A DNA stretch of 64,000 nucleotides, taken from an uncultured Pseudomonadota bacterium. Lineage in GTDB: Bacteria; Pseudomonadota; Gammaproteobacteria; Steroidobacterales; Steroidobacteraceae. The stretch is taken from contig CAISEB010000037.1 of the NCBI GenBank assembly GCA_903884235.1, positions 1 to 64,000 of the forward strand. The letters are read 5' to 3'. Both the position numbers and the translations under genes were made by a program. This document shows positions 1 through 64,000 of this stretch, piece after piece. Each line of letters opens with the position of its first letter. Positions within the stretch are counted from its first letter, which is position 1. The notes under the pieces are model-generated. The model did not search any database. It was not told the DNA's origin and saw only the letters and a list, made by a program, of their open reading frames with translations.

Positions 1-642
1 CCCGGCCGCGGACTCGGCGCGCCCGGCCCGCGCCACGCGTGCCAGCCACAGCGCCGCGCGTGGCGTCGGCGCGAGCCCGAGCAGCGCCGGCAGCGGCCAC
101 GCGCGCAGGCCCTCCTCGACGCGCTGCAGGAGCGCATCGAGGCCACCGAACAGCTGCACGCTGCCACGCACCTCGAGCAGCAGCCCGTCCGGCGCCTCGA
201 TGCTGACCAGCGGCGAGAAGCCGAGCGCCCAGCGCGCGAGCCGCACCAGCTCGCGCCGCTCACGCGGCACGTCGCGCTCGCAGACCGCGAGCGCCGGCAC
301 GCGCACGCGCGCGGCAGTGAGCGCGAGGCCCGGCACGATCCCGGCCGCGAGCGCCGTCGCATTGGCGGCGACGATCGTGCGGCCACCGCCGTCGTCGTCG
401 ACGACGACGACCGGCTCCGCCGTGGCGGCGGTGGGCGCCGCGACCAGCGGCAGTGCCGTCGCCTGCACGGCGAGCCACAGCTGGGCCGGTGCCGGCGCCG
501 AACGGGGTACTGGCGGCGGCGCGGCCATGGCGAGTGGCGCCACCGGAGCCGGTGCTGGCGCCGGCAGGCCGAACAGGTCGCCGGTGTGCAGGTCGGTGGC
601 GCGGGACGCCGCACGGCGGCGCGTGGCGGGACGCGCGGCCAT
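1..642 (-). CDS. imuB: ImuB, Y-family polymerase-like SOS mutagenesis protein (C-terminus beyond window)
   Basis: Partial: the ATG at 642 is present and 214 codons are visible before the window edge. ImuB is a catalytically inactive Y-family homologue that links ImuA and DnaE2 to the beta clamp in damage-induced mutagenesis. The core starts near residue 55 with LWLAVQATALPLV, followed by an N-terminal palm-like stretch including ALGFSPLVSIEAPDGLLLEV and VQLFGGLDALL, typical of ImuB. The start overlaps the imuA stop by one base (TGATG), so the two are translationally coupled. About 55 Pro/Ala-rich residues precede the core, more than I expect for the family; the true start could be an internal ATG. 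dnaE2 would be expected just outside the window. Confidence 0.85.
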   Translation of the reverse strand, partial: MAARPATRRRAASRATDLHTGDLFGLPAPAPAPVAPLAMAAPPPVPRSAPAPAQLWLAVQATALPLVAAPTAATAEPVVVVDDDGGGRTIVAANATALAAGIVPGLALTAARVRVPALAVCERDVPRERRELVRLARWALGFSPLVSIEAPDGLLLEVRGSVQLFGGLDALLQRVEEGLRAWPLPALLGLAPTPRAALWLARVARAGRAESAAG

Positions 643-1280
643 CAGGCGCCGAGGGCGTCGTGCACCCGCACCGGCCCGCCACCGCGGCGCTTCAGCAGGT
701 GCAGGTCGAGGCCGGTCGCCGTCGGCTCGAGCTCGAGCCTCAGGCCCGCCGCGGATCCGGTGCCCGCGTGGCGCCGGGCACGGAACAGCACGACGAGCGC
801 GGAGCCGGTCTCGGCGGCGAGCTTGAGCCGTCGCAGCCAGCGGTCATCGACCCGGTCGATCCATGCGAGCACGACGGCACAGCTGCCCGAGCGCAGCGCC
901 TGCTCGACGGCCCACAGGCGGTCCTGCAGCACCGCGGCGCCGATGAACAGCAGCCGCTCGGGCGGGATGCCGCCCTGCGCGAGCGCGGGCGGGTACGGAT
1001 CGAGGGGCGGTGCGATCCAGGCGAACCAGTGGCGCCCCTGCGCGGCCGGCGCCGCCGCGAGCGCCTGCAGGGCAGGCAGCAGCAGGCTCAGCTCACCGAC
1101 ACCGGGCTCCGGCAGCAGGAACTCGATCAGGGTGCCGAGCGGCCAGCCGCCGTCGGGCAGCTCGGCATCGAGCCTCGCGCAGCCGCTCGGCACGGCGTTC
1201 GCGTGCTGCGCGACCGGCGGGCCGCCACGGGCGCGCCAGACGCCGGCGCCGGCCAGCAGCGCATCGAGGGCGGTGTTCAT
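642..1280 (-). CDS. imuA: ImuA, SOS-inducible cell-division inhibitor/RecA-like mutagenesis factor
   Basis: 212 aa. ImuA is a RecA/SulA-like partner of ImuB and DnaE2 in translesion synthesis. Visible family features are the region LPDGGWPLGTLIEFLLPEPG near the N-terminus, GRHWFAWIAPP in the middle, and the segment around WAVEQALRSGSCAVVLAW, which matches the RecA-like core without a clear Walker A motif. I chose the ATG at 1280 (MNTALDALL) because the longer reading frame upstream runs into lexA. It lies 34 nt behind lexA and ends in a one-base overlap with imuB, so it is probably cotranscribed with lexA under LexA control. Confidence 0.85.
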   Translation of the reverse strand: MNTALDALLAGAGVWRARGGPPVAQHANAVPSGCARLDAELPDGGWPLGTLIEFLLPEPGVGELSLLLPALQALAAAPAAQGRHWFAWIAPPLDPYPPALAQGGIPPERLLFIGAAVLQDRLWAVEQALRSGSCAVVLAWIDRVDDRWLRRLKLAAETGSALVVLFRARRHAGTGSAAGLRLELEPTATGLDLHLLKRRGGGPVRVHDALGA

Positions 1281-1314
1281 CGCGCGTCTTCGCGGCCGGC
1301 ACGACGGCCGGCCG

Positions 1315-1941
1315 TTACTGCAGGAACTCGGTGCGATTGCCCCGGCGCAGGACACCGACGACGACGCCCTCGATGAGCATGGACTGCTCCTTGAGGTCGA
1401 CGCGGATCGGTTCGAAGTCCCCGTTCTCCGGCAGCAGCCAGACGATCGAGCCGTCCTGCTTGTAGCGCTTCACGGTGACCTCGTTCTCGAGGCGCGCGAC
1501 GACGATCTGGCGGTTGCGGACCTCCGGCGTGCGGTGCACGGCGACGAGGTCGCCATCCATGATGCCGATGTTCTTCATCGACATGCCCTGCACCTTCAGC
1601 AGGTAGTGCGGACGCGGGTTGAACAGCTTCGGGTCCACCTGGAAGCGGCCCTCGATGTGCTCCTCGGACATGATCGGCCGGCCGGCGGCCACGCGGCCGA
1701 TCAGCGGCAGGCCCATCTGGTCGCGCATGGTGTCCTTGAGCTGGATGCCGCGCGAGGTGCCCGGCACGAGGTCGATGACCCCCTTGCGCTTGAGCGCCTT
1801 CAGGTGCTCCTCGGCGGCATTGGCCGACTTGAAGCCGAGTGCCGCGGCAATCTCGGCACGAGTCGGCGGCATGCCGGACTCCTCGAGCTGGTCGCGGATG
1901 AAATCGAGGATCTGGCGTTGCCGGGGAGTCAGGTCGCTCAT
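1315..1941 (-). CDS. lexA: LexA, SOS repressor
   Basis: 208 aa, the usual length. LexA represses SOS genes and cleaves itself when RecA filaments form. The N-terminal winged helix ([19 protein letters not shown], then [11 protein letters not shown]) covers residues 1-65. The cleavage bond is Ala86-Gly87 in RVAAGRP. The serine protease dyad is Ser121 in QGMSMKNIG and Lys158 in EVTVKRY. GGGGTGA lies just upstream of the ATG as ribosome binding site. Two LexA boxes sit directly upstream, so the gene is autoregulated and drives imuA-imuB behind it. Confidence 0.97.
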
Positions 1942-1951
1942 GATGTCACCC

Positions 1952-1967
1952 CTGTATGGATATACAG
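1952..1967 (-). promoter_or_regulatory. LexA (SOS) box 1
   Basis: The sequence CTGT-N8-ACAG is a perfect match to the gammaproteobacterial SOS-box consensus. It ends 11 bp before the lexA start codon, so bound LexA would also block the ribosome binding region. Confidence 0.9.
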
Positions 1968-1971
1968 ACGA

Positions 1972-1987
1972 CTGTAATTATATCCAG
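1972..1987 (-). promoter_or_regulatory. LexA (SOS) box 2, overlapping the -10
   Basis: On the plus strand it reads CTGT-AATTATAT-CCAG, one mismatch from CTGT-N8-ACAG. It starts 20 bp from box 1, about two helical turns, much like the paired boxes of E. coli lexA. The -10 hexamer of the predicted lexA promoter lies inside it. Confidence 0.8.
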
Positions 1988-2004
1988 TCCCGGGCATCTG
2001 GCAA
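1977..2004 (-). promoter_or_regulatory. Predicted sigma-70 promoter of lexA-imuA-imuB
   Basis: On the minus strand a -35 of TTGCCA (2004-1999) and a -10 of TATAAT (1982-1977) are separated by 16 bp. The overlap of the -10 with SOS box 2 supports a LexA-repressed promoter. Read from sequence only. Confidence 0.7.
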
Positions 2005-2130
2005 CCCTCCCGCGCAAACTGGCCCGCCATCGCCCCGACGGACGCCCGGAAGGCCTCGGTACGGAGCCGCACCGACGCCGCGGCACCACCACGTAAACTG
2101 CTTCCCAATCCCTGCGGCCAAGCGTGCTTG

Positions 2131-2201
2131 TCTCTACGCCGCGACATGCAGACCCGATGGAAGGACGTTACGTAATCAGGTACATTCGCGCTCCGTAGAG
2201 A
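2131..2201 (+). repeat. Inverted repeat upstream of the Lpp-like gene
   Basis: TCTCTACG at 2131-2138 is the exact reverse complement of CGTAGAGA at 2194-2201, and a small palindrome TTACGTAA (2168-2175) sits between them. This is the only structure I see in the 300-bp space between lexA and the lipoprotein gene beyond the SOS boxes. It could be part of the leader or an operator. I found no convincing promoter hexamers for the lipoprotein gene. Confidence 0.35.
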
Positions 2202-2283
2202 CGCGCATGACGCGGCGTCCCCGCTCCCGTCCGACGGGTGCGGTGTTTTTCGGTTGTTTTGTATCAAGATCCAGGAGCTATTC

Positions 2284-2607
2284 ATGATCAAGATTCTCAA
2301 GGTGAGCGCCGCTGCTCTGTGCGTTGTGTTCGCGGCCGGTTGCACGGACCTCAAGCCGATCCAGTCGCAGATCGACGATCTCAAGTCGCAGGTCAGCAAG
2401 ATGGCCTCTGCCAATGACAGCGCGATCAGCGCCGCCAAGGCGTCGGCCGACAGCGCCGCACGCGCCGCGCAGGCTGCCCAGACCGCCGCCCAGCAGGCCC
2501 AGAGCCGTGCGGACGCCGCGGCCTCGGCTGCCCAGGCGAGCCAGCAGTGCTGCGATGCGACGAACGAGAAGATCGATCGCATGTTCAAGAAGTCGGTCTC
2601 GAAGTAA
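2284..2607 (+). CDS. Lpp/OprI-like alanine-zipper outer-membrane lipoprotein
   Basis: 107 aa. The signal peptide ends in the lipobox VFAAGC with the lipidated Cys near residue 19. After it comes a helical coiled coil built from Ala/Ser heptads (SAAKASADSAARAAQAAQTA), the alanine zipper of Lpp and OprI. It ends in Lys, the residue by which Lpp is cross-linked to peptidoglycan. AGGAG lies 8 nt before the ATG at 2284; a longer frame from 2254 is unlikely because it would put residues ahead of the signal peptide. A Cys-Cys pair near residue 86 is odd for this family. A strong terminator follows, so it is monocistronic. An L,D-transpeptidase that could attach it is encoded 2 kb away. Confidence 0.88.
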   Translation: MIKILKVSAAALCVVFAAGCTDLKPIQSQIDDLKSQVSKMASANDSAISAAKASADSAARAAQAAQTAAQQAQSRADAAASAAQASQQCCDATNEKIDRMFKKSVSK

Positions 2608-2663
2608 GGGACCAGCGAACCACCACCGCGCGAATCCAACGGGACTCGCGCGACGGTTCGAAG

Positions 2664-2692
2664 AAAGCCGCGGCCCTGCCGCGGCTTTTTTT
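2664..2692 (+). terminator. Rho-independent terminator of the Lpp-like gene
   Basis: AAAGCCGCGG pairs with CCGCGGCTTT around a 5-nt loop (CCCTG), and the right arm runs into seven T residues. It stands 57 nt after the lipoprotein stop codon and separates it from the methyltransferase fragment. Confidence 0.92.
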
Positions 2693-2761
2693 ATGCGCGC
2701 GCAGTCCATCGGCCGCGCGCGCATGCCACAGTCGCGCGATCCCTTCGCCGCGCGTGCCGAC

Positions 2762-2920
2762 ATGACGAATCCCTGGCTGCACATCCCGCTCGCCGACTAC
2801 GAGGCGCACATGGCGCTGCCCGAGGTCGCACAGGCCGAGATGCTCGCCGAGGAACTCGAGATCGCCATCCGCCGGCGCGTGCCGGACTCGTGCGCGATCA
2901 TCGGCTGCGTGGGCGGCAAC
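2762..2920 (+). pseudogene. Class I SAM methyltransferase, N-terminal part, cut by the TnpB element
   Basis: The reading frame starts MTNPWLHIPLADYEAHMAL and reaches the glycine-rich SAM-binding loop at IIGCVGGN (residues 46-53), where similarity stops. The frame runs on only six residues into the inserted element (stop at 2939-2941). The rest of the gene resumes in the same frame at 4264. The family is a group of small class I methyltransferases of unknown substrate. An in-frame ATG at 2693 would add 23 residues but overlaps the terminator. Confidence 0.82.
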
Positions 2921-2989
2921 GAAAGCGCAGGGACGCGCTGACCCTGCTGCGACGGATGCGTAAGCAGAGGAGCTGCGGCGGAATTTTGA

Positions 2990-3003
2990 GTGCTCATGCC
3001 GCC
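2990..3003 (+). repeat. Left copy of a 14-bp perfect inverted repeat in the TnpB element
   Basis: GTGCTCATGCCGCC here is the exact reverse complement of 4247-4260 at the right end of the element. It lies 69 bp inside the left end and 77 bp before tnpB. Its role is unknown. Confidence 0.7.
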
Positions 3004-3080
3004 CTCGTTCCGCGGACCTCTCCATTTCTGGCTGAACGCATCAATTTCTGACGTAGGTTGCGGAAGGCGTCGCCACTAGG

Positions 3081-4256
3081 ATGGCGGCGATGCCCGAGAC
3101 TCCGATTCCGAACGTGATCCGCACGCTGCGCTTCAAGCTGCGCCGCGAGGGGGTTGCCTGGCTCGAGGCGGCGGCGGTCGAGGTCAACCAGGTCTGGAAC
3201 TGGGCGAACGAGGTCAGCTACAAGGCGGCCAGGCCCTATTCCGGCCCATCTCGGTGGCTGAGCGGGTTTGATCTGGACAAGCTCTCGACGGGAGCCACGA
3301 AGTGCTTCGAGCACGTCGGCGCCGACACGATCCAGAAGGTCGATGCCGAGTTCGCGCGGCGACGTCGCCAGTTCAGGAAGGCGAAGCTGCGCTGGCGGGT
3401 GAGCCGGGGGAGCCGGAGGTCGCTGGGCTGGGTTCCGTTCAAGGCCGCGAGCATTAGGCGTAACGGCCGGGCGCTGCGATTCTGTGGCAAGACGCTGCGG
3501 GTGTTCGAAGCGGACCGCTTCCTTGGGATTGACCGGTGGAGGGACGGCTGCTTCTGCCAGGACGCTGTCGGCGACTGGTGGCTCTGCCTGCCGGCACCGG
3601 TGGTGATCGAGGACATTCCCGCGGCAGAGGTTGATGTGGGCATCGATCTCGGCCTGCACGCGACGGCGACCACCAGCGACGGGGCGGTGCTGGACGCGGG
3701 TCGGGCGTACCGCGACCTGGAACAAAAGATCGCGACCGCCCAGCGCCGGGGCCACAAGCGTCACGCCAAGCGGCTGCACCGCAAGGCCTCGAGACGCAGG
3801 GCGTTCGCCCTGCATCGGTTCAGTCGGAAAATGGCGAACACGTATCAGATGATCGTCGTCGGCGATGTGAGTAGCCCGAAGCTGGCCCGGACGAGGATGG
3901 CCAAGGCCATCCTCGACTCGGGCTGGGGGCTGCTCCGGATGCAGCTGCAGTACAAGGGCGAGAGCGCCGGCAGGTGCGTCAGGATCGTCAGCGAGCGCAA
4001 CACCAGCCGCACCTGTTCAGCGTGCGGGGCCCTCTCGGGCCCCGCCGGTGTCAACGGGCTGCGTGTGAGGCTGTGGGTGTGTGGTGAGTGCGGGTGCGCT
4101 CACGACCGCGACGTCAACGCCGCGAAGAACATCCTGGCCGCGGGGAGGTGTTCCCCGTCCGTGTGCGGGAACGAGTCATCGCCACGTCACGCGCCGCCGA
4201 GCCGGACACCCCGTCCGCGCAAGGCACGGAAAGCGCGCGATGGGGCGGCGGCATGA
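3081..4256 (+). CDS. tnpB: TnpB, RNA-guided nuclease-family protein with altered RuvC-II
   Basis: 391 aa, the usual length for TnpB. TnpB proteins are RNA-guided, RuvC-type nucleases that help IS200/IS605 elements persist. The RuvC-I Asp is D189 in GIDLGLHATA. The zinc ribbon uses C312, C315, C334 and C337. RuvC-III is D344 in HDRDVNAAKNI. At RuvC-II the expected catalytic Glu (as in VVEDL) is Gly261 in IVVGDVSSPKL, followed by Asp262. From memory, a GDVSS/GNVSS version is shared by a known subgroup; E305 near the zinc ribbon could be a relocated acid. The stop lies 7 bp from the element end, so any guide RNA scaffold must overlap the basic C-terminal tail. ATG 3081 or 3090 could start it. 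Confidence 0.9.
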   Translation: MAAMPETPIPNVIRTLRFKLRREGVAWLEAAAVEVNQVWNWANEVSYKAARPYSGPSRWLSGFDLDKLSTGATKCFEHVGADTIQKVDAEFARRRRQFRKAKLRWRVSRGSRRSLGWVPFKAASIRRNGRALRFCGKTLRVFEADRFLGIDRWRDGCFCQDAVGDWWLCLPAPVVIEDIPAAEVDVGIDLGLHATATTSDGAVLDAGRAYRDLEQKIATAQRRGHKRHAKRLHRKASRRRAFALHRFSRKMANTYQMIVVGDVSSPKLARTRMAKAILDSGWGLLRMQLQYKGESAGRCVRIVSERNTSRTCSACGALSGPAGVNGLRVRLWVCGECGCAHDRDVNAAKNILAAGRCSPSVCGNESSPRHAPPSRTPRPRKARKARDGAAA

Positions 4257-4263
4257 GCACCAG
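4100..4263 (+). ncRNA. Candidate omega/reRNA scaffold overlapping the tnpB 3' end
   Basis: In known TnpB systems the guide RNA scaffold comes from the tnpB 3' end and right terminus, with the guide in adjacent host DNA. Here coding sequence fills almost the whole right end. Small hairpins are visible after RuvC-III: GGGGA (4142-4146) with TCCCC (4152-4156), and alternatively GTTCCC (4150-4155) with GGGAAC (4167-4172). The predicted guide would begin at 4264. The extent is a guess. Confidence 0.3.
4247..4260 (+). repeat. Right copy of the 14-bp inverted repeat
   Basis: GGCGGCATGAGCAC pairs perfectly with 2990-3003. It spans the tnpB stop codon and ends 3 bp before the inferred right boundary. 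Confidence 0.7.
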
Positions 4264-4722
4264 GGCTTCGAGGAACTCGCGCTGGCAGGCGTGCGGCGCA
4301 TCGTCGGCATCGACATCAACCCGAGCTACGTCGCCGCGGCACGGCAGCGCCACGCCGGACTTGCCGGCCTTGAACTGCATGTCGCGGATGCCGAGCGAGC
4401 CATCAGCGATTGCGAACCGGTCGACCTGGTCTATGCGGGACTCGTCCTCGAATACGTCGACGTCGCGGCAACACTCACGACGCTGCGCTCCCTCTGCCTT
4501 GCGGGTGGGCAGCTGGTGATCGTGCTACAAGGCGCGGGCAGCCACCCGCCGGTAACGCCCTCGCCTTACCGGAGCCTCGCCACGCTTGCCGGCACGTTGG
4601 CGCTGCGCCATCCAGATGCCATTGCCGCGCAGTGCGCCGAGGCAGGATTCGCGCACACGCGAACGCGCACCCGGACGCTTCCCTCCGGAAAGCACTTCGA
4701 GGTGCTCACGTTCAGCGGTTGA
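4264..4722 (+). pseudogene. Class I SAM methyltransferase, C-terminal part
   Basis: The frame resumes with GFEELALAGVRRIVGIDINP, where the acidic residue after motif I (VGIDIN) would bind the SAM ribose. It continues through DLVYAGLVLEYVD and ends PSGKHFEVLTFSG. It has no start of its own in a sensible place, because the open frame upstream is tnpB DNA read out of frame. Joined to 2762-2920 it gives a 205-residue protein, the full length I expect, so the insertion looks recent and otherwise undamaged. The substrate is unknown. Confidence 0.82.
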
Positions 4723-4758
4723 TGGTGCGCGACGGACCTGCGCCCGAACCGACGCGAC

Positions 4759-5727
4759 TCAGTGCGCCTCGGCGCCCGCGGCGATGGAATCCGCGACCGC
4801 AACGGGAATGCCCTGCTTCTGCTCGAACGCGCCTTCGGCGCGCTCCCAGGTGACCGGGCCCGCCGGGCGCACGCGCACGGCGTTGGCGACGAGACGGGCA
4901 AGCGCCGTGCGATCGGGCGCGACGACCGAGCTGTCGGTCGCCTCGAGCGGGGGATGCACCTCGACGTACAGGTGGCCGTCGCTCCAGCCGACCTTGTGCG
5001 GCTGGTTGACGAGCCGCACCGGCGTGTCGACGGCAACCATCTTGAACAGTTCCTCGATGTGCTCGGGATAGAGCCGCATGCAGCCGTGCGTGACCTGCAT
5101 GCCGACGCCGGCCGGCTTGTTCGTGCCGTGGATCAGGTAGGCGCCGCCGGGGATCGCGAGGCGCATCGCGTACAGCCCCATCGGGTTGTCCGGGCCTGCC
5201 GGGATCATCTTCGGCAGGATGTCACCACGCGCGGCGTGCTCCATGCGCACCGACTCCGGCGGGTACCACGCCGGGTCCTTGATCTTCTTCTCGATCTTCG
5301 TGAGGCCGAGTGGCGTCGCCCAGTCCATCTTGCCGACGCTGACCGGATACGTGACGACGACGCGCGCCTCGCCGGCCTTGGCCGGCGGGAAGTAGTACAG
5401 GCGATGCTCGGGCAGGTTGACGACGATGCCCTCGCGCGGCGCGTCCGGCAGCACGCGCCGCAACGGCAGGCGCACGAGCGTGCCCTCGCCCGGCAGCCAC
5501 GGATCGACACCCGGGTTCGCGTTGACCACTTCCTCGTAGCCGAGGCCCTGGCTGCGGGCGATGTCGATCAGCGTGTCGTCGTGCGTCGCACGCACCTCGG
5601 CGTACTCGCCGATGAGGTCGCCATCCGCCGGCAGCGCGAACATCGCCGCACGGGCCGGCACCGCGACGCACGCGAGCAGTGTCGCGACGAGGGCGAGGAT
5701 GGACGGCAGCGACGGACGGGCGGACAC
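4759..5727 (-). CDS. L,D-transpeptidase (YkuD) with LysM-like domain
   Basis: 322 aa from the GTG at 5727, chosen because it gives a normal signal peptide (residues 1-28, ending ARAA) and because upstream sequence belongs to fabH. A LysM-like peptidoglycan-binding segment (residues 45-90) precedes the YkuD catalytic domain. The active site is H214 and C216 in THGCMRL, with H200 in YLIHGT. Such periplasmic enzymes make 3-3 peptidoglycan cross-links or attach Lpp-type lipoproteins. It lies 13 nt behind fabH and may be cotranscribed. The role in anchoring the nearby Lpp-like protein is inference. Confidence 0.9.
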   Translation of the reverse strand: MSARPSLPSILALVATLLACVAVPARAAMFALPADGDLIGEYAEVRATHDDTLIDIARSQGLGYEEVVNANPGVDPWLPGEGTLVRLPLRRVLPDAPREGIVVNLPEHRLYYFPPAKAGEARVVVTYPVSVGKMDWATPLGLTKIEKKIKDPAWYPPESVRMEHAARGDILPKMIPAGPDNPMGLYAMRLAIPGGAYLIHGTNKPAGVGMQVTHGCMRLYPEHIEELFKMVAVDTPVRLVNQPHKVGWSDGHLYVEVHPPLEATDSSVVAPDRTALARLVANAVRVRPAGPVTWERAEGAFEQKQGIPVAVADSIAAGAEAH

Positions 5728-5740
5728 CTTGCGAGCGACC

Positions 5741-6709
5741 TCAGAACTTGAGCAGCGCCGAACCCCAGGTGAAGCCACCGCCGAAGGTCTCGAGCAGCAG
5801 CGTCTGGCCAGGCTTGATGCGCCCGTCGCGCACGGCGACATCGAGCGCGAGCGGGATCGACGCGGCCGACGTGTTGCCATGCTCCTGCACGGTCACCACG
5901 ACCTGCTCCATCGGCAGGTCGAGCTTCTTGGCCGCGGCCTGGATGATGCGCAGGTTCGCCTGGTGCGGCACGAGCCAGTCGATCGCGGACTTGTCGACGC
6001 CGGCCTTGTCGAGCGTCTGGTCGACGAGCCGCGAGAGCGTGTTCACGGCGACCTTGAAGACCTCCGCGCCCTTCATCTGGATGCCACCGGCGGCGCCGGC
6101 GCGCAGCGCGTCGAAGCCGCGCGACGGACCCATCGGGAAGCTCAGCAGGTCGCCGTACTTGCCATCGGCCGACAGGATCGTCGTCAGGATGCCCGGCTCC
6201 TCGGAGGCCTTGAGCACGACGGCACCAGCGCCGTCGCCGAACAGCACGCAGGTCGTCCGATCGGTCCAGTCGACGATGCGCGAGAGCGTCTCGGCGCCGA
6301 TCACGAGCGCGCACTTCGCCTCGCCGAGGCGGATGTACTTGTCGGCGATCGACAGCCCGTAGACGAAGCCGCTGCAGGCGGTCTCGAGGCTGAACGCCGG
6401 GCAGTCGTGGATGCCGAGCCGGTCCTGCACCATCGTCGCGACATTGGGGAACAGGATGTCGGGCGTGCAGGTGCCGACGACGACGAAGTCGATGTCATCG
6501 GCAGTGACGCCGGCCATCTCCATCGCGCGCCGCGCGGCCTCGGCCGACATCTGCGAGGTCGACTCGTGCGCCGACGCGAGGTGGCGGCGCTCGATGCCGG
6601 TGCGGCTGCGGATCCATTCGTCGGTGGTCTCGACCATCGTCTCCATCTCGGCGTTCGTGACGACCCGATCGGGGAGATAGCTGCCGGTACCGGCGATCCT
6701 TGAATACAT
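5741..6709 (-). CDS. fabH: FabH, beta-ketoacyl-ACP synthase III
   Basis: 322 aa. FabH condenses acetyl-CoA with malonyl-ACP to start fatty-acid synthesis. The triad is C112 in ETACSGF, H249 in LVPHQAN and N279 in HGNTSAAS. The start at ATG 6709 (MYSRIAGTGSYLP) lies one base after the plsX stop. It is the last fatty-acid gene of the yceD-rpmF-plsX-fabH operon. Confidence 0.97.
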   Translation of the reverse strand: MYSRIAGTGSYLPDRVVTNAEMETMVETTDEWIRSRTGIERRHLASAHESTSQMSAEAARRAMEMAGVTADDIDFVVVGTCTPDILFPNVATMVQDRLGIHDCPAFSLETACSGFVYGLSIADKYIRLGEAKCALVIGAETLSRIVDWTDRTTCVLFGDGAGAVVLKASEEPGILTTILSADGKYGDLLSFPMGPSRGFDALRAGAAGGIQMKGAEVFKVAVNTLSRLVDQTLDKAGVDKSAIDWLVPHQANLRIIQAAAKKLDLPMEQVVVTVQEHGNTSAASIPLALDVAVRDGRIKPGQTLLLETFGGGFTWGSALLKF

Positions 6710-6710
6710 G

Positions 6711-7739
6711 TCAGCCTGCCTTGGTCTTGAGTTCAGCACTGATCTGCGAGGGCACGCCGTTGCGCGCCTCGACGGCCGCGAGCCGGACCGCCTGCGAAAA
6801 CGCGGCGGCGTCGGCACCGCCATGGCTCTTGATCACGATCCCCGTGAGACCGACCATGCTGGCGCCATTGTAGCGTCCCGGGTCGAGCCTGCGGCGAATG
6901 CCGTCGAGCGCGGAGGACGCGAGCAGCGCCTGCAGCTTGCGCAGCGGGCTCGAGGTGAACTCGCCGCGCATGGTCGTCGCCATGAAGCGTGCGATGCCCT
7001 CCATCGACTTCAGCGCGACATTGCCGGTGAAGCCGTCGGTGACGACGACGTCGACCCGGCCGCTGCAGATGTCGTTGCCCTCGACGTAGCCGATGTAGTT
7101 GAGTCCCGTGCCCTGCAGGCGCTGGTGCGCCGCCTTGACGAGCTCGTGGCCCTTGATCTCCTCGGAGCCGATGTTCAGCAGCCCGACCTTCGGGCGCTCG
7201 CGACCGACGACGTCGGTCGCGACCACCGAGCCCATCACCGCGAACTGCACCAGCTGCTCGGGCGTGGCGCTCGTGTTGGCGCCGAGGTCGAGCATCAGCG
7301 TCTGGCCGTCCCCGGACGGGATCGCGGCGAGGATCGCGGGACGCTCGATGCCAGGGATCATGCCGAGCACGAAGTGCGCGGAGGCCATCAGCGCGCCGGT
7401 GTTGCCGGCGCTGACGCAGGCGGCCGCCTCGCCCGCCGCGACGAGGTCGAGCGCGCGGCGCAGCGATGAATCCTTCTTGCGACGGATCGCATCGCGCGGC
7501 GATTCGTCCATCTCGACGACCTGGCTCGCGGCGACGACGCGCACGCGCTCGCGCACGGCCGCATCCAGCCGCACGAGACGGGGTTCGATCTCTTCGGGAC
7601 GCCCGACGAGCAGCAGCTCGACGGACGGATCGGTGCGGACCACATCCAAGGCCCCGGTGACGCAGCTCCGGGGCCCAAGATCGCCGCTCATCGCATCGAC
7701 GGCGATGGAGACTCGGTTGGACAAGCGAGGGTCCGCCAC
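6711..7739 (-). CDS. plsX: PlsX, phosphate acyltransferase
   Basis: 342 aa. PlsX converts acyl-ACP to acyl-phosphate, the donor for PlsY in phospholipid synthesis. Recognisable stretches are IAVDAMSGDLGP at the N-terminus, VSAGNTGALMAS and VVTDGFTGNVALKSMEG. It follows rpmF by 32 nt and precedes fabH by one base, so it is part of the same transcript. Confidence 0.97.
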   Translation of the reverse strand: MADPRLSNRVSIAVDAMSGDLGPRSCVTGALDVVRTDPSVELLLVGRPEEIEPRLVRLDAAVRERVRVVAASQVVEMDESPRDAIRRKKDSSLRRALDLVAAGEAAACVSAGNTGALMASAHFVLGMIPGIERPAILAAIPSGDGQTLMLDLGANTSATPEQLVQFAVMGSVVATDVVGRERPKVGLLNIGSEEIKGHELVKAAHQRLQGTGLNYIGYVEGNDICSGRVDVVVTDGFTGNVALKSMEGIARFMATTMRGEFTSSPLRKLQALLASSALDGIRRRLDPGRYNGASMVGLTGIVIKSHGGADAAAFSQAVRLAAVEARNGVPSQISAELKTKAG

Positions 7740-7771
7740 GGCCAGCCGCGGGGCCTGGACGGGCAGCGGAC

Positions 7772-7963
7772 TCAGTCCTCGGTCGAGGCGACCGGCGTCT
7801 CGATCACCTTCTTGCCACGGTAGTAGCCATCACGGCTCACGCGGTGGCGCAGGTGGGTCTCGCCCGACGTCGGGTCGGTCGACAGCGCCGGCGCCGACAG
7901 GTGGTCGTGCGAACGGTGCATGCCGCGCTTGGACGGGGTCTTTCTGCTCTTCTGGACGGGCAT
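7772..7963 (-). CDS. rpmF: 50S ribosomal protein L32
   Basis: 63 aa with the L32 signature [20 protein letters not shown] and [14 protein letters not shown]. The zinc-binding cysteines of some L32 proteins are absent (Cys-free type). It sits between yceD and plsX as in E. coli, linking a ribosomal protein to lipid synthesis genes. Confidence 0.97.
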
Positions 7964-7994
7964 CGGTCTTTACTCCTCGGAACCAAATTCTGTA

Positions 7995-8516
7995 TCAGCG
8001 CTTCAACAGGTCCTGCAGGGCCGCGAACGGCCGTTGTACCGGACCCTTCTCGACGGTCGGCGCGGCCACGACGGCCTCGACCTCCCGCTTGGCGCCACAC
8101 TCCGCCGGCGTCGCGTGCATCGGCACGAGCGGCAACGCCAGCAGCATCTCATCCTCGACGAGGTCGGCGAGCATCAGGCGCCCGGCGTCGACCATCACGG
8201 CCTCGTAATCCTCCGGCACCGTCGCCGCGCCCGCTTCGTCGTCGACGAACGCGATCCGCACCGGCGAGGCGAGCCGCGCCTCGAACTCCGCGAGGCAGCG
8301 CTGGCACACGAGCCACACGCTGCCGCTCACCGACCCTTCGGCCGCCGGGTATCCGCCGGCGACATGGAAGTGCAGCGACACCGCCGCCTGCCCTTCCGGC
8401 CGCGAGACACTGTCCCGCAGGCGCTCGAATTTCCCGACCGCGAACTCGCGCACGAGGTCCACTCGTTGCGACGCGCATTGCCCGACGTCGAGCGGATCTT
8501 CGAGGGGCCTCGCCAT
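7995..8516 (-). CDS. yceD: YceD family (DUF177) protein
   Basis: 173 aa. YceD has been linked to 23S rRNA maturation; its biochemical role is not settled. The Cys pair in VCQRCL and the C-terminal FAALQDLLKR match the family. I chose ATG 8516 (MARPLEDPLDV), whose N-terminus aligns with known YceD starts. An in-frame ATG at 8531 lies inside a near-consensus -10 and is therefore unlikely. The first gene of yceD-rpmF-plsX-fabH. Confidence 0.88.
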   Translation of the reverse strand: MARPLEDPLDVGQCASQRVDLVREFAVGKFERLRDSVSRPEGQAAVSLHFHVAGGYPAAEGSVSGSVWLVCQRCLAEFEARLASPVRIAFVDDEAGAATVPEDYEAVMVDAGRLMLADLVEDEMLLALPLVPMHATPAECGAKREVEAVVAAPTVEKGPVQRPFAALQDLLKR

Positions 8517-8526
8517 AGGGGCGCGT

Positions 8527-8555
8527 ATCATAGTGACGACCCGCCCTCCTGTCAA
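8527..8555 (-). promoter_or_regulatory. Sigma-70 promoter of yceD-rpmF-plsX-fabH
   Basis: On the minus strand TTGACA (8555-8550) is followed after exactly 17 bp by TATGAT (8532-8527). This is the best promoter in the window. Transcription would start near 8520, only about 4 nt before the chosen yceD start codon, giving a nearly leaderless message. Confidence 0.75.
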
Positions 8556-8620
8556 AGCCAATTCAACTGCAACGCGTTGATTTGCAAGCGTTGATGCACT
8601 GCCCCCGTCCGAGGCCGCCG

Positions 8621-9214
8621 ATGTCCGACCCGCGCCCGCCCCTGATCCTCGCCTCCACCTCCCGTTACCGCCGCGAGCTGCTCGAGCGCCTGAGGCTGCC
8701 ATTCACGGCCGAAAGCCCGGCCGTCGACGAGACTGCAGAGCCCGGCGAGGCCCCCGACCTGCTCGCCGAACGCCTCGCCGAGGCGAAGGCACGCGCCGTG
8801 GCCGCCCGGCACCCGGGCGCCGTCGTGATCGGCTCCGACCAGGTGGCGGCCTGTGCAGGACTGAAGCTGGGCAAGCCCGGCACCCCGGATCGGGCCCGCG
8901 CGCAGCTCGCCGCGGCCAGCGGCCAGGTCGTCGTCTTCCACACGGCGGTCGCGATCGTCGGCCCCGGCGGCCTCGAGCGCCACCGCGACGAGACCCGGGT
9001 CCGCTTCCGGACGCTGTCCGCCGCCGGGATCGCCCGCTACGTGGAGCTCGAGGCGCCGCTCGACTGCGCCGGGAGCTTCAAGTCGGAAGGACTCGGCGTG
9101 GCGCTGTTCGAGGCCGTCCAATCGGAGGATCCCACGGCGCTCGTGGGCCTGCCGTTGATCTGGGTCGCCGCCGCCCTCGCCCGCGCGGGGCTCGATCCGC
9201 TCAGGGCAGGCTGA
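8621..9214 (+). CDS. maf: Maf family nucleotide pyrophosphatase, YceF type
   Basis: 197 aa. Maf proteins hydrolyse modified or non-canonical NTPs; the YceF subgroup prefers 7-methyl-GTP. Evidence is LILASTSRYRRELL at the N-terminus, IGSDQVA in the middle and CAGSFKSEGLGVALFE near the C-terminus, which is the YceF pattern. It is divergent from yceD as in E. coli. Its 3' end overlaps the convergent carbonic anhydrase gene by 14 bp. Confidence 0.92.
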   Translation: MSDPRPPLILASTSRYRRELLERLRLPFTAESPAVDETAEPGEAPDLLAERLAEAKARAVAARHPGAVVIGSDQVAACAGLKLGKPGTPDRARAQLAAASGQVVVFHTAVAIVGPGGLERHRDETRVRFRTLSAAGIARYVELEAPLDCAGSFKSEGLGVALFEAVQSEDPTALVGLPLIWVAAALARAGLDPLRAG

Positions 9215-9866
9215 TCGCCCGCGCCGCCGCGATCTCGACGGCGCGTCGATAGACGGTCGCGAGGTCGTCCTCCGGACCCACCCGCGCCTCGAGGTCGTGC
9301 AGCAGTCCGTTCGCGAGCCCGTACACCCAGCCGTGCACGGCGAGCGGCCGGCCACGGTTCCACGCGTCCTGCACCATCGAGGTCTGGCAGACGTTCGTGA
9401 CCTGCTCGATGACGTTCAGCTCGCACAGCAGGCGCGTGCGCGTCTCGACGCTGGCGAGCCCGCCCATCACGGTCTCGTGGCGTCGCATGACGTCCTGGAT
9501 GTGGCGCAGCCAGTTGTCGATCAGGCCGAGCGGGCGCTGCTCGAGCGCCGCGATGACGCCACCGCAGCCGTAGTGGCCCACCACCATGATGTCCGTGACC
9601 TTCAGCACGTCGACGGCGTATTGGATCACCGACAGGCAGTTGAGGTCCGTGTGCACGACGACGTTGGCGACGTTGCGATGCACGAACAGCTCGCCGGGCA
9701 GCAGGCCGACGATCTCGTTGGCCGGCACCCGGCTGTCGGCGCAGCCGATCCACAGGTACTGCGGCGACTGCTGGCGCGACAGCTTGCTGAAGAATTCCGG
9801 ATCCTCCGTCGAGATCGCCTCGGCCCAGGCGCGGTTGTTGGCGAACAGGTGCGGCAGGTTCCTCAT
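9201..9866 (-). CDS. can: Beta-class carbonic anhydrase
   Basis: 221 aa. It interconverts CO2 and bicarbonate in the cytoplasm. The zinc ligands are the Cys and Asp of GCADSRVP and the His and Cys of VVGHYGCGGV. The start ATG at 9866 overlaps the rluC stop by four bases (ATGA), so it is translationally coupled to rluC. Its 3' end overlaps maf on the other strand. Confidence 0.96.
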   Translation of the reverse strand: MRNLPHLFANNRAWAEAISTEDPEFFSKLSRQQSPQYLWIGCADSRVPANEIVGLLPGELFVHRNVANVVVHTDLNCLSVIQYAVDVLKVTDIMVVGHYGCGGVIAALEQRPLGLIDNWLRHIQDVMRRHETVMGGLASVETRTRLLCELNVIEQVTNVCQTSMVQDAWNRGRPLAVHGWVYGLANGLLHDLEARVGPEDDLATVYRRAVEIAAARAISLP

Positions 9867-10894
9867 CGCGCGCGGCCCCGGTGGCGCGGCCGGCCCGTGC
9901 CCTTCTTGCGACGCGTCGCGGCGAGCTGGTCGATCACCGACGAGAGGTCCTCGGGCAGCGGCTGGCTGAACGAGTAGTTCTTGTGCGAGCGCGGCCACTC
10001 GAAGGAGAGCGACTGCGCATGCAGGAACAGCCGCTTGAGGCCGAGTTCCTTCATCTCCGCGTTGAACGCGTGGTCGCCGTACTTGTCGTCGCCGGCGACG
10101 GGGTGCCCGGCGAACGCGGCGTGCACGCGGATCTGGTGGGTGCGGCCGGTGCCGAGGTCGACCGACAGCATCGAGGCGCGCGCGCCGAAGAAGTCGACCG
10201 GCGTGAACGTCGTCGTCGACTCCTTGCCGCTCGCCTTGACGCGCACGACGCGCTCGCCCGCCGTGCGGGCCTCGGTGTCGAGCGGCGCGTCGATCGTCTT
10301 CTTGCCGAGGTTCCAGGAGCCCTTCACGAGCGTCAGGTACTGCTTCTCGACCTGTCCGTCGCGCAGCAGCTGGTGCATCACCCGAAGTGCCGGCCGGTTG
10401 CGCGCGACGACGAGCAGGCCGCTCGTGTCGCGGTCGAGGCGGTGGGCGAGCTCGAGTTCCTCGTTCGGCCGCGAGGCCCTGAGCGCCTCGATCAGTCCGT
10501 GGCTGAGGCCGCTGCCGCCGTGCACCGCGAGGCCGGATGGCTTGGCGACGACCAGGAGGTCGTCGTCCTGGTGGATGATCGCCGCCTCGACCGCCTCGAC
10601 GAGGCCGGACGGGGCGCGCCGAACGCCGGTGGTCGGCGCCTCCTCGACCGGGCGGATCGGTGGCAGGCGGATGTCGTCCCCGGCCGCGACCCGCTGCTCG
10701 GGCTTGGCCCGCTTGCCGTTGACCCGGACCTCGCCCTTGCGCAGCAGCCGGTATACGCGGGACTTCGGCAGCCCCTTGAAGGCCCGGATCAGCCAGTTGT
10801 CGAGGCGCTGGCCGTCGTCGCCCTCCGCCACCTTGACGTGGCTCGCCTTGCGGCCGGTTGCCGGGGGGGATTCTGGGTTGGATTCGTAAGACAT
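9863..10894 (-). CDS. rluC: RluC, 23S rRNA pseudouridine synthase
   Basis: 343 aa. RluC modifies U955, U2504 and U2580 of 23S rRNA in E. coli. The S4 RNA-binding domain is at residues 20-80 (RLDNWLIRAFKGLPKSRVYRL). The catalytic Asp is in ELAHRLDRDTSGLLV. The basic C-terminal tail is longer than usual. It is divergent from rne across a 497-bp gap, as in many Gammaproteobacteria. Confidence 0.95.
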   Translation of the reverse strand: MSYESNPESPPATGRKASHVKVAEGDDGQRLDNWLIRAFKGLPKSRVYRLLRKGEVRVNGKRAKPEQRVAAGDDIRLPPIRPVEEAPTTGVRRAPSGLVEAVEAAIIHQDDDLLVVAKPSGLAVHGGSGLSHGLIEALRASRPNEELELAHRLDRDTSGLLVVARNRPALRVMHQLLRDGQVEKQYLTLVKGSWNLGKKTIDAPLDTEARTAGERVVRVKASGKESTTTFTPVDFFGARASMLSVDLGTGRTHQIRVHAAFAGHPVAGDDKYGDHAFNAEMKELGLKRLFLHAQSLSFEWPRSHKNYSFSQPLPEDLSSVIDQLAATRRKKGTGRPRHRGRAR

Positions 10895-11391
10895 TGATTT
10901 ACCGGCAATGGGCTTGTAACATGTCGCTCCGAGAGGTGCCTGACGCCCGGCAACGCGAAGCGTTCCAGGGTCAGCGCCTCAGCGCGGTTCTCGCATCTCG
11001 AGTCGCCCCCCGCCCCAGGGATCCTGTCAGAGGCCCGGGCCCGGTCGGCGGAGTGCGTTGCGGCGACCGCATATTAGTTGGTCCGCCATCCCCCGTCTCG
11101 GGTGATCGGATCATCGTTCGGCCGATGACTAGGATCCGCGGCTCACCAGGGCCGCCCGCCACGAAGCCACCCGATGGGTGGACGCGGTGTCGACCGGTCA
11201 ACGGGCTCATGAAGGAATGCAGGCAGGGCGCGCGATCAGGGAGGTCCCCCGACCCGGTGCGCGCCCGCGTTAGAAGATGGCTGAACTCGATTTCCCATCG
11301 ACGATCCGCTTTCGCCGCGCATTTTTCGCGACGCTCCCTCCCGTAGACAACTCCCGTGCATCGGCCCCCGCCTATACCCAAGTAGGGGCCC
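10895..11391 (+). promoter_or_regulatory. Structured 5' region of rne
   Basis: No credible gene fills these 497 bp. Stem-loops on the rne strand: TCATCG 11111-11116 with CGATGA 11123-11128; CCACCC 11167-11172 with GGGTGG 11176-11181; GGGCGCGC 11226-11233 with GCGCGCCC 11259-11266; and GGCCCC 11363-11368 with GGGGCC 11385-11390. The last covers the likely Shine-Dalgarno AGGGG (11384-11388). E. coli RNase E controls its own mRNA through leader hairpins; the same role here is inference. I found no convincing promoter hexamers. Confidence 0.5.
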
Positions 11392-14277
11392 ATGAAGAGA
11401 ATGCTAATCAATGCGACGCAGGAAGAAGAGCTGCGCGTCGCGCTCGTTGACGGACAGAAGCTTTACGACCTGTCGATCGAGATCCCGTCCAAGGAACAGA
11501 AGAAGGCCAACGTCTACAAGGGACGGATCACGCGCGTCGAGCCCAGCCTCGAGGCGGCCTTCGTCGACTACGGCGCCGCGCGCCACGGCTTCCTGCCGCT
11601 GAAGGAAGTCTCCAAGGAGAACTTCCGCTCCCAGCCCCAGGGCGGGCGCATGAACATCCGCGACCTGCTGACCGAAGGTCAGGAGATCGTCGTGCAGGTC
11701 GAGAAGGAGGAGCGCGGCAACAAGGGTGCCGCCCTGACGACGTTCGTCAGCCTCGCCGGCCGCTTCCTCGTGCTGATGCCGAACAATCCCCGCGCCGGCG
11801 GCGTCTCGCGCCGCATCGAGGGCGAGGACCGCGACCTGACCCGCGAGGCGATGGAAGGCCTCAGCATCCCCGACGGCATGGGCGCGATCGTGCGCACCGC
11901 CGGCGTCGGGCGCAGCACCGAGGAACTGCAGTGGGACCTCGACAACCTGCGCACGAACTGGGACGCGATCGAGTCCGCCACCCGTGACCGCACCGCCCCG
12001 TTCCTGATCTACCAGGAGAGCGACCCGGTCGCGCGCAGCCTGCGCGACTACCTGTCGGACGACATCGGCGAGGTGCTGTGCGACGACCCGGCCGCCTACC
12101 AGCGCGGCCAGGACTACATGGCGCGCTTCATGCCGCCGGAGTCGCAGCGCAAGCTGAAGCTCTACGAGGACGACGTCCCGCTGTTCACGCGGTTCCAGAT
12201 CGAGAGCCAGATCGAGTCGGCCTACTCCCACAAGGTCAACCTGCCCTCGGGCGGCAGCCTCGTGATCGACCACACCGAGGCGCTGGTGTCGATCGACATC
12301 AACTCGGCGCGCGCGACCCGCGGCAGCGACATCGAGACGACGGCGACCAATACCAACCTCGAGGCGGCCGAGGAAATCTCGCGCCAGCTGCGCATCCGCG
12401 ACCTCGGTGGCCTGATCGTCATCGACTTCATCGACATGGAGTCGACCAAGAACCAGCGCGCGGTCGAGGATCGGCTGCGCGACTCGGTCAAGATGGACCG
12501 CGCCCGCATCCAGATCGGCAAGATCTCCCGCTTCGGCCTGCTCGAGATGTCGCGCCAGCGCCTGCGCCCGTCGCTCGGCGAGTCGACGCACATCACCTGC
12601 CCGCGCTGCGTGGGTCTCGGCACGATCCGCTCGGTCGAGTCGCTCGCGCTCGCGATCCTGCGCCTGATCGGCGAGGAGGCTCGCAAGGACCGCACCGCGA
12701 AGGTCATCGCCCAGCTGCCGGTCGAGGTCGCGACGTTCCTGATCAACGAGAAGCGCGACTGGCTGCGCGAAGTCGAGATGCGCAATCGCGCCGAGGTCGT
12801 GCTGGTTCCGAACGAGCACATGCAGACGCCGAACTACTCGCTGCGCCGGGTGCGCGACGACGAGACCGGCCTGCCCGAGAATGCCGTGACGAGCTACCAG
12901 ATGGCGGAGCAGCCGTCCGTCGAGATCCAGACGACGAGCACCGAGCCGAAGAAGGTCGTGGAACCGCCGGCGGTGCAGCCGATCATGCCGACCAACCCGG
13001 CGCCGACGCCGGCGAACGTCTGGTCGCCGACGCCGGAACCGGTTGCCGCACCGGTCGCCGCGCCGGTGGCCGTCGCGGGCCCGGTGTATCGCGAAGGCAT
13101 CTTCCGCCGCATCTGGGTGTGGCTGTTCGGGTCCGGCAAGCCGGCCGAGGCGAGCTCGGGCAGCAGCAACACGAACAAGGAACGCGACGACGGCGGCAAC
13201 CGCGGTGCACGCGGCACCCGTGACGAGCGCAGCCCGCGCGGCCGGGACGGTCGTGACGGCGGTGGCAGCCGCGACGGCCGTGACGGCCGGGGTCGTGGCG
13301 GTCGTGACCGTGGCCGCGGTGGTGCGCGCGGTGAAGGCGATCGCAACCGCGGCGACGCCGAGCGTCCGCGCAGTGGCGACGCCGAGCGCGGCCGTACGGC
13401 CGAAGGCGAGCGCCCCCGCAACAATGAAGGCGACCGCAACCGCGGCGCCGAGGGCGACCGTGCCCGCCGCGGCCGTGACGGCAACCGTGACGGCAACCGC
13501 GACGGCAATCGCGAGGGCAGCCGTGACGGCAACCGCGATGGCGCCCGCGAGGGTGGCAACCGTGAGAGTGGCAACCGCGATGGCAACCGCGACGGCGGCC
13601 ATCGTGACGGTGGCCGGGATGCGAACCGCGACGGCCAGCCGCGTGGCGAGCGCCGTCCTGAGCCGCCGCGCGACGACACGCGTGTCGCGCCGGCCGCCGA
13701 ATCGGGTGCCGCGGAGCGCGGCCCCGAAGGTGCACCGTCGCAGGATGGCGCCGATCTGAGCCCCGAGGGCAGGCCGGCAGGCGAACGCCGCCGCCGCCGT
13801 GGTCGTCGTCGTGGTCGCGGTGGCAATCGCGAGGGCGGAGCAGCGGCTGGTGGCGAAGCGCGCAGCCAGGAGGAGTCGTTCAGCGCGAACGTTCCGGACA
13901 TCGGCGAGTCGGGCCGCTTCCCGGTCCTCGACGTCGAGGCCTACGAGCGCGAGCAGTGTCTCGAGCACGCGCCCGCAGAGCACGCCGCGGCGCCGGTCGC
14001 TGAGGCCGTCATCGAGCGCGCAGTGGTCGAGGTGGTCGCACCAGTGATCGAGGTGCAGGCCGCGCCGGCTCCGTTCGCGCTGGAGCCGCCTGCGGCGGCG
14101 CCGGCACCTGCACCTGCGGCACCTGCCCCGGCGCCGGAACCGGTCGTCGCGGCTGCGCCTGCAGTCGTCGCGGCGACGCTCACCGAAGCGGAGGAAGCGG
14201 CCGCCGCTGCGGCAGCGGCCGCCGCCACGCCGCCGGCCGCACCGACGCCGCCGACGACGGGCGGATCGCACGCCTGA
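11392..14277 (+). CDS. rne: RNase E
   Basis: 961 aa. RNase E is the main endoribonuclease of mRNA decay and rRNA/tRNA processing and scaffolds the degradosome at the inner membrane. The start [10 protein letters not shown] matches E. coli. An S1 domain covers about 37-120. Catalytic D302 (VSIDINS) and D345 (VIDFIDM) and the Zn-link C403/C406 (CPRC) are intact. A membrane-binding amphipathic helix, [13 protein letters not shown], lies near 570. The C-terminal half is disordered: an Arg/Gly/Asp-rich block with NRDG repeats (about 610-770), an Arg cluster [15 protein letters not shown], then an Ala/Pro tail. A long frame on the opposite strand is a shadow. Confidence 0.98.
13465..13640 (+). repeat. 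Degenerate NRDG-coding tandem repeats in rne
   Basis: A 12-bp unit of the type GACGGCAACCGC is repeated many times with small changes, encoding runs such as [13 protein letters not shown]. It lies in the RNA-binding disordered region of RNase E and is likely prone to length change. Confidence 0.8.
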
Positions 14278-14283
14278 GGCACC

Positions 14284-14314
14284 GTGGACTGCGCGCCCGC
14301 GGCGCGCAGTCCAC
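14284..14314 (+). terminator. Perfect hairpin after rne, probable terminator
   Basis: GTGGACTGCGCGCC (14284-14297) pairs perfectly with 14301-14314 around the loop CGC, starting 7 nt after the rne stop. A T-tract is missing, so it may act as an mRNA end or exonuclease barrier. Confidence 0.55.
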
Positions 14315-14751
14315 GCCCCTATCGGATCAACGCGCGGCGCGCGAGACGCCGCCCCGGCTCGATCCCGCGTTAGGAAAGCCCCCTAGCCGCCTGTACTCGT
14401 TCTGTTTTCCACCTGCCCCCGATGACCTTCCAATTCGCGCAGCGGGCCGCGCAATCCGGTCCCGGCGGGATCGGGCACCCAATCGAACCCGATCCAGGAT
14501 GCGGAGGGCGCGATACGCGCCGCGTCCACGCGGTTGACGGCGGGCCCCTCGCGCGCTAAATCATGGTCTCCCCGATGCGGTGACGCATCGTCGAGCTGTG
14601 AGGCGCCACGGACAGGCCCCCAGAACCTCGTTCCACGCACCCGACGTTGCGCACGTTCCCGGCTGGGGCGTGGACCGTCGTGTCATGCAGAGGACCGGTG
14701 GGCCTCCCCCGCGGCTGAAGTCAGGCGACAAAATCAACCAGGGGGAATGCC
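14315..14751. other. 437-bp stretch without a credible gene
   Basis: The open frames here look like GC-rich noise. The one clear structure is CGATGCG (14573-14579) with CGCATCG (14584-14590) closed by a GTGA (GNRA-type) tetraloop. The ribosome binding site AGGGGGA for the next gene sits at the right end. I recognise no riboswitch or promoter. Confidence 0.4.
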
Positions 14752-15741
14752 ATGCGCATATGGACCGTGTTCATGCTGAGCGCTGCCGCGATCGCCGCGT
14801 CCCTGCCGCTCGAGGCGGCCCGGGCAACGACCATCGCCGTGAATTGTGATGCAACCAACGCCCGCGGCCTGCACTCGATCGGCGCGGCGCTGGCGCGCTT
14901 CTCGCGTACCGAACCGCTCACGATCCTCGTGTCCGGCACCTGCAACGAAAACGTCGCGATCCACAACCTTGACCAGGTCGTGCTCGCCGGCCAACCCGGG
15001 GCCAGCATCAACGACGCCTCGAATGGCGCGCTTCCGACCGTGGACATCCGGTCCTCGCAGTCGATCTCGATCACGGGCCTCAGGATCACCAGCGCGAACG
15101 CGGCCGGTGCCGGCAGCCAACTGGTCACGTGCGGGCTCGAAAGCAGCTGCATGTCGCAGGGCAATACGTTCACGAACGCCTCCGGTGACGGCGTCCTCGT
15201 CTATCGGGGCTCCGGACTCGAGTCCTCGGGTGACACCTTCGTCGACTCGGCGGGGCGCGGCCTCGTCGTCAGGGACGGGGCGCGCGCCGCGGCCATCGGC
15301 GATTCCTTCACCAACAACGGCGCGACATCCGACTCCGCACAGATCCGACTGCTGACGCATGCTTCATTGCAGCTGCGTTTCTCCACCCTGGACAAAGGCA
15401 GCTACTTCGGCGTGCGGCTGACCGACCACAGCACGGCGGAATTCATCGACGACACGATCACCAACCATGCGGCGGGCGGTGTCTCGCTCGAATCGGCGTC
15501 CGAAGCCGTGTTCAACCCGTCGACGACCGGCAACGTCATCACGGGCAACCCGGGCGGCGGCGTGATCATCAACGACGTGTCGCTCGGGAACTTCTACGGC
15601 ACCGCGGAAACCGGCGGCACCGCCAACAACGTCATCAGCGGCAACGGTACCGTGGACATCAACTGCACGTCGGCGCACGCGTTCGTGGTCGGCAGCGGGA
15701 GCACGCAGGGCGGCGGCACGTCGAACTGCTCCGCGCCGTAG
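14752..15741 (+). CDS. Secreted right-handed beta-helix (pectate-lyase-like fold) protein
   Basis: 329 aa. A signal peptide ends near residue 25 (LEAARA). The rest is a run of short parallel-beta-helix coils with repeating NxI/V and GI/GV turns, for example SISITGLRITSANAAG, NTFTNASGDGVLVYRGSG and GNVITGNPGGGVIINDVS. Four or more Cys residues suggest disulfides outside the cytoplasm. I see no recognisable lyase active site, so function is unknown: surface or extracellular binding or polysaccharide contact is a guess. It has its own ribosome binding site AGGGGGA, no operon partner on the same strand, and is the main accessory-looking gene here. Confidence 0.75.
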   Translation: MRIWTVFMLSAAAIAASLPLEAARATTIAVNCDATNARGLHSIGAALARFSRTEPLTILVSGTCNENVAIHNLDQVVLAGQPGASINDASNGALPTVDIRSSQSISITGLRITSANAAGAGSQLVTCGLESSCMSQGNTFTNASGDGVLVYRGSGLESSGDTFVDSAGRGLVVRDGARAAAIGDSFTNNGATSDSAQIRLLTHASLQLRFSTLDKGSYFGVRLTDHSTAEFIDDTITNHAAGGVSLESASEAVFNPSTTGNVITGNPGGGVIINDVSLGNFYGTAETGGTANNVISGNGTVDINCTSAHAFVVGSGSTQGGGTSNCSAP

Positions 15742-15777
15742 CGCCCCAGGGCAATCCGGCAGCTGGGCCGGGGCGGC

Positions 15778-16263
15778 TCAGCGACCGGACTGCAGCGCGC
15801 GCAGGAAGCCGCGCGAGGCGGCCTCCGCGAGGTCGAGGACGCGCTCGAAATCCCCGGGACCGCCGTAGTACGGATCGGGTACGTCGCGCTCCGCGGTACC
15901 CGGGGCGAAGTCGAGGAAGCGGCGGGGCAACGCGCGCGCCGCCGCAGGCACGAGCCGCGATGCATCCGCAAGGTTGGTCGCGTCCATGACCAGCACGTGG
16001 TCGAAGCGCAGGAAGTCCGCCGGGACGAGTTCGCGCGCACGCAGGGCGGAGAGGTCGATGCCGCGCCGGCGGGCCGCCGCCTGCGCCCGCCGGTCCGGGG
16101 GAGACCCGACGTGGTACCCGTGGGTCCCCGCAGAATCGACCTCGATGGCAAGGCCCGGCATCTCACGCGCCGCGAGGGCCCGCAGGACGCCCTCCGCGGT
16201 CGGCGACCTGCAGATGTTGCCCATGCAGACGAACAGCACCCGGACGGGCTCAGGCGCGCTCAA
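15778..16263 (-). CDS. Low-molecular-weight protein-tyrosine phosphatase
   Basis: 161 aa from the TTG at 16263, chosen because AGGGG lies 6 nt upstream and the P-loop comes at the expected N-terminal place. The signature is C-X5-R in VCMGNICRSPT, and the general acid Asp is in PDPYYGG. The family dephosphorylates tyrosine (or arginine) on proteins and often partners with bacterial tyrosine kinases, but no kinase is nearby. The frame stays open far upstream as a shadow of the divergent hydrolase gene. Confidence 0.9.
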   Translation of the reverse strand: MSAPEPVRVLFVCMGNICRSPTAEGVLRALAAREMPGLAIEVDSAGTHGYHVGSPPDRRAQAAARRRGIDLSALRARELVPADFLRFDHVLVMDATNLADASRLVPAAARALPRRFLDFAPGTAERDVPDPYYGGPGDFERVLDLAEAASRGFLRALQSGR

Positions 16264-16471
16264 AGGGCGCCCCTGGCGAGGCCCTGGAGGGCGCAGGTCG
16301 TCGCTCGGAAAATTGCCATTACGGTCAGCCCCGCAGCGTTTGGCGTGGAACCCGACGATACAATGGCGGCGATTCGACCGACAGGCGCGCGGAGGCGCGG
16401 TCGCTCCGAACGCCGTGCAGCAGAGGCGGGACTGGCTAAGATGGCGCCCACCCCGCCACGAGCAGTCCCTG

Positions 16472-17068
16472 GTGCCACCCGACGCGAATATCGGTCTCGA
16501 CCTCCTCGACAGCCGCGACGCGCTGCTGTGCGTCATCGACGTCCAGCACGGCTTTCTCGCGCGCCTGCCCGACGCCCGGCGCACCGAGCTCACCCACCGC
16601 ATCCGCTTCATCGTCGAGGTCGCGGCGCGCCTCGCCGTCCCGACGATCGTCACCGTCGAGGACGCCCCGCTCAACGGTCCGACCGACCCCGCTGTGCTGG
16701 GCGTGCTGCCGCCTGATTGTCGCGAATTCGACAAGCGGGTGTTCGGCCTCATGGGGCAGCCGGATCTCGCCGGCCGCGTCGCCGCGACCGGACGCCGCAC
16801 CGCGGTGCTGGTCGGTCTGGAGACCGACGTCTGCGTCCTGCACAGCGCCGTCGGGCTCGCGCGCGCCGGGTGGCGGTCCGTGATCGTCAGCGATGCCTGC
16901 GCCGCGCCGGGCGATGCGCATGCCGCAGGCCTCGAGCGCGCACGCGCGCTCGGCGTGGAGACGATCCACACCAAGGGGCTGTACTACGAATGGGCGCGCT
17001 CGCTGGCCGGGCTCGCGCGACTCAAGGCACACCCGGCGGTCATCGCACCGCCAGGGCTCGAGCTCTAG
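16472..17068 (+). CDS. Isochorismatase-family cysteine hydrolase
   Basis: 198 aa from the GTG at 16472 (VPPDANIGLDLLDSRDALL). The Asp-Lys-Cys triad is visible: Asp in CVIDVQHGF, Lys in FDKRVFGL and Cys in LETDVCVLHSA. Members hydrolyse amides such as nicotinamide or N-carbamoyl compounds; the substrate cannot be told here. Upstream start codons are in frame but overlap the divergent phosphatase gene. It ends 12 bp before the convergent DUF4136 gene. Confidence 0.85.
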   Translation: MPPDANIGLDLLDSRDALLCVIDVQHGFLARLPDARRTELTHRIRFIVEVAARLAVPTIVTVEDAPLNGPTDPAVLGVLPPDCREFDKRVFGLMGQPDLAGRVAATGRRTAVLVGLETDVCVLHSAVGLARAGWRSVIVSDACAAPGDAHAAGLERARALGVETIHTKGLYYEWARSLAGLARLKAHPAVIAPPGLEL

Positions 17069-17080
17069 CTCCAGCGGCGG

Positions 17081-17677
17081 TCAGGGCCGCGGCGCGTCGA
17101 CCGTACCGCGGCCGGCGGCATAGGGGAACTTGAGGAAGATCGCGCCAACCAGCGGCGGCAGGGCCGTGTCCGGTTGGCGCATCTGCGCGGTGGTCAGCTT
17201 GCCGAGCGCGACCCCTTCCCAGACGCTCTGGTGACGCTCGCGATCGACCAGGTCGACGTTCAGCGTGCCCTCGACGACATCGTGCGCGTTCTGCAGGCAG
17301 CCATAGCCGTAGAACGGGCCGTCGATGCCATAGCCGTAGCCGCCGCGGAACGAGGCGATCGCCGGCGCCGGCGTCAGCTCCTGCGAGCGCTGCGTGTTGG
17401 CCTGGAAGTTCACGAGCAGGTCGGGGTTCGCGGCGAGGCGATAGCCGCGCTTCTCCATTTCGGTCGTGACCGCGGCCTTCAGGGCGCGCGAGACGATCGT
17501 GGAGTAGTCGCCGCGGTCCGTGCCGACGTGCTCGACGAATCCGTAGGTGTGGTACTTGCCGAAGTCGGCCGCAGGATCGGTGGTACCCCGCACGGCGGGT
17601 CCCGACGCACAGCCCGAGAGCATCGCCACGGCACCGGCGACCGCGAGCCCCGTCCACATCCGTCCTGAATCGAGCAT
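17081..17677 (-). CDS. DUF4136 lipoprotein
   Basis: 198 aa. The signal peptide ends in the lipobox MLSGC, so it is a membrane lipoprotein. The DUF4136 pattern is FGKYHTYGFVE, a central AVTTEMEKRGYRLAANPDLLVNF, and a C-terminal VWEGVALGKL. AGGAGG lies 7 nt before the ATG. Function is unknown for the family. It stands alone between a convergent gene and kdsB. Confidence 0.85.
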   Translation of the reverse strand: MLDSGRMWTGLAVAGAVAMLSGCASGPAVRGTTDPAADFGKYHTYGFVEHVGTDRGDYSTIVSRALKAAVTTEMEKRGYRLAANPDLLVNFQANTQRSQELTPAPAIASFRGGYGYGIDGPFYGYGCLQNAHDVVEGTLNVDLVDRERHQSVWEGVALGKLTTAQMRQPDTALPPLVGAIFLKFPYAAGRGTVDAPRP

Positions 17678-17808
17678 GTCCAGCCTCCTGAAGGGTCCGG
17701 GACCATCTTGTCCCTGCCCCCCGCTTTCGTAAACCCCGGGCAAGCCGGCGCCCGTGCGCCATCCCACATAACCCGCAACGCGCCGCCGGCCGGTCGGTTG
17801 ACCGGCCC

Positions 17809-18555
17809 TCAGCCGCGCAACCGCGCCTCGACCCGCTCGAGGTCGGCCTCGGTGTCCACGCCGTGGCCCGGCGGTTCGGCCGCGACCGCGACCGCGATCG
17901 GCAGCCCATGCTCGAGAGCCCGCAGTTGCTCGAGGCGCTCGCTCGTCTCGAGCGGCGTCGGCGCGAGCGAGGCGAGGCGCCGCAGGGCCGCGACCCGATA
18001 GGCGTACAGGCCCACATGACGTAGCGCCGGAGGCGGCGCGGCCGCATCCCCGGCCAGGCGCGCATCGCGCGGCCAGGGCACCGGCGCGCGGCTGAAGTAG
18101 AGCGCGAGCCCATCGCGGCGGCAGACGACCTTGACGACGTTCGGGTCCGCGAAGTCCGCCGCCGCCAGCGGCGTCGCGAGCGTCGCGATGGCCGCCTGCG
18201 GCGTCGCGGCGAGCAGGCCCGCGACCTGCGCGATGTTCGCTGGCGCGATCAGCGGCTCGTCGCCCTGCACGTTGACGATCAGGTCGTCGTCCGCATAGCC
18301 GCGCCGCGCGACGACCTCCGCGAGCCGGTCGGTTCCGGACGGATGCGCCGGATCGGTCATCTCGACATCCGCGCCCGCCGCGCGACACGCGGCCGCGATG
18401 CGCGCATCGTCGGTGGCGACGATCACCTCGGCGGCACCGGCCCGCTGCGCGCGATCGAGCACATGCAGGATCATCGCCCGCCCGGCGATCTCCCGCAGCG
18501 GCTTGCCCGGCAGGCGGGTCGAGGCGTAGCGCGCCGGGATGACGACGCGGAACAT
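17809..18555 (-). CDS. kdsB: KdsB, CMP-Kdo synthetase
   Basis: 248 aa. It activates Kdo with CTP for LPS core synthesis. Signatures are [15 protein letters not shown] at the nucleotide-binding N-terminus, [21 protein letters not shown] and the C-terminal [12 protein letters not shown]. The start ATG (18555) overlaps the stop of the upstream small gene by one base. KdsA, which makes the Kdo precursor, is at 62-63 kb. Confidence 0.96.
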
Positions 18556-18743
18556 CAGCGCGCGAGCGCGGGATCGTCGAGGACGAGCCGGCGGGCCTGA
18601 TCCTCGAGCATGATCGGAATGTCGTTGCGGATCGGATAGCCGAGCCGGTCGGCGCGGCAGACCAGCTCCGACTGCGGGCGGAACAGGACCAGCGGCCCCT
18701 TGCAGACGGGGCACGCGAGAATGTCCATCGGCGTCGTGTTCAT
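18555..18743 (-). CDS. ycaR: Trm112/YcaR-like small protein
   Basis: 62 aa. The pattern [12 protein letters not shown] and [11 protein letters not shown] is the Trm112/YcaR family, a zinc-ribbon-like fold that often accompanies lpxK and kdsB. One Cys pair (CPVC) and a later single Cys are visible. It sits between lpxK (9 nt gap) and kdsB (1 nt overlap), exactly as in other Gammaproteobacteria. Molecular role is unclear. Confidence 0.92.
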
Positions 18744-18752
18744 GTCGGGTCC

Positions 18753-19733
18753 TCAGGAACGGGCGGCGAGCGCGGCGATCCGATCGACGAGGCGCCGGCC
18801 GTCCTCCGCACTGATCCGTGCGCAGACCTCCAGGTACGCGAGCCCGTCGGGCGGGAAGCCGCGGCATTTTACGGCATCCTTCTCGGTCATCAGTACCGGC
18901 ACGCCATCGCCGAAGGCGAGGTCGGTCGGCGCGAGCGGCGCGTGGTCCGGCCGCGGGTGCACGATCACGCGCAGCCCGGCGGCGCACAGCGTCGCGAAGA
19001 AGCGCTCCGGATGGCCGATGCCGGCGAGCGCGTGCACCGTATGGCCGGACCAGGCGGCGAGCGGCCCGCGCGAACCGTCGGCGAGCGCGACCACATCGCC
19101 CGCCTCGACGACCATCGGGATCTCGCCCGCGCCCACACCGGGGCCGTTGACGACGACGAAGTCCACGCCGCGCGCGCGCGCCTCGGGCTCGCGCAGCGGG
19201 CCTGCGGGCAGCAGCCGGCCATTGCCATGGCGTCGCGCGCCGTCGACCACCAGCACCTCCAGATCGCGCCGCAGGCGGTAGTGCTGCAGCCCATCGTCCG
19301 CGAGGATCACGTCGACGTCCGGGGCGAGCGCCGTCGCGGCGGCGAGCCGGTCGCGGCCGACCATCACGCGGGCACCGCTGCGCCTCGCGATCAGCACCGG
19401 CTCGTCGCCGACCAGCGCCGGGTCGCTGTCCGCGGTGACCGCCACGAGCCCCTTCGCCGCGCCGCCGTAGCCGCGGCTCGCGACGCCGACGCGCAGCCCG
19501 CGCGCGCCGAGCGCGCAGGCGAGCCACACGATCAGCGGGGTCTTGCCGCTGCCACCGACCGTGAGGTTGCCGACGACGACGACGGGCCTGCCCGGGTGGC
19601 CACTCGCGAGCCAGCCGCGCCGGAATGCGAGCCGGCGGATCCGCACGACGATGCCGAACAGCCAGGACAGCGGCACGAGCCAGGCGCCGCCGCGCGCCCG
19701 CCCGAACCAGACGCGTTCGAGCCAGTGCTGCAT
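18753..19733 (-). CDS. lpxK: LpxK, tetraacyldisaccharide 4'-kinase
   Basis: 326 aa from ATG 19733 ([11 protein letters not shown]). It phosphorylates the lipid A precursor at the inner membrane. Walker A is [14 protein letters not shown]; other family stretches are [21 protein letters not shown] and [11 protein letters not shown]. The start lies one base after the msbA stop. A longer frame upstream is not needed. Confidence 0.96.
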
Positions 19734-19734
19734 G

Positions 19735-21480
<1,746 letters not shown>

Positions 21481-21488
21481 GTCGCTTC

Positions 21489-21914
21489 TCAGTTGCCCGG
21501 CTGCTGGTTGACGGTTGCGATGTTGACCTGCACGAAGCCGAGGCGACCGGCCACGTCCATCGCCGTGACCACCGCCTGGTGGGTCGCCCGCGCATCGGCG
21601 CGGATGGTCAGCATCGAGCCGCGGGCGCCCTCGCCCGCCACCTTGCTGAGCGCGGCGCGCAGCGTCTCCGGGTTCTGGTTCACGACGGCCTGGCCGTTGA
21701 CGCGATAGGAGCCATCGGCGCCGATCGCGACGACCACCGGATCGGAGACGCGGTTCTCCGGCGATGCGCTCGACTCCGGCAGCTGGATGCGCAGGCGCCC
21801 GTCCTGCACGAAGCTGGTCGACACCATGAAGAACATCACGAGCAGCAGCACGACGTCGATCAGCGAGGTGACGTTGATCTCCGGCTCGATGTCGCGGCGA
21901 CGGCCGAACTTCAT
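21489..21914 (-). CDS. exbD: ExbD/TolR family biopolymer transport protein
   Basis: 141 aa. One N-terminal membrane helix (residues 16-35) carries the proton-channel Asp in TSLIDVVLLLVMFFMV, followed by a periplasmic domain. With ExbB it forms a proton-driven motor. The pair next to msbA/lpxK, without tonB, is a common arrangement. It overlaps exbB by four bases. Confidence 0.92.
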   Translation of the reverse strand: MKFGRRRDIEPEINVTSLIDVVLLLVMFFMVSTSFVQDGRLRIQLPESSASPENRVSDPVVVAIGADGSYRVNGQAVVNQNPETLRAALSKVAGEGARGSMLTIRADARATHQAVVTAMDVAGRLGFVQVNIATVNQQPGN

Positions 21915-22558
21915 GCGGGTCCAACCGGCGTCCCGGCATCCGCGGCCACGCCGTCGCGCTGCTCGTCGAGCGACTGGACGAGGCGCAGGGCCTCCTTCTC
22001 CATCGCGATCACGAGTTCGTCGACGCGGCCACGCAGGTAGCGGTAGCCCATCAGCGAGGGGATCGCGACGACGAGGCCCGCCGCGGTCGTGATCAGCGCC
22101 TGGCCGATGCCGCCGGACAGCACCTTCGGGTCGCCGACGCCGTCATGCGTGATCGCGTTGAACGCGGAAATGATGCCGATCACCGTGCCGAGCAGCCCCA
22201 TCAGCGGCGAGACCGCGGCGATGGTGCCGAGCATGTTCAGGAAGCGCTCGAGCTCGTGGGCGACGTGCCGGCCGGTGTCCTCGATCGCCTCCTTGACCCA
22301 TTCGCGCGGCCGGTGTCGGTTTGCGAGTCCCGCGGCGAGGACCTTGCCGAGCGGCGAATTCTGGGCGATGGCCTCGATGTGCCGGTCGCTGAGCTGGCCT
22401 GCCGCGACGAGCTTCCAGACCTTGTCGTGCAGCTCCGGCGGGATGATGCGGGCCGGCTGCAGGCTCCACAGGCGCTCGAGCACGATCGCCGCCGCGGCGA
22501 TCGACAGTGCGATGATCGGCCACATGACGGGGCCGCCAGCCTTGATGATTTCCCACAT
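21911..22558 (-). CDS. exbB: ExbB/TolQ family proton channel protein
   Basis: 215 aa with three membrane segments: residues 10-28, about 110-135 (VSPLMGLLGTVIGIISAF) and about 148-170 (LITTAAGLVVAIPSLMGY). These carry the MotA/TolQ/ExbB signature. AAGGA precedes the ATG. It overlaps exbD by four bases and heads the exbB-exbD-msbA-lpxK-ycaR-kdsB run. Confidence 0.93.
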   Translation of the reverse strand: MWEIIKAGGPVMWPIIALSIAAAAIVLERLWSLQPARIIPPELHDKVWKLVAAGQLSDRHIEAIAQNSPLGKVLAAGLANRHRPREWVKEAIEDTGRHVAHELERFLNMLGTIAAVSPLMGLLGTVIGIISAFNAITHDGVGDPKVLSGGIGQALITTAAGLVVAIPSLMGYRYLRGRVDELVIAMEKEALRLVQSLDEQRDGVAADAGTPVGPA

Positions 22559-22606
22559 CGCGCGTTCGGGTCCTTTGGTCGCGTAAGTCGCTGATGATAC
22601 TAAACT

Positions 22607-23321
<715 letters not shown>

Positions 23322-23329
<8 letters not shown>

Positions 23330-24575
23330 GCCTCAGTGCCTCCGCGGGAAGGGTGCGCGCGGCCTTGATCGCAGGATAGAGCGTCGAGGCGCAGGACAGC
23401 GCGAACGCCGTGCCGCACACCCGCAACGCATCGGGCAGCGTGACGAAGGCCGGCAGTTCGTCGAGCAGGTAGACTTGGGGGTTCACCAGAGTGATTCCAA
23501 TGAGGGCCTCGAGCCCGTGCACGATCGCCGGCAGGTTGGCGGCGACCAGCAGCCCGAGCGCGAGCCCGCCGAGCGTGCCGAGCACGCCGATGGTGGTGCC
23601 TTGGAGCACGAACACGGCCACGAGGCTGCGCGGGGAGAGCCCGAGCGTGCGCAGGATCGCGATGTCCGTCTGCTTCTCGCGCACCAGCATCATCAGGGTC
23701 GCGACGATGTTGAAGGCCGCCACGCCCATCACCAGCAGCAACAGCATGAACATGATCGACTTGGTCGTCGCGATCGAGCTGAAGAAATTCGCGTGCTCGC
23801 GCGTCCAGTCGCTGATGTAGAACCCGCCGCCCAGGTCCACCGCGACCCGGTGCACGACGCGGCCCGCCGCGAACGGATCCTCGAGCCGCAGCCTGAGGCC
23901 CGTGACGTCGTCCCCCGTCCTGAAGATGCGCGCCGCGTCCTCGAGCGAAACCAGCGCGACATTGCGATCGAACTCGTACAGCCCCGAGTCGAGCGTGCCG
24001 GCGACCGTCAGGCGTCGCACCCGGGGCACCACCCCGGCCGGCGTCGCGGTGCCCTGCGGCGCGGCGAGCACGACCAGGTCGCCGACCTTGACCCGCAGCT
24101 CCGCCGCCAGCGCCTTGCCGAGCAGGACCCGGTAGCGGCCCGCCGTGAGTACCTCGAGCGACCCGCCGCGCACATGCGTGGCGATGCTGCCGACCCGGGC
24201 CTCGTCCGCGGGTCGCACGCCGCGCACCAGCACGCCGCTGATCCGATCACCGTGCGCGATCAGTGCGCGCTCCTCCACGAAGGGCGCGACCGCGAGCACG
24301 CCCGGCTCCCTCGCCGCCGCCGTCGCCAGCGCCTGCCAGTCGGCGAGCGGCGCATCGATGCCGGTCAGCGTGGCGTGCGATGCGACCGAGAGGATCCGGT
24401 CCTTGAGCTCGCGCTCGAAGCCGTTCATCACGCCGAGCACGACGAGCAGCACCGCGACCCCGATGGCCATGCCGAGCACGCCGACGAGCGCGATGAACGA
24501 CAGGAAGCCGCTGCCCTTGCCGGCACTGAGGTAGCGGCGCGCGATGCGCCATTCGATGGGCAGGACGCCGCTCAT
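23322..24575 (-). CDS. lolE: LolC/LolE family lipoprotein-releasing permease (second copy)
   Basis: 417 aa. It has the MacB/FtsX-type layout: an N-terminal membrane helix after the [20 protein letters not shown] region, a large periplasmic domain, then three C-terminal helices around [19 protein letters not shown]. FtsX signatures are [15 protein letters not shown] and, near the end, [19 protein letters not shown]. It overlaps the first permease gene by four bases and lolD by eight. Assignment to LolE rather than LolC is by position only. Confidence 0.9.
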
Positions 24576-25813
24576 TCGTAGCGCAGCACGTCGGCCGGCT
24601 CCGTGCGCGCGGCGCGCAGCGCCGGGTAGATCGTCGCGGCGAGGGTCAGCACGAGGGCCACGACCGCGATGGTCACGACGTCGGCCACCTCGATCCGCGA
24701 CGGGATGGCGGTGACGTAGTAGACGTCGGAGTCGAAGAGCCGGAACCGGAACGTGCGCTCGAGCCATGCCATGACGGCGCTCGCGTTGGCCGCCAATGCG
24801 ACGCCGAGGGCGACGCCGAGCAGCACGCCGGTCCAGCCGATCAGGAGGCCCTGCGACAGGAAAGCGCCGACGACGCCGCGCGGCGAAAGCCCGAGCGTGC
24901 GCAGGATCGCGATGTCGGTGCGCTTGGCGCGCACGACCATGACCAGCATCGCGACGATGTTGAAGGCGGCGACCGCGACCACGAGCAGCAGGATCAGCGT
25001 CATCATCGTCTTTTCGATGCGGATGGCGCGGAAATAGCTGGCGTTCTCGAGCGTCCAGTCGCGCGATTCGTAGCCGGGACCGAGCCGGGCCGCCAGCGCG
25101 CGTGCCGCCGCCGGCGCCGCGAACACGTCGTGATAGCGCAACCGGACGCCGGCGGCACCCGTCTCGTGGGCGAGTGCCGCCACGTCGGCCATCGACCCCA
25201 AGGCGAGCGTCGCGTCGTGGTCCGGCATGCCGACCTCGAACAGGCCGGACACGGTGAACAGCCGGATGCGTGGCGCCAGCTCGCCATCCTCGCCGGTGGT
25301 CGGCACCATCACCGTCAGTTCGTCGCCGACCGCGACCCGCAGCCGGGAGGCGAGCATGCGGCCGAGGACGACCCGGTTCGCGCCGGGGACGAGATCGGCG
25401 ATCCGCCCTTCCTGCATCGAGGCGCCGATCGCGGTGACCGTGCCCTCGGTGGCGGGATCGATGCCCCGCAGGCTCGCGCTCGACATCTCCGCGCCGTGCA
25501 CCAGCAGCGCCTGCAGCTCGATGTAGGGCGCGGCCCCGGCGACGCCCGGCGCCGCGCGCGCGAGTGCGGCGATGCGCTCGCCATCGAGCGGCCCGCCATC
25601 TGCGCGCACCAGCGTCGCGTGCGCGGACAGGCTGAGCAGCCGGGCGCGCAGGTCTCCCTCGAAGCCGTTCATCACCGACAGGATCGCGATCAGCGCCGCC
25701 ACGCCGAGCGCGACGCCGAGCAGCGACACCAGCGTGATGAACGAGACGAAGAATCCCGCCTCGCGCGAGCGCACGTAGCGCAGCGCAAGGAAGAGCTCGA
25801 GAGGGCGGATCAT
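24572..25813 (-). CDS. lolC: LolC/LolE family lipoprotein-releasing permease (first copy)
   Basis: 413 aa from ATG 25813. It has the same architecture as the next gene: N-terminal helix (FVSFITLVSLLGVALGVAAL), a periplasmic domain and three C-terminal helices, with the conserved motif [15 protein letters not shown] and the ending [18 protein letters not shown]. The two permeases look like an old duplication and would pair as a heterodimer with LolD. The ribosome binding site is weak. Confidence 0.9.
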   Translation of the reverse strand: MIRPLELFLALRYVRSREAGFFVSFITLVSLLGVALGVAALIAILSVMNGFEGDLRARLLSLSAHATLVRADGGPLDGERIAALARAAPGVAGAAPYIELQALLVHGAEMSSASLRGIDPATEGTVTAIGASMQEGRIADLVPGANRVVLGRMLASRLRVAVGDELTVMVPTTGEDGELAPRIRLFTVSGLFEVGMPDHDATLALGSMADVAALAHETGAAGVRLRYHDVFAAPAAARALAARLGPGYESRDWTLENASYFRAIRIEKTMMTLILLLVVAVAAFNIVAMLVMVVRAKRTDIAILRTLGLSPRGVVGAFLSQGLLIGWTGVLLGVALGVALAANASAVMAWLERTFRFRLFDSDVYYVTAIPSRIEVADVVTIAVVALVLTLAATIYPALRAARTEPADVLRYE

Positions 25814-25896
25814 GGGGGAATTAGACCATGCCAGCCCCGAACTGCGAACCGCGTCATGGTCCTCGGCACCGGCCGGGACGGGCCATTCGGGAGCGG

Positions 25897-25905
25897 TGCT
25901 ATAGT
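25897..25905 (+). promoter_or_regulatory. Extended -10 promoter element
   Basis: TGCTATAGT matches the extended -10 form TGnTATAnT, 18 bp before the small gene at 25923. No good -35 is visible, which extended -10 promoters can do without. Confidence 0.45.
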
Positions 25906-25922
25906 GGTCCCGGAGGTGCACG

Positions 25923-26210
25923 ATGCCGCCGACTTCCCGTTCCACACCGCCTGTCTGGCTCGTCCTGTGTCTGCTTGGCGCACTCGGTGCCGCCCTGGCC
26001 GGGCCCGCCTGCGCCGCGGATGCCGCGTCGCCGCCCGAGCGGGGCGCCCGGATGCACGCTGTGCAGGCCCTGTTTGGCGAGCCCTCGGAGCGGCACGAGG
26101 CCATCGGCACCCCCCCGATCAGCCGCTGGGACTACCCCGGCTTCGTGGTGTTCTTCGAGAACGACCGCGTGATCCACGCGGTCCGCCTGAACCCGAACCC
26201 GACGGGCTGA
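25923..26210 (+). CDS. Small secreted protein of unknown function
   Basis: 95 aa. A signal peptide ends at PACAAD near residue 32. The mature part of about 60 residues is VQALFGEPSERHEAIG followed by PPISRWDYPGFVVFFENDRV, which resembles small conserved proteins with a BamE-like beta layout; that resemblance is weak. GGAGG lies 6 nt before the ATG. It sits alone between the divergent lol operon and mfd. I do not know its function. Confidence 0.7.
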   Translation: MPPTSRSTPPVWLVLCLLGALGAALAGPACAADAASPPERGARMHAVQALFGEPSERHEAIGTPPISRWDYPGFVVFFENDRVIHAVRLNPNPTG

Positions 26211-26324
26211 TCCCGGCCGCGCACGCGGGCATTGCGGTGGGCGCCGCGCCCGGTATCCTCACGCCTCCCCCCGCCGGCCTCGCCGGGCGGGGTCCTATTG
26301 CCGTGCGCGAGAGGTTGAGCCAGC

Positions 26325-29300
26325 GTGACCCCGGTGTTCGATCCCCTGCTCCCGTCCCCGGCGGCACCCGTCGTGCGCTGGGGCGAGCTGTACGGCGCCG
26401 CGCTGTCGCTGGCGCTGGTCGAGGCCGGAACCGGCCACGGCGGCCCGCTGCTCGCGATCACCTCGACCGCCCGGGACGCGGAGCGCCTGGCCCTCGAGCT
26501 GCGCTTCCTCGCGCCCGCGGACCTGCCGGTGCGCGTGCTGCCGGACTACGAGTCCCTGCCGTACGACGTCTTCTCGCCGCACCCGGACATCACCTCCCAG
26601 CGCCTCTCGACGCTGGCCGCGCTGCCGGGCTGCGGCCGCTCCGTCCTCGTGGTCGCCATCGATGCGCTGCTGATGCGGCTGCCGCCGCCGAGCTTCGTCG
26701 CCGGTCACACGCTGCTGCTCGCCGCCGGCGAGACGCTCGACCCCGTCCGGTTCCGTGAGCGGCTCGCCGCCGCCGGCTACGCCGCGGTCACCCAGGTCGC
26801 AACGCCGGGCGAGTATGCGCTGCGCGGCTCGCTGATCGACCTGTGGCCGATGGGCGCGGCCGAGCCGTACCGCATCGACCTGTTCGACGAGGTGGTCGAC
26901 AGCATCCGCATCTTCGACGCGGAATCGCAGCGCTCCGGCGAGCGGCTCGAGCGCATCCGTCTGCTGCCGGCGCGCGAGTTCGCGCTGACGCCGGAGGCGA
27001 TCAAGGCGTTCCGCACGCGCTACCGGCAGCGCTTCGAGGGCGACGTCACGCGCTCGCAGGTCTACAAGAGCTTCAGCGACGGCATGCCGGTCGGCGGCAT
27101 CGAGTACTACCTGCCGCTGTGCTTCGATGCGCTCTCGACGCTGCTGGACTACCTGCCGGCCCCGGTGCTGGTGGTCGACACCTGCGGCCTCGCGACGACG
27201 GTCACGCGCGCGTGGGAGGACATCGTCCACCGCCACGAGCAGCGCCGCCATGACATCGAGCGCCCGCTGCTGGACCCGGCCGAGGTGTTCCTGCCCCCGG
27301 ACGAACTCGCCACGAGGCTGGGTGGGCTACAGCGCATCGAGGCATCGGCCGCCAAGGCGGTCCCGGTCGCGGCCGAGGTGGACGAGGTCCCGCTGCGCAA
27401 CTACGGCACCGACGCCCCGCCCCTGCTGCGCATCGATCCGCGCGCCGAGCGCCCTGCTGCCGAGCTCGTCGCGTTCCTCGGCGCGTTCGACGGGCGCGTG
27501 CTGATCGCCGCCGAGTCAGCCGGGCGGCGCGAGGCACTGCTGGAACTGCTGCACCGCCACGGCTGCTTCCCGGCCGCCATCGGCAGCTGGAGCGAGTTCC
27601 TCGCCGCCGACAGCCCCGTCGCGATCACGATCTCCTCCGACGTCGGCGCGCTGCTGGTCCGCGACCAGCGCGTCGCGATCGTCACCGAGGAGCAGCTGTA
27701 CGGCGAGCGCGCCCGCCAGGAGCGCCGCCGCCGTCGCGCCGAGCGCGACCCGGAGCAGATCCTGCGCGACCTGCGGGACCTGACGATCGGCGCGCCGGTC
27801 GTGCACGAGGACCATGGGGTGGGTCGCTACGCCGGCCTCAGGATGCTGGATGTCGACGGGCTGGCGCACGAGTTCCTGGTCATCGAGTACCAGGGCGGCG
27901 ACAAGCTCTACGTACCGGTGACGGCGCTCGCCCGCGTCACCCGCTACACCGGCGCCCCCGCCGAAAGCGCGCCGCTGCACAAGCTCGGCGGCACCGAATG
28001 GCAGAAGGCCAGGCGCCGTGCCGCGGATCGCATCCGCGACGTGGCGGCGGAGCTGCTCGACCTGTACGCGCGCCGCGCCGCGCGCGAGGGCACGGCGATG
28101 ACGCCCGATGCGCGCGAGTTCGCCGCGTTCGAGGAGGCCTTCCCGTTCGAGGAGACGCACGACCAGCGCGAGGCGATCAAGGCCGTGCTCGCGGACCTCG
28201 CGACGCCGAAGCCGATGGACCGGGTCGTCTGCGGCGACGTCGGCTTCGGCAAGACCGAAGTCGCCATGCGCGCCTGCTTCGCCGCGGTGCAGGCCGGCAA
28301 GCAGGTCGCCGTGCTGGTGCCGACGACGCTGCTCGCGCAGCAGCACTACCAGACCTTCACCGACCGCTTCGCCGACTGGCCGGTGCGCATCGAGAGCCTG
28401 TCGCGGTTCCGCTCCACGAAGGAGTCGCGCGCGGTGATGGAGGGCCTTGCAGACGGCAAGATCGACGTAGTGATCGCCACCCAGAAGCTGCTGCAGTCGG
28501 GGGTCTCGTTCGCGCGACTCGGGCTCGTCATCATCGACGAGGAGCATCGCTTCGGCGTGCGCGACAAGGAGCGCCTCAAGGCGCTGCGCGCCGACGTCGA
28601 CATGCTGACACTGACCGCGACGCCCATCCCGCGGACGCTCAACATGGCACTCGGCGGGCTGCGCGAGCTGTCGCTGATCACGACGCCACCGGCCGAGCGG
28701 CTCGCGGTGCAGACCTTCGTGATGGAATGGAACGCCGCGACCATGCGCGAGGCGATCCTGCGCGAGATCCGCCGCGGCGGGCAGGTGTACTTCGTGCATA
28801 ACGCGGTCGAGTCCATCGAGAAGCGCGCCGCGGAACTCAGGGCCCTGGTACCCGAGGCGGACGTGCGGGTTGGGCACGGCCAGATGCGCGAGCGGGAGCT
28901 CGAGCGGCTGATGCTCGACTTCTACCACCGCCGCTTCAATCTGCTGGTGTGCACGACGATCATCGAGAGCGGCATCGACGTGCCCACGGCCAACACGATG
29001 ATCATCGACCGCGCGGATCGCTTCGGCCTCGCGCAGCTGCACCAGCTGCGCGGCCGCGTCGGACGCTCGCACCATCGCGCGTTCGCCTACCTCATCGCGC
29101 CGCCGAAGGCGGCGCTGTCGGGCGACGCCGCGAAGCGCCTCGAGGCGATCGAGTCGCTCGAGGACCTCGGCGCCGGGTTCGCCCTCGCCACCCAGGACCT
29201 CGAGATCCGCGGCGCCGGCGAGCTGCTCGGCGACGAACAGAGCGGCCAGATCACCGAGATCGGCTTCTCGCTCTACCTCGACCTCCTCGAGCGCGCCATC

Positions 29301-29810
29301 AAGGCGCTGCAGTCGGGCAAGGAGCCCGACCTCGAGGCACCGCTGCACTCGGGGCCGGAGGTCAACCTGCACGTGCCGGCGCTGATCCCGGAGGAATACA
29401 TGCCGGATGTGCACCTGAGGCTCGTACTCTACAAGCGCATCGCCGCCGCGGCCGACGACGAGGCGCTCGACGAGCTCGCCGCGGAGATGGTCGACCGCTT
29501 CGGACCGCTGCCCGTGCCGATCGACAACCTGTACCGGGTGACGCGCCTCAAGCTCGCGGCCGCCGCGCTCGGCATCAAGCGCTTCGACATCGGCCCGCAG
29601 GGCGGGCTCGTCGAGTTCGCCGCCGACCACCGGGTCGATCCGGGGGCGGTGCTCAAGCTGGTGCAGAAGGAGGCGCGGACCTACCGGCTCGACGGCCCCA
29701 ACCGGCTGCGGCACTCGCTGAAGGGCGAGCTGCCCGAGGCCCGCTTCAAGCACGCGATCCAGCTGCTCGCGACGCTCGGATCCGGGGCATCGGGTAAACT
29801 GCCGCGATGA
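26325..29810 (+). CDS. mfd: Mfd, transcription-repair coupling factor
   Basis: 1161 aa from GTG 26325. Mfd removes stalled RNA polymerase at lesions and recruits UvrA. Domains in order: UvrB-like N-terminal modules (1-350), RNA polymerase interaction domain near VHEDHGVGRYAGL, RecG-like translocase with Walker A GDVGFGKTEVA (about 637) and DEEHRFGV (about 738), and the C-terminal TRCF domain. All motor motifs are intact. Its last four bases overlap the next start (ATGA). Confidence 0.97.
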   Translation: MTPVFDPLLPSPAAPVVRWGELYGAALSLALVEAGTGHGGPLLAITSTARDAERLALELRFLAPADLPVRVLPDYESLPYDVFSPHPDITSQRLSTLAALPGCGRSVLVVAIDALLMRLPPPSFVAGHTLLLAAGETLDPVRFRERLAAAGYAAVTQVATPGEYALRGSLIDLWPMGAAEPYRIDLFDEVVDSIRIFDAESQRSGERLERIRLLPAREFALTPEAIKAFRTRYRQRFEGDVTRSQVYKSFSDGMPVGGIEYYLPLCFDALSTLLDYLPAPVLVVDTCGLATTVTRAWEDIVHRHEQRRHDIERPLLDPAEVFLPPDELATRLGGLQRIEASAAKAVPVAAEVDEVPLRNYGTDAPPLLRIDPRAERPAAELVAFLGAFDGRVLIAAESAGRREALLELLHRHGCFPAAIGSWSEFLAADSPVAITISSDVGALLVRDQRVAIVTEEQLYGERARQERRRRRAERDPEQILRDLRDLTIGAPVVHEDHGVGRYAGLRMLDVDGLAHEFLVIEYQGGDKLYVPVTALARVTRYTGAPAESAPLHKLGGTEWQKARRRAADRIRDVAAELLDLYARRAAREGTAMTPDAREFAAFEEAFPFEETHDQREAIKAVLADLATPKPMDRVVCGDVGFGKTEVAMRACFAAVQAGKQVAVLVPTTLLAQQHYQTFTDRFADWPVRIESLSRFRSTKESRAVMEGLADGKIDVVIATQKLLQSGVSFARLGLVIIDEEHRFGVRDKERLKALRADVDMLTLTATPIPRTLNMALGGLRELSLITTPPAERLAVQTFVMEWNAATMREAILREIRRGGQVYFVHNAVESIEKRAAELRALVPEADVRVGHGQMRERELERLMLDFYHRRFNLLVCTTIIESGIDVPTANTMIIDRADRFGLAQLHQLRGRVGRSHHRAFAYLIAPPKAALSGDAAKRLEAIESLEDLGAGFALATQDLEIRGAGELLGDEQSGQITEIGFSLYLDLLERAIKALQSGKEPDLEAPLHSGPEVNLHVPALIPEEYMPDVHLRLVLYKRIAAAADDEALDELAAEMVDRFGPLPVPIDNLYRVTRLKLAAAALGIKRFDIGPQGGLVEFAADHRVDPGAVLKLVQKEARTYRLDGPNRLRHSLKGELPEARFKHAIQLLATLGSGASGKLPR

Positions 29811-30370
29811 GCCCGCCCGTCGACCGTCGTACCGTCCTGCTCGGCCTCGCGGCCGGGCTCGCCGTGCCGGCGATCGGCTTCGGTGCCGACATCCCGGTCG
29901 GCAGCGCGCGGGTCATCGTCGAGATGCTCGCCTACCGTCAGGCCGGCGCGCTGCCGAAGCCGCTGTCGGTGCCGCCGCTGCCGAACGTCTCGTCGATCGC
30001 GGGGCGCGTCGAGCCGCTCGGGCGCGACTCGCTGCAGATGGCGGGCGCCCGGGAGGCGATCGCGACACGGGGCGGGCTGCACGTGCTCGCGCACGCGGCG
30101 TGGGCGGCGATCGTGCCGCCGAACGGGCGGACGACGGCGCTGTTGGAAGACGTGCTGCCGGCCGGCGCACCGCTCGCCGGCGGCATCGCGGTGCAGCGCA
30201 GCCAGTACCTGTTCCTGTTCGTCGACGTGGATTTCGAGACCGGCGGGGCCACCTACGGGATCCGCATGAAGCGCCGCATCAAGTTCGGCGAGCGCCATTA
30301 TTTCGACCACCCGGCGTTCGGCCTGATCGTGCAGGTCCGCCCGACCAAGGACACTCCGGCGACGGAGTGA
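29807..30370 (+). CDS. csiV: CsiV family protein
   Basis: 187 aa with a signal peptide (residues 1-27). The C-terminal half matches CsiV: LAGGIAVQRSQYLFLFVDVDF and MKRRIKFGERHYFDHPAFG. In Acinetobacter CsiV is a peptidoglycan-recognition protein needed for carbapenem-hydrolysing oxacillinase expression; elsewhere it is poorly studied. It follows mfd with a four-base overlap, an order seen in other Gammaproteobacteria. Confidence 0.85.
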   Translation: MSPPVDRRTVLLGLAAGLAVPAIGFGADIPVGSARVIVEMLAYRQAGALPKPLSVPPLPNVSSIAGRVEPLGRDSLQMAGAREAIATRGGLHVLAHAAWAAIVPPNGRTTALLEDVLPAGAPLAGGIAVQRSQYLFLFVDVDFETGGATYGIRMKRRIKFGERHYFDHPAFGLIVQVRPTKDTPATE

Positions 30371-30389
30371 CCGGCCGCCGGTCACTCCG
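30363..30389. terminator. Bidirectional hairpin over both convergent stop codons
   Basis: A perfect 12-bp stem, CGGAGTGACCGG with CCGGTCACTCCG, closes a 3-nt loop. It contains the csiV stop (30368-30370) and the stop of the convergent GGDEF-like gene (30382-30384). There is no T-tract. Confidence 0.55.
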
Positions 30390-31308
30390 AAGGCGAAGCC
30401 CCGTCACCGGCCCCGGCCGGCTGGGACCGCGCCACCCGCCCCGACTCGAGCGAGCGCAGCGCATCGCGCAGCATCGTTTCCGGCGTGTCCTCGGGGCCCG
30501 GCGTCGCCTGCGCGTAGCCTGCGCTGACCGTCACGACCCGGCCGCTCGGCGAACGGGGATGATGCAGGTGCAGTTCGCGCACACGCGCCGCGAGCGCCGT
30601 CGCATGCGCCTGGGCATGCTCGGCATCCATCCCCGCCGCGAGCCCGACGAAGCGGCCGCCCTCCACCCTCGCGACGAGGTCGGAGGCCCGGCGCAGGCCC
30701 GCGAGCAGCGAGCGCCCGACGCGCCGGATGACGGTGTCGCCGGCGAGCCGGCCGAAGGTGTCGTTGTAGACACCGAGCGCATCGATGTCGAACACGAACA
30801 GCGCGAGCGCACGGCCCTCGCGCTGCGCGATCGCGAAGTCGCGACGGAAGAATTCGTGGAACAGGTCGATATGCCGAAGGCCCGTGAGGCGGTCGTCGCG
30901 CGACACCGGCGGCCGCGCGGCGGGCTCGGCATCGGCGCGCGGCGTGCCGATGCCGACCTGCTCGTGGAAGGCTGCATAGTGCGTCGGTGCGCCTTGGCTC
31001 GCGTGCAGCGGCTCGAAGCGCAGGTCCGCCGGGAACGTCCCGCGCACGGCGTCCGCGACGGCGACCCGCAGCGTCAGCGTGTCACCCGCGTCGAACGCGC
31101 GCCTGAGCGCCTCGAGCCGGGCCTCATCGTCGCCGACGAGGCCGAGGATGCCGGCGCCCTGGATGGCCTGCGTCGTCGTGCCGCGCAGCTCGGCGAGCGC
31201 CTGGCTCACGAACACGACCGCGAGCGCCGCAGTGCGCACGTCCACGACCGCGACGGCCCCCGGCAACTGGTCGAGCTGCGCCTCCGCCAGTCCGTCCACC
31301 TCGGTCAT
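30382..31308 (-). CDS. PAS-GGDEF protein with degenerate active site
   Basis: 308 aa. A PAS-like sensor region (15-115) is joined by a linker to a GGDEF domain (from about 135). DIDALGVYNDTFGRLAGD (174-191) keeps the metal-binding residues, but the signature GGDEF reads EGGRF (216-220). The inhibitory I-site RxxD is intact as RASD (207-210), five residues before it. It is therefore more likely a c-di-GMP sensor than a cyclase; that is inference. No membrane helix is seen. ATG 31308 overlaps the nagZ stop by four bases, linking it to cell-wall recycling. Confidence 0.85.
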   Translation of the reverse strand: MTEVDGLAEAQLDQLPGAVAVVDVRTAALAVVFVSQALAELRGTTTQAIQGAGILGLVGDDEARLEALRRAFDAGDTLTLRVAVADAVRGTFPADLRFEPLHASQGAPTHYAAFHEQVGIGTPRADAEPAARPPVSRDDRLTGLRHIDLFHEFFRRDFAIAQREGRALALFVFDIDALGVYNDTFGRLAGDTVIRRVGRSLLAGLRRASDLVARVEGGRFVGLAAGMDAEHAQAHATALAARVRELHLHHPRSPSGRVVTVSAGYAQATPGPEDTPETMLRDALRSLESGRVARSQPAGAGDGASPSE

Positions 31309-32369
31309 GCCCCACCCTCCAGGCGAAGTTCCGGCCGCGCGTCGCGCGCCCGCTCGAGCCGCGCGCTCGCGTTGCGCCAGCGTTCGCCGTCCCGCAGCGC
31401 CGCGTAGGCCTCGGCCACCGGCGCGGGGCCCTGCCCGTGCAGCCGCGCGACGCGCAGCGCCGAGACCGGCGACGGCGCGATCCCGAGGCCGTCGAGCACC
31501 TGGTGCACCGAGGCCCGCGAGTTGCACAGCAGCAGCATATCGGAGCCGGCCTCGAGCGCGAGTCGCGAGCGCTCGACGACGCCGCCGAAGGCGGCGGCAC
31601 CCGCCATGCTGAGGTCGTCCGTGAAGACGGCACCCTTGAAGTCGAGCTCGCCGCGCAGCACGCCCGTCACCCAGCGCCGCGACAGGCTCGCCGGCAGGGA
31701 ATCGACCGCCTCGAACACGACGTGCGCGGTCATCACGGAGGCCAGCCCGTTGGCGAACAGGCGTCGGTACGGGGTCAGTTCCGCCTCGAGGTCGACGTAC
31801 TCGCGCCGGTCGACCGGCAGCGCGACGTGCGAGTCGTGGACGACCGCGCCGTGCCCGGGGAAGTGCTTGGCCGTTGCGGCCATCCCGGCCTCGCGCAGGC
31901 CGCCCATCAGCGCGAGCGCAAGCTCCGCCACCGCCGTCGGCTGGCGGTGGAACGCGCGATCGCCGATGGCTTCGTTGACGCCGTAGTCGAGGTCGACCAC
32001 CGGCGCGAACGACAGGTCGATGCCGAACGACCGCAGCTCCGCGCCGATCAGCCAGCCCGCCTCGCGCGCCAGCGCCCGACCGGCCGCGTGATCGAGGTCG
32101 AACTCGCGGCCGATCCGGCGCATCGGCGGCAGCAGCGTGAACCCCGGTCGGAAGCGCTGCACCCGGCCGCCCTCGTGGTCGACCGCCACGAGCAGCGGCG
32201 GCCGGCGCAGGGCGCGGATCTCGGCGACGAGCGCCGCGAGCTGGGCCGGGCTCTCGTAGTTGCGGGTGAAGAGGATGACGCCGCCCACGAGGGGGTGTTC
32301 CAGCACGTCCCGGTCCTCGGGCAGGAGCGAGCGGCCGGCCACGTCCACCATCAGGCAGCCCAGCGTCAT
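31305..32369 (-). CDS. nagZ: NagZ, beta-N-acetylhexosaminidase
   Basis: 354 aa. NagZ removes N-acetylglucosamine from recycled muropeptides in the cytoplasm. Family motifs: GVILFTRNYESPAQL, AVDHEGGRVQRF, the loop KHFPGHG followed by DSH with the catalytic His, and the nucleophile Asp in VFTDDLSMAGA. It overlaps rlmD by four bases and the GGDEF-like gene by four. Confidence 0.95.
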   Translation of the reverse strand: MTLGCLMVDVAGRSLLPEDRDVLEHPLVGGVILFTRNYESPAQLAALVAEIRALRRPPLLVAVDHEGGRVQRFRPGFTLLPPMRRIGREFDLDHAAGRALAREAGWLIGAELRSFGIDLSFAPVVDLDYGVNEAIGDRAFHRQPTAVAELALALMGGLREAGMAATAKHFPGHGAVVHDSHVALPVDRREYVDLEAELTPYRRLFANGLASVMTAHVVFEAVDSLPASLSRRWVTGVLRGELDFKGAVFTDDLSMAGAAAFGGVVERSRLALEAGSDMLLLCNSRASVHQVLDGLGIAPSPVSALRVARLHGQGPAPVAEAYAALRDGERWRNASARLERARDARPELRLEGGA

Positions 32370-33670
32370 TTGCGGCGCTCGAAGACCGCGATCGATTCCA
32401 CGTGGGCCGTGTGCGGGAACATGTCCATGACTCCGGCTGCCGCCAGCTTGAACCCGTGCTCATTCACGAGCACCCCCGCGTCGCGAGCGAAGCTGGCGGG
32501 GTGGCAGGAAATATACACGACGCGGGTCGCGCCGCTCGCCGCGACCAGCGGCAGCACCTCGAGCGCGCCGGCCCGCGGCGGGTCGAGCAGCACGCGCTGG
32601 TAGCGCTCCCGCGTCCAGGGCTCCCCGCCCAGCGGCTCGAACAGGTTGGCGATGGCGAAGCGCACGTTGGCGAGCCCGTTGAGCACGGCATTGCGCCGCG
32701 CGCGGGCGACGAGCCCCGCGTCGCCTTCGACACCGAGGACCTCCGCCGACCGTCGCGCGAGCGGCAGCGTGAAGTTGCCGAGCCCGCAGAACAGGTCGAG
32801 CACGCGATCGCCGGGCTCGGGCGCCAGCAGCCGGATCGCCTCGGCCACCATGCGCCGGTTGAGCTCGGCGTTGATCTGTACGAAGTCGAGCGGCGTGAAC
32901 TCGAGCCTGACGTCGAATTCCGGCAGCGTGTACTCGAGGGCGGTCGCCGCGCCCTCGATCGGGCCTGCCGTCTCCGCGCCGCCCGGCTGCAGCCAGAAGT
33001 CGACGCCGTGCTCGCGGCCGAACGCCTGCAGCCGCGCGATGTCGGCCGCGGTGGGCGGGGCCAGCACCCGCAGCACGAGGATCGAGTTCCCCTCGCCGAT
33101 GCCGAGCTCGACCTGCGGCACGCTCTCGGCGATCGACAGCAGCCCGATCAGCTCGCCGAGCGCCTCGCACATCGCACCGATCGGCGCGGCGAGCACCTTG
33201 CACTCGCGCACGTCCGTCAGCAGCGGCGTCGTGCGCTCGCGGAAGCCGACGATCGCGCGGCCGCTCTTCTTGAGCACCTTGACGCCGAGCCGGGCGCGAC
33301 GGCGGTAGCCGAACACGGGCCCGGTCAGCGGCGGCAGCTCGCGCTCGGGGCGCACGTGGCCGATGCGCTCGAGCTGCTGGACGTACTCGCGCGCCTTGGC
33401 CTCGACCTGGGCTGCCGGCGCCATGTGCTGCAGCGCACAACCCCCACAGCGCCCGAAGCGGGCGCAGGCAGGCTCGACGCGCGTGGCGGCCGGTACCACG
33501 ATCTCGACCAGCACCGCCTCGTCGAGCCGCGCGCGCTTCCTGACGCGGCGGATGAGGACCTGCTCGCCGGGCAGGGCCCCGGCGACGAACACGGCCTTGC
33601 CACCGAGTCGGGCGATGCCGCGCCCGTCGTGCGCGAGGCCGACGATCTCGGCGAGCTCGGCGGCCTGCAT
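32366..33670 (-). CDS. rlmD: RlmD, 23S rRNA (uracil-1939-C5)-methyltransferase
   Basis: 434 aa. A TRAM domain (1-60) is followed by the 4Fe-4S cysteine cluster CARFGRCGGC and then the SAM fold with LDLFCGLGNF. The catalytic Cys is in VYISCHPASFARD. ATG 33670 overlaps the acpS stop by one base. The member of the TrmA/RumA family with the iron-sulfur motif is RlmD. Confidence 0.94.
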   Translation of the reverse strand: MQAAELAEIVGLAHDGRGIARLGGKAVFVAGALPGEQVLIRRVRKRARLDEAVLVEIVVPAATRVEPACARFGRCGGCALQHMAPAAQVEAKAREYVQQLERIGHVRPERELPPLTGPVFGYRRRARLGVKVLKKSGRAIVGFRERTTPLLTDVRECKVLAAPIGAMCEALGELIGLLSIAESVPQVELGIGEGNSILVLRVLAPPTAADIARLQAFGREHGVDFWLQPGGAETAGPIEGAATALEYTLPEFDVRLEFTPLDFVQINAELNRRMVAEAIRLLAPEPGDRVLDLFCGLGNFTLPLARRSAEVLGVEGDAGLVARARRNAVLNGLANVRFAIANLFEPLGGEPWTRERYQRVLLDPPRAGALEVLPLVAASGATRVVYISCHPASFARDAGVLVNEHGFKLAAAGVMDMFPHTAHVESIAVFERRK

Positions 33671-34086
33671 CAGGCGTGCCCGGTGTCGGCGAGCGCCTTC
33701 TCGAGCACGGCGACGGCGACGATCAGGCCCTTCTCGTCGGTCAGCGTGACATGGCCCGCGCCGGCGCCGAGCGCCTCGGCGACGCGCCGTCCGCGCTCGG
33801 ACCAGACCACCTCGGGGCGGCCCCAGGCGTTGGCGGCGACACCGCAGTCGCGGATCCACAGGCCGTGCGCGAAGCCCGTGCCGAGCGCCTTGACGATCGC
33901 CTCCTTGGCGGCGAAGCGCTGGCCGAGGAAGCGAATGCGGCGCGCCTCGCGCGCAGCCGGGATGCGCTCGAAGGCCACGCGCTCGGCCGGCATCAGCAGC
34001 CGGTCGAGGAAGTGCGTGCCGAAACGCCTATAGGTGGCCGCGACCCGGTCGATCTCGACCAGGTCGGTGCCGATGCCGAAGATCAC
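33670..34086 (-). CDS. acpS: AcpS, holo-ACP synthase
   Basis: 138 aa from the GTG at 34086. It moves 4'-phosphopantetheine from CoA to ACP. Mg-binding Asp is in [13 protein letters not shown] and the second acidic motif is [19 protein letters not shown] overlap with the pdxJ stop. The order recO-pdxJ-acpS is conserved in Gammaproteobacteria. Confidence 0.95.
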
Positions 34087-34832
34087 AGCCGCGCCTCGCG
34101 CATCAGCCGCTTCATCTCGCGAACGGCCGCATCGAGCCCGGTGTGCAGCGCACGCGCGACGATCGCGAAGCCGATGTTGAGCTCGACGATCTCGGGGATC
34201 GCCGCGACCGGCTGCACGTTGTGGTAGTCGAGTCCGTGGCCGGCGTTCACGACGAGCCCGAGCGAGGCGGCGTGGCGCGCGGCGCTCGCGAGGCGATGCA
34301 GTTCCTCGGCACGACGCTCCCCGGCGGCCTCGGCATAGGCGCCGGTGTGCAACTCGATCGCCGGGGCACCGGCCGCCGCGGACGCCTCGATCTGGTCGAG
34401 CTCCGGGTCGATGAACATCGACACGCGGATCCCGGCATCGGCGAGCGAGGCGCACGCCCGGGCGAGGTCCGGGCCGGCACCGCGGACATCGAGGCCGCCT
34501 TCGGTCGTGACTTCGGTGCGCTTCTCTGGCACGAGGCAAACGTCGGCGGGACGGATGCGCCGGGCGATCTCCACCATCTCCGGGATGGCCGCCATCTCGA
34601 GGTTCATCCGGGTCTGCAGGCTCGCGGCGAAGCGCTCGACGTCGTGGTCCTGGATGTGGCGACGGTCCTCGCGCAGGTGCAGCGTGATGCTGTCCGCACC
34701 CGCCTGCTCCGCGGTCAGCGCCGCATACAGCGGGTCCGGAAAGCGAGCCCGGCGCGCCTGGCGCACGGTCGCGACGTGGTCGATGTTCACGCCGAGCGCG
34801 ATCTCGCGCCCGCCCAGTGCAATCACGCTCAT
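34083..34832 (-). CDS. pdxJ: PdxJ, pyridoxine 5'-phosphate synthase
   Basis: 249 aa. It condenses DXP and 3-amino-2-oxopropyl phosphate to make vitamin B6. Family stretches: [44 protein letters not shown] and [14 protein letters not shown] 34832 is 2 bp after recO. Confidence 0.96.
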
Positions 34833-34834
34833 CG

Positions 34835-35578
34835 TCAGGACTCCTCCTTCCCTACCCTCAGCCCGTGCACCGCACGGGCGACCCGGCGGCTGGTCAGCTC
34901 GCGCCCGTCGAGCGCCGCGTCGATCGCCGCGCGCAGCACGCGCCGCGCGGTCGCGAGGCTCGCGGGCGTCGCGAGCTCCTCGCCGCCGAGCGACAGCAGG
35001 TCGGCGCCGAGGCAGGCCGACCGGTCGGTGGCCGAGCGCGCGGGACCGGTGACGCCGCGGGACGGGTCCACATGATAGTACGTGTCGGGGTCCACACGGG
35101 ACCCGCCCGAGACGAGGTGGCCGTATTCGGGCCCGACTCCGATCGCCTCCAGGAGGCGCTTCTCGAACAACCGCAACGCGCGGTGTTCGGCGGCCGGGTC
35201 GGCCAGCGCACCGAGCGCCATCGCGTACGCCTCGTGCACGTCCGGGTGGGGGTCCTCCCGCCCGAGCAACTTGAGGATGAGCTCGTTCAGGTAGAACGCG
35301 CTCATCAGGCATCCCGGTGACACCGGCAGCGGTCGCCCGGCAAGCTCCGCCGCGGTCAACGTGCCGCCATCACCGGAGCCGCTCCAGGACACGAGCAGCG
35401 GCGCGAACGGCAGCAGCACCGCCGGCCACCCGCTCCCGGCGCGCCGCACGCCCTTCGCGAACAGCGTGATGCGGCCGTGGTCGCGGGTGAAGAACTCGAC
35501 GATGCGGCTCGAATCGCGCCAGTCGCGCTGGTGCAGCAGGTAGGCCGGCTCCAGCTGGACGCGCCGCGCGGCGGTCAT
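34835..35578 (-). CDS. recO: RecO, DNA repair protein
   Basis: 247 aa. RecO loads RecA on SSB-coated DNA with RecR. The N-terminal OB fold ([20 protein letters not shown]) and the helical C-terminal domain with [13 protein letters not shown] match. The cysteine zinc motif of some RecO proteins is not visible. It follows era by 12 nt in the era-recO-pdxJ-acpS run. Confidence 0.92.
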
Positions 35579-35590
35579 CGACCCTCCTGC

Positions 35591-36490
35591 TCAGCCGTCG
35601 TAGCCGAACGAGCGCAGGGCGTTCGCGCTGTCGGCCCAGTTGTCCTTCACCTTGACCCAGAGCTCAAGGTGGGTGCGGCGGCCGAACAGGTGATTGAGGT
35701 CGTAGCGCGCGCTGCGCCCCACTTCCTTGAGCAGCTTGCCGCCCTCGCCGATCACGATGGCCTTCTGGCCCTCGCGCTCGACCCAGATGACCGCACCGAT
35801 CTCGAGCCGGCCATCCTCGGTCTCGTCCATGCGCTCGATCTCGACCGTGATGCCGTACGGCAGTTCCTGCTGCAGGCGCATCGTCAGCTTCTCGCGGATG
35901 ATCTCGGTCGTCTGGAACTTCTCGGAGCGGTCGGTGACCTGCTCCGGCGGGAACATCGGCGGCGACTCGGGCAGGTGCTTGGCGAGCGCGAGCGGCAGCG
36001 CCGAGATGTTGTCCTGCTTGAGCGCCGACATCGGCACCACCTCGATGAAGGGGTGCATCTCGTTGAGCGCGGCGATGAACGGCAGCAGCCGCTCGCGCGG
36101 CTGCGCGCGGTCGACCTTGTTCACGACCAGCAGCGCCGGCCGGCCGGCGCCCTTGATCCGCTGCAGCACCTTCTCGTCCTCGGCCGTGAAGCGCAGCGCC
36201 TCGACGACGAAGGCGACGAGGTCGGCATCCGCGAGGCTCGAGGCCGCGGTGCGGTTCATGACGGTGTTCAGCATGCGCTTGCCGCCGAGGTGCAGCCCCG
36301 GGGTGTCGACGAGCGCGATCTGGAAGCCGGGCCGGTTGAGCAGCCCGAGGATGCGATGGCGCGTGGTCTGCGGCTTCGGCGAAACGATGCTCAGCTTGCG
36401 TTCGAGCAAGGCGTTCAGCAGCGTCGATTTGCCGACGTTGGGTCGGCCGACGATCGCCACGAATCCGGCGCGATGGGGGATGTCGGTCAT
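35591..36490 (-). CDS. era: Era GTPase
   Basis: 299 aa. Era binds the 3' end of 16S rRNA and couples 30S assembly to growth. G1 is GRPNVGKSTL, G3 DTPGLH, G4 NKVD; the KH domain includes the GxxG-type IVIGEGGKLLKEVG. ATG 36490 overlaps the rnc stop by four bases. A basic C-terminal RRTHLELWVKVKDNW ends the KH domain. Confidence 0.97.
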   Translation of the reverse strand: MTDIPHRAGFVAIVGRPNVGKSTLLNALLERKLSIVSPKPQTTRHRILGLLNRPGFQIALVDTPGLHLGGKRMLNTVMNRTAASSLADADLVAFVVEALRFTAEDEKVLQRIKGAGRPALLVVNKVDRAQPRERLLPFIAALNEMHPFIEVVPMSALKQDNISALPLALAKHLPESPPMFPPEQVTDRSEKFQTTEIIREKLTMRLQQELPYGITVEIERMDETEDGRLEIGAVIWVEREGQKAIVIGEGGKLLKEVGRSARYDLNHLFGRRTHLELWVKVKDNWADSANALRSFGYDG

Positions 36491-37191
36491 GCGTCGTCCT
36501 CTTCGGATTCGAGGCGCTCCAGGGCGCGCTCGGCAGCAATCTGTTCCGCGCGGCGCCGGCTCGCGCCGCGCCCTTCGGTCGTGACGGTCGAACCCGGCAC
36601 CACGCAGCTGACGGTGAAGACCTGCGCATGCGCCTCGCCACCGATGGCCTCGACCGCATAAACCGGCAGCGACCGGCCGCGCGCCTGCAGCCATTCCTGC
36701 AGCCGCGTCTTCGGATCCTTCAGCGGCGGGGCGAGACGCAGCGCCTCGATGCGCGGCCGCCAGAACCGCTCCACAACCCCCGTCGCGGCGGCGACGCCGC
36801 CCTCGAGGTAGATCGCACCGAGCAGCGCCTCGAAGGCGTCCGCCAGGATCGAGCGCCGCCGGAACCCGCCGGAGCGCAGTTCCCCCGGACCGAGCCGGAG
36901 GTGATCACCGACGCCGAGCGACTCGGCCACGTCCGCGAGGGTCTCCTCGCGCACCAGCGCCGCCCTGCAGCGGCTGAGCTCGCCCTCGTCGGCGGTGGTG
37001 AACTCCGCATGCAGCAGGTCCGCCACCACGAACGACAGCACCGCGTCGCCGAGGAACTCCAGTCGCTCGTTGTCGGCGCCCGCCGCGCTGCGATGGGTGA
37101 GCGCGCGACCGACGAGGCTGGCATCGCTGGCCCTGTAGCCGAGCCGCCGTTCCAGCCAGTCGAGGTCGGCCGCGCTCCCCGGCGCCGTCAC
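36487..37191 (-). CDS. rnc: RNase III
   Basis: 234 aa. It cleaves double-stranded RNA in rRNA processing. The catalytic signature is NERLEFLGDAVL (41-52) and the second acidic site is ADAFEALLGAIYLEGG. The double-stranded RNA-binding domain is at 150-225. It overlaps era and the DUF4845 gene by four bases each. Confidence 0.97.
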   Translation of the reverse strand: MTAPGSAADLDWLERRLGYRASDASLVGRALTHRSAAGADNERLEFLGDAVLSFVVADLLHAEFTTADEGELSRCRAALVREETLADVAESLGVGDHLRLGPGELRSGGFRRRSILADAFEALLGAIYLEGGVAAATGVVERFWRPRIEALRLAPPLKDPKTRLQEWLQARGRSLPVYAVEAIGGEAHAQVFTVSCVVPGSTVTTEGRGASRRRAEQIAAERALERLESEEDDA

Positions 37192-37580
37192 GGCGCCGCG
37201 GCGTTCGACATCGTCACGGTCTTGTCGAAATGCACGACGAAGCCGACGTTGCCGACGAAAGGCGTCTGCGCGTCATAGGTCGCACGCACCGTCAGCTCGC
37301 CACCATCGCGCGAGATCTCGATGTCCTTGGCGGTCAACGACTTGACGTCCTCGATGTCGAACTGCTTTTCCAGCGAACGCTGGATCGCCGCGACGCTCGA
37401 TCCCGCCCCGGCCTCGGTCTTGAGGGACTCGAGTGCCTTCACGACATTCATGTATTCCACGTAGACCGGCGTCAGCCGCACCGCCGCGAACACGAACAGT
37501 CCAATGAAGGAGACGAGGAAGAGCATGCCGATCAGCGTCATGCCGCGCTGCCGCCGGCGGATCGAAGGGGCACACACCAT
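37188..37580 (-). CDS. DUF4845 membrane protein
   Basis: 130 aa. AAGGAG lies 7 nt before ATG 37580, which decides the start over a GTG six bases earlier. One membrane helix follows a type-IV-pilin-like start (RGMTLIGMLFLVSFIGLFVFA), then a soluble domain (VRLTPVYVEYMNVVKAL). The family always sits between lepB and rnc in Gammaproteobacteria; its role is unknown. Confidence 0.88.
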   Translation of the reverse strand: MVCAPSIRRRQRGMTLIGMLFLVSFIGLFVFAAVRLTPVYVEYMNVVKALESLKTEAGAGSSVAAIQRSLEKQFDIEDVKSLTAKDIEISRDGGELTVRATYDAQTPFVGNVGFVVHFDKTVTMSNAAAP

Positions 37581-37597
37581 GATCACACTCCTTGCGT

Positions 37598-38461
37598 TCA
37601 GTGAACGGCCATCCCGATCCGACCCCAGCGCGGCGCGAATCCCGGGCCGAAACTGGCCCAGATCCGCACCGCCCGCCCGACGAGGTTGGCCTCGGGCACG
37701 AAGCCGAGTTCGTCGAAGCGGCTGTCCTGGCTGTTGTCGCGATTGTCACCCATGAAGAAATAGTACCCGTCCGGCACGGTCCACGTGCCTGTCGGTGCGA
37801 ATGTCGGGTCCGAGGCCATCGATGCCGCGCCGGCGCCTGCCGGGCACTGCATCATCGTGTGCGTGCGTGCGCACGAGTACGGCGGCCGCGTGATCGCGAC
37901 CGGGCAGTACATGACGCGATGATCGCCCGCATCGAGCGTCTCGACGCCCTGGTGGAAGCCCTCGTAGCAGTCGTCCTCGGTGTACGCACCGGTATCGCGA
38001 ACCGCCATGGCGCGGCCGTTCACCCACACCGCGTCGCCGCGCACCTCGATGCGATCGCCCGGCAGGCCGATCAGTCGCTTGATGTAGTTGACGCCGGGCT
38101 CGCTCGGCTTGCGGAACACGATCACGTCGCCGCGCTGAGGGCCGCCGATGGGCACGACCTTCACGTTCAGCACCGGCAGGCGCAGGCCGTAGGCGAACTT
38201 GTTCACGAACAGGAAGTCGCCCTGCAGCAGCGTCGGCATCATCGAGTCCGACGGGATGCGGAACGGCTCGAACAGGAACGACCGCACGACCAGCACGATC
38301 AGGATGATCGGCAGGAACGAACGCGCGTACTCCACCGCGATCGGTTCCAGCGCACCGGCCGGGCGCCGCGGCGCCCACAGCAGCCGGTCGAGGCCCCAGA
38401 TGACGCCGGTCAGCAGCACCAGAAGCACGAGGATGAGGGAGAAATCGTAGACGATCGTCAT
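37598..38461 (-). CDS. lepB: LepB, signal peptidase I
   Basis: 287 aa. Two N-terminal helices (5-25 and about 45-65) anchor it in the inner membrane. The catalytic Ser is in IPSDSMMPTL and the Lys in NYIKRLIGLPGD. The C-terminal signature is GDNRDNSQDSR. An insertion with extra Cys residues in the periplasmic domain (around DDCYEGF and YSCARTH) is typical of the larger proteobacterial enzymes. It follows lepA by 29 nt. Confidence 0.96.
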   Translation of the reverse strand: MTIVYDFSLILVLLVLLTGVIWGLDRLLWAPRRPAGALEPIAVEYARSFLPIILIVLVVRSFLFEPFRIPSDSMMPTLLQGDFLFVNKFAYGLRLPVLNVKVVPIGGPQRGDVIVFRKPSEPGVNYIKRLIGLPGDRIEVRGDAVWVNGRAMAVRDTGAYTEDDCYEGFHQGVETLDAGDHRVMYCPVAITRPPYSCARTHTMMQCPAGAGAASMASDPTFAPTGTWTVPDGYYFFMGDNRDNSQDSRFDELGFVPEANLVGRAVRIWASFGPGFAPRWGRIGMAVH

Positions 38462-38490
38462 GAATGGACGTTCCTGGCTCTGGACGCGGG

Positions 38491-40284
38491 CTATTTCTTG
38501 CCGACCTGGAGGACCGCGAGGAAGGCTTCCTGCGGAATCTCCACGGAACCGACCTGCTTCATGCGCTTCTTGCCTTCCTTCTGCTTCTCGAGCAGCTTGC
38601 GCTTGCGGCTGATGTCGCCGCCGTAGCACTTGGCCAGCACGTTCTTGCGCATCGCCTTGACGGAGGCGCGGGCCACCACCTGGCTGCCGATCGCGGCCTG
38701 GATGGCGACCTCGAACATCTGGCGCGGAATCAGCTCCTGCATCTTGTCGACGAGGTCGCGACCGCGCGGGTAGGCGTTGTCGCGGTGCACGATCAGGCTG
38801 AGCGCATCGACCTTGTCGCCGTTGATGAGCACGTCCAGCTTGACGAGGTTGGCCGCCTGGAAGCGGTTGAACTCGTAGTCGAACGAGGCGTAGCCGCGGC
38901 TCACGCTCTTCAGGCGATCGAAGAAGTCGAGCACGACCTCGGCCATCGGCAGTTCGTACTGCAGCGAGACCTGGTTGCCGACGTACAGCATCTTCTTCTG
39001 CACGCCGCGCTTCTCCGTGCACAGCTGCAGCACGCCACCGACGTGCTCCGGCGGCACGAGGATATTGGCCGTGATGATCGGCTCGCGGGTCTCCTCGATC
39101 CGGTCGATCGGCGGCAGCTTGGACGGGTTGTCGACGAGCTCGACGGTGCCGTCGGTCTTCAGCACTTCGTACACCACGGTCGGGGCGCTGGTGACGAGGT
39201 CGATGTTGTACTCGCGCTCGAGCCGCTCCTGGACGATCTCCATGTGCAGCAGGCCGGGGAAGCCGATGCGGAAGCCGAAGCCAAGCGCCGTCGACACCTC
39301 GGGCTCGTACTGCAGCGCGGAGTCGTTGAGCTTGAGCTTCTGCAGCGCGTCGCGGAACTGTTCGTAGTCGTCGGTCGCCACCGGGAACAGGCCGGCGAAG
39401 ACGCGCGGCTGGATCTTCTTGAAGCCCGGCAGCGCGGACGCGCACGGCGAAGACTCGAGCGTGATCGTGTCGCCGACCGGCGCGCCGTCGATCTCCTTGA
39501 TGCCGGCCATGATGAAGCCGACCTCGCCCGCCGCGAGTTCCTCGCCGTCCTCGCGCTTGGGCGTGAAGCGACCCAGCCGCGCGCATTCGTGCGCGCGCCC
39601 GGTCGTCCAGACGCGGATCTTCTGGCCGCGCTTGAGGCGACCATTGACCACGCGCACGAGCGAGACGACGCCGACGTAGTTGTCGAACCACGAATCGATG
39701 ATCAGCGCCTGCAGCGGTGCGTTCGGGTCGCCCCTGGGCGGCGGGATGCGCGCGACGATCGCCTCGAGGAGCACGTCGACGCCGAAGCCGGTCTTGGCGG
39801 ACACCAGCACCGCGTCGGTCGCGTCGATGCCGATGATCTCCTCGATCTCCTTGCTGACGCGATCCGCGTCCGCGGACGGCAGGTCGATCTTGTTGATGAC
39901 CGGCAGCACCTCGAGGCCCTGCTCGAGCGCCGTGTAGCAGTTCGCGACGCTCTGCGCCTCGACGCCCTGCGCGGCGTCGACGACGAGGAGCGCGCCCTCG
40001 CAGGCGGCGAGCGAGCGCGACACTTCGTACGAGAAGTCGACGTGCCCGGGCGTGTCGATGAAATTCAGCTGGTAGTCGACCCCGTCCTGCGCGCGGTAGT
40101 GCAGCGTGACGCTCTGGGCCTTGATCGTGATGCCACGCTCGCGCTCGAGGTCCATCGAGTCGAGAACCTGTTCCTGCATTTCACGCTGCTGGAGCCCCCC
40201 GCACGTCTGGATCAGGCGGTCGGCAAGGGTGGACTTGCCGTGGTCGACATGGGCGATGATTGAAAAATTGCGGATCGGGGGCAT
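38491..40284 (-). CDS. lepA: LepA (elongation factor 4)
   Basis: 597 aa. This ribosomal GTPase influences translation initiation and elongation. G1 is [10 protein letters not shown]3 DTPGHVDF, G4 NKID; the C-terminal LepA domain ends [13 protein letters not shown] 40284 (MPPIRNFSI) matches the family start; a longer frame upstream is not needed. An extended -10 promoter lies 50 bp upstream. Confidence 0.97.
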
Positions 40285-40333
40285 TCGGGACGTCGGCTCC
40301 TGCCGGCGTCGGGGTGGTGCGGCCAGCCCCGGG

Positions 40334-40342
40334 ATTATAGCA
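40334..40342 (-). promoter_or_regulatory. Extended -10 promoter for lepA-lepB
   Basis: On the minus strand TGCTATAAT is a perfect extended -10 (TGnTATAAT), 50 bp before lepA. The -35 position has no match to consensus. It lies just past the stop codon of the glutaredoxin-like gene and could split the long directon into transcription units. Confidence 0.6.
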
Positions 40343-40351
40343 GTCGGCCCC

Positions 40352-40603
40352 TCACCCCATGCGGCGGGGGGCATCCCAGGCGCGGTCGAGTTCGGTCCAG
40401 TCGAGCCGGCCCGCGGCGACGGTCTCGCCGTCGAGGAGCAGGACCGGGATCTTGAGGCCCCAGCGGCGCCGGGTGGTCGGGTCCGCGTCGACGTCCCGCA
40501 GCTCGACCGTGGCGCCCCGGGCGGCGAGCCACGGACCGAGCTCGAGCAGCATTTCCTCGCACAGGCCGCAGCCTTCGCGGCTGTACAGCACGAACCGGTT
40601 CAC
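40352..40603 (-). CDS. Glutaredoxin-like protein (DUF836)
   Basis: 83 aa from GTG 40603. The thioredoxin fold starts [16 protein letters not shown] with a CGLC active-site pair, followed by the cis-Pro in [11 protein letters not shown]. The family lies beside sigma-E regulators in several Gammaproteobacteria. GTGA overlap with the rseB stop suggests coupling. Confidence 0.85.
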
Positions 40604-41640
40604 GGCTGCGGCTGCACCCGCGGCCGGGCCGCATCCGCGAGGTCGAGGCTGTCCCGGGCGGGCGGGACGGGGGACACCCCCGAGGCGATGAATTCGAGGG
40701 TCGCCGGAGGCACCTCCCCCACCGCGGTGATCTGGTGGCCACCGGTGAACTTCATGTACACGGCCGCGGATCCCGCCTGGCCCCGGCCGTTGGTCGGACG
40801 CCGCGGCGGTGCCGGCGGGCCCTCGATGAACACCGACACGGAGGCGAGCCCGTCGCTGATGACCAAGTGGGTCGCCGGCTGGTCGCTTCCCGGCATGTGC
40901 TCCTCGCCGACCGAGGACAGGCGGAACCCCGGCGGCATGCGGCTGAGGCGCCACGGCACCGTCGCGCCCTGGACGGGGGGTGGATCGGAGGCCTGGCGCG
41001 ACCACACGTAGCGGGAGGTGTCGAGGCTGGTGCGGAACAGGGCATCCGGCAGCGGCCCGTCGATCTCGAGCGACGTGAACAGCACTTCCTCGAGCTTCTG
41101 GCCGAAGGCGTCGCACAGTTCCGTGACGAGCGGGATCTTCGACTCCTCGTCGATCCAGAGCCGGTAGCCGAAGCGGTAGGCGTCCCGGGGCGTGACCTGC
41201 ACGAGGCGCGCCGTCCGCGACAGGATCCGGGCCCGGCCGCCGAACTCGACCCGGTAGTTCTTCTCGACGTCGGCGTCGAAGGTGGGCACCGTGCCGAACA
41301 GCGAGCCGCGATCGGACCGCGTCTCGGTGAGCACCGTGCCCTGATCGGGCAGGTAGCACTGCAACTCGGCGTCGTGGCGCACGAACTCGCGGCCGGGCGG
41401 CGACATGTTCACGAGCCGTTCGGCGACGTGGCCCTCGTGGACGCGATGGAAGATCCGCAGCTTCTCGACGGGGCCATGGCCGCGGTGCAGGACCTCGGCC
41501 TGGTAGTTGCGCCCCGCCAGCGCCTGGTTCATCTCGGTCAGCCAGCGTCGGGGATCATCGTCGGCGCAGGTCACGCAGGCGCTGAGGAGCCCCGCGACCG
41601 CGGCGAGCCACAGCCAGGCGCGAGGCGGTCGAATGCTCAC
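40600..41640 (-). CDS. rseB: RseB/MucB, sigma-E regulatory protein
   Basis: 346 aa. RseB binds the periplasmic part of RseA and senses mislocalised lipoproteins or LPS. The signal peptide ends near residue 25 with a possible lipobox-like LLSAC. The N-terminal LolA-like domain includes ARLVQVTPRDAYRFGYRLWIDE-type sequence and the C-terminal domain includes VISDGLASVSVFIE. It overlaps rseA by four bases. Confidence 0.92.
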   Translation of the reverse strand: MSIRPPRAWLWLAAVAGLLSACVTCADDDPRRWLTEMNQALAGRNYQAEVLHRGHGPVEKLRIFHRVHEGHVAERLVNMSPPGREFVRHDAELQCYLPDQGTVLTETRSDRGSLFGTVPTFDADVEKNYRVEFGGRARILSRTARLVQVTPRDAYRFGYRLWIDEESKIPLVTELCDAFGQKLEEVLFTSLEIDGPLPDALFRTSLDTSRYVWSRQASDPPPVQGATVPWRLSRMPPGFRLSSVGEEHMPGSDQPATHLVISDGLASVSVFIEGPPAPPRRPTNGRGQAGSAAVYMKFTGGHQITAVGEVPPATLEFIASGVSPVPPARDSLDLADAARPRVQPQP

Positions 41641-42296
41641 GGATTGCCGTCGGCCGGGGGATCGGCCAGCAGGTGGATCAGCACGTTGTGGCCGCCGAGC
41701 GGGCCACTGACGCTCGAGTGCGCCACGACATAATTCGCCAGCGTCGCACCCCGGACCTCCTCGAGGCCCTGCTTCGCGACCGGGGTCACGTAGCTGCGCG
41801 GCTCGTCACTGCCGGCCGGGGTCAGCGGCGCGGTCACCGTCGGGGCGATTGCCTGCCCCGGCGGGTTCACGGCGAGGTTCGCAGCGACCTCCGCAGGCGC
41901 CGGACCCGCCGCGGACGCCGGGAGCACCCCAGGCGCCGCGCGCTGCAGCACGAGCACCGCGAGCATGCCGACGCTCGCCGCGACCGCAACCCCGGTCGCG
42001 GACTTCAGCCAGCCAGGCACCCGGCCGGCACGCCGGCGCGGCGCGGGCTGCGCGGCCTGGGCCACCTGCGGTCCGAGCGCGGGCTCGGCCGCGATCGCGG
42101 CGCTGACCCGGAGCGCGAAGTCCGCGCGCGGCTGCACCCGGTCGCCGCGCAGCACCTCGCCCGAGATCCGGAAGCGCGCGAGTCGCGCGGCGAGTTCGGG
42201 TTCGCGCGCGATCCGGCGCATCAGCAGCGCGGTCTGCTCCGGCGGCAGCTCGCCGTCGAGCAGGGCCGAAAGCTGTTCATTCAGGAGGTCGCTCAT
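41637..42296 (-). CDS. rseA: RseA/MucA, anti-sigma-E factor
   Basis: 219 aa from ATG 42296. The cytoplasmic domain (1-80, starting MSDLLNEQLSALLDGELP) binds the sigma factor. One membrane helix follows (about 106-124), then a periplasmic domain. A GTG at 42323 overlapping the rpoE stop is an alternative start, but its Shine-Dalgarno overlaps the codon itself. Confidence 0.9.
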   Translation of the reverse strand: MSDLLNEQLSALLDGELPPEQTALLMRRIAREPELAARLARFRISGEVLRGDRVQPRADFALRVSAAIAAEPALGPQVAQAAQPAPRRRAGRVPGWLKSATGVAVAASVGMLAVLVLQRAAPGVLPASAAGPAPAEVAANLAVNPPGQAIAPTVTAPLTPAGSDEPRSYVTPVAKQGLEEVRGATLANYVVAHSSVSGPLGGHNVLIHLLADPPADGNP

Positions 42297-42319
42297 GGCT
42301 GGTTCTCGCGGGGCATGGG

Positions 42320-42919
42320 TCACTCCTCGGGGCGGCCAAGGCCGCCGGCGAAGATCGGTCGCAGCTTGCGGTCGATGGCCTCGCGCGCGCGGAAGATCCG
42401 CGAGCGCACGGTACCGACCGGACAGTCCATCGAGGCGGCGATCTCCTCGTAGCTGAGACCGTCGATCTCGCGCAGCACGATCGCCGTGCGCAGATCCTCC
42501 GGCAGCTCCGCCATCGCCCCGTTCACCGTCTCGCGGATCTCGTCGGTGAGGACGAGGTGCTCCGGCGTCTCGCCATCGGTCATGCGGGCCTGCAGCGCGT
42601 ACTGCTCCGGGTCCTGCAGGTCGAGGTCGTAGTCGATGGGGCGGCGCTTCTTGGACACGAGGGAATTCTTGGCCGTGTTGATCGCAATCCGGTAGAGCCA
42701 GGTATAGAACGCACTGTCGCCGCGGAAGGTGGGCAGCGCCCGGTACGCCTTGATGAAGGCCTCCTGGGCGATGTCCTCCGCCTCCATCGTGTCGCGCACG
42801 TACCGCATGATCAGCTTCAGGACCTTCTGCTGGTAGCGCAGCACGAGCACGTCGAACGCGCGACGGTCTCCCCGCTGGACGCGTTCCACCAGGGCAAGGT
42901 CACTCTGTTCGGTGGTCAC
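42320..42919 (-). CDS. rpoE: RpoE, ECF sigma factor (sigma-E)
   Basis: 199 aa from GTG 42919. Region 2 is DIAQEAFIKAYRALPTFRGDSAFYTWLYRIA and region 4 is LREIDGLSYEEIAASMDCPVGTVRSRIFRARE (shown here as family patterns). Length and both patterns match RpoE. It drives envelope stress genes and is held by RseA, encoded next. The GTG overlaps the sdhE stop, and GGAG lies about 10 nt upstream, so translation may be coupled to the sdh operon. Confidence 0.95.
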   Translation of the reverse strand: MTTEQSDLALVERVQRGDRRAFDVLVLRYQQKVLKLIMRYVRDTMEAEDIAQEAFIKAYRALPTFRGDSAFYTWLYRIAINTAKNSLVSKKRRPIDYDLDLQDPEQYALQARMTDGETPEHLVLTDEIRETVNGAMAELPEDLRTAIVLREIDGLSYEEIAASMDCPVGTVRSRIFRAREAIDRKLRPIFAGGLGRPEE

Positions 42920-43236
42920 TCGTCCCGCTCCGGAGGGACCGGGCGGCCGCTCTCGGGCTGATAGACCGGCCGGCATGCGGAAAGTTCAGCGATATGGGTA
43001 ATCTCACCCATCACCGCCGCGAGCGCCGGATCGGACGCCGCGACGCGCCCGAGGCACAGGTCCGCAAGCTCCGGGTCCGGCAGCTCGAGCAGCCGCAGGA
43101 AGGCCGCGCGCCGCTCGGCGTCGGCGCCCGGCCAGTGGTCGCGGACGTAGCGCTCGAGCAACACGTCGAGCTCGCGCATGCCCCGCCGGCAGCGCCAGCG
43201 CAACCGATTGAGTTCCGCGGCGGCGGTGGCGGTCAA
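42916..43236 (-). CDS. sdhE: SdhE, FAD assembly factor for succinate dehydrogenase
   Basis: 106 aa from TTG 43236, with GAGG 5 nt upstream. SdhE helps FAD attach to SdhA. The RGxxE motif is in WRCRRGMRELDVLLERY (residues 14-30). It sits directly behind sdhB (7 nt), fitting its role, and its stop overlaps the rpoE start. Confidence 0.93.
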   Translation of the reverse strand: MTATAAAELNRLRWRCRRGMRELDVLLERYVRDHWPGADAERRAAFLRLLELPDPELADLCLGRVAASDPALAAVMGEITHIAELSACRPVYQPESGRPVPPERDE

Positions 43237-43243
43237 GCCCGCC

Positions 43244-44032
43244 TCAGAACTGCCGCGCCAGCAGCAGCTTCTTGATCTCGGCGATCGCCCGAGCCGGGTT
43301 CAGGTCCTTCGGGCACGCCTCGGTGCAGTTCATGATCGTATGGCAGCGATACAGCCGGAACGAGTCCTCGACCATGTCGAGCCGCTCGGCCGTCGCCTCG
43401 TCGCGCGAGTCGACGATCCAGCGGTAGGACGCGAGCAGTGCCGCGGGGCCGAGGTAACGGTCGCCGTTCCACCAGTAGCTCGGGCAGCTCGTCGAGCAGC
43501 AGGCGCACAGGATGCAGGCGGACGGACGGTCGACCTTCTCCTGGTCCTCCTTGCTCTGCAGGCGCTCGCGGTCCGGCGGCGCGGGCGTGCGCGTCTGCAG
43601 CCAGGGCTGCACCGCCGCGTACTGCGCGTAGAAATTGGTCAGGTCCGGCACCAGGTCCTTCACGACCGGCATGTGCGGCAGCGGGAAGATCTTCACGTCG
43701 CCCTTGATGTCGGAAATCGACTTCGTGCAGGCGAGCGTGTTGAGCCCGTCGATGTTCATCGCGCAGCTGCCGCAGATGCCCTCGCGGCAGCTGCGCCGGA
43801 AGGTCAGCGTCGGGTCGACTTCGTTCTTAATCTTGATCAGGCCGTCGAGGACCATGGGCCCGCAGCGGTCGAGGTCGATGGCGTACCTGTCGACGCGCGG
43901 CTTCTCGCCCGAATCGGGGTCGAAGCGGTAGATCTGGAACGTCTTGGTGCGTGCCGCGGCGGCGGGCGCCGCGTGCGAGCGACCCGGCACTTCGGTGTAG
44001 CGCGAGTTGGCGGGCAGGTTGAAGTCGGCCAT
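43244..44032 (-). CDS. sdhB: SdhB, succinate dehydrogenase iron-sulfur subunit
   Basis: 262 aa. The 2Fe-2S cysteines are in [16 protein letters not shown] and the 4Fe-4S and 3Fe-4S ligands in [13 protein letters not shown] and [12 protein letters not shown]. It passes electrons from SdhA to quinone at SdhCD. It has about 25 extra N-terminal residues compared with E. coli. Confidence 0.97.
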
Positions 44033-44055
44033 GCGTGGGACCCCTCGGCGGTCGT

Positions 44056-45846
44056 TCAGTAGGTCCGCGCCTTCGGCGGGAGCGGTTCAACGTCGTTGGT
44101 CAGCGTCTGCATGTGCACCGGCCGGTAGTCGAGGCGCACGCCACCGTCCACGTCGACCCAGGCGAGCGTGTGCTTGTGCCAGCGCGCGTCGTCGCGGGCC
44201 GGGAAGTCCTCGCGGGCATGCGCGCCGCGGCTCTCCTCGCGGTTCGCCGCGGACCGGATCGTCGCGGTCGCCTGCAGCAGCAGGTTCTCGAGCTCCATGG
44301 TCTCGACGAGGTCCGTGTTCCAGACCAGCGAGCGATCCTGGATGCCGACGTCCTTGAACGAGGCGAAGGTGCTGGCGAGCTTGTCGCAGCCTTCCTGCAG
44401 CGTCGCCCCGGTGCGGAACACCGCGGCGTCGTTCTGCATCGTCTTCTGCATCTCGAGGCGGATCTCGGCCGTCGGCCGCGATCCCTTGGCATTGCGCAGG
44501 CGATCGAGCCTGGCGAGCGCCGCGTCGCAGGCGTCCTTCGCCAGCGCGCGGTGTGCGGTGCCGGGCCTGACGACCTCGGCCGCCCGGCGCGCGGCCGCGC
44601 GACCGAACACGACGAGATCGAGCAGCGAGTTCGAGCCGAGCCGGTTGGCACCGTGCACCGACACGCAGGCCGCCTCGCCCACGGCGAACAGGCCCGGGAC
44701 GACGCAGTCCGGGTTGCCGTCGCGCAGCGTGACGACTTCGCCGTGCACGTTAGTCGGCACGCCACCCATGTTGTAGTGGACCGTCGGCAGAACCGGGATC
44801 GGTTCCTTGTTGACGTCGACGCCGGAGAAGATGCGCGCCGTCTCGGCGATGCCGGGCAGGCGTTCCTGGATCACCGCGGGACCGAGGTGCTCGAGGTGCA
44901 GGTGGATGTGGTCGGCGTGCTCGCCGACGCCACGCCCCTCGCGGATCTCGATCGTCATCGAGCGCGACACGACGTCGCGGCTCGCCAGGTCCTTCGCGTT
45001 CGGGGCGTAGCGCTCCATGAAGCGCTCGCCGCGCGAGTTGGTGAGGTAGCCGCCCTCGCCGCGCGATCCCTCCGTGATCAGGCAGCCGGAGCCGTAGATG
45101 CCGGTCGGATGGAACTGCACGAACTCCATGTCCTGCAGCGGCAGGCCGGCGCGCGCGACCATGCCGCCACCATCACCGGTGCAGGTGTGGGCGGAGGTGC
45201 AGGAGAAGTAGGCCCGGCCGTAGCCACCCGTGGCGAGCACGATGGCATGGGCGCGGTAGCGATGCAACTTGCCGGTGGCGAGGTCGAGCGCGATCACGCC
45301 CCGGCACTCGCCGTTCTCCATGATCAGGTCGAGCGCGAAGTACTCGATGAAGAACGTCGCCTCGTGCTTCAGCGACTGCTGGTACAGCGTGTGCAGCATC
45401 GCATGCCCGGTGCGGTCCGCGGCCGCGCAGGTGCGCTGCGCGGGGGCGCCGTTGCCGTAGTTGGTCGTCATACCGCCGAACGGACGCTGGTAGATGAGCC
45501 CGTCCTCGGTACGCGAGAACGGCACGCCGTAGTGCTCGAGCTCGATGACGGCGCTCGGCGCCTCCTTGCACATGTACTCGATCGCGTCCTGGTCGCCGAG
45601 CCAGTCCGAGCCCTTGATCGTGTCGTAGAAGTGGAAGCGCCAGTCGTCGCCGTCGCCCATGTTGCCGAGCGCCGCGGAGATGCCGCCCTGCGCCGCCACC
45701 GTGTGGCTGCGGGTCGGGAACACCTTGGTGATCGCCGCGACCTTGAGGCCGGCCTCGGCGAGCCCGAACGTCGCCCGCAGGCCGGCGCCGCCGGCGCCGA
45801 CGACGATGACGTCGTACGTGTGATCGATGAATTCGTAACCGCTCAT
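44056..45846 (-). CDS. sdhA: SdhA, succinate dehydrogenase flavoprotein
   Basis: 596 aa. The FAD-binding GAGGAGLRA comes at residues 17-25, and the His that carries covalent FAD is in [11 protein letters not shown]. The substrate-binding HPTGIYGSG and the C-terminal [14 protein letters not shown] are present. ATG 45846 overlaps the sdhD stop by four bases. Part of complex II. Confidence 0.98.
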
Positions 45847-46226
45847 GCTGCGCTCCCGAGCGCCACCTTGAGCACGCCGTAGAGGGCGGCGGCGCCCACG
45901 ACGAGGTGCAGGAACTGCACGACGAGGAGCGTCGCGAGCTTCTTGGACTTGGTCGGCACGTAGTCCTCGATGACGACCACGACGCCGAGCCAGGAGTGAT
46001 AGACGAGCGCCGGCACGAACAGCAGCATCAGCACGGCGTTCGCCGGCGCGGCGAGCCAGGCGTGCGCATGGGCGTAGTCGAGCTTCGGCCGCATGAGCAG
46101 CGAGACCGCGAACCAGGGGCCGAGCAGCGCCAGCGCGATCGCCGTCACGCGCTGCAGCCACCAGTGGTGGGTGCCGCTGACGACGCCCTGGCCGAGGGCC
46201 TGCCCGAGCGGGGACTTGGACGACAT
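45843..46226 (-). CDS. sdhD: SdhD, succinate dehydrogenase membrane anchor
   Basis: 127 aa with three membrane helices (about 28-47, 60-82 and 98-120). The heme/quinone region has [11 protein letters not shown] and [14 protein letters not shown]. It overlaps sdhA by four bases and follows sdhC by 3 nt. Confidence 0.94.
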
Positions 46227-46229
46227 GGC

Positions 46230-46619
46230 TCAGCCTCCGAAGTGCAGCATGGCGAGCAGGCTCGCGCCGACGAGCACGACGATCGCGACGATCGCGACGC
46301 GCGCCGACTGGCGCGCCTGCTTCTTCTCGAGGCAGGCGCCCGTGTCGAACACGAGGTGGCGGATGCCCGTGCAGAAGTGGTACCAGAACGCAGCCAGCAC
46401 GCCCCCGAGCACGAGCCACCCGAACCAGGATCCGAGCAGCGCGGCGACCCAGGCGTAGCAGCCGGCGCCGGCGGCGAGCGCGACGAGCCAGGCGGCGAGC
46501 AGTAGCAGCGACAGCGACAGCGCGACGCCGGTCGCGCGGTGCAGGATGGACAGCGCCATCGTGTACTGGGTCTTGTAGACCTGCAGGTGGGGCGAGAGCG
46601 GCCGGTCGGGCGATGCCAT
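46230..46619 (-). CDS. sdhC: SdhC, cytochrome b556 subunit
   Basis: 129 aa with three membrane helices. The start [18 protein letters not shown] and the [11 protein letters not shown] signature are typical, and the heme-binding His is in [19 protein letters not shown] lies 6 nt before ATG 46619. Confidence 0.95.
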
Positions 46620-46683
46620 GTCTAGTTCCTCGGCCAGGTGGTGCCGGGATGACCCGGCGCGGCGCAGGCCCGGGTGGATGGGG

Positions 46684-46869
46684 TCAGAAATCGATGCAGC
46701 GACCGGCCTTCTCCCAGTCGCCGAATCGCGTGGGCTCCGGGCCCACGCGGCCACCGATTTCGACCGGCACTGGCGAGGCTGCGCCCACTGGCGGCGCGGC
46801 CCCTTGGCTCTGCTGCGCGATCACGTCCGCCGGGGCGGGGTCTGCAGTACTCTTCGTCGTCGTCGGCAT
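46684..46869 (-). CDS. DUF1674 / succinate dehydrogenase assembly factor 4-like
   Basis: 61 aa, below the size many gene finders keep. The C-terminal half IGGRVGPEPTRFGDWEKAG followed by RCIDF is the SDHAF4/DUF1674 signature. In mitochondria SDHAF4 binds flavinated SdhA before SdhB joins. Placed 64 nt ahead of sdhC, it begins the operon. The N-terminal half is Ala/Pro-rich and probably disordered. ATG 46869 is chosen over an in-frame TTG at 46890. Confidence 0.85.
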   Translation of the reverse strand: MPTTTKSTADPAPADVIAQQSQGAAPPVGAASPVPVEIGGRVGPEPTRFGDWEKAGRCIDF

Positions 46870-46881
46870 AGCCCGGCAAGT

Positions 46882-46902
46882 CTGCCACAATCGCTGTGGC
46901 AG
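46882..46902. promoter_or_regulatory. 21-bp perfect palindrome upstream of the sdh operon
   Basis: CTGCCACA pairs with TGTGGCAG around ATCGC. It begins 13 bp before the start of the assembly factor gene, downstream of the predicted promoter. It could be a repressor operator or a hairpin over the ribosome binding region. Confidence 0.5.
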
Positions 46903-46925
46903 TGCAGCACCGCACCAACCAATTG

Positions 46926-46954
46926 ATTATCAATAATTTATCGTAAGCCTCCAA
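46926..46954 (-). promoter_or_regulatory. Candidate promoter of the sdh operon
   Basis: On the minus strand TTGGAG (46954-46949) and GATAAT (46931-46926) are spaced by 17 bp in an AT-rich island that stands out in this GC-rich genome. The -35 matches only three of six bases. Confidence 0.45.
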
Positions 46955-46981
46955 CGCGCCCATCGGACGCTCGCGCATCAC

Positions 46982-47010
46982 TGGCCAGTCCCGCGTGCCG
47001 CATGTATAAA
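46982..47010 (+). promoter_or_regulatory. Candidate promoter of ygfZ
   Basis: TGGCCA (46982-46987) and TATAAA (47005-47010) are spaced by 17 bp, 33 bp before the ygfZ start. Weak -35. Confidence 0.4.
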
Positions 47011-47042
47011 ACCGGAGCGCCACACACGACGCGAGGACGCCG

Positions 47043-47795
47043 ATGACCGCCCCCCCTTGCCCGCCGGATCGCTACGTCGCGCTCGTCGCGGACGGACGCG
47101 ACGCGGCCACCTTCCTGCAGGGCCAGGTCACGCAGGACGTGCTGCAGCCGGGCGCCCGGCCGCTCGCGCTCGGGGCGCTGCTGACGCCGCAGGGCCGCGC
47201 GCTCGCGACGCCCTGGATCGGCTTCGACGCCGGGCGGCGCACGCTGCTCGTGCCCGCCGAACTCGGCCCCGGCCTCGTCGAGCACCTGCGTCGCTTCGTG
47301 CTGCGCGCCAAGGTCACGCTGTCGCTCGAGGCTCCCACGCCCGCGCTGCTCGTGATGCTGCAGGCGACGGTCGAGGCCCACCTCGGCGGCGACTCGCCGG
47401 CCACCTGGCCGCTGGCGCTCATCCGCGCGGGACTGCCGGAAGTGACCCAGGCGACGAGCGCGGAATGGATCCCGCAGATGCTGAACCTCGACCTCGTCGA
47501 CGGCATCAGCTTCCGCAAGGGCTGCTACACGGGCCAGGAGATCGTGGCGCGGACTCAGCATCTCGGCCGCATCAAGCGTCGCATGCGCCGCCTGCTGGCC
47601 GAGGGTGCTCCGCCTGCGCCCGGCACCGTGCTCGCGATCGACGGCAGCAAGGTGGGCGAAGTGGTGCTGGCGGCCGCCGATGGCGCCGCGGCCGACATGC
47701 TCGCCGTCATCGCGCTCGATGCGGCGCCGGGCACGCCGCTGCTGCCGGACGGACGCACATGCCGGCCGGCAACGCTGCCGTACGCGATCGACTGA
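47043..47795 (+). CDS. ygfZ: YgfZ, folate-binding Fe-S cluster maintenance protein
   Basis: 250 aa. YgfZ helps assemble or repair Fe-S enzymes such as MiaB. The family signature KGCYTGQEIVAR is at 159-170 with the conserved Cys161. The fold is that of the glycine cleavage T-protein. It is divergent from the sdh operon; in E. coli ygfZ lies next to sdhE, so a functional tie to Fe-S and flavin enzymes is plausible. Confidence 0.93.
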   Translation: MTAPPCPPDRYVALVADGRDAATFLQGQVTQDVLQPGARPLALGALLTPQGRALATPWIGFDAGRRTLLVPAELGPGLVEHLRRFVLRAKVTLSLEAPTPALLVMLQATVEAHLGGDSPATWPLALIRAGLPEVTQATSAEWIPQMLNLDLVDGISFRKGCYTGQEIVARTQHLGRIKRRMRRLLAEGAPPAPGTVLAIDGSKVGEVVLAAADGAAADMLAVIALDAAPGTPLLPDGRTCRPATLPYAID

Positions 47796-47800
47796 GGCCT

Positions 47801-49315
<1,515 letters not shown>

Positions 49316-49317
49316 CG

Positions 49318-50431
49318 TCACAGCCCCTGCTTCAGGCTCGCTTCCATGAACGGGTCGAGCCCGCCATCCAGCACCGCCTGCGTGTTGCCGATCTCGACAT
49401 TGGTGCGCAGATCCTTGATCCGCGACTGGTCGAGTACGTACGAACGGATCTGGTTGCCCCAGCTCACGTCCGACTTCGAATCCTCGAGGACCTTGGCGGC
49501 GGCGTTGCGCTTGTTGAACTCGAGCTCGTAGAGCTTCGCCTTCAGCATCTTCATCGCCGTCGAGCGGTTCTTGTGCTGGCTGCGTTCGCTCTGGCACGAG
49601 ACGACGATGCCGCTCGGGATGTGCCGGATGCGGATCGCGGATTCGGTCTTGTTGACGTGCTGGCCACCGGCACCGCTGGAGCGGAACGTGTCCGCCTCGA
49701 GGTCGGCCGGGTTGATGTCGATGTTGATGTCGTCGTCGACCTCGGGGGAGATGAACACCGAGGCGAACGAGGTGTGCCTGCGGTTGCCCGAATCGAACGG
49801 CGACTTGCGCACCAGGCGATGCACGCCGGTCTCGGTGCGCAGCCAGCCGTAGGCGAAGCTGCCCTCGACGCGCAGCGTCGCGCCCTTGACGCCGGCGACC
49901 TCGCCGTCGCTCTGGTCCATGATCTCGAACTTGAACTGGTGGGCATCGCACCACTTGCAGTACATGCGCAGCAGCATCTGCGCCCAGTCCTGCGCCTCGG
50001 TGCCGCCGGCACCGGCCTGGATGTCGAGGAACGCATTGTGCGAATCCATCTCGCCGGGGAACATGCGCTGGAACTCGAGTTCCTTGACCTCGCGCTCGAG
50101 GCGCCCCGCATCGGTCTCGACGTCGTGGATCGCGGAAGCCTCGGCCTCCGCCTCGGCGAGCTCGAGCAGCTCGAGCGATCCGGCGATGCCGTCCCGGACG
50201 CGATCGAGCCGCGTGGTGAGCGCCTCGAGCTGGGCGCGCTCCTTGCCGAGCGCCTGGGCGCGCTCCGGCGTCTCCCAGACCTTGGGATCTTCTAGTTCGC
50301 GGCTGACTTCCGCGAGCCGCTCGCGCTTGCGGTCGTACTCAAAGATACCCCCTTAAGGAGGCGAGGCGTTCCTCGAGATCCTTGAGCTGGCGGCGTACGG
50401 GGCTGGCGAGCTGGCTGATGTCAACGGACAT
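49318..50431 (-). CDS. prfB: Peptide chain release factor 2 with programmed +1 frameshift
   Basis: 370 aa after frameshifting. The first 30 codons start at ATG 50431 ([20 protein letters not shown]) and end with CTT before an in-frame TGA (50341-50339). Reading resumes +1 at 50340 and runs to 49318. RF2 recognises UGA and UAA; it has the SPF tripeptide ([10 protein letters not shown]) and GGQ in [10 protein letters not shown]. The frameshift makes RF2 limit its own synthesis. Upstream gene is recJ. Confidence 0.96.
50339..50353 (-). other. RF2 programmed frameshift site
   Basis: On the minus strand AGGGGG-TAT-CTT-TGA: an internal Shine-Dalgarno (50353-50348), the slippery CTT and the stop TGA. 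The spacing is the same as in E. coli prfB. The base after TGA is G, where E. coli has C. Confidence 0.93.
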
Positions 50432-50477
50432 GGATGCGGGACACCCTGAAAAATGCGAGCCGAATCATAGCACGGGC

Positions 50478-52190
50478 TCAGGCGGGCTCGAGGTATTCAA
50501 CGAGCAGTTGCACGCGGCTCAGCCCCTGGAACTCGTTGACGTCGAGCCTGTAGACAAGCCGCACCCGCGAATCGCGCGCTGGCACCGCCGCCCCGGGCCG
50601 CACCATCCAGCCGAAGGCGAGCGCCTCGAGCGGCGGCGTCCTCGGACCGCGGCTGACCCAGAGCTTGAGGTGCCGCTCCTTGAGCACGCGTGCGTCCAGC
50701 ACTGCGAACTCGCCGTCGAAGGACGGTTCCGGGAAGCCCGACCCGAACGGCCCCGCGGCACGCAGCTGCAACGCGGTGTCGAGAGTCATCGCCGCCGCCT
50801 CGAGTTCGCCGTCGGTATACAGGCGGCCGTCCAGCACGCCCGGCTCCGCGCGGCGGCCGACCTCGGCGGCGAAGGCCGCACCGAACTCCCGCAGCCGGCC
50901 CGCCCCCATCGTCAGCCCGGCCGCCATCGCATGGCCGCCGAAGCGCTCGATCATCCCCGGATGGCGCGTCGCCACCGCCTCGAGCGCGTCGCGCACGTGG
51001 ATGCCGGGCACCGAGCGCGCGGAGCCGCGCACCGTGCCGTCGTCCGCGGGTGCGAACGCGATCACCGGCCGCTGCACCTGCTCCTTGATCCGCGACGCGA
51101 CGAGGCCGACGACCCCCTGATGCCACTCGGCATCGTAGAGCGTGATGGCGAACGGCAGCTCGAGCCCGTCCTCGCCGACATGCAGGCGCGCGACGATGTC
51201 CATCGCGTCGGCCTGCATCCTGGCCTCGATGCCACGTCGCTCGCGGTTGAGTGCGTCGAGCTGCTCGGCGAGTCGTCGCGCGACGCCCACGTCGTCGGTC
51301 AGCAGGCATTCGATGCCGACCGACATGTCCTCGAGCCGGCCTGCGGCGTTGAGCCGTGGCCCGACGTAGAAGCCGAGGTCCGTCGTTCCGGCATTCGCGG
51401 GATCGCGGCCGGCCACGGCCGCGAGCGCAGCGATGCCCGGCACGCAGCGGCCAGCGCGGATGCGATCGAGTCCGGCCCGCACCAGCACGCGATTGTTGCG
51501 GTCGAGCGGCACGACGTCGGCGACGGTCCCGAGCGCGACCAGGTCGAGGAACTGCGCGGTCAGTGCCGCGGGCTTGCCGAGCCGGCGGCCGAGCGCGAGC
51601 AGCACGTAGAAGGCGACGCCGACGCCGGCGAGCGCACGGCTGCGGAACGTGGCGCCGGGCAGGTTCGGATTGACGATCGCCGACGCGTCGGGGAGCACCT
51701 GGCCCGGCAGGTGGTGGTCGGTCACGAGCACGTCGAGACCCGCGGCACGCGCGGCGGCGACGCCCTCGAGGCTCGACACGCCATTGTCGACCGTCACGAT
51801 CAGCGCCGGGGCGCGCTCGCACGCGAGCTCGACGATGCCCGGCGTCAGGCCGTAGCCGAACTTGAACCGGTCCGGCACCAGGAAGTCGACCTCGCGGTGC
51901 CCGAATGCCCGCAGCCCGCGCACCACGAGCGCGCTCGCGGTCGCGCCGTCCGCGTCGTAGTCACCGACGACGAGGATGCGCGCCCCGGCGCGGACATGCT
52001 GCTCAAGCAGCGCGGCGCCCGCGTCGACGCCATCGAGCGAACCCACGGGCAGCAGGCCATCGAGGCCGAGCTGCAGGTCGCTCGCGGCGGTGACGCCGCG
52101 CGCCGCGTAGATCCGCTGGAGCACGGGCCCGAGCGATGCGGGCAGGCCGACCTCGGCGACGGCCCGGCGGACGATCGGGCGGCGGATCAA
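50478..52190 (-). CDS. recJ: RecJ, single-stranded-DNA 5'-3' exonuclease
   Basis: 570 aa from TTG 52190, which overlaps the upstream stop (TTGA). Metal-binding motifs are VVGDYDADGATASAL and the DHH of VLVTDHHLPG. The DHHA1 part has GGHAMAAGL, and a C-terminal OB-like domain follows. RecJ acts in RecFOR recombination and mismatch repair; recO is 15 kb away in this window. Confidence 0.95.
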   Translation of the reverse strand: MIRRPIVRRAVAEVGLPASLGPVLQRIYAARGVTAASDLQLGLDGLLPVGSLDGVDAGAALLEQHVRAGARILVVGDYDADGATASALVVRGLRAFGHREVDFLVPDRFKFGYGLTPGIVELACERAPALIVTVDNGVSSLEGVAAARAAGLDVLVTDHHLPGQVLPDASAIVNPNLPGATFRSRALAGVGVAFYVLLALGRRLGKPAALTAQFLDLVALGTVADVVPLDRNNRVLVRAGLDRIRAGRCVPGIAALAAVAGRDPANAGTTDLGFYVGPRLNAAGRLEDMSVGIECLLTDDVGVARRLAEQLDALNRERRGIEARMQADAMDIVARLHVGEDGLELPFAITLYDAEWHQGVVGLVASRIKEQVQRPVIAFAPADDGTVRGSARSVPGIHVRDALEAVATRHPGMIERFGGHAMAAGLTMGAGRLREFGAAFAAEVGRRAEPGVLDGRLYTDGELEAAAMTLDTALQLRAAGPFGSGFPEPSFDGEFAVLDARVLKERHLKLWVSRGPRTPPLEALAFGWMVRPGAAVPARDSRVRLVYRLDVNEFQGLSRVQLLVEYLEPA

Positions 52191-53119
52191 CGCAGCTGCT
52201 CCCACCACGGACGCGTTCGGCGCCAGCGGCGCCAGCGCTGCCCGTGCGAGAGCGAATGCACGCGACCGGCGCAGTGGATCTCGGCCGTCACCACCTCGCC
52301 GTCGCGCAACCGCGCCGCCAGCGGCGCGAACCAGCGCTCGTCGGCTGCCGCGAACGAGCTGCCGGCGCGCACGAGCTCCCCGACGGAATAGGCATCGACG
52401 AGCCGAGAGGTATCGGGATCCGCGTCGCGCGCCGCGGCCTGCAGGAACACGTCCTCGCAGGCGAGCGCGGGCCACCGTCCGCAGGGTGCGAGCGACCCGG
52501 CGCCCCCGCCCCACAGCCACAGTGCATTGGCGCTGCGGCCATCGATGCCCGGCAGCGGCTGCTCGTGCAGCCACATCTGCAACTCGGTCATCAGCCGCTC
52601 GAGGCGACCCGCGTCCTCGCCCTCGGGACGCCCGGTGGCGAGCCCGAGGCCCGCAAGTCCGGCGGGGTCGTGCGTGCGGACGCGGAATGGCGCCGCACTT
52701 CGCAGGAGCAGCAGGCCGTCCAGTGGCACGAGCGCGAGCGCGGGATCGGCGAAATCCGCGGCGAACTTCGCGGCCAGCGCTTCGGCGGTCGCGGGCGCGA
52801 GCGTCACGGGACCGGCCGGATCGAAGTGCACGCTCGACAGCCCCGGCACGAGGCCGACGGGCGTCGCGAGCAGCCAGCACGGCGCGACCGACAGATCGAG
52901 CCCGGCTCGCGCGGCGAGCGTGCGCGCGACGGGCAGGTCCCCGGCCGGCACGGCGACTCCGGCCAGCGACAGCACCCAGCGACGCCAGTCGGGGTCCGCC
53001 GCACGGCGATCGGCGCGCGCCAGCAGTCCCTCGAGCACCGGCAACCGCGCAAGCGCAGGGGCCGCGGCGTCCAGGTCCGAGACCGCGAGGTCCGGCAGTG
53101 CGAGGTGGAGGTGATACAT
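52187..53119 (-). CDS. RpfE-like protein (phosphoglycerate-mutase-related)
   Basis: 310 aa. Position directly ahead of recJ and features such as LWLWGGGAGS and LVPLDGLLLL fit the RpfE family, annotated in Xanthomonas rpf clusters as a regulatory or phosphoglycerate-mutase-type protein. The alkaline-phosphatase-like metal residues of true cofactor-independent mutases are not evident to me, so enzymatic activity is doubtful. It overlaps recJ by four bases. The start lies 20 bp from the divergent DUF498 gene. Confidence 0.65.
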   Translation of the reverse strand: MYHLHLALPDLAVSDLDAAAPALARLPVLEGLLARADRRAADPDWRRWVLSLAGVAVPAGDLPVARTLAARAGLDLSVAPCWLLATPVGLVPGLSSVHFDPAGPVTLAPATAEALAAKFAADFADPALALVPLDGLLLLRSAAPFRVRTHDPAGLAGLGLATGRPEGEDAGRLERLMTELQMWLHEQPLPGIDGRSANALWLWGGGAGSLAPCGRWPALACEDVFLQAAARDADPDTSRLVDAYSVGELVRAGSSFAAADERWFAPLAARLRDGEVVTAEIHCAGRVHSLSHGQRWRRWRRTRPWWEQLR

Positions 53120-53139
53120 GAATCGGGTATCGTATCCGG

Positions 53140-53517
53140 ATGCAGTTCCAGATGGGTACCGACCGGCCCGCCCGCGTCGTCACAGGCTATGGGCCGTCCC
53201 ACATCCGGGTCGGCGAGACCGAGATCGGCACGAGCGTGATCGTGACCGCCGACGCGGTCGTGCCGTGGCCGGTCGCGACGGTGGCCGAGCTCACGCCCGC
53301 CGGCCTCGAGCCCGTGCTCGCGCTCGGCGTCGAGGTCGTGCTGCTCGCGACCGGCGCCCGCCAGGCCTGGCCGGATCCGGCGGTGATCGCCCACGCCGCG
53401 GGCCGGCGCGTCGGCATCGAGGTGATGGAGATCGGTGCGGCGTGCCGCACGTTCAACGTGCTGGTCGCCGATCGCCGGGCGGTCGCCCTCGCCGCACTGC
53501 TCGGCACGCCCGGCTGA
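53140..53517 (+). CDS. Mth938/DUF498 family protein
   Basis: 125 aa, or 121 if ATG 53152 is used. The pattern VVTGYGPSHIRVGETEIGTSVIV and LLATGARQAWPDPAV, with the end VMEIGAACRTFNVLVADRR, is the DUF498 (NDUFAF3/Mth938) fold. In mitochondria the relative helps complex I assembly; the bacterial role is unknown. It converges on nlpD with a single base between stops. Confidence 0.85.
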   Translation: MQFQMGTDRPARVVTGYGPSHIRVGETEIGTSVIVTADAVVPWPVATVAELTPAGLEPVLALGVEVVLLATGARQAWPDPAVIAHAAGRRVGIEVMEIGAACRTFNVLVADRRAVALAALLGTPG

Positions 53518-53518
53518 G

Positions 53519-54208
53519 TCAGCGCTGCGGCAGCTGCCGCAGTGGATCGACCGGCCGGCCATTCTGGCGGATCTCGAAATAGAGCGCCGGCAGGTTGCCG
53601 GGCCCCTGCCCCATCGCCGCGATGCGCTGCCCCTGCGAGACCACCTCGCCCTCGGCGACGTAGACCTCGCGGTTGTAGCCGTAGGCGGACAGCCACGTGT
53701 CGTCGTGCTTGATGATCACCAGCTGGCCGTAGGCGCGCAGCCCCGCACCCGTGTACACGACGCGCCCCGCGGCCGCGGCGCGCACCGGGGCCCCGGCGTC
53801 CCCGGTGATCCTGAGCGCCTGCCCGCCCGTCGGCGGGCCCACCGTCACCGAGGCGGGGCCCTCGGCCGGCCACAGCCAGCGCGGCGGCGCGCTCACCGGC
53901 AGCGGCGGGTCGGGCCTCGGAGGCGACGGCATCGCGACCTCGCCCGCGGCGGGCGCATGCAGCACGAGGTGCCGGCCTATGTCGATGCGGTAGTCGGGCC
54001 CGATGCCGTTCCAGCGCGCGAGATCGTGGTAGTCGACGCCATTGCGAAAGCCGATCGAGTAGAGCGTGTCGCCCGCCCGCACGACGTAGGTCGCCTCGGG
54101 CCTGGGCGGTGGCGGCGTGAATCGCCGCGGCGCCGTGCCGCAGGCCGCGAGCAGCGCGCCGCAGAGCAGCGCGCCGCAGAGCACCGCGCCGGCGAGGCGC
54201 ATCGCCAT
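53519..54208 (-). CDS. nlpD: NlpD-type LysM/M23 lipoprotein, probably enzymatically inactive
   Basis: 229 aa. The lipobox LLAAC places the lipidated Cys near residue 23. A LysM domain covers 40-85 (YVVRAGDTLYSIGFRNG) and an M23 domain 115-229. Zinc-binding residues of active M23 peptidases are replaced (HLHFEIR-type end reads ALYFEIRQNG). That is the NlpD/EnvC state, where the domain activates amidases at division. It follows pcm by 5 nt, the classic surE-pcm-nlpD order, but rpoS does not follow. Confidence 0.9.
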   Translation of the reverse strand: MAMRLAGAVLCGALLCGALLAACGTAPRRFTPPPPRPEATYVVRAGDTLYSIGFRNGVDYHDLARWNGIGPDYRIDIGRHLVLHAPAAGEVAMPSPPRPDPPLPVSAPPRWLWPAEGPASVTVGPPTGGQALRITGDAGAPVRAAAAGRVVYTGAGLRAYGQLVIIKHDDTWLSAYGYNREVYVAEGEVVSQGQRIAAMGQGPGNLPALYFEIRQNGRPVDPLRQLPQR

Positions 54209-54213
54209 GCGCC

Positions 54214-54879
54214 TCAGGCCGTGCCGCCCACGAGCGGCACGAAGGTCACGCCACCGAGCTTTTCACGCACGAAATGATCGTCGCGGCGCGTGATGCGCAG
54301 CAGTTCCTGCGCGCCGTCCGGGCCGACCGGGACGATCATCCGGCCCCCTTTCGGCGACAGCTGCGCAAGCAGCCCCTGCGGCACGACGAGCGGGGCCGCC
54401 GTGACGACGATGCCGTCGTACGGCGCATGCGCCTTCCAGCCGACCGTCCCGTCGGCATAGCGCAGCCGGACGTTCCTGACGCCGAGGTCCTTCAGGCGCT
54501 CGCGCGTGCGCTCGAGCAGCGGCTTGATGCGCTCGACGCTCGACACGCGGGCGACGAGCGGCGCGAGGACCGTCGTCTGGTAACCGCAGCCGGTACCGAC
54601 CTCGAGGACGTTGTGCAGCTCGCCGCCCTGCAGCAGCGCCTCGGTCATGCGCGCCACGACGAACGGCTGGGAGATCGTCTGGCCGAAGCCGATCGGCAGC
54701 GCCGTGTCCTCGTAGGCGCGGCTCGACAGCGCCTCGTCGACGAACAGGTGCCGCGGCACGTTACGGACCCGATCGAGCACGCGCTCGTCCTTGATGCCCT
54801 GCTCGCGCAACCGCAGCACGAGCCGCTCACGCGTGCGCGCCGAGGTCATCCCGATGCCGGCGAGCCGCGCGTCAGACAT
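54214..54879 (-). CDS. pcm: Pcm, protein-L-isoaspartate O-methyltransferase
   Basis: 221 aa. It repairs isoaspartyl residues in aged proteins using SAM. The motif [15 protein letters not shown] binds SAM, and [17 protein letters not shown] is the substrate-side signature. It overlaps surE by 8 bases. Confidence 0.96.
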
Positions 54880-55624
54880 CCGCCGCCTTCAACCAGGCCT
54901 CGAGACCGGGCAGCGCGGCGTGGCGCGTCAGATCGATCTGCAGCGGCGTGATCGACGCGTAGCCGTTCTCGATCGCGTGGAAATCGGTGCCGGGACCCGC
55001 GTCCTGGCCGAGGCCCGGCGCGCCGACCCAGTAGACCGGCCGGCCGCGCGGGTCGGTCCCGCCGACCATGGGCTCGGACCGGTGGCGCACGCCGAGGCGG
55101 GTCGCGCGGATGCCGCGCAGCTTCTCGTACGGCACGTCCGGCACGTTGATGTTGAACAGCGTGGCGGCCGGCAGCGGCTCGGCGACGAGGCGCGCGATCA
55201 GGTCGCGCGCGACGCGTCCCGCCGTCTGGAAGTGACGGTCGCCGCCGGCCACCAGCGAGATCGCGATGCTCGGCAGGCCGAGGAAGCGACCTTCCATCGC
55301 CGCCGCCACGGTGCCCGAGTAGAGCACATCGTCGCCGAGGTTCGCGCCGTCGTTGATGCCGGAGACGACGAGCTGCTGCTCGCCCTCCAGCAGGCCCGAG
55401 ATCGCGAGGTGCACGCAGTCGGTGGGCGTGCCATTGATCGCGTACCAGCGGTCGCGGCGCTCGACGACCCGCAGCGGCGACTCCAGCGTCAGGGAGTTCG
55501 AGGCGCCCGACCGGTTGCGGTCGGGGGCGACCACGGTGAGCGTGCCGAGTCCCTCGAGCGCATCGGCGAGGGCGCGCAGGCCGTCGGCGCGCCAACCATC
55601 GTCATTGCTGAGCAGGATGTTCAT
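54872..55624 (-). CDS. surE: SurE, 5'/3'-nucleotidase
   Basis: 250 aa from ATG 55624. The metal-site signature is [12 protein letters not shown] (4-15); also [18 protein letters not shown]. It hydrolyses nucleoside monophosphates and polyphosphate under stress. Start lies 25 bp from the divergent smr gene. Confidence 0.96.
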
Positions 55625-55649
55625 GAACGTCAGCCCGAAACTATACTGG

Positions 55650-56234
55650 ATGCCCTCTGCCGACGTGAGCGACGCCGTGACGCGCCCACCCCCGCCCGAC
55701 AAGGTGCCCGACAAGGTGCCCGACGATACCGCGTTTCGCGACGCGATCGGCGATGTTCGGCCGCTGCCGCCGCGTCCGGTGGTCGAGGGTCCCGCCCGTC
55801 CCGCGCCACGCGCCAGGTTCCGGCGTGCGGACGACCAGCAGGTGCTCGAGGAAAGCCTCGACCCGGGGCCCGGCGAGTGGCTGGTCGAGACCGGCGAGGA
55901 GCTGCTCTTCCGGCGCGCCCACGTGCCGGCCAAGGTCCTCGAGCGACTGCGCCGCGGCGAATACGCCGTCGAGGATGAAATCGACCTGCATGGCCTGGCC
56001 TCGGTCGCGGCCCGGGACGCGCTGCGCGAGTTCCTCGCCGAGTCGCTGCTGCGCCGGCTGCACTGCGTGCGGGTGGTGCACGGCAAGGGCCTGCGCTCGG
56101 GGCCGCGTGGCCCGGTGCTCAAGCATGCCGTCAACGTCTGGTTGCGGCGGGTCGATCGGGTGCTCGCATTCGCATCCGCACCGCGTCGCGACGGCGGCAC
56201 GGGCGCCGTGTACGTGCTGCTCGGGACCGACTGA
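55650..56234 (+). CDS. smrA: Smr domain protein
   Basis: 194 aa from ATG 55650; a GTG at 55665 is an alternative. The N-terminal 90 residues are Pro/Arg-rich, followed by [17 protein letters not shown] and [19 protein letters not shown], the Smr nuclease signature with LDxH-like and HGxG motifs. It matches the stand-alone SmrA group of DNA or RNA endonucleases. The symbol is by family resemblance only. Confidence 0.85.
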
Positions 56235-56237
56235 CGC

Positions 56238-56990
56238 TCAGCGACGCTGCAGGCGCGCGAGCAGCGCGCGGATCGCCGCCACCGTCTCGGGACTCGTCCA
56301 GGCATTCACCAGCACGCTGCCCTCGGGACCTGCCGAGGCCTCGGTCGCCTCGCGCAGGTCGCGGCGCACCAGCGCGCGCGTGGCGAGGTAGGCGTGCGCG
56401 GGCAGCGCGAGCACCTTGTCGAGCCAGCGCCGCGCGGTCGCCTCCTCCTCGCCCGGGTCGGCCAGCTCGTCGACGAAGCCGGCCGCGAGCGCCTCGTCGG
56501 CCGACAGCAGCGCGCCCGTCGCCAGGAACTCCGCCGCAAGCCGCGCACCGACGATGCGCATGAGCACGCCGTGGATGAGCGGCCCGGGGAACAGCCCGAC
56601 CTGGACCTCGTTGAGTCCGATCGGTCCCGGTCCGCGCTGCATGACGCGCCGGTCGCAATAGAGGGCGAGCACCGCGCCGCCGGCGGGACTCGCACCCTTG
56701 ATCGCGCAGACGATGGGGATGGGCGAACGCGCCAGCGTGAGCAGGCAGCGGAAGAACGTGCCGAGGAACGCCTCGAGGCCCGGCCGGTCGAGCGTGGCGA
56801 GGACGCCGACGTCGAGCCCGGCGCTCCAGCGACCGGACGCGCCGGTCAGGACGATGCCTCGCACGCCGTCGGCGGGCGCCGCCTGGACTGCGGCATCGAG
56901 CGCCGCGAGCAGGTGGGCATCGAGGGCATTGACCGGCGGCCGTGCCAGCCGCAGCGTCCGGATCGATCCTGCGTCCTCGAGCTCGAGCAT
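56238..56990 (-). CDS. Enoyl-CoA hydratase/isomerase family protein
   Basis: 250 aa from ATG 56990, with GGGAG 9 nt upstream. The oxyanion-hole segments are [10 protein letters not shown] and [19 protein letters not shown]. One acidic residue at the catalytic place is Glu in LNEVQVGLF; the second Glu expected in hydratases is not clear, so it could be an isomerase or 3,2-trans-enoyl-CoA isomerase type. No fatty-acid oxidation genes are adjacent. Converges on smr 3 bp apart. Confidence 0.85.
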
Positions 56991-57155
56991 GCCTGCGATC
57001 TCCCATCCGCGACGATGCGCCTGGCGCAGGTTACGCCGTCCGGCGGGGCCCGGTAAACGCCCCGGTGTCACCTGCGTGCAACACGGCATCTGCATCGTTT
57101 CCGGCCGGGTCTCGTCCCCTGCCGCATGCAGGCGCACCGCAACACCGAGTCAACC

Positions 57156-58073
57156 ATGTTTCCCAGCCAGCCCATCGCCCTGGACGCCAGCGTCACCATC
57201 GCCACCGCCGCGTATGGCAATGCCGAGGTCACCGGAACGTGCCTCGAGTCGCTCCGACTGAGTGCGACGGGCGACTACGAACTGATCCTGATCGACGACC
57301 ACTCCCCTGACGACGGCGCGATCCGCCGGCTCTTCCGCGCGGTGCGCGCGAGCCGACCGACCACGCGCATTTTCGAGTTCACCGAGAACCAGGAGTACAC
57401 CGGCAGCGTCAACGCCGCCCTGTCGCACGCGAGCGGCCAGTACGTCCTGTTCATCTCCAACGACATCTACGTCACGCCCGACTACCTGCGGGTCCTGCTG
57501 GCGGTCGCCCGCGCAAATCCGCGCGTCGGCATCCTGCGGGGCAGCGCCAACTTCGTCGACAATGGCCTCGCGACGCACAGCCTGTCGTTCAAAGAACCCA
57601 TCTCGGACCTGCCGGGCCTGTTCCGGGCGAGCGCGGCATGCGCGCAGCAGTTCGGCATGCAGGCGTTGCCGGACCCGTTCCTCGTCGGCGACGCCTTCCT
57701 CGTGACCCGTGACGTCCTCGATCGCATCGGCACGTTCGACCCGCTGTTCTACGGCTACTTCGGCGACCCCGATTTCGGGCTGCGGGCCCGGGTCGCCGGA
57801 TTCGAGACCGTGCTGCTGCAGGGTGCGTTCGCCTTCCACCACCAGGATTCGAACTTCAACTACCTGCCGCAGGAGCGGCGCAACGCCAAGCTCCACCGGC
57901 GCTGGATGCGCGTGTACGAGAACTGGGCTCGGTTCAAGCTGAAGCACGGCCTGCCGGTGTCGCAGCCCTATACGACGATCGCGGACGTCCCGTGGGACCT
58001 GCTCGCCGGCCAGCCCTTCGACCCGGCCCGCCACTACGTCCGGCCCGGCGACTATTCGCGATTCGAGGTGTGA
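57156..58073 (+). CDS. Family 2 glycosyltransferase
   Basis: 305 aa from ATG 57156; ATG 57126 would add ten residues and neither has a good Shine-Dalgarno. The GT-A fold shows VTIATAAYGNAEVTGTCLESL, LILIDDHSPD, the DxD-like SND in VLFISNDIYV, and the acceptor-side GYFGDPDFGLRARVAGF. It probably adds a sugar to a surface polysaccharide or lipid; donor and acceptor are unknown. It stands alone between convergent and divergent housekeeping genes, so it may be accessory. Confidence 0.85.
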   Translation: MFPSQPIALDASVTIATAAYGNAEVTGTCLESLRLSATGDYELILIDDHSPDDGAIRRLFRAVRASRPTTRIFEFTENQEYTGSVNAALSHASGQYVLFISNDIYVTPDYLRVLLAVARANPRVGILRGSANFVDNGLATHSLSFKEPISDLPGLFRASAACAQQFGMQALPDPFLVGDAFLVTRDVLDRIGTFDPLFYGYFGDPDFGLRARVAGFETVLLQGAFAFHHQDSNFNYLPQERRNAKLHRRWMRVYENWARFKLKHGLPVSQPYTTIADVPWDLLAGQPFDPARHYVRPGDYSRFEV

Positions 58074-58091
58074 CGGCACGCGCGCCGCTCC

Positions 58092-59162
58092 TCAGTCGTC
58101 GTTGGCCTCCGCCAGCGGGGTGGCCGTCGCGAGCAACTCGCGCACGAGCGCGGTCGCATAGGCCCCGGGCGGCAACCGGAACGACAACGTGAGCACGTCC
58201 CCGGCCCGGCTTGCACTCCATTCCGTCGGCACCAATCGCAAGGCGCGCCGGCTCGCCTCCAGCCCCTCCTGCTCGAGCTTCCCGCACAGCGCCGCGAACG
58301 GCGCGAGCAGTGCCGCCTCGAGCGCCGCCGCCGCCCCGGCGGGCCCGCGGCCCCGGCCCGGCAGCGGACCGGTGGGATGCACGTCGTGGCGCAGGACGCG
58401 TTCCTCCAGGGTCGCATCCACCGCATCGGCGACGAACCAGCTGTTGCGCCCGTCCAGGTTGACGCATTCGCCGTCGAGCAGGCGGTTCCAGGTGCCGTCC
58501 GCGACGCGCGCGCCGAGCACGGTGTTGAACAGCAGCGAGCGCGCGGCGGACAGCACGAATGCACGCCCCTCGCGGCCGCGCGGCAGGCGGCCCTGCGCAA
58601 GCCACCAGGCGATCGCATCCAGGTTGCTGCCGTCGCGCCCGAAGCGCTGCGGCCCGAAGTAGTTGGGTACGCCGCCGGACGCCACCGTGGCGAGGCGCGC
58701 ATCGAGGAGCGCCGGCGGCGCCGTCACCTCGCGCAGCACCAGCGTGAACTCGTTGCCCGAGAGCGCGCCGCGGCGCAGCTTGCGCGACTGGCCGGCGGCG
58801 GCGAGCACCCGAAAGCCACGGCCCTCGAGTCCGGCCCATTCCACCGGCGCGCGCGGCGTGGGGACCGTGAACCATTGCCGCGCGACCGCGACGCGATCCT
58901 TGAGTCCGGCGAAGCCGACATCCCGCGACTGCACGCCGGCGAGCCGCGCGAGCTCGCCCGCGACCGCGAGCGTGTCCCGCTCGCGCTTCTCGACGTGCAG
59001 CAGCACGTGCGCCGTGCCGCCGTCCGGCTCGAAACCGAGCCGCTCGTCGACGAGGAAGTCCTCGGCGCTGGCGCGCAGCACGCCCTCGCCGACCGGCCCG
59101 CCGAGCGCGAACGGCGGCGCGAGCGCCAGCGCCCGCCAGGCCTGCGGGTCCGCAGCGGTCAC
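58092..59162 (-). CDS. truD: TruD, tRNA pseudouridine-13 synthase
   Basis: 356 aa from GTG 59162. The catalytic Asp is D89 in [13 protein letters not shown]. Family landmarks include the N-terminal [21 protein letters not shown] and the late [18 protein letters not shown]. The GTG overlaps the ispDF stop by four bases. The ispD-ispF-truD-surE order is typical of Gammaproteobacteria, here with extra genes between truD and surE. Confidence 0.95.
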
Positions 59163-60337
59163 GTCACCGGCCCGACCAGCGCGACCGCCTGCGCAGCGAG
59201 CCCTTCGCGCCGGCCGGTGAACCCGAGCCGCTCCGTGGTCGTCGCCTTGACGTTCACGCAGTCCAGCGCCAGGCCGAGCTCGGCGGCCAGGAGCGCACGG
59301 ATCGCCTCGCGGTGCGGCGCGAGCCGAGGCGCCTCGCCGATCAGCGTCAGGTCGACGTTCACCGGCGCGAGGTTCCGGCCGCGCAGCAGCGCGAGCGCCT
59401 GGCGCAGGAAGCCAACGCTGGCGACGCCCTTCCAGCGCGGATCCGAGTCGGGGAAATGCTGGCCGATGTCGCCGAGCCCGGCGGCACCGAGCAGGGCGTC
59501 GCACAACGCGTGCAGGAGCACGTCGCCGTCCGAGTGCGCGACGAGCCCGCGCTCGTGCGCGATGCGCACGCCGCCGAGCCAGACATGGTCGCCCGGGCCG
59601 AAGGCATGCGCGTCCGTGCCGAAACCGATGCGCTGCGCCGTCATCGTCGTCCTCCCGCCGAGCAGGCGTGCCGCCGGCGCGAGGTCGGCCGGCGCGGTGA
59701 TCTTGAGATTGTCGGGCGAGCCCTCGACGAGGCGGGGTCGGTCGCCGAGCGCCTCGACGGCGCTCGCCTCGTCCGTCGCCGCGGCGTGGCGCCCGAGCGC
59801 CTCGGCGAGCCGCCCGAGCCGGAACGCCTGGGGCGTCTGCGCCCGCCAGAGCCCGGCGCGCGGCACCGTGGCGTCGACGGCGCCGTCGGCACCCGAGCGC
59901 TTGAGCGTGTCCACGAGCGGCACGGCGAGCAGGGCGCCGTCCGGCGAGCCCGGGAGGGCGCCCAGCAGCGAGGCGAGGTCGGCGGCCGGCAGGCACGGAC
60001 GTGCCGCGTCGTGCACCAGCACCCACGGATCGCCCGACACGCGGGCGGCCAGCGCCGCAAGTCCCGCCGCGACCGAATCGCGCCGCTCCCGGCCGCCCGT
60101 CACGGGGGTCACGCGCGGATCGCGGGCGACCGCGAGCGTGCCGAAGACCGTGTCGCCGGGGGCCAGGGCGACGATGGCGCCGAGGCAGCCCGGGTCGGCG
60201 AGGAACGGCGCCAGCGCATGCTCGATCACCGTCCGGCCGGCGAGCGGCAGGTACTGCTTGGGCAGGCCGTCGGTCGCGCCCATGCGCTTGCCATGGCCGG
60301 CGGCCGGCATCACCAGCCAGTACGCGCAGTGGCCCAC
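59159..60337 (-). CDS. ispDF: IspDF, bifunctional MEP cytidylyltransferase/MECDP synthase
   Basis: 392 aa. IspD (1-231) has [10 protein letters not shown] and LPKQYLPL for CTP binding plus VHDAARPCL. IspF (232-392) has the zinc motif GTDAHAF and [18 protein letters not shown]. It carries out two steps of non-mevalonate isoprenoid synthesis. The two are separate genes in most Gammaproteobacteria, so the in-frame fusion is unusual. An internal ATG at 59644 is preceded by GGGAGGA, so free IspF may also be made. Confidence 0.95.
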
Positions 60338-60348
60338 GGCGGCGGGCG

Positions 60349-60687
60349 CTAGCGCGCCGTCTTCTGGACCGGCACGTCGGACTTCGGCGGTGCGGGGTCA
60401 GGGGCGGCGCGGCCTTCCGGATCGATGACCTGGTAGAACGTCTCGTCCTTGCCGACCATCCCGAGGTCGTTGCGAGCCCGCTCCTCGAGGGCGACCGTGC
60501 CACCCTTCAGGTCCTTGACCTCGGCGGTCAGCTGGCGATTGCGCTGCTCGAGGGTGGCGTTCTCGGCGCGCTGCGCCGCGACGCTGCGGCGCAGGTTGAG
60601 CACTGGCCGCAGGCCATCGTCCGAGAGCCACAGTCGGTACTGCAAGCCCAGGAGCACGACCAGCAGTGCTGCGGCGAAGACCCTCAT
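60349..60687 (-). CDS. ftsB: FtsB, cell-division protein
   Basis: 112 aa. An N-terminal membrane helix (1-18) is followed by a coiled coil (about 35-62, [19 protein letters not shown]) and the conserved end [19 protein letters not shown]. FtsB links FtsL and FtsQ in the divisome. It sits between eno and ispDF as in E. coli. Confidence 0.94.
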
Positions 60688-60739
60688 GGAATCAGGACGC
60701 TAGCACGACGTCGTGGCATTGCGAAGCCCTCGGCATCCG

Positions 60740-62041
<1,302 letters not shown>

Positions 62042-62893
62042 TCAGCTCCGGTCAGGCGCATCCAGCAGGTCTTCCTCGTACGGCGCGCGCTTGGCCGTCC
62101 GATCGAGCTCGACGAGGGTCGCGAGCAGGGATTCCATGCGGGCCAACGGCCACGCGTTCGGCCCGTCCGACAGGGCCTTCGCCGGATCCGGGTGCGTCTC
62201 CATGAAGACCCCCGCGACGCCGGCGGCCACCGCCGCCCGCGCGAGCACCGGCACGAACTCGCGCTGCCCGCCGGAGGACGTACCCTGGCCGCCGGGCAGT
62301 TGCACCGAGTGGGTGGCATCGAATACCACCGGCGCGCCGGTCGCGCGCATCACGGCGAGCGAGCGCATGTCGGTGACGAGATTGTTGTAGCCGAACGTGA
62401 AGCCGCGCTCGCAGACCAGGATCTGCTCGTTGCCGGTCGAGCGCGCCTTGTCGACGACGTTCCGCATTTCCCACGGCGACAGGAACTGGCCCTTCTTGAC
62501 GTTGACCGGGAGTCCCTGCGAGCAGGCGGCGACGATGAAGTTGGTCTGGCGACAGAGGAATGCCGGCGTCTGCAGCATGTCGACGACGCTCGCCACCTCC
62601 GCGAACGGCGTGTCCTCGTGCACGTCGGTGAGCACCGGCACGCCGACCTGGCGCTTGACCTCGGACAGCACGCGCAGCCCCTCCTCGATGCCGGGCCCGC
62701 GGTAGCTGCTCACGGAGGACCGGTTCGCCTTGTCGTAGGACGACTTGAACACGAACGGCACGCCGAGGCGCGCGGTGATCTCCTTGAGGCGACCGGCCAC
62801 CTCGACCTGGAGGGTCTCGCTCTCGACGACGCAGGGCCCGGCGATCAGGAACAGCGGCGCGCGGGCACCCACCTCGAAGCCGAGCAGGCGCAC
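62042..62893 (-). CDS. kdsA: KdsA, Kdo-8-phosphate synthase
   Basis: 283 aa from GTG 62893. It condenses PEP and arabinose-5-phosphate. Signatures are [29 protein letters not shown] and [12 protein letters not shown]. The GTG lies one base after the pyrG stop. The order pyrG-kdsA-eno is conserved in Gammaproteobacteria. Confidence 0.96.
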
Positions 62894-62894
62894 C

Positions 62895-64000
62895 TCAGCT
62901 GCCCACCGCGGCCGCCGGGACCTGCGCGGCCCGATACTGGCGCGCCGCCTGCACGAAGCCGGAGAACAGCGGGTGGCCGTCGCGCGGCGTCGAGGTGAAC
63001 TCCGGGTGGAACTGGACGGCCACGAACCACGGATGGCCGGGCAGCTCGACGATCTCGACGAGTTCATCCTCCGAGAATGCCGAGATCTTGAGTCCGGCGG
63101 CCTGCATGCGATCGAGATACAGGTTGTTGAACTCGAAGCGGTGGCGGTGGCGCTCGTTGATGCGATCGCTGCCGTAGATCGCGTGCGCGAGCGTGCCGGG
63201 CTCGACGTTGGCGGCCTGCGCGCCGAGGCGCATCGTGCCGCCGAGGTCGGAACGCTCGTCGCGGATGACCGTCGTGCCGCCACGGTCGCGCCACTCGGTG
63301 ATCAGCGCGATGATCGGGTCGGGGGTCTGGCGGTTGAATTCGGTCGAATTCGCGCCCTCGAGCCCGAGCACGTCGCGCGCGAACTCGATGCAGGCCACCT
63401 GCATGCCGAGGCAGATGCCGAGGTACGGGATCCGGCGCTCGCGCGCGTAGCGCACGGCCTGGATCTTGCCCTCGATGCCGCGCTCGCCGAAGCCGCCCGG
63501 CACGAGGATCGCGTCCATGCCGGCCAGGCAACCCGTGCCCGTCTTCTCGATGTCCGTCGACTCGATGTAGTGGATCTTGACCCGCGTACTCGTCTTGCGG
63601 GCGGCGTGCGTCAGCGCCTCGTTCAGCGAGATGTAGGAATCGCGGATCTGCATGTACTTGCCGACCATCGCGACGTTCACGACCGCCTCGTGCGTGTGCT
63701 TCGCGGCGATCACCGCGTGCCACTCCGCCAGATCCGTCGGGTTCGCCGCCAGGCGCAGCTTGTCGATGATGATGTCGTCGAGGCCCTGCTCGTGCAGCAG
63801 GACCGGGATCTTGTAGATGTCGTCCGCGTCGACCGCGGAGATGACGGCGCGCTCCTCGACGTTGGTGAACAGCGCGATCTTGCGCCGCTGCTCGTCCGGC
63901 AGCGGATCGCGGCTGCGGCACAGCAGGACATCCGGCTGGATGCCGATGCCGCGCAGCTCCTTGACCGAATGCTGGGTCGGCTTGGTCTTGATCTCGCCGC
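62895..64000 (-). CDS. pyrG: CTP synthase (N-terminus beyond window)
   Basis: Partial, 368 codons seen, lacking the first part of the synthetase domain. The visible part opens with [20 protein letters not shown] of the amidoligase domain. The glutaminase domain has the nucleophile Cys in GICLGMQVA and the His-Glu pair in VQFHPEF. It makes CTP, which KdsB and IspD in this window both use. Confidence 0.97.

What the first reader, a model, noticed from the sequence alone, without database searches (positions are those of the whole stretch)
2762..4722. TnpB element inserted cleanly inside a small methyltransferase gene
Removing 2921-4263 rejoins the two fragments in frame at the SAM-binding glycine loop to give a complete 205-residue protein. 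The insertion has no target duplication and looks recent. It gives an exact empty-site prediction and, if the protein matters, a fresh loss of function.
Basis: partly seen in the sequence, partly recalled or inferred. Interest (0 to 1): 0.7.

Follow-up and report, generated by a model that had tools for sequence, protein, structure and literature searches.

The report
TnpB element splitting a methyltransferase gene
A small bacterial transposon that carries an RNA-guided nuclease gene but no transposase has landed precisely inside an accessory methyltransferase gene and broken it, and a related species still has the uninterrupted gene; this is an ordinary kind of event, unusually well documented, with a testable prediction about how the nuclease finds its target.

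Summary
Window 2921-4263 is a 1,343-bp TnpB-only element. Copies in the same genome that keep an end start or stop at the same bases. Joining 2920 to 4264 gives a 205-residue class I SAM methyltransferase that aligns without a gap across the junction to a syntenic intact ortholog in a congener (G006). Clean insertion, no target duplication and a broken gene are supported. "Recent" and "matters" are not: absence of stops has little dating power here, and only 2 of 15 genomes of the genus have a strong match to the gene. The element inserts 3' of CNAC (10 of 11 left ends read), with a variable base after the right end, which is IS200/IS605 behaviour. Its TnpB lacks the canonical RuvC-II glutamate (Gly261) but has the alternative one (Glu305, six residues before the zinc finger), the motif of the published "DPhiG + Ealt" group. 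No Y1 or serine transposase was detected in the genome, and an internally deleted derivative sits at different CNAC sites in two species, so mobilisation in trans is likely. Predicted: the TnpB guide is the methyltransferase sequence from 4264 onward, so it would cut the re-sealed allele. New member of a known kind; modest interest.

The parts
2762..2920 (+). 5' fragment of the methyltransferase gene (53 codons, up to ...CAIIGCVGGN); frame runs 6 more codons into the element, then stops
   Evidence: matches ortholog L010
2917..2920 (+). insertion target / predicted TAM, CAAC (consensus CNAC)
   Evidence: CNAC directly 5' of 10 of 11 left ends read in G000 (6), G006 (4) and G001 (1)
2921..4263 (+). 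TnpB-only IS200/IS605-type (IS1341-like) element, 1343 bp
   Evidence: same first and last bases in other G000 copies
2921..2995 (+). left end; the first 75 nt are kept in the 264-bp deleted derivative
3081..4256 (+). tnpB, 391 aa; D189, G261 in place of canonical E, alternative E305, zinc finger, D344
   Evidence: Pfam PF07282 and PF01385, NCBIfam NF040570, alignments
4143..4263 (+). right end; presumed omega/reRNA scaffold overlapping the tnpB 3' end (limits approximate)
   Evidence: last ~100 nt nearly invariant in the 9 right ends aligned; fold only weakly better than shuffles (z -1.5, 16 of 200 shuffles as good); 2 of 46 pairs with a compensatory change, covariation term +0.55
4264..4279 (+). 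predicted guide segment (first 16 nt 3' of the right end)
   Evidence: position inferred from ISDra2 reRNA (PMC8612924, passages seen)
4264..4722 (+). 3' fragment of the methyltransferase gene (152 codons plus stop)
   Evidence: Pfam Methyltransf_11; ortholog alignment
2991..3003 (+). 13-nt inverted copy of the right-end tip (matches 4247-4259); no exact match in the C5 copy
2254..2607 (+). flanking alanine-zipper lipoprotein ORF (true start probably inside it)
   Evidence: PF11839; synteny
4759..5880 (-). flanking gene used as the synteny anchor (LDT); called an L,D-transpeptidase from recall, no family search was run on it
   Evidence: matches in 56 of 60 genomes searched, paralogs included; synteny

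Best explanation
A TnpB-only element of the IS200/IS605 type inserted 3' of a CAAC in the glycine-rich SAM-binding loop of an accessory class I methyltransferase gene and inactivated it. Shown: exact ends, the empty site in a related species, no duplication, the CNAC target, an open tnpB. Inferred: the single-strand transposition was done by a Y1 transposase acting in trans that is now absent or unassembled. Also inferred: the right end yields an omega/reRNA whose guide is the MTase sequence from 4264 on, so the TnpB, using its alternative RuvC glutamate, would cut any re-sealed CAAC-GGCTTCGAGG... allele and favour re-copying of the element. The interruption is therefore a dead gene kept dead by the element, not a regulated switch.
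For: Ends shared with other copies. Empty site in G006 in the same gene order. 0 of 21 genome contigs relatives carry the element at the loop (one of the 21, L083, is the G006 contig itself). CNAC before 10 of 11 left ends, chance about 3e-16 against the window's CNAC frequency (the motif was read from the same ends and the ends were treated as independent). Base after the right end is variable: 5 C, 4 G, 3 A in 12 right ends, which PMC10711439 (passages) gives as an IS200/605 trait. Of 18 TnpB rows aligned, Glu305 is present in all 16 with letters there and the canonical Glu is Gly in all 17 with letters there (several rows are copies from one genome). A Y1 transposase sits beside the related TnpBs in G256 at C8 and C69. 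The same deletion derivative is at different sites in G000 and G006.
Against: No Y1 or serine recombinase was detected in this genome (assembly 95% complete), so the mobilising enzyme is unproven. One left end, that of the full C5 copy, lacks CNAC (ATCACA). The RNA fold is weak (z -1.5) and covariation is uninformative. No cleavage, RNA or expression data. G006's empty allele has CAAT, not CAAC, so it shows the empty site but is not itself a consensus target.
Confidence: 0.83

Rival explanations
1. The element is an IStron-like or otherwise spliced insert, so the methyltransferase mRNA is repaired and the gene still works.
For: Removal restores the frame exactly; TnpB elements with group I introns are known (recalled).
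Against: A search of 2000-5600 at E up to 1 gave three hits, all below their gathering scores and none an intron family. Only 160 nt lie upstream of tnpB and 7 nt downstream, too little for a known group I intron (size recalled). Exact removal is equally expected of any IS200/IS605 insertion.
Confidence: 0.03
2. The element is an IS607-type insertion made by a serine recombinase.
For: Ealt TnpBs of the DPG clade co-occur with IS607 TnpA (PMC10711439, section 23); no duplication is also typical of IS607 (recalled). G001 and G005, which hold related copies, do have serine recombinase genes.
Against: The base after the right end varies (12 right ends) and a 4-base motif lies before the left end. 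No serine recombinase found in G000 or G006. TnpB scores higher with IS200_TnpB (112.6 bits) than with IS607_TnpB (80.3), both under cut-off. Relatives in G256 sit next to Y1 transposases.
Confidence: 0.05
3. TnpB here is nuclease-dead and was recruited as an RNA-guided repressor (TldR-like), because the canonical RuvC-II glutamate is Gly.
For: Canonical E278 of ISDra2 (number as catalytic residue recalled) aligns to G261, and Gly is fixed in all 17 rows with letters there.
Against: E305 sits six residues before the first CxxC, exactly the Ealt pattern of PMC10711439 (passages; section 23), and is present in all 16 rows with letters there; RuvC-I Asp is kept in 16 of 16 and D344 in 15 of 16 (L023 is decayed). 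The locus looks like a multicopy mobile element, not a fixed regulator.
Confidence: 0.06
4. The junctions are an assembly chimera between repeated element copies.
For: Multicopy element in a fragmented assembly of 59 contigs.
Against: Both flanks belong to one gene and one syntenic block that is contiguous in G006, so the flanks belong together; the window copy is only 91% identical to the other full copy.
Confidence: 0.03

Closest known systems
IS1341-type (TnpB-only) elements of the IS200/IS605 family (meaning of the name partly recalled; PMC9956272 outline and abstract seen)
   Same: TnpB without TnpA, no target duplication, insertion 3' of a short motif, variable right flank, deletion derivatives
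   Different: Target CNAC and right-end tip CCAG, against TTTAT/TTAT and TCAA ends in the 42-45% identical relatives of G361
DPhiG + Ealt TnpB clade (PMC10711439, section 23)
   Same: GIDLG motif and alternative glutamate six residues before the zinc finger
   Different: Nothing tested here separates it; no tree was built. The Fanzor-like DPG motif is absent
ISDra2 TnpB (PDB 8BF8, 8EXA)
   Same: RuvC and zinc-finger regions align, E 2.7e-18; RNA-guided cleavage of the donor joint is the model for function (PMC8612924, passages)
   Different: Canonical E278 replaced by Gly; TAM TTGAT versus predicted CNAC
Small class I SAM methyltransferases (Pfam Methyltransf_11)
   Same: Glycine loop and Pfam match
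   Different: Below the cut-off of every NCBIfam family listed for it; substrate unknown

Membership tests
TnpB (RNA-guided nuclease) family | OrfB/TnpB domains above curated cut-off | tested here: met
   PF07282 78 bits (cut-off 26.3), PF01385 42 (30.5); NF040570 158.6 (100)
TnpB (RNA-guided nuclease) family | Complete D-E-D catalytic set in the sequence | tested here: met
   D189, E305 (alternative position), D344; canonical E is G261. Placement in three dimensions not tested: the single-sequence model had mean pLDDT 35
TnpB (RNA-guided nuclease) family | RNA-guided, TAM-dependent cleavage | not testable with these tools
   needs an assay
IS200/IS605 (IS1341 group) | No target duplication; insertion 3' of a short motif | tested here: met
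   empty site; CNAC 10 of 11
IS200/IS605 (IS1341 group) | Variable base after the right end | tested here: met
   5 C, 4 G, 3 A of 12
IS200/IS605 (full IS605 with Y1 TnpA) | Y1 transposase in the element or genome | tested here: not met
   none detected in G000; relatives in G256 have it adjacent
IS200/IS605 (IS1341 group) | Structured right-end RNA | tested here: inconclusive
   conserved sequence but z -1.5, covariation not informative
IS607 | Serine recombinase and fixed flanking base | tested here: not met
   none in G000; flank varies
IStron | Group I intron in the element | tested here: not met
DPhiG + Ealt TnpB clade | D-hydrophobic-G in RuvC-I and E six residues before CxxC | tested here: met
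   GIDLG and ERNTSRTCSAC
DPhiG + Ealt TnpB clade | Position inside the clade in a tree | not tested
   no tree was built
Class I SAM methyltransferase | Glycine loop and Methyltransf_11 match | tested here: met
   3' fragment 34.1 bits, intact ortholog 44.1 (cut-off 21.2)

The most novel reading that the evidence does not exclude
A TnpB with the alternative RuvC glutamate and a re-specified, GC-rich target (CNAC) keeps the methyltransferase locked off by cutting every re-sealed allele, while the element and its 264-bp derivative move using a transposase absent from the genome, either borrowed or not of a known kind.
Probability: 0.12. Interest if true: 0.6.

Novelty: new member of a known kind. 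Interest (0 to 1): 0.33.

Why it matters
It is a complete natural record of one TnpB-only insertion: occupied site, empty site, target motif, guide and a non-autonomous derivative. It yields a precise prediction (TAM CNAC; guide GGCTTCGAGGAACTCG) for a TnpB with the alternative catalytic glutamate, and it bears on how TnpB-only elements spread without their own transposase. The methyltransferase loss itself looks minor, since no strong match to the gene was found in 13 of 15 genomes of the genus.

Tried and rejected
Considered and dropped: splicing (no intron family); IS607 origin; nuclease-dead regulator; assembly chimera. Dating by absence of stop codons was tried and found nearly powerless. 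NG86 dN and dS of MTase against G006 (0.27 and 0.90) suggest past constraint but cannot separate time before from after the insertion; LDT and LexA in the same pair gave 0.096/0.50 and 0.014/0.37, so the MTase evolves faster. YN00 failed for the 3' part, the whole MTase and LDT. A promoter and terminator scan of 2550-4800 found nothing. A single-sequence structure model was unusable, mean pLDDT 35, and was not searched further; the second structure job was not used. Two papers on the rearranged TnpB site recalled by DOI were not held; one search found no paper, one search found no passage. Papers: PMC10711439, section 23 and passages; PMC8612924 and PMC11423790, passages; PMC9956272, outline and abstract; the others only as search listings.

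Rows dropped or limits: locus L033 gave no frame, so 18 rows remain, and L113, L024, L031, L039 lack some motifs (counts are given per motif). In one search only ends with E up to 1e-3 that reach within 3 bases of the element ends were kept; L035's right end (poor tip) is not in the 12. One search aligned 9 of those 12 right ends. Searches scored only part of their first-look candidates, so copy numbers are lower bounds. The weak hits (E 1e-5 to 1e-3) were treated as generic methyltransferases, not orthologs. An earlier count gave 16/16 and 15/15 for the TnpB motifs and 'all 21' for the loop; the correct counts are 17 and 16, and six of the 21 rows (L098-L103) are distant, two with extra residues.

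Full report
What is there. The window lies in contig 37 of a 4.12-Mb, 59-contig genome, 95% complete. The gene order is lexA, an alanine-zipper lipoprotein gene, the split methyltransferase, and a conserved gene on the minus strand (LDT; that name and lexA's are from recall, only the lipoprotein was searched against Pfam). The methyltransferase 5' fragment (2762-2920) ends at ...IIGCVGGN, and its frame runs six more codons into the element before a stop. The 3' fragment (4264-4722) keeps an open frame back to 4069, but that upstream part is an out-of-frame reading of tnpB. Joining the two gives 205 residues with the class I glycine loop GCVGGNGFEEL.

Ends of the element. Searching the own genome with 2700-4800 found a second full copy (C5, 91% identity, tnpB frame open), a copy cut by a contig end (C4, 744 bp), a 264-bp internally deleted copy, and several remnants. 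In G000, fetched copies that keep a left end begin at the base matching 2921, and those that keep a right end stop at the base matching 4263.

Empty site. G006, the same genus, has an intact ortholog (63% identity over 205 residues in tblastn; 64% in the alignment), between the lipoprotein and LDT genes. Its DNA runs through the junction without a gap. In genome contigs, 21 loci encode relatives; none carries the element at the loop. The 15 nearest (L083-L097) align there without a gap; L097 has one in-frame stop elsewhere in its match; the six others are distant, and two of them have two extra residues near the loop. L083 is the contig of G006:C8 by length (59,621) and 100% match, so it is not an independent locus.

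Does the gene matter? Of the 15 genomes of the genus searched (G000 to G014), only G000 and G006 have a strong match; G005 has one weak hit. In L060 and L064 the aligned parts of the lipoprotein and LDT genes are 127 and 169 bp apart, with no MTase match, and G005 has a CHAD-domain ORF in that place. So this is an accessory gene in a variable slot, and its loss is unlikely to be dramatic. I could not show that the insertion is recent: redrawing 10% of its bases leaves no stop in 47% of simulations. The window copy differs by 9% from the other full copy, and G000 also holds truncated remnants, so the family is probably an old resident of this lineage.

Target and family. Eleven left ends could be read, six in G000, four in G006 and one in G001; ten are preceded by CNAC, whose frequency in the window is 2.2% (binomial tail 2.6e-16; the motif was read from these same ends). 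The eleventh, the full C5 copy, reads ATCACA. Twelve right ends in G000, G005 and G006 are followed by C, G or A. A short motif on the left and a variable base on the right is IS200/IS605 behaviour as described in PMC10711439 (passages seen). At E up to 1e-30, related TnpBs (40-45% identity) were found in 4 of 368 other class genomes. They include G256, where a Y1 transposase gene lies beside TnpB on contigs C8 and C69, and G361, whose five copies begin after TTTAT or TTAT and end in TCAA, as classical IS605 elements do (recalled). No Y1 transposase was detected in G000, G001, G005, G006 or G019, which all hold copies or diverged relatives of the element, and no serine recombinase in G000, G006 or G019; G001 and G005 do have one. 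Within the genus only G003 has Y1 matches, and no element copy was found in it.

Non-autonomous derivative. G000 (264 bp, C4) and G006 (265 bp, C144) carry a derivative that keeps about 75 nt of the left end and about 198 nt of the right end and aligns end to end across the deletion junction, at different CNAC sites. A single deletion followed by movement is the simplest reading, and it implies mobilisation in trans; two similar deletions are not excluded.

TnpB. In the alignment with ISDra2 TnpB the canonical RuvC-II glutamate (E278; its catalytic role is recalled) falls on G261. Among 18 aligned rows, Gly is at this place in all 17 with letters there, Glu305 in all 16 with letters there, the RuvC-I Asp in all 16 with letters there, and D344 in 15 of 16; L023 is decayed. 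Several rows are copies from one genome. The Glu lies exactly six residues before the first CxxC, the pattern defined as Ealt in PMC10711439 (section 23 read). The enzyme is therefore probably active. The right end is nearly invariant over its last ~100 nt in the nine copies aligned, as expected for a guide-RNA scaffold, but the structural statistics are weak.

How it most likely works. By analogy with ISDra2 (PMC8612924, passages), the right-end RNA would carry about 16 nt of flanking DNA as its guide: here GGCTTCGAGGAACTCG of the methyltransferase. With CAAC as TAM, TnpB would cut an allele from which the element had been lost. With up to three mismatches, CNAC plus this guide matches 36 places in the own genome, against 7 for the reversed control pattern; the occupied site itself matches with one mismatch because CNAC is missing there, and the next best (C49) has two. 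So near matches exist, but no exact one. This is inference; no activity was measured.

Verdict. The worthwhile residue is the CNAC target of an Ealt TnpB and the missing transposase.

Noticed in passing
L003:82-345 (G000:C4:95879-96142) and G006:C144:7244-7508 (L025): An internally deleted derivative (264 and 265 bp) that aligns across the same deletion junction sits at different CNAC sites in two species; it keeps the left end and the presumed guide-RNA scaffold.
   Followed up: partly
L008:1501-1600 (G000:C5:49680-49779): A 100-bp piece with a right-end tip pointing outward at each end, in inverted orientation.
   Followed up: no
L054:424-1464 (G005): A CHAD-domain ORF occupies the lipoprotein-LDT interval in G005, where G000 and G006 have the methyltransferase: a variable gene slot.
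   Followed up: partly
window 2991-3003 and 4247-4259: A 13-nt inverted copy of the right-end tip lies inside the left region of the element; no exact match in the C5 copy.
   Followed up: no
L002:1480-1500 (G000:C5): The only other full-length copy found in the genome is also the only left end read without CNAC (ATCACA).
   Followed up: no
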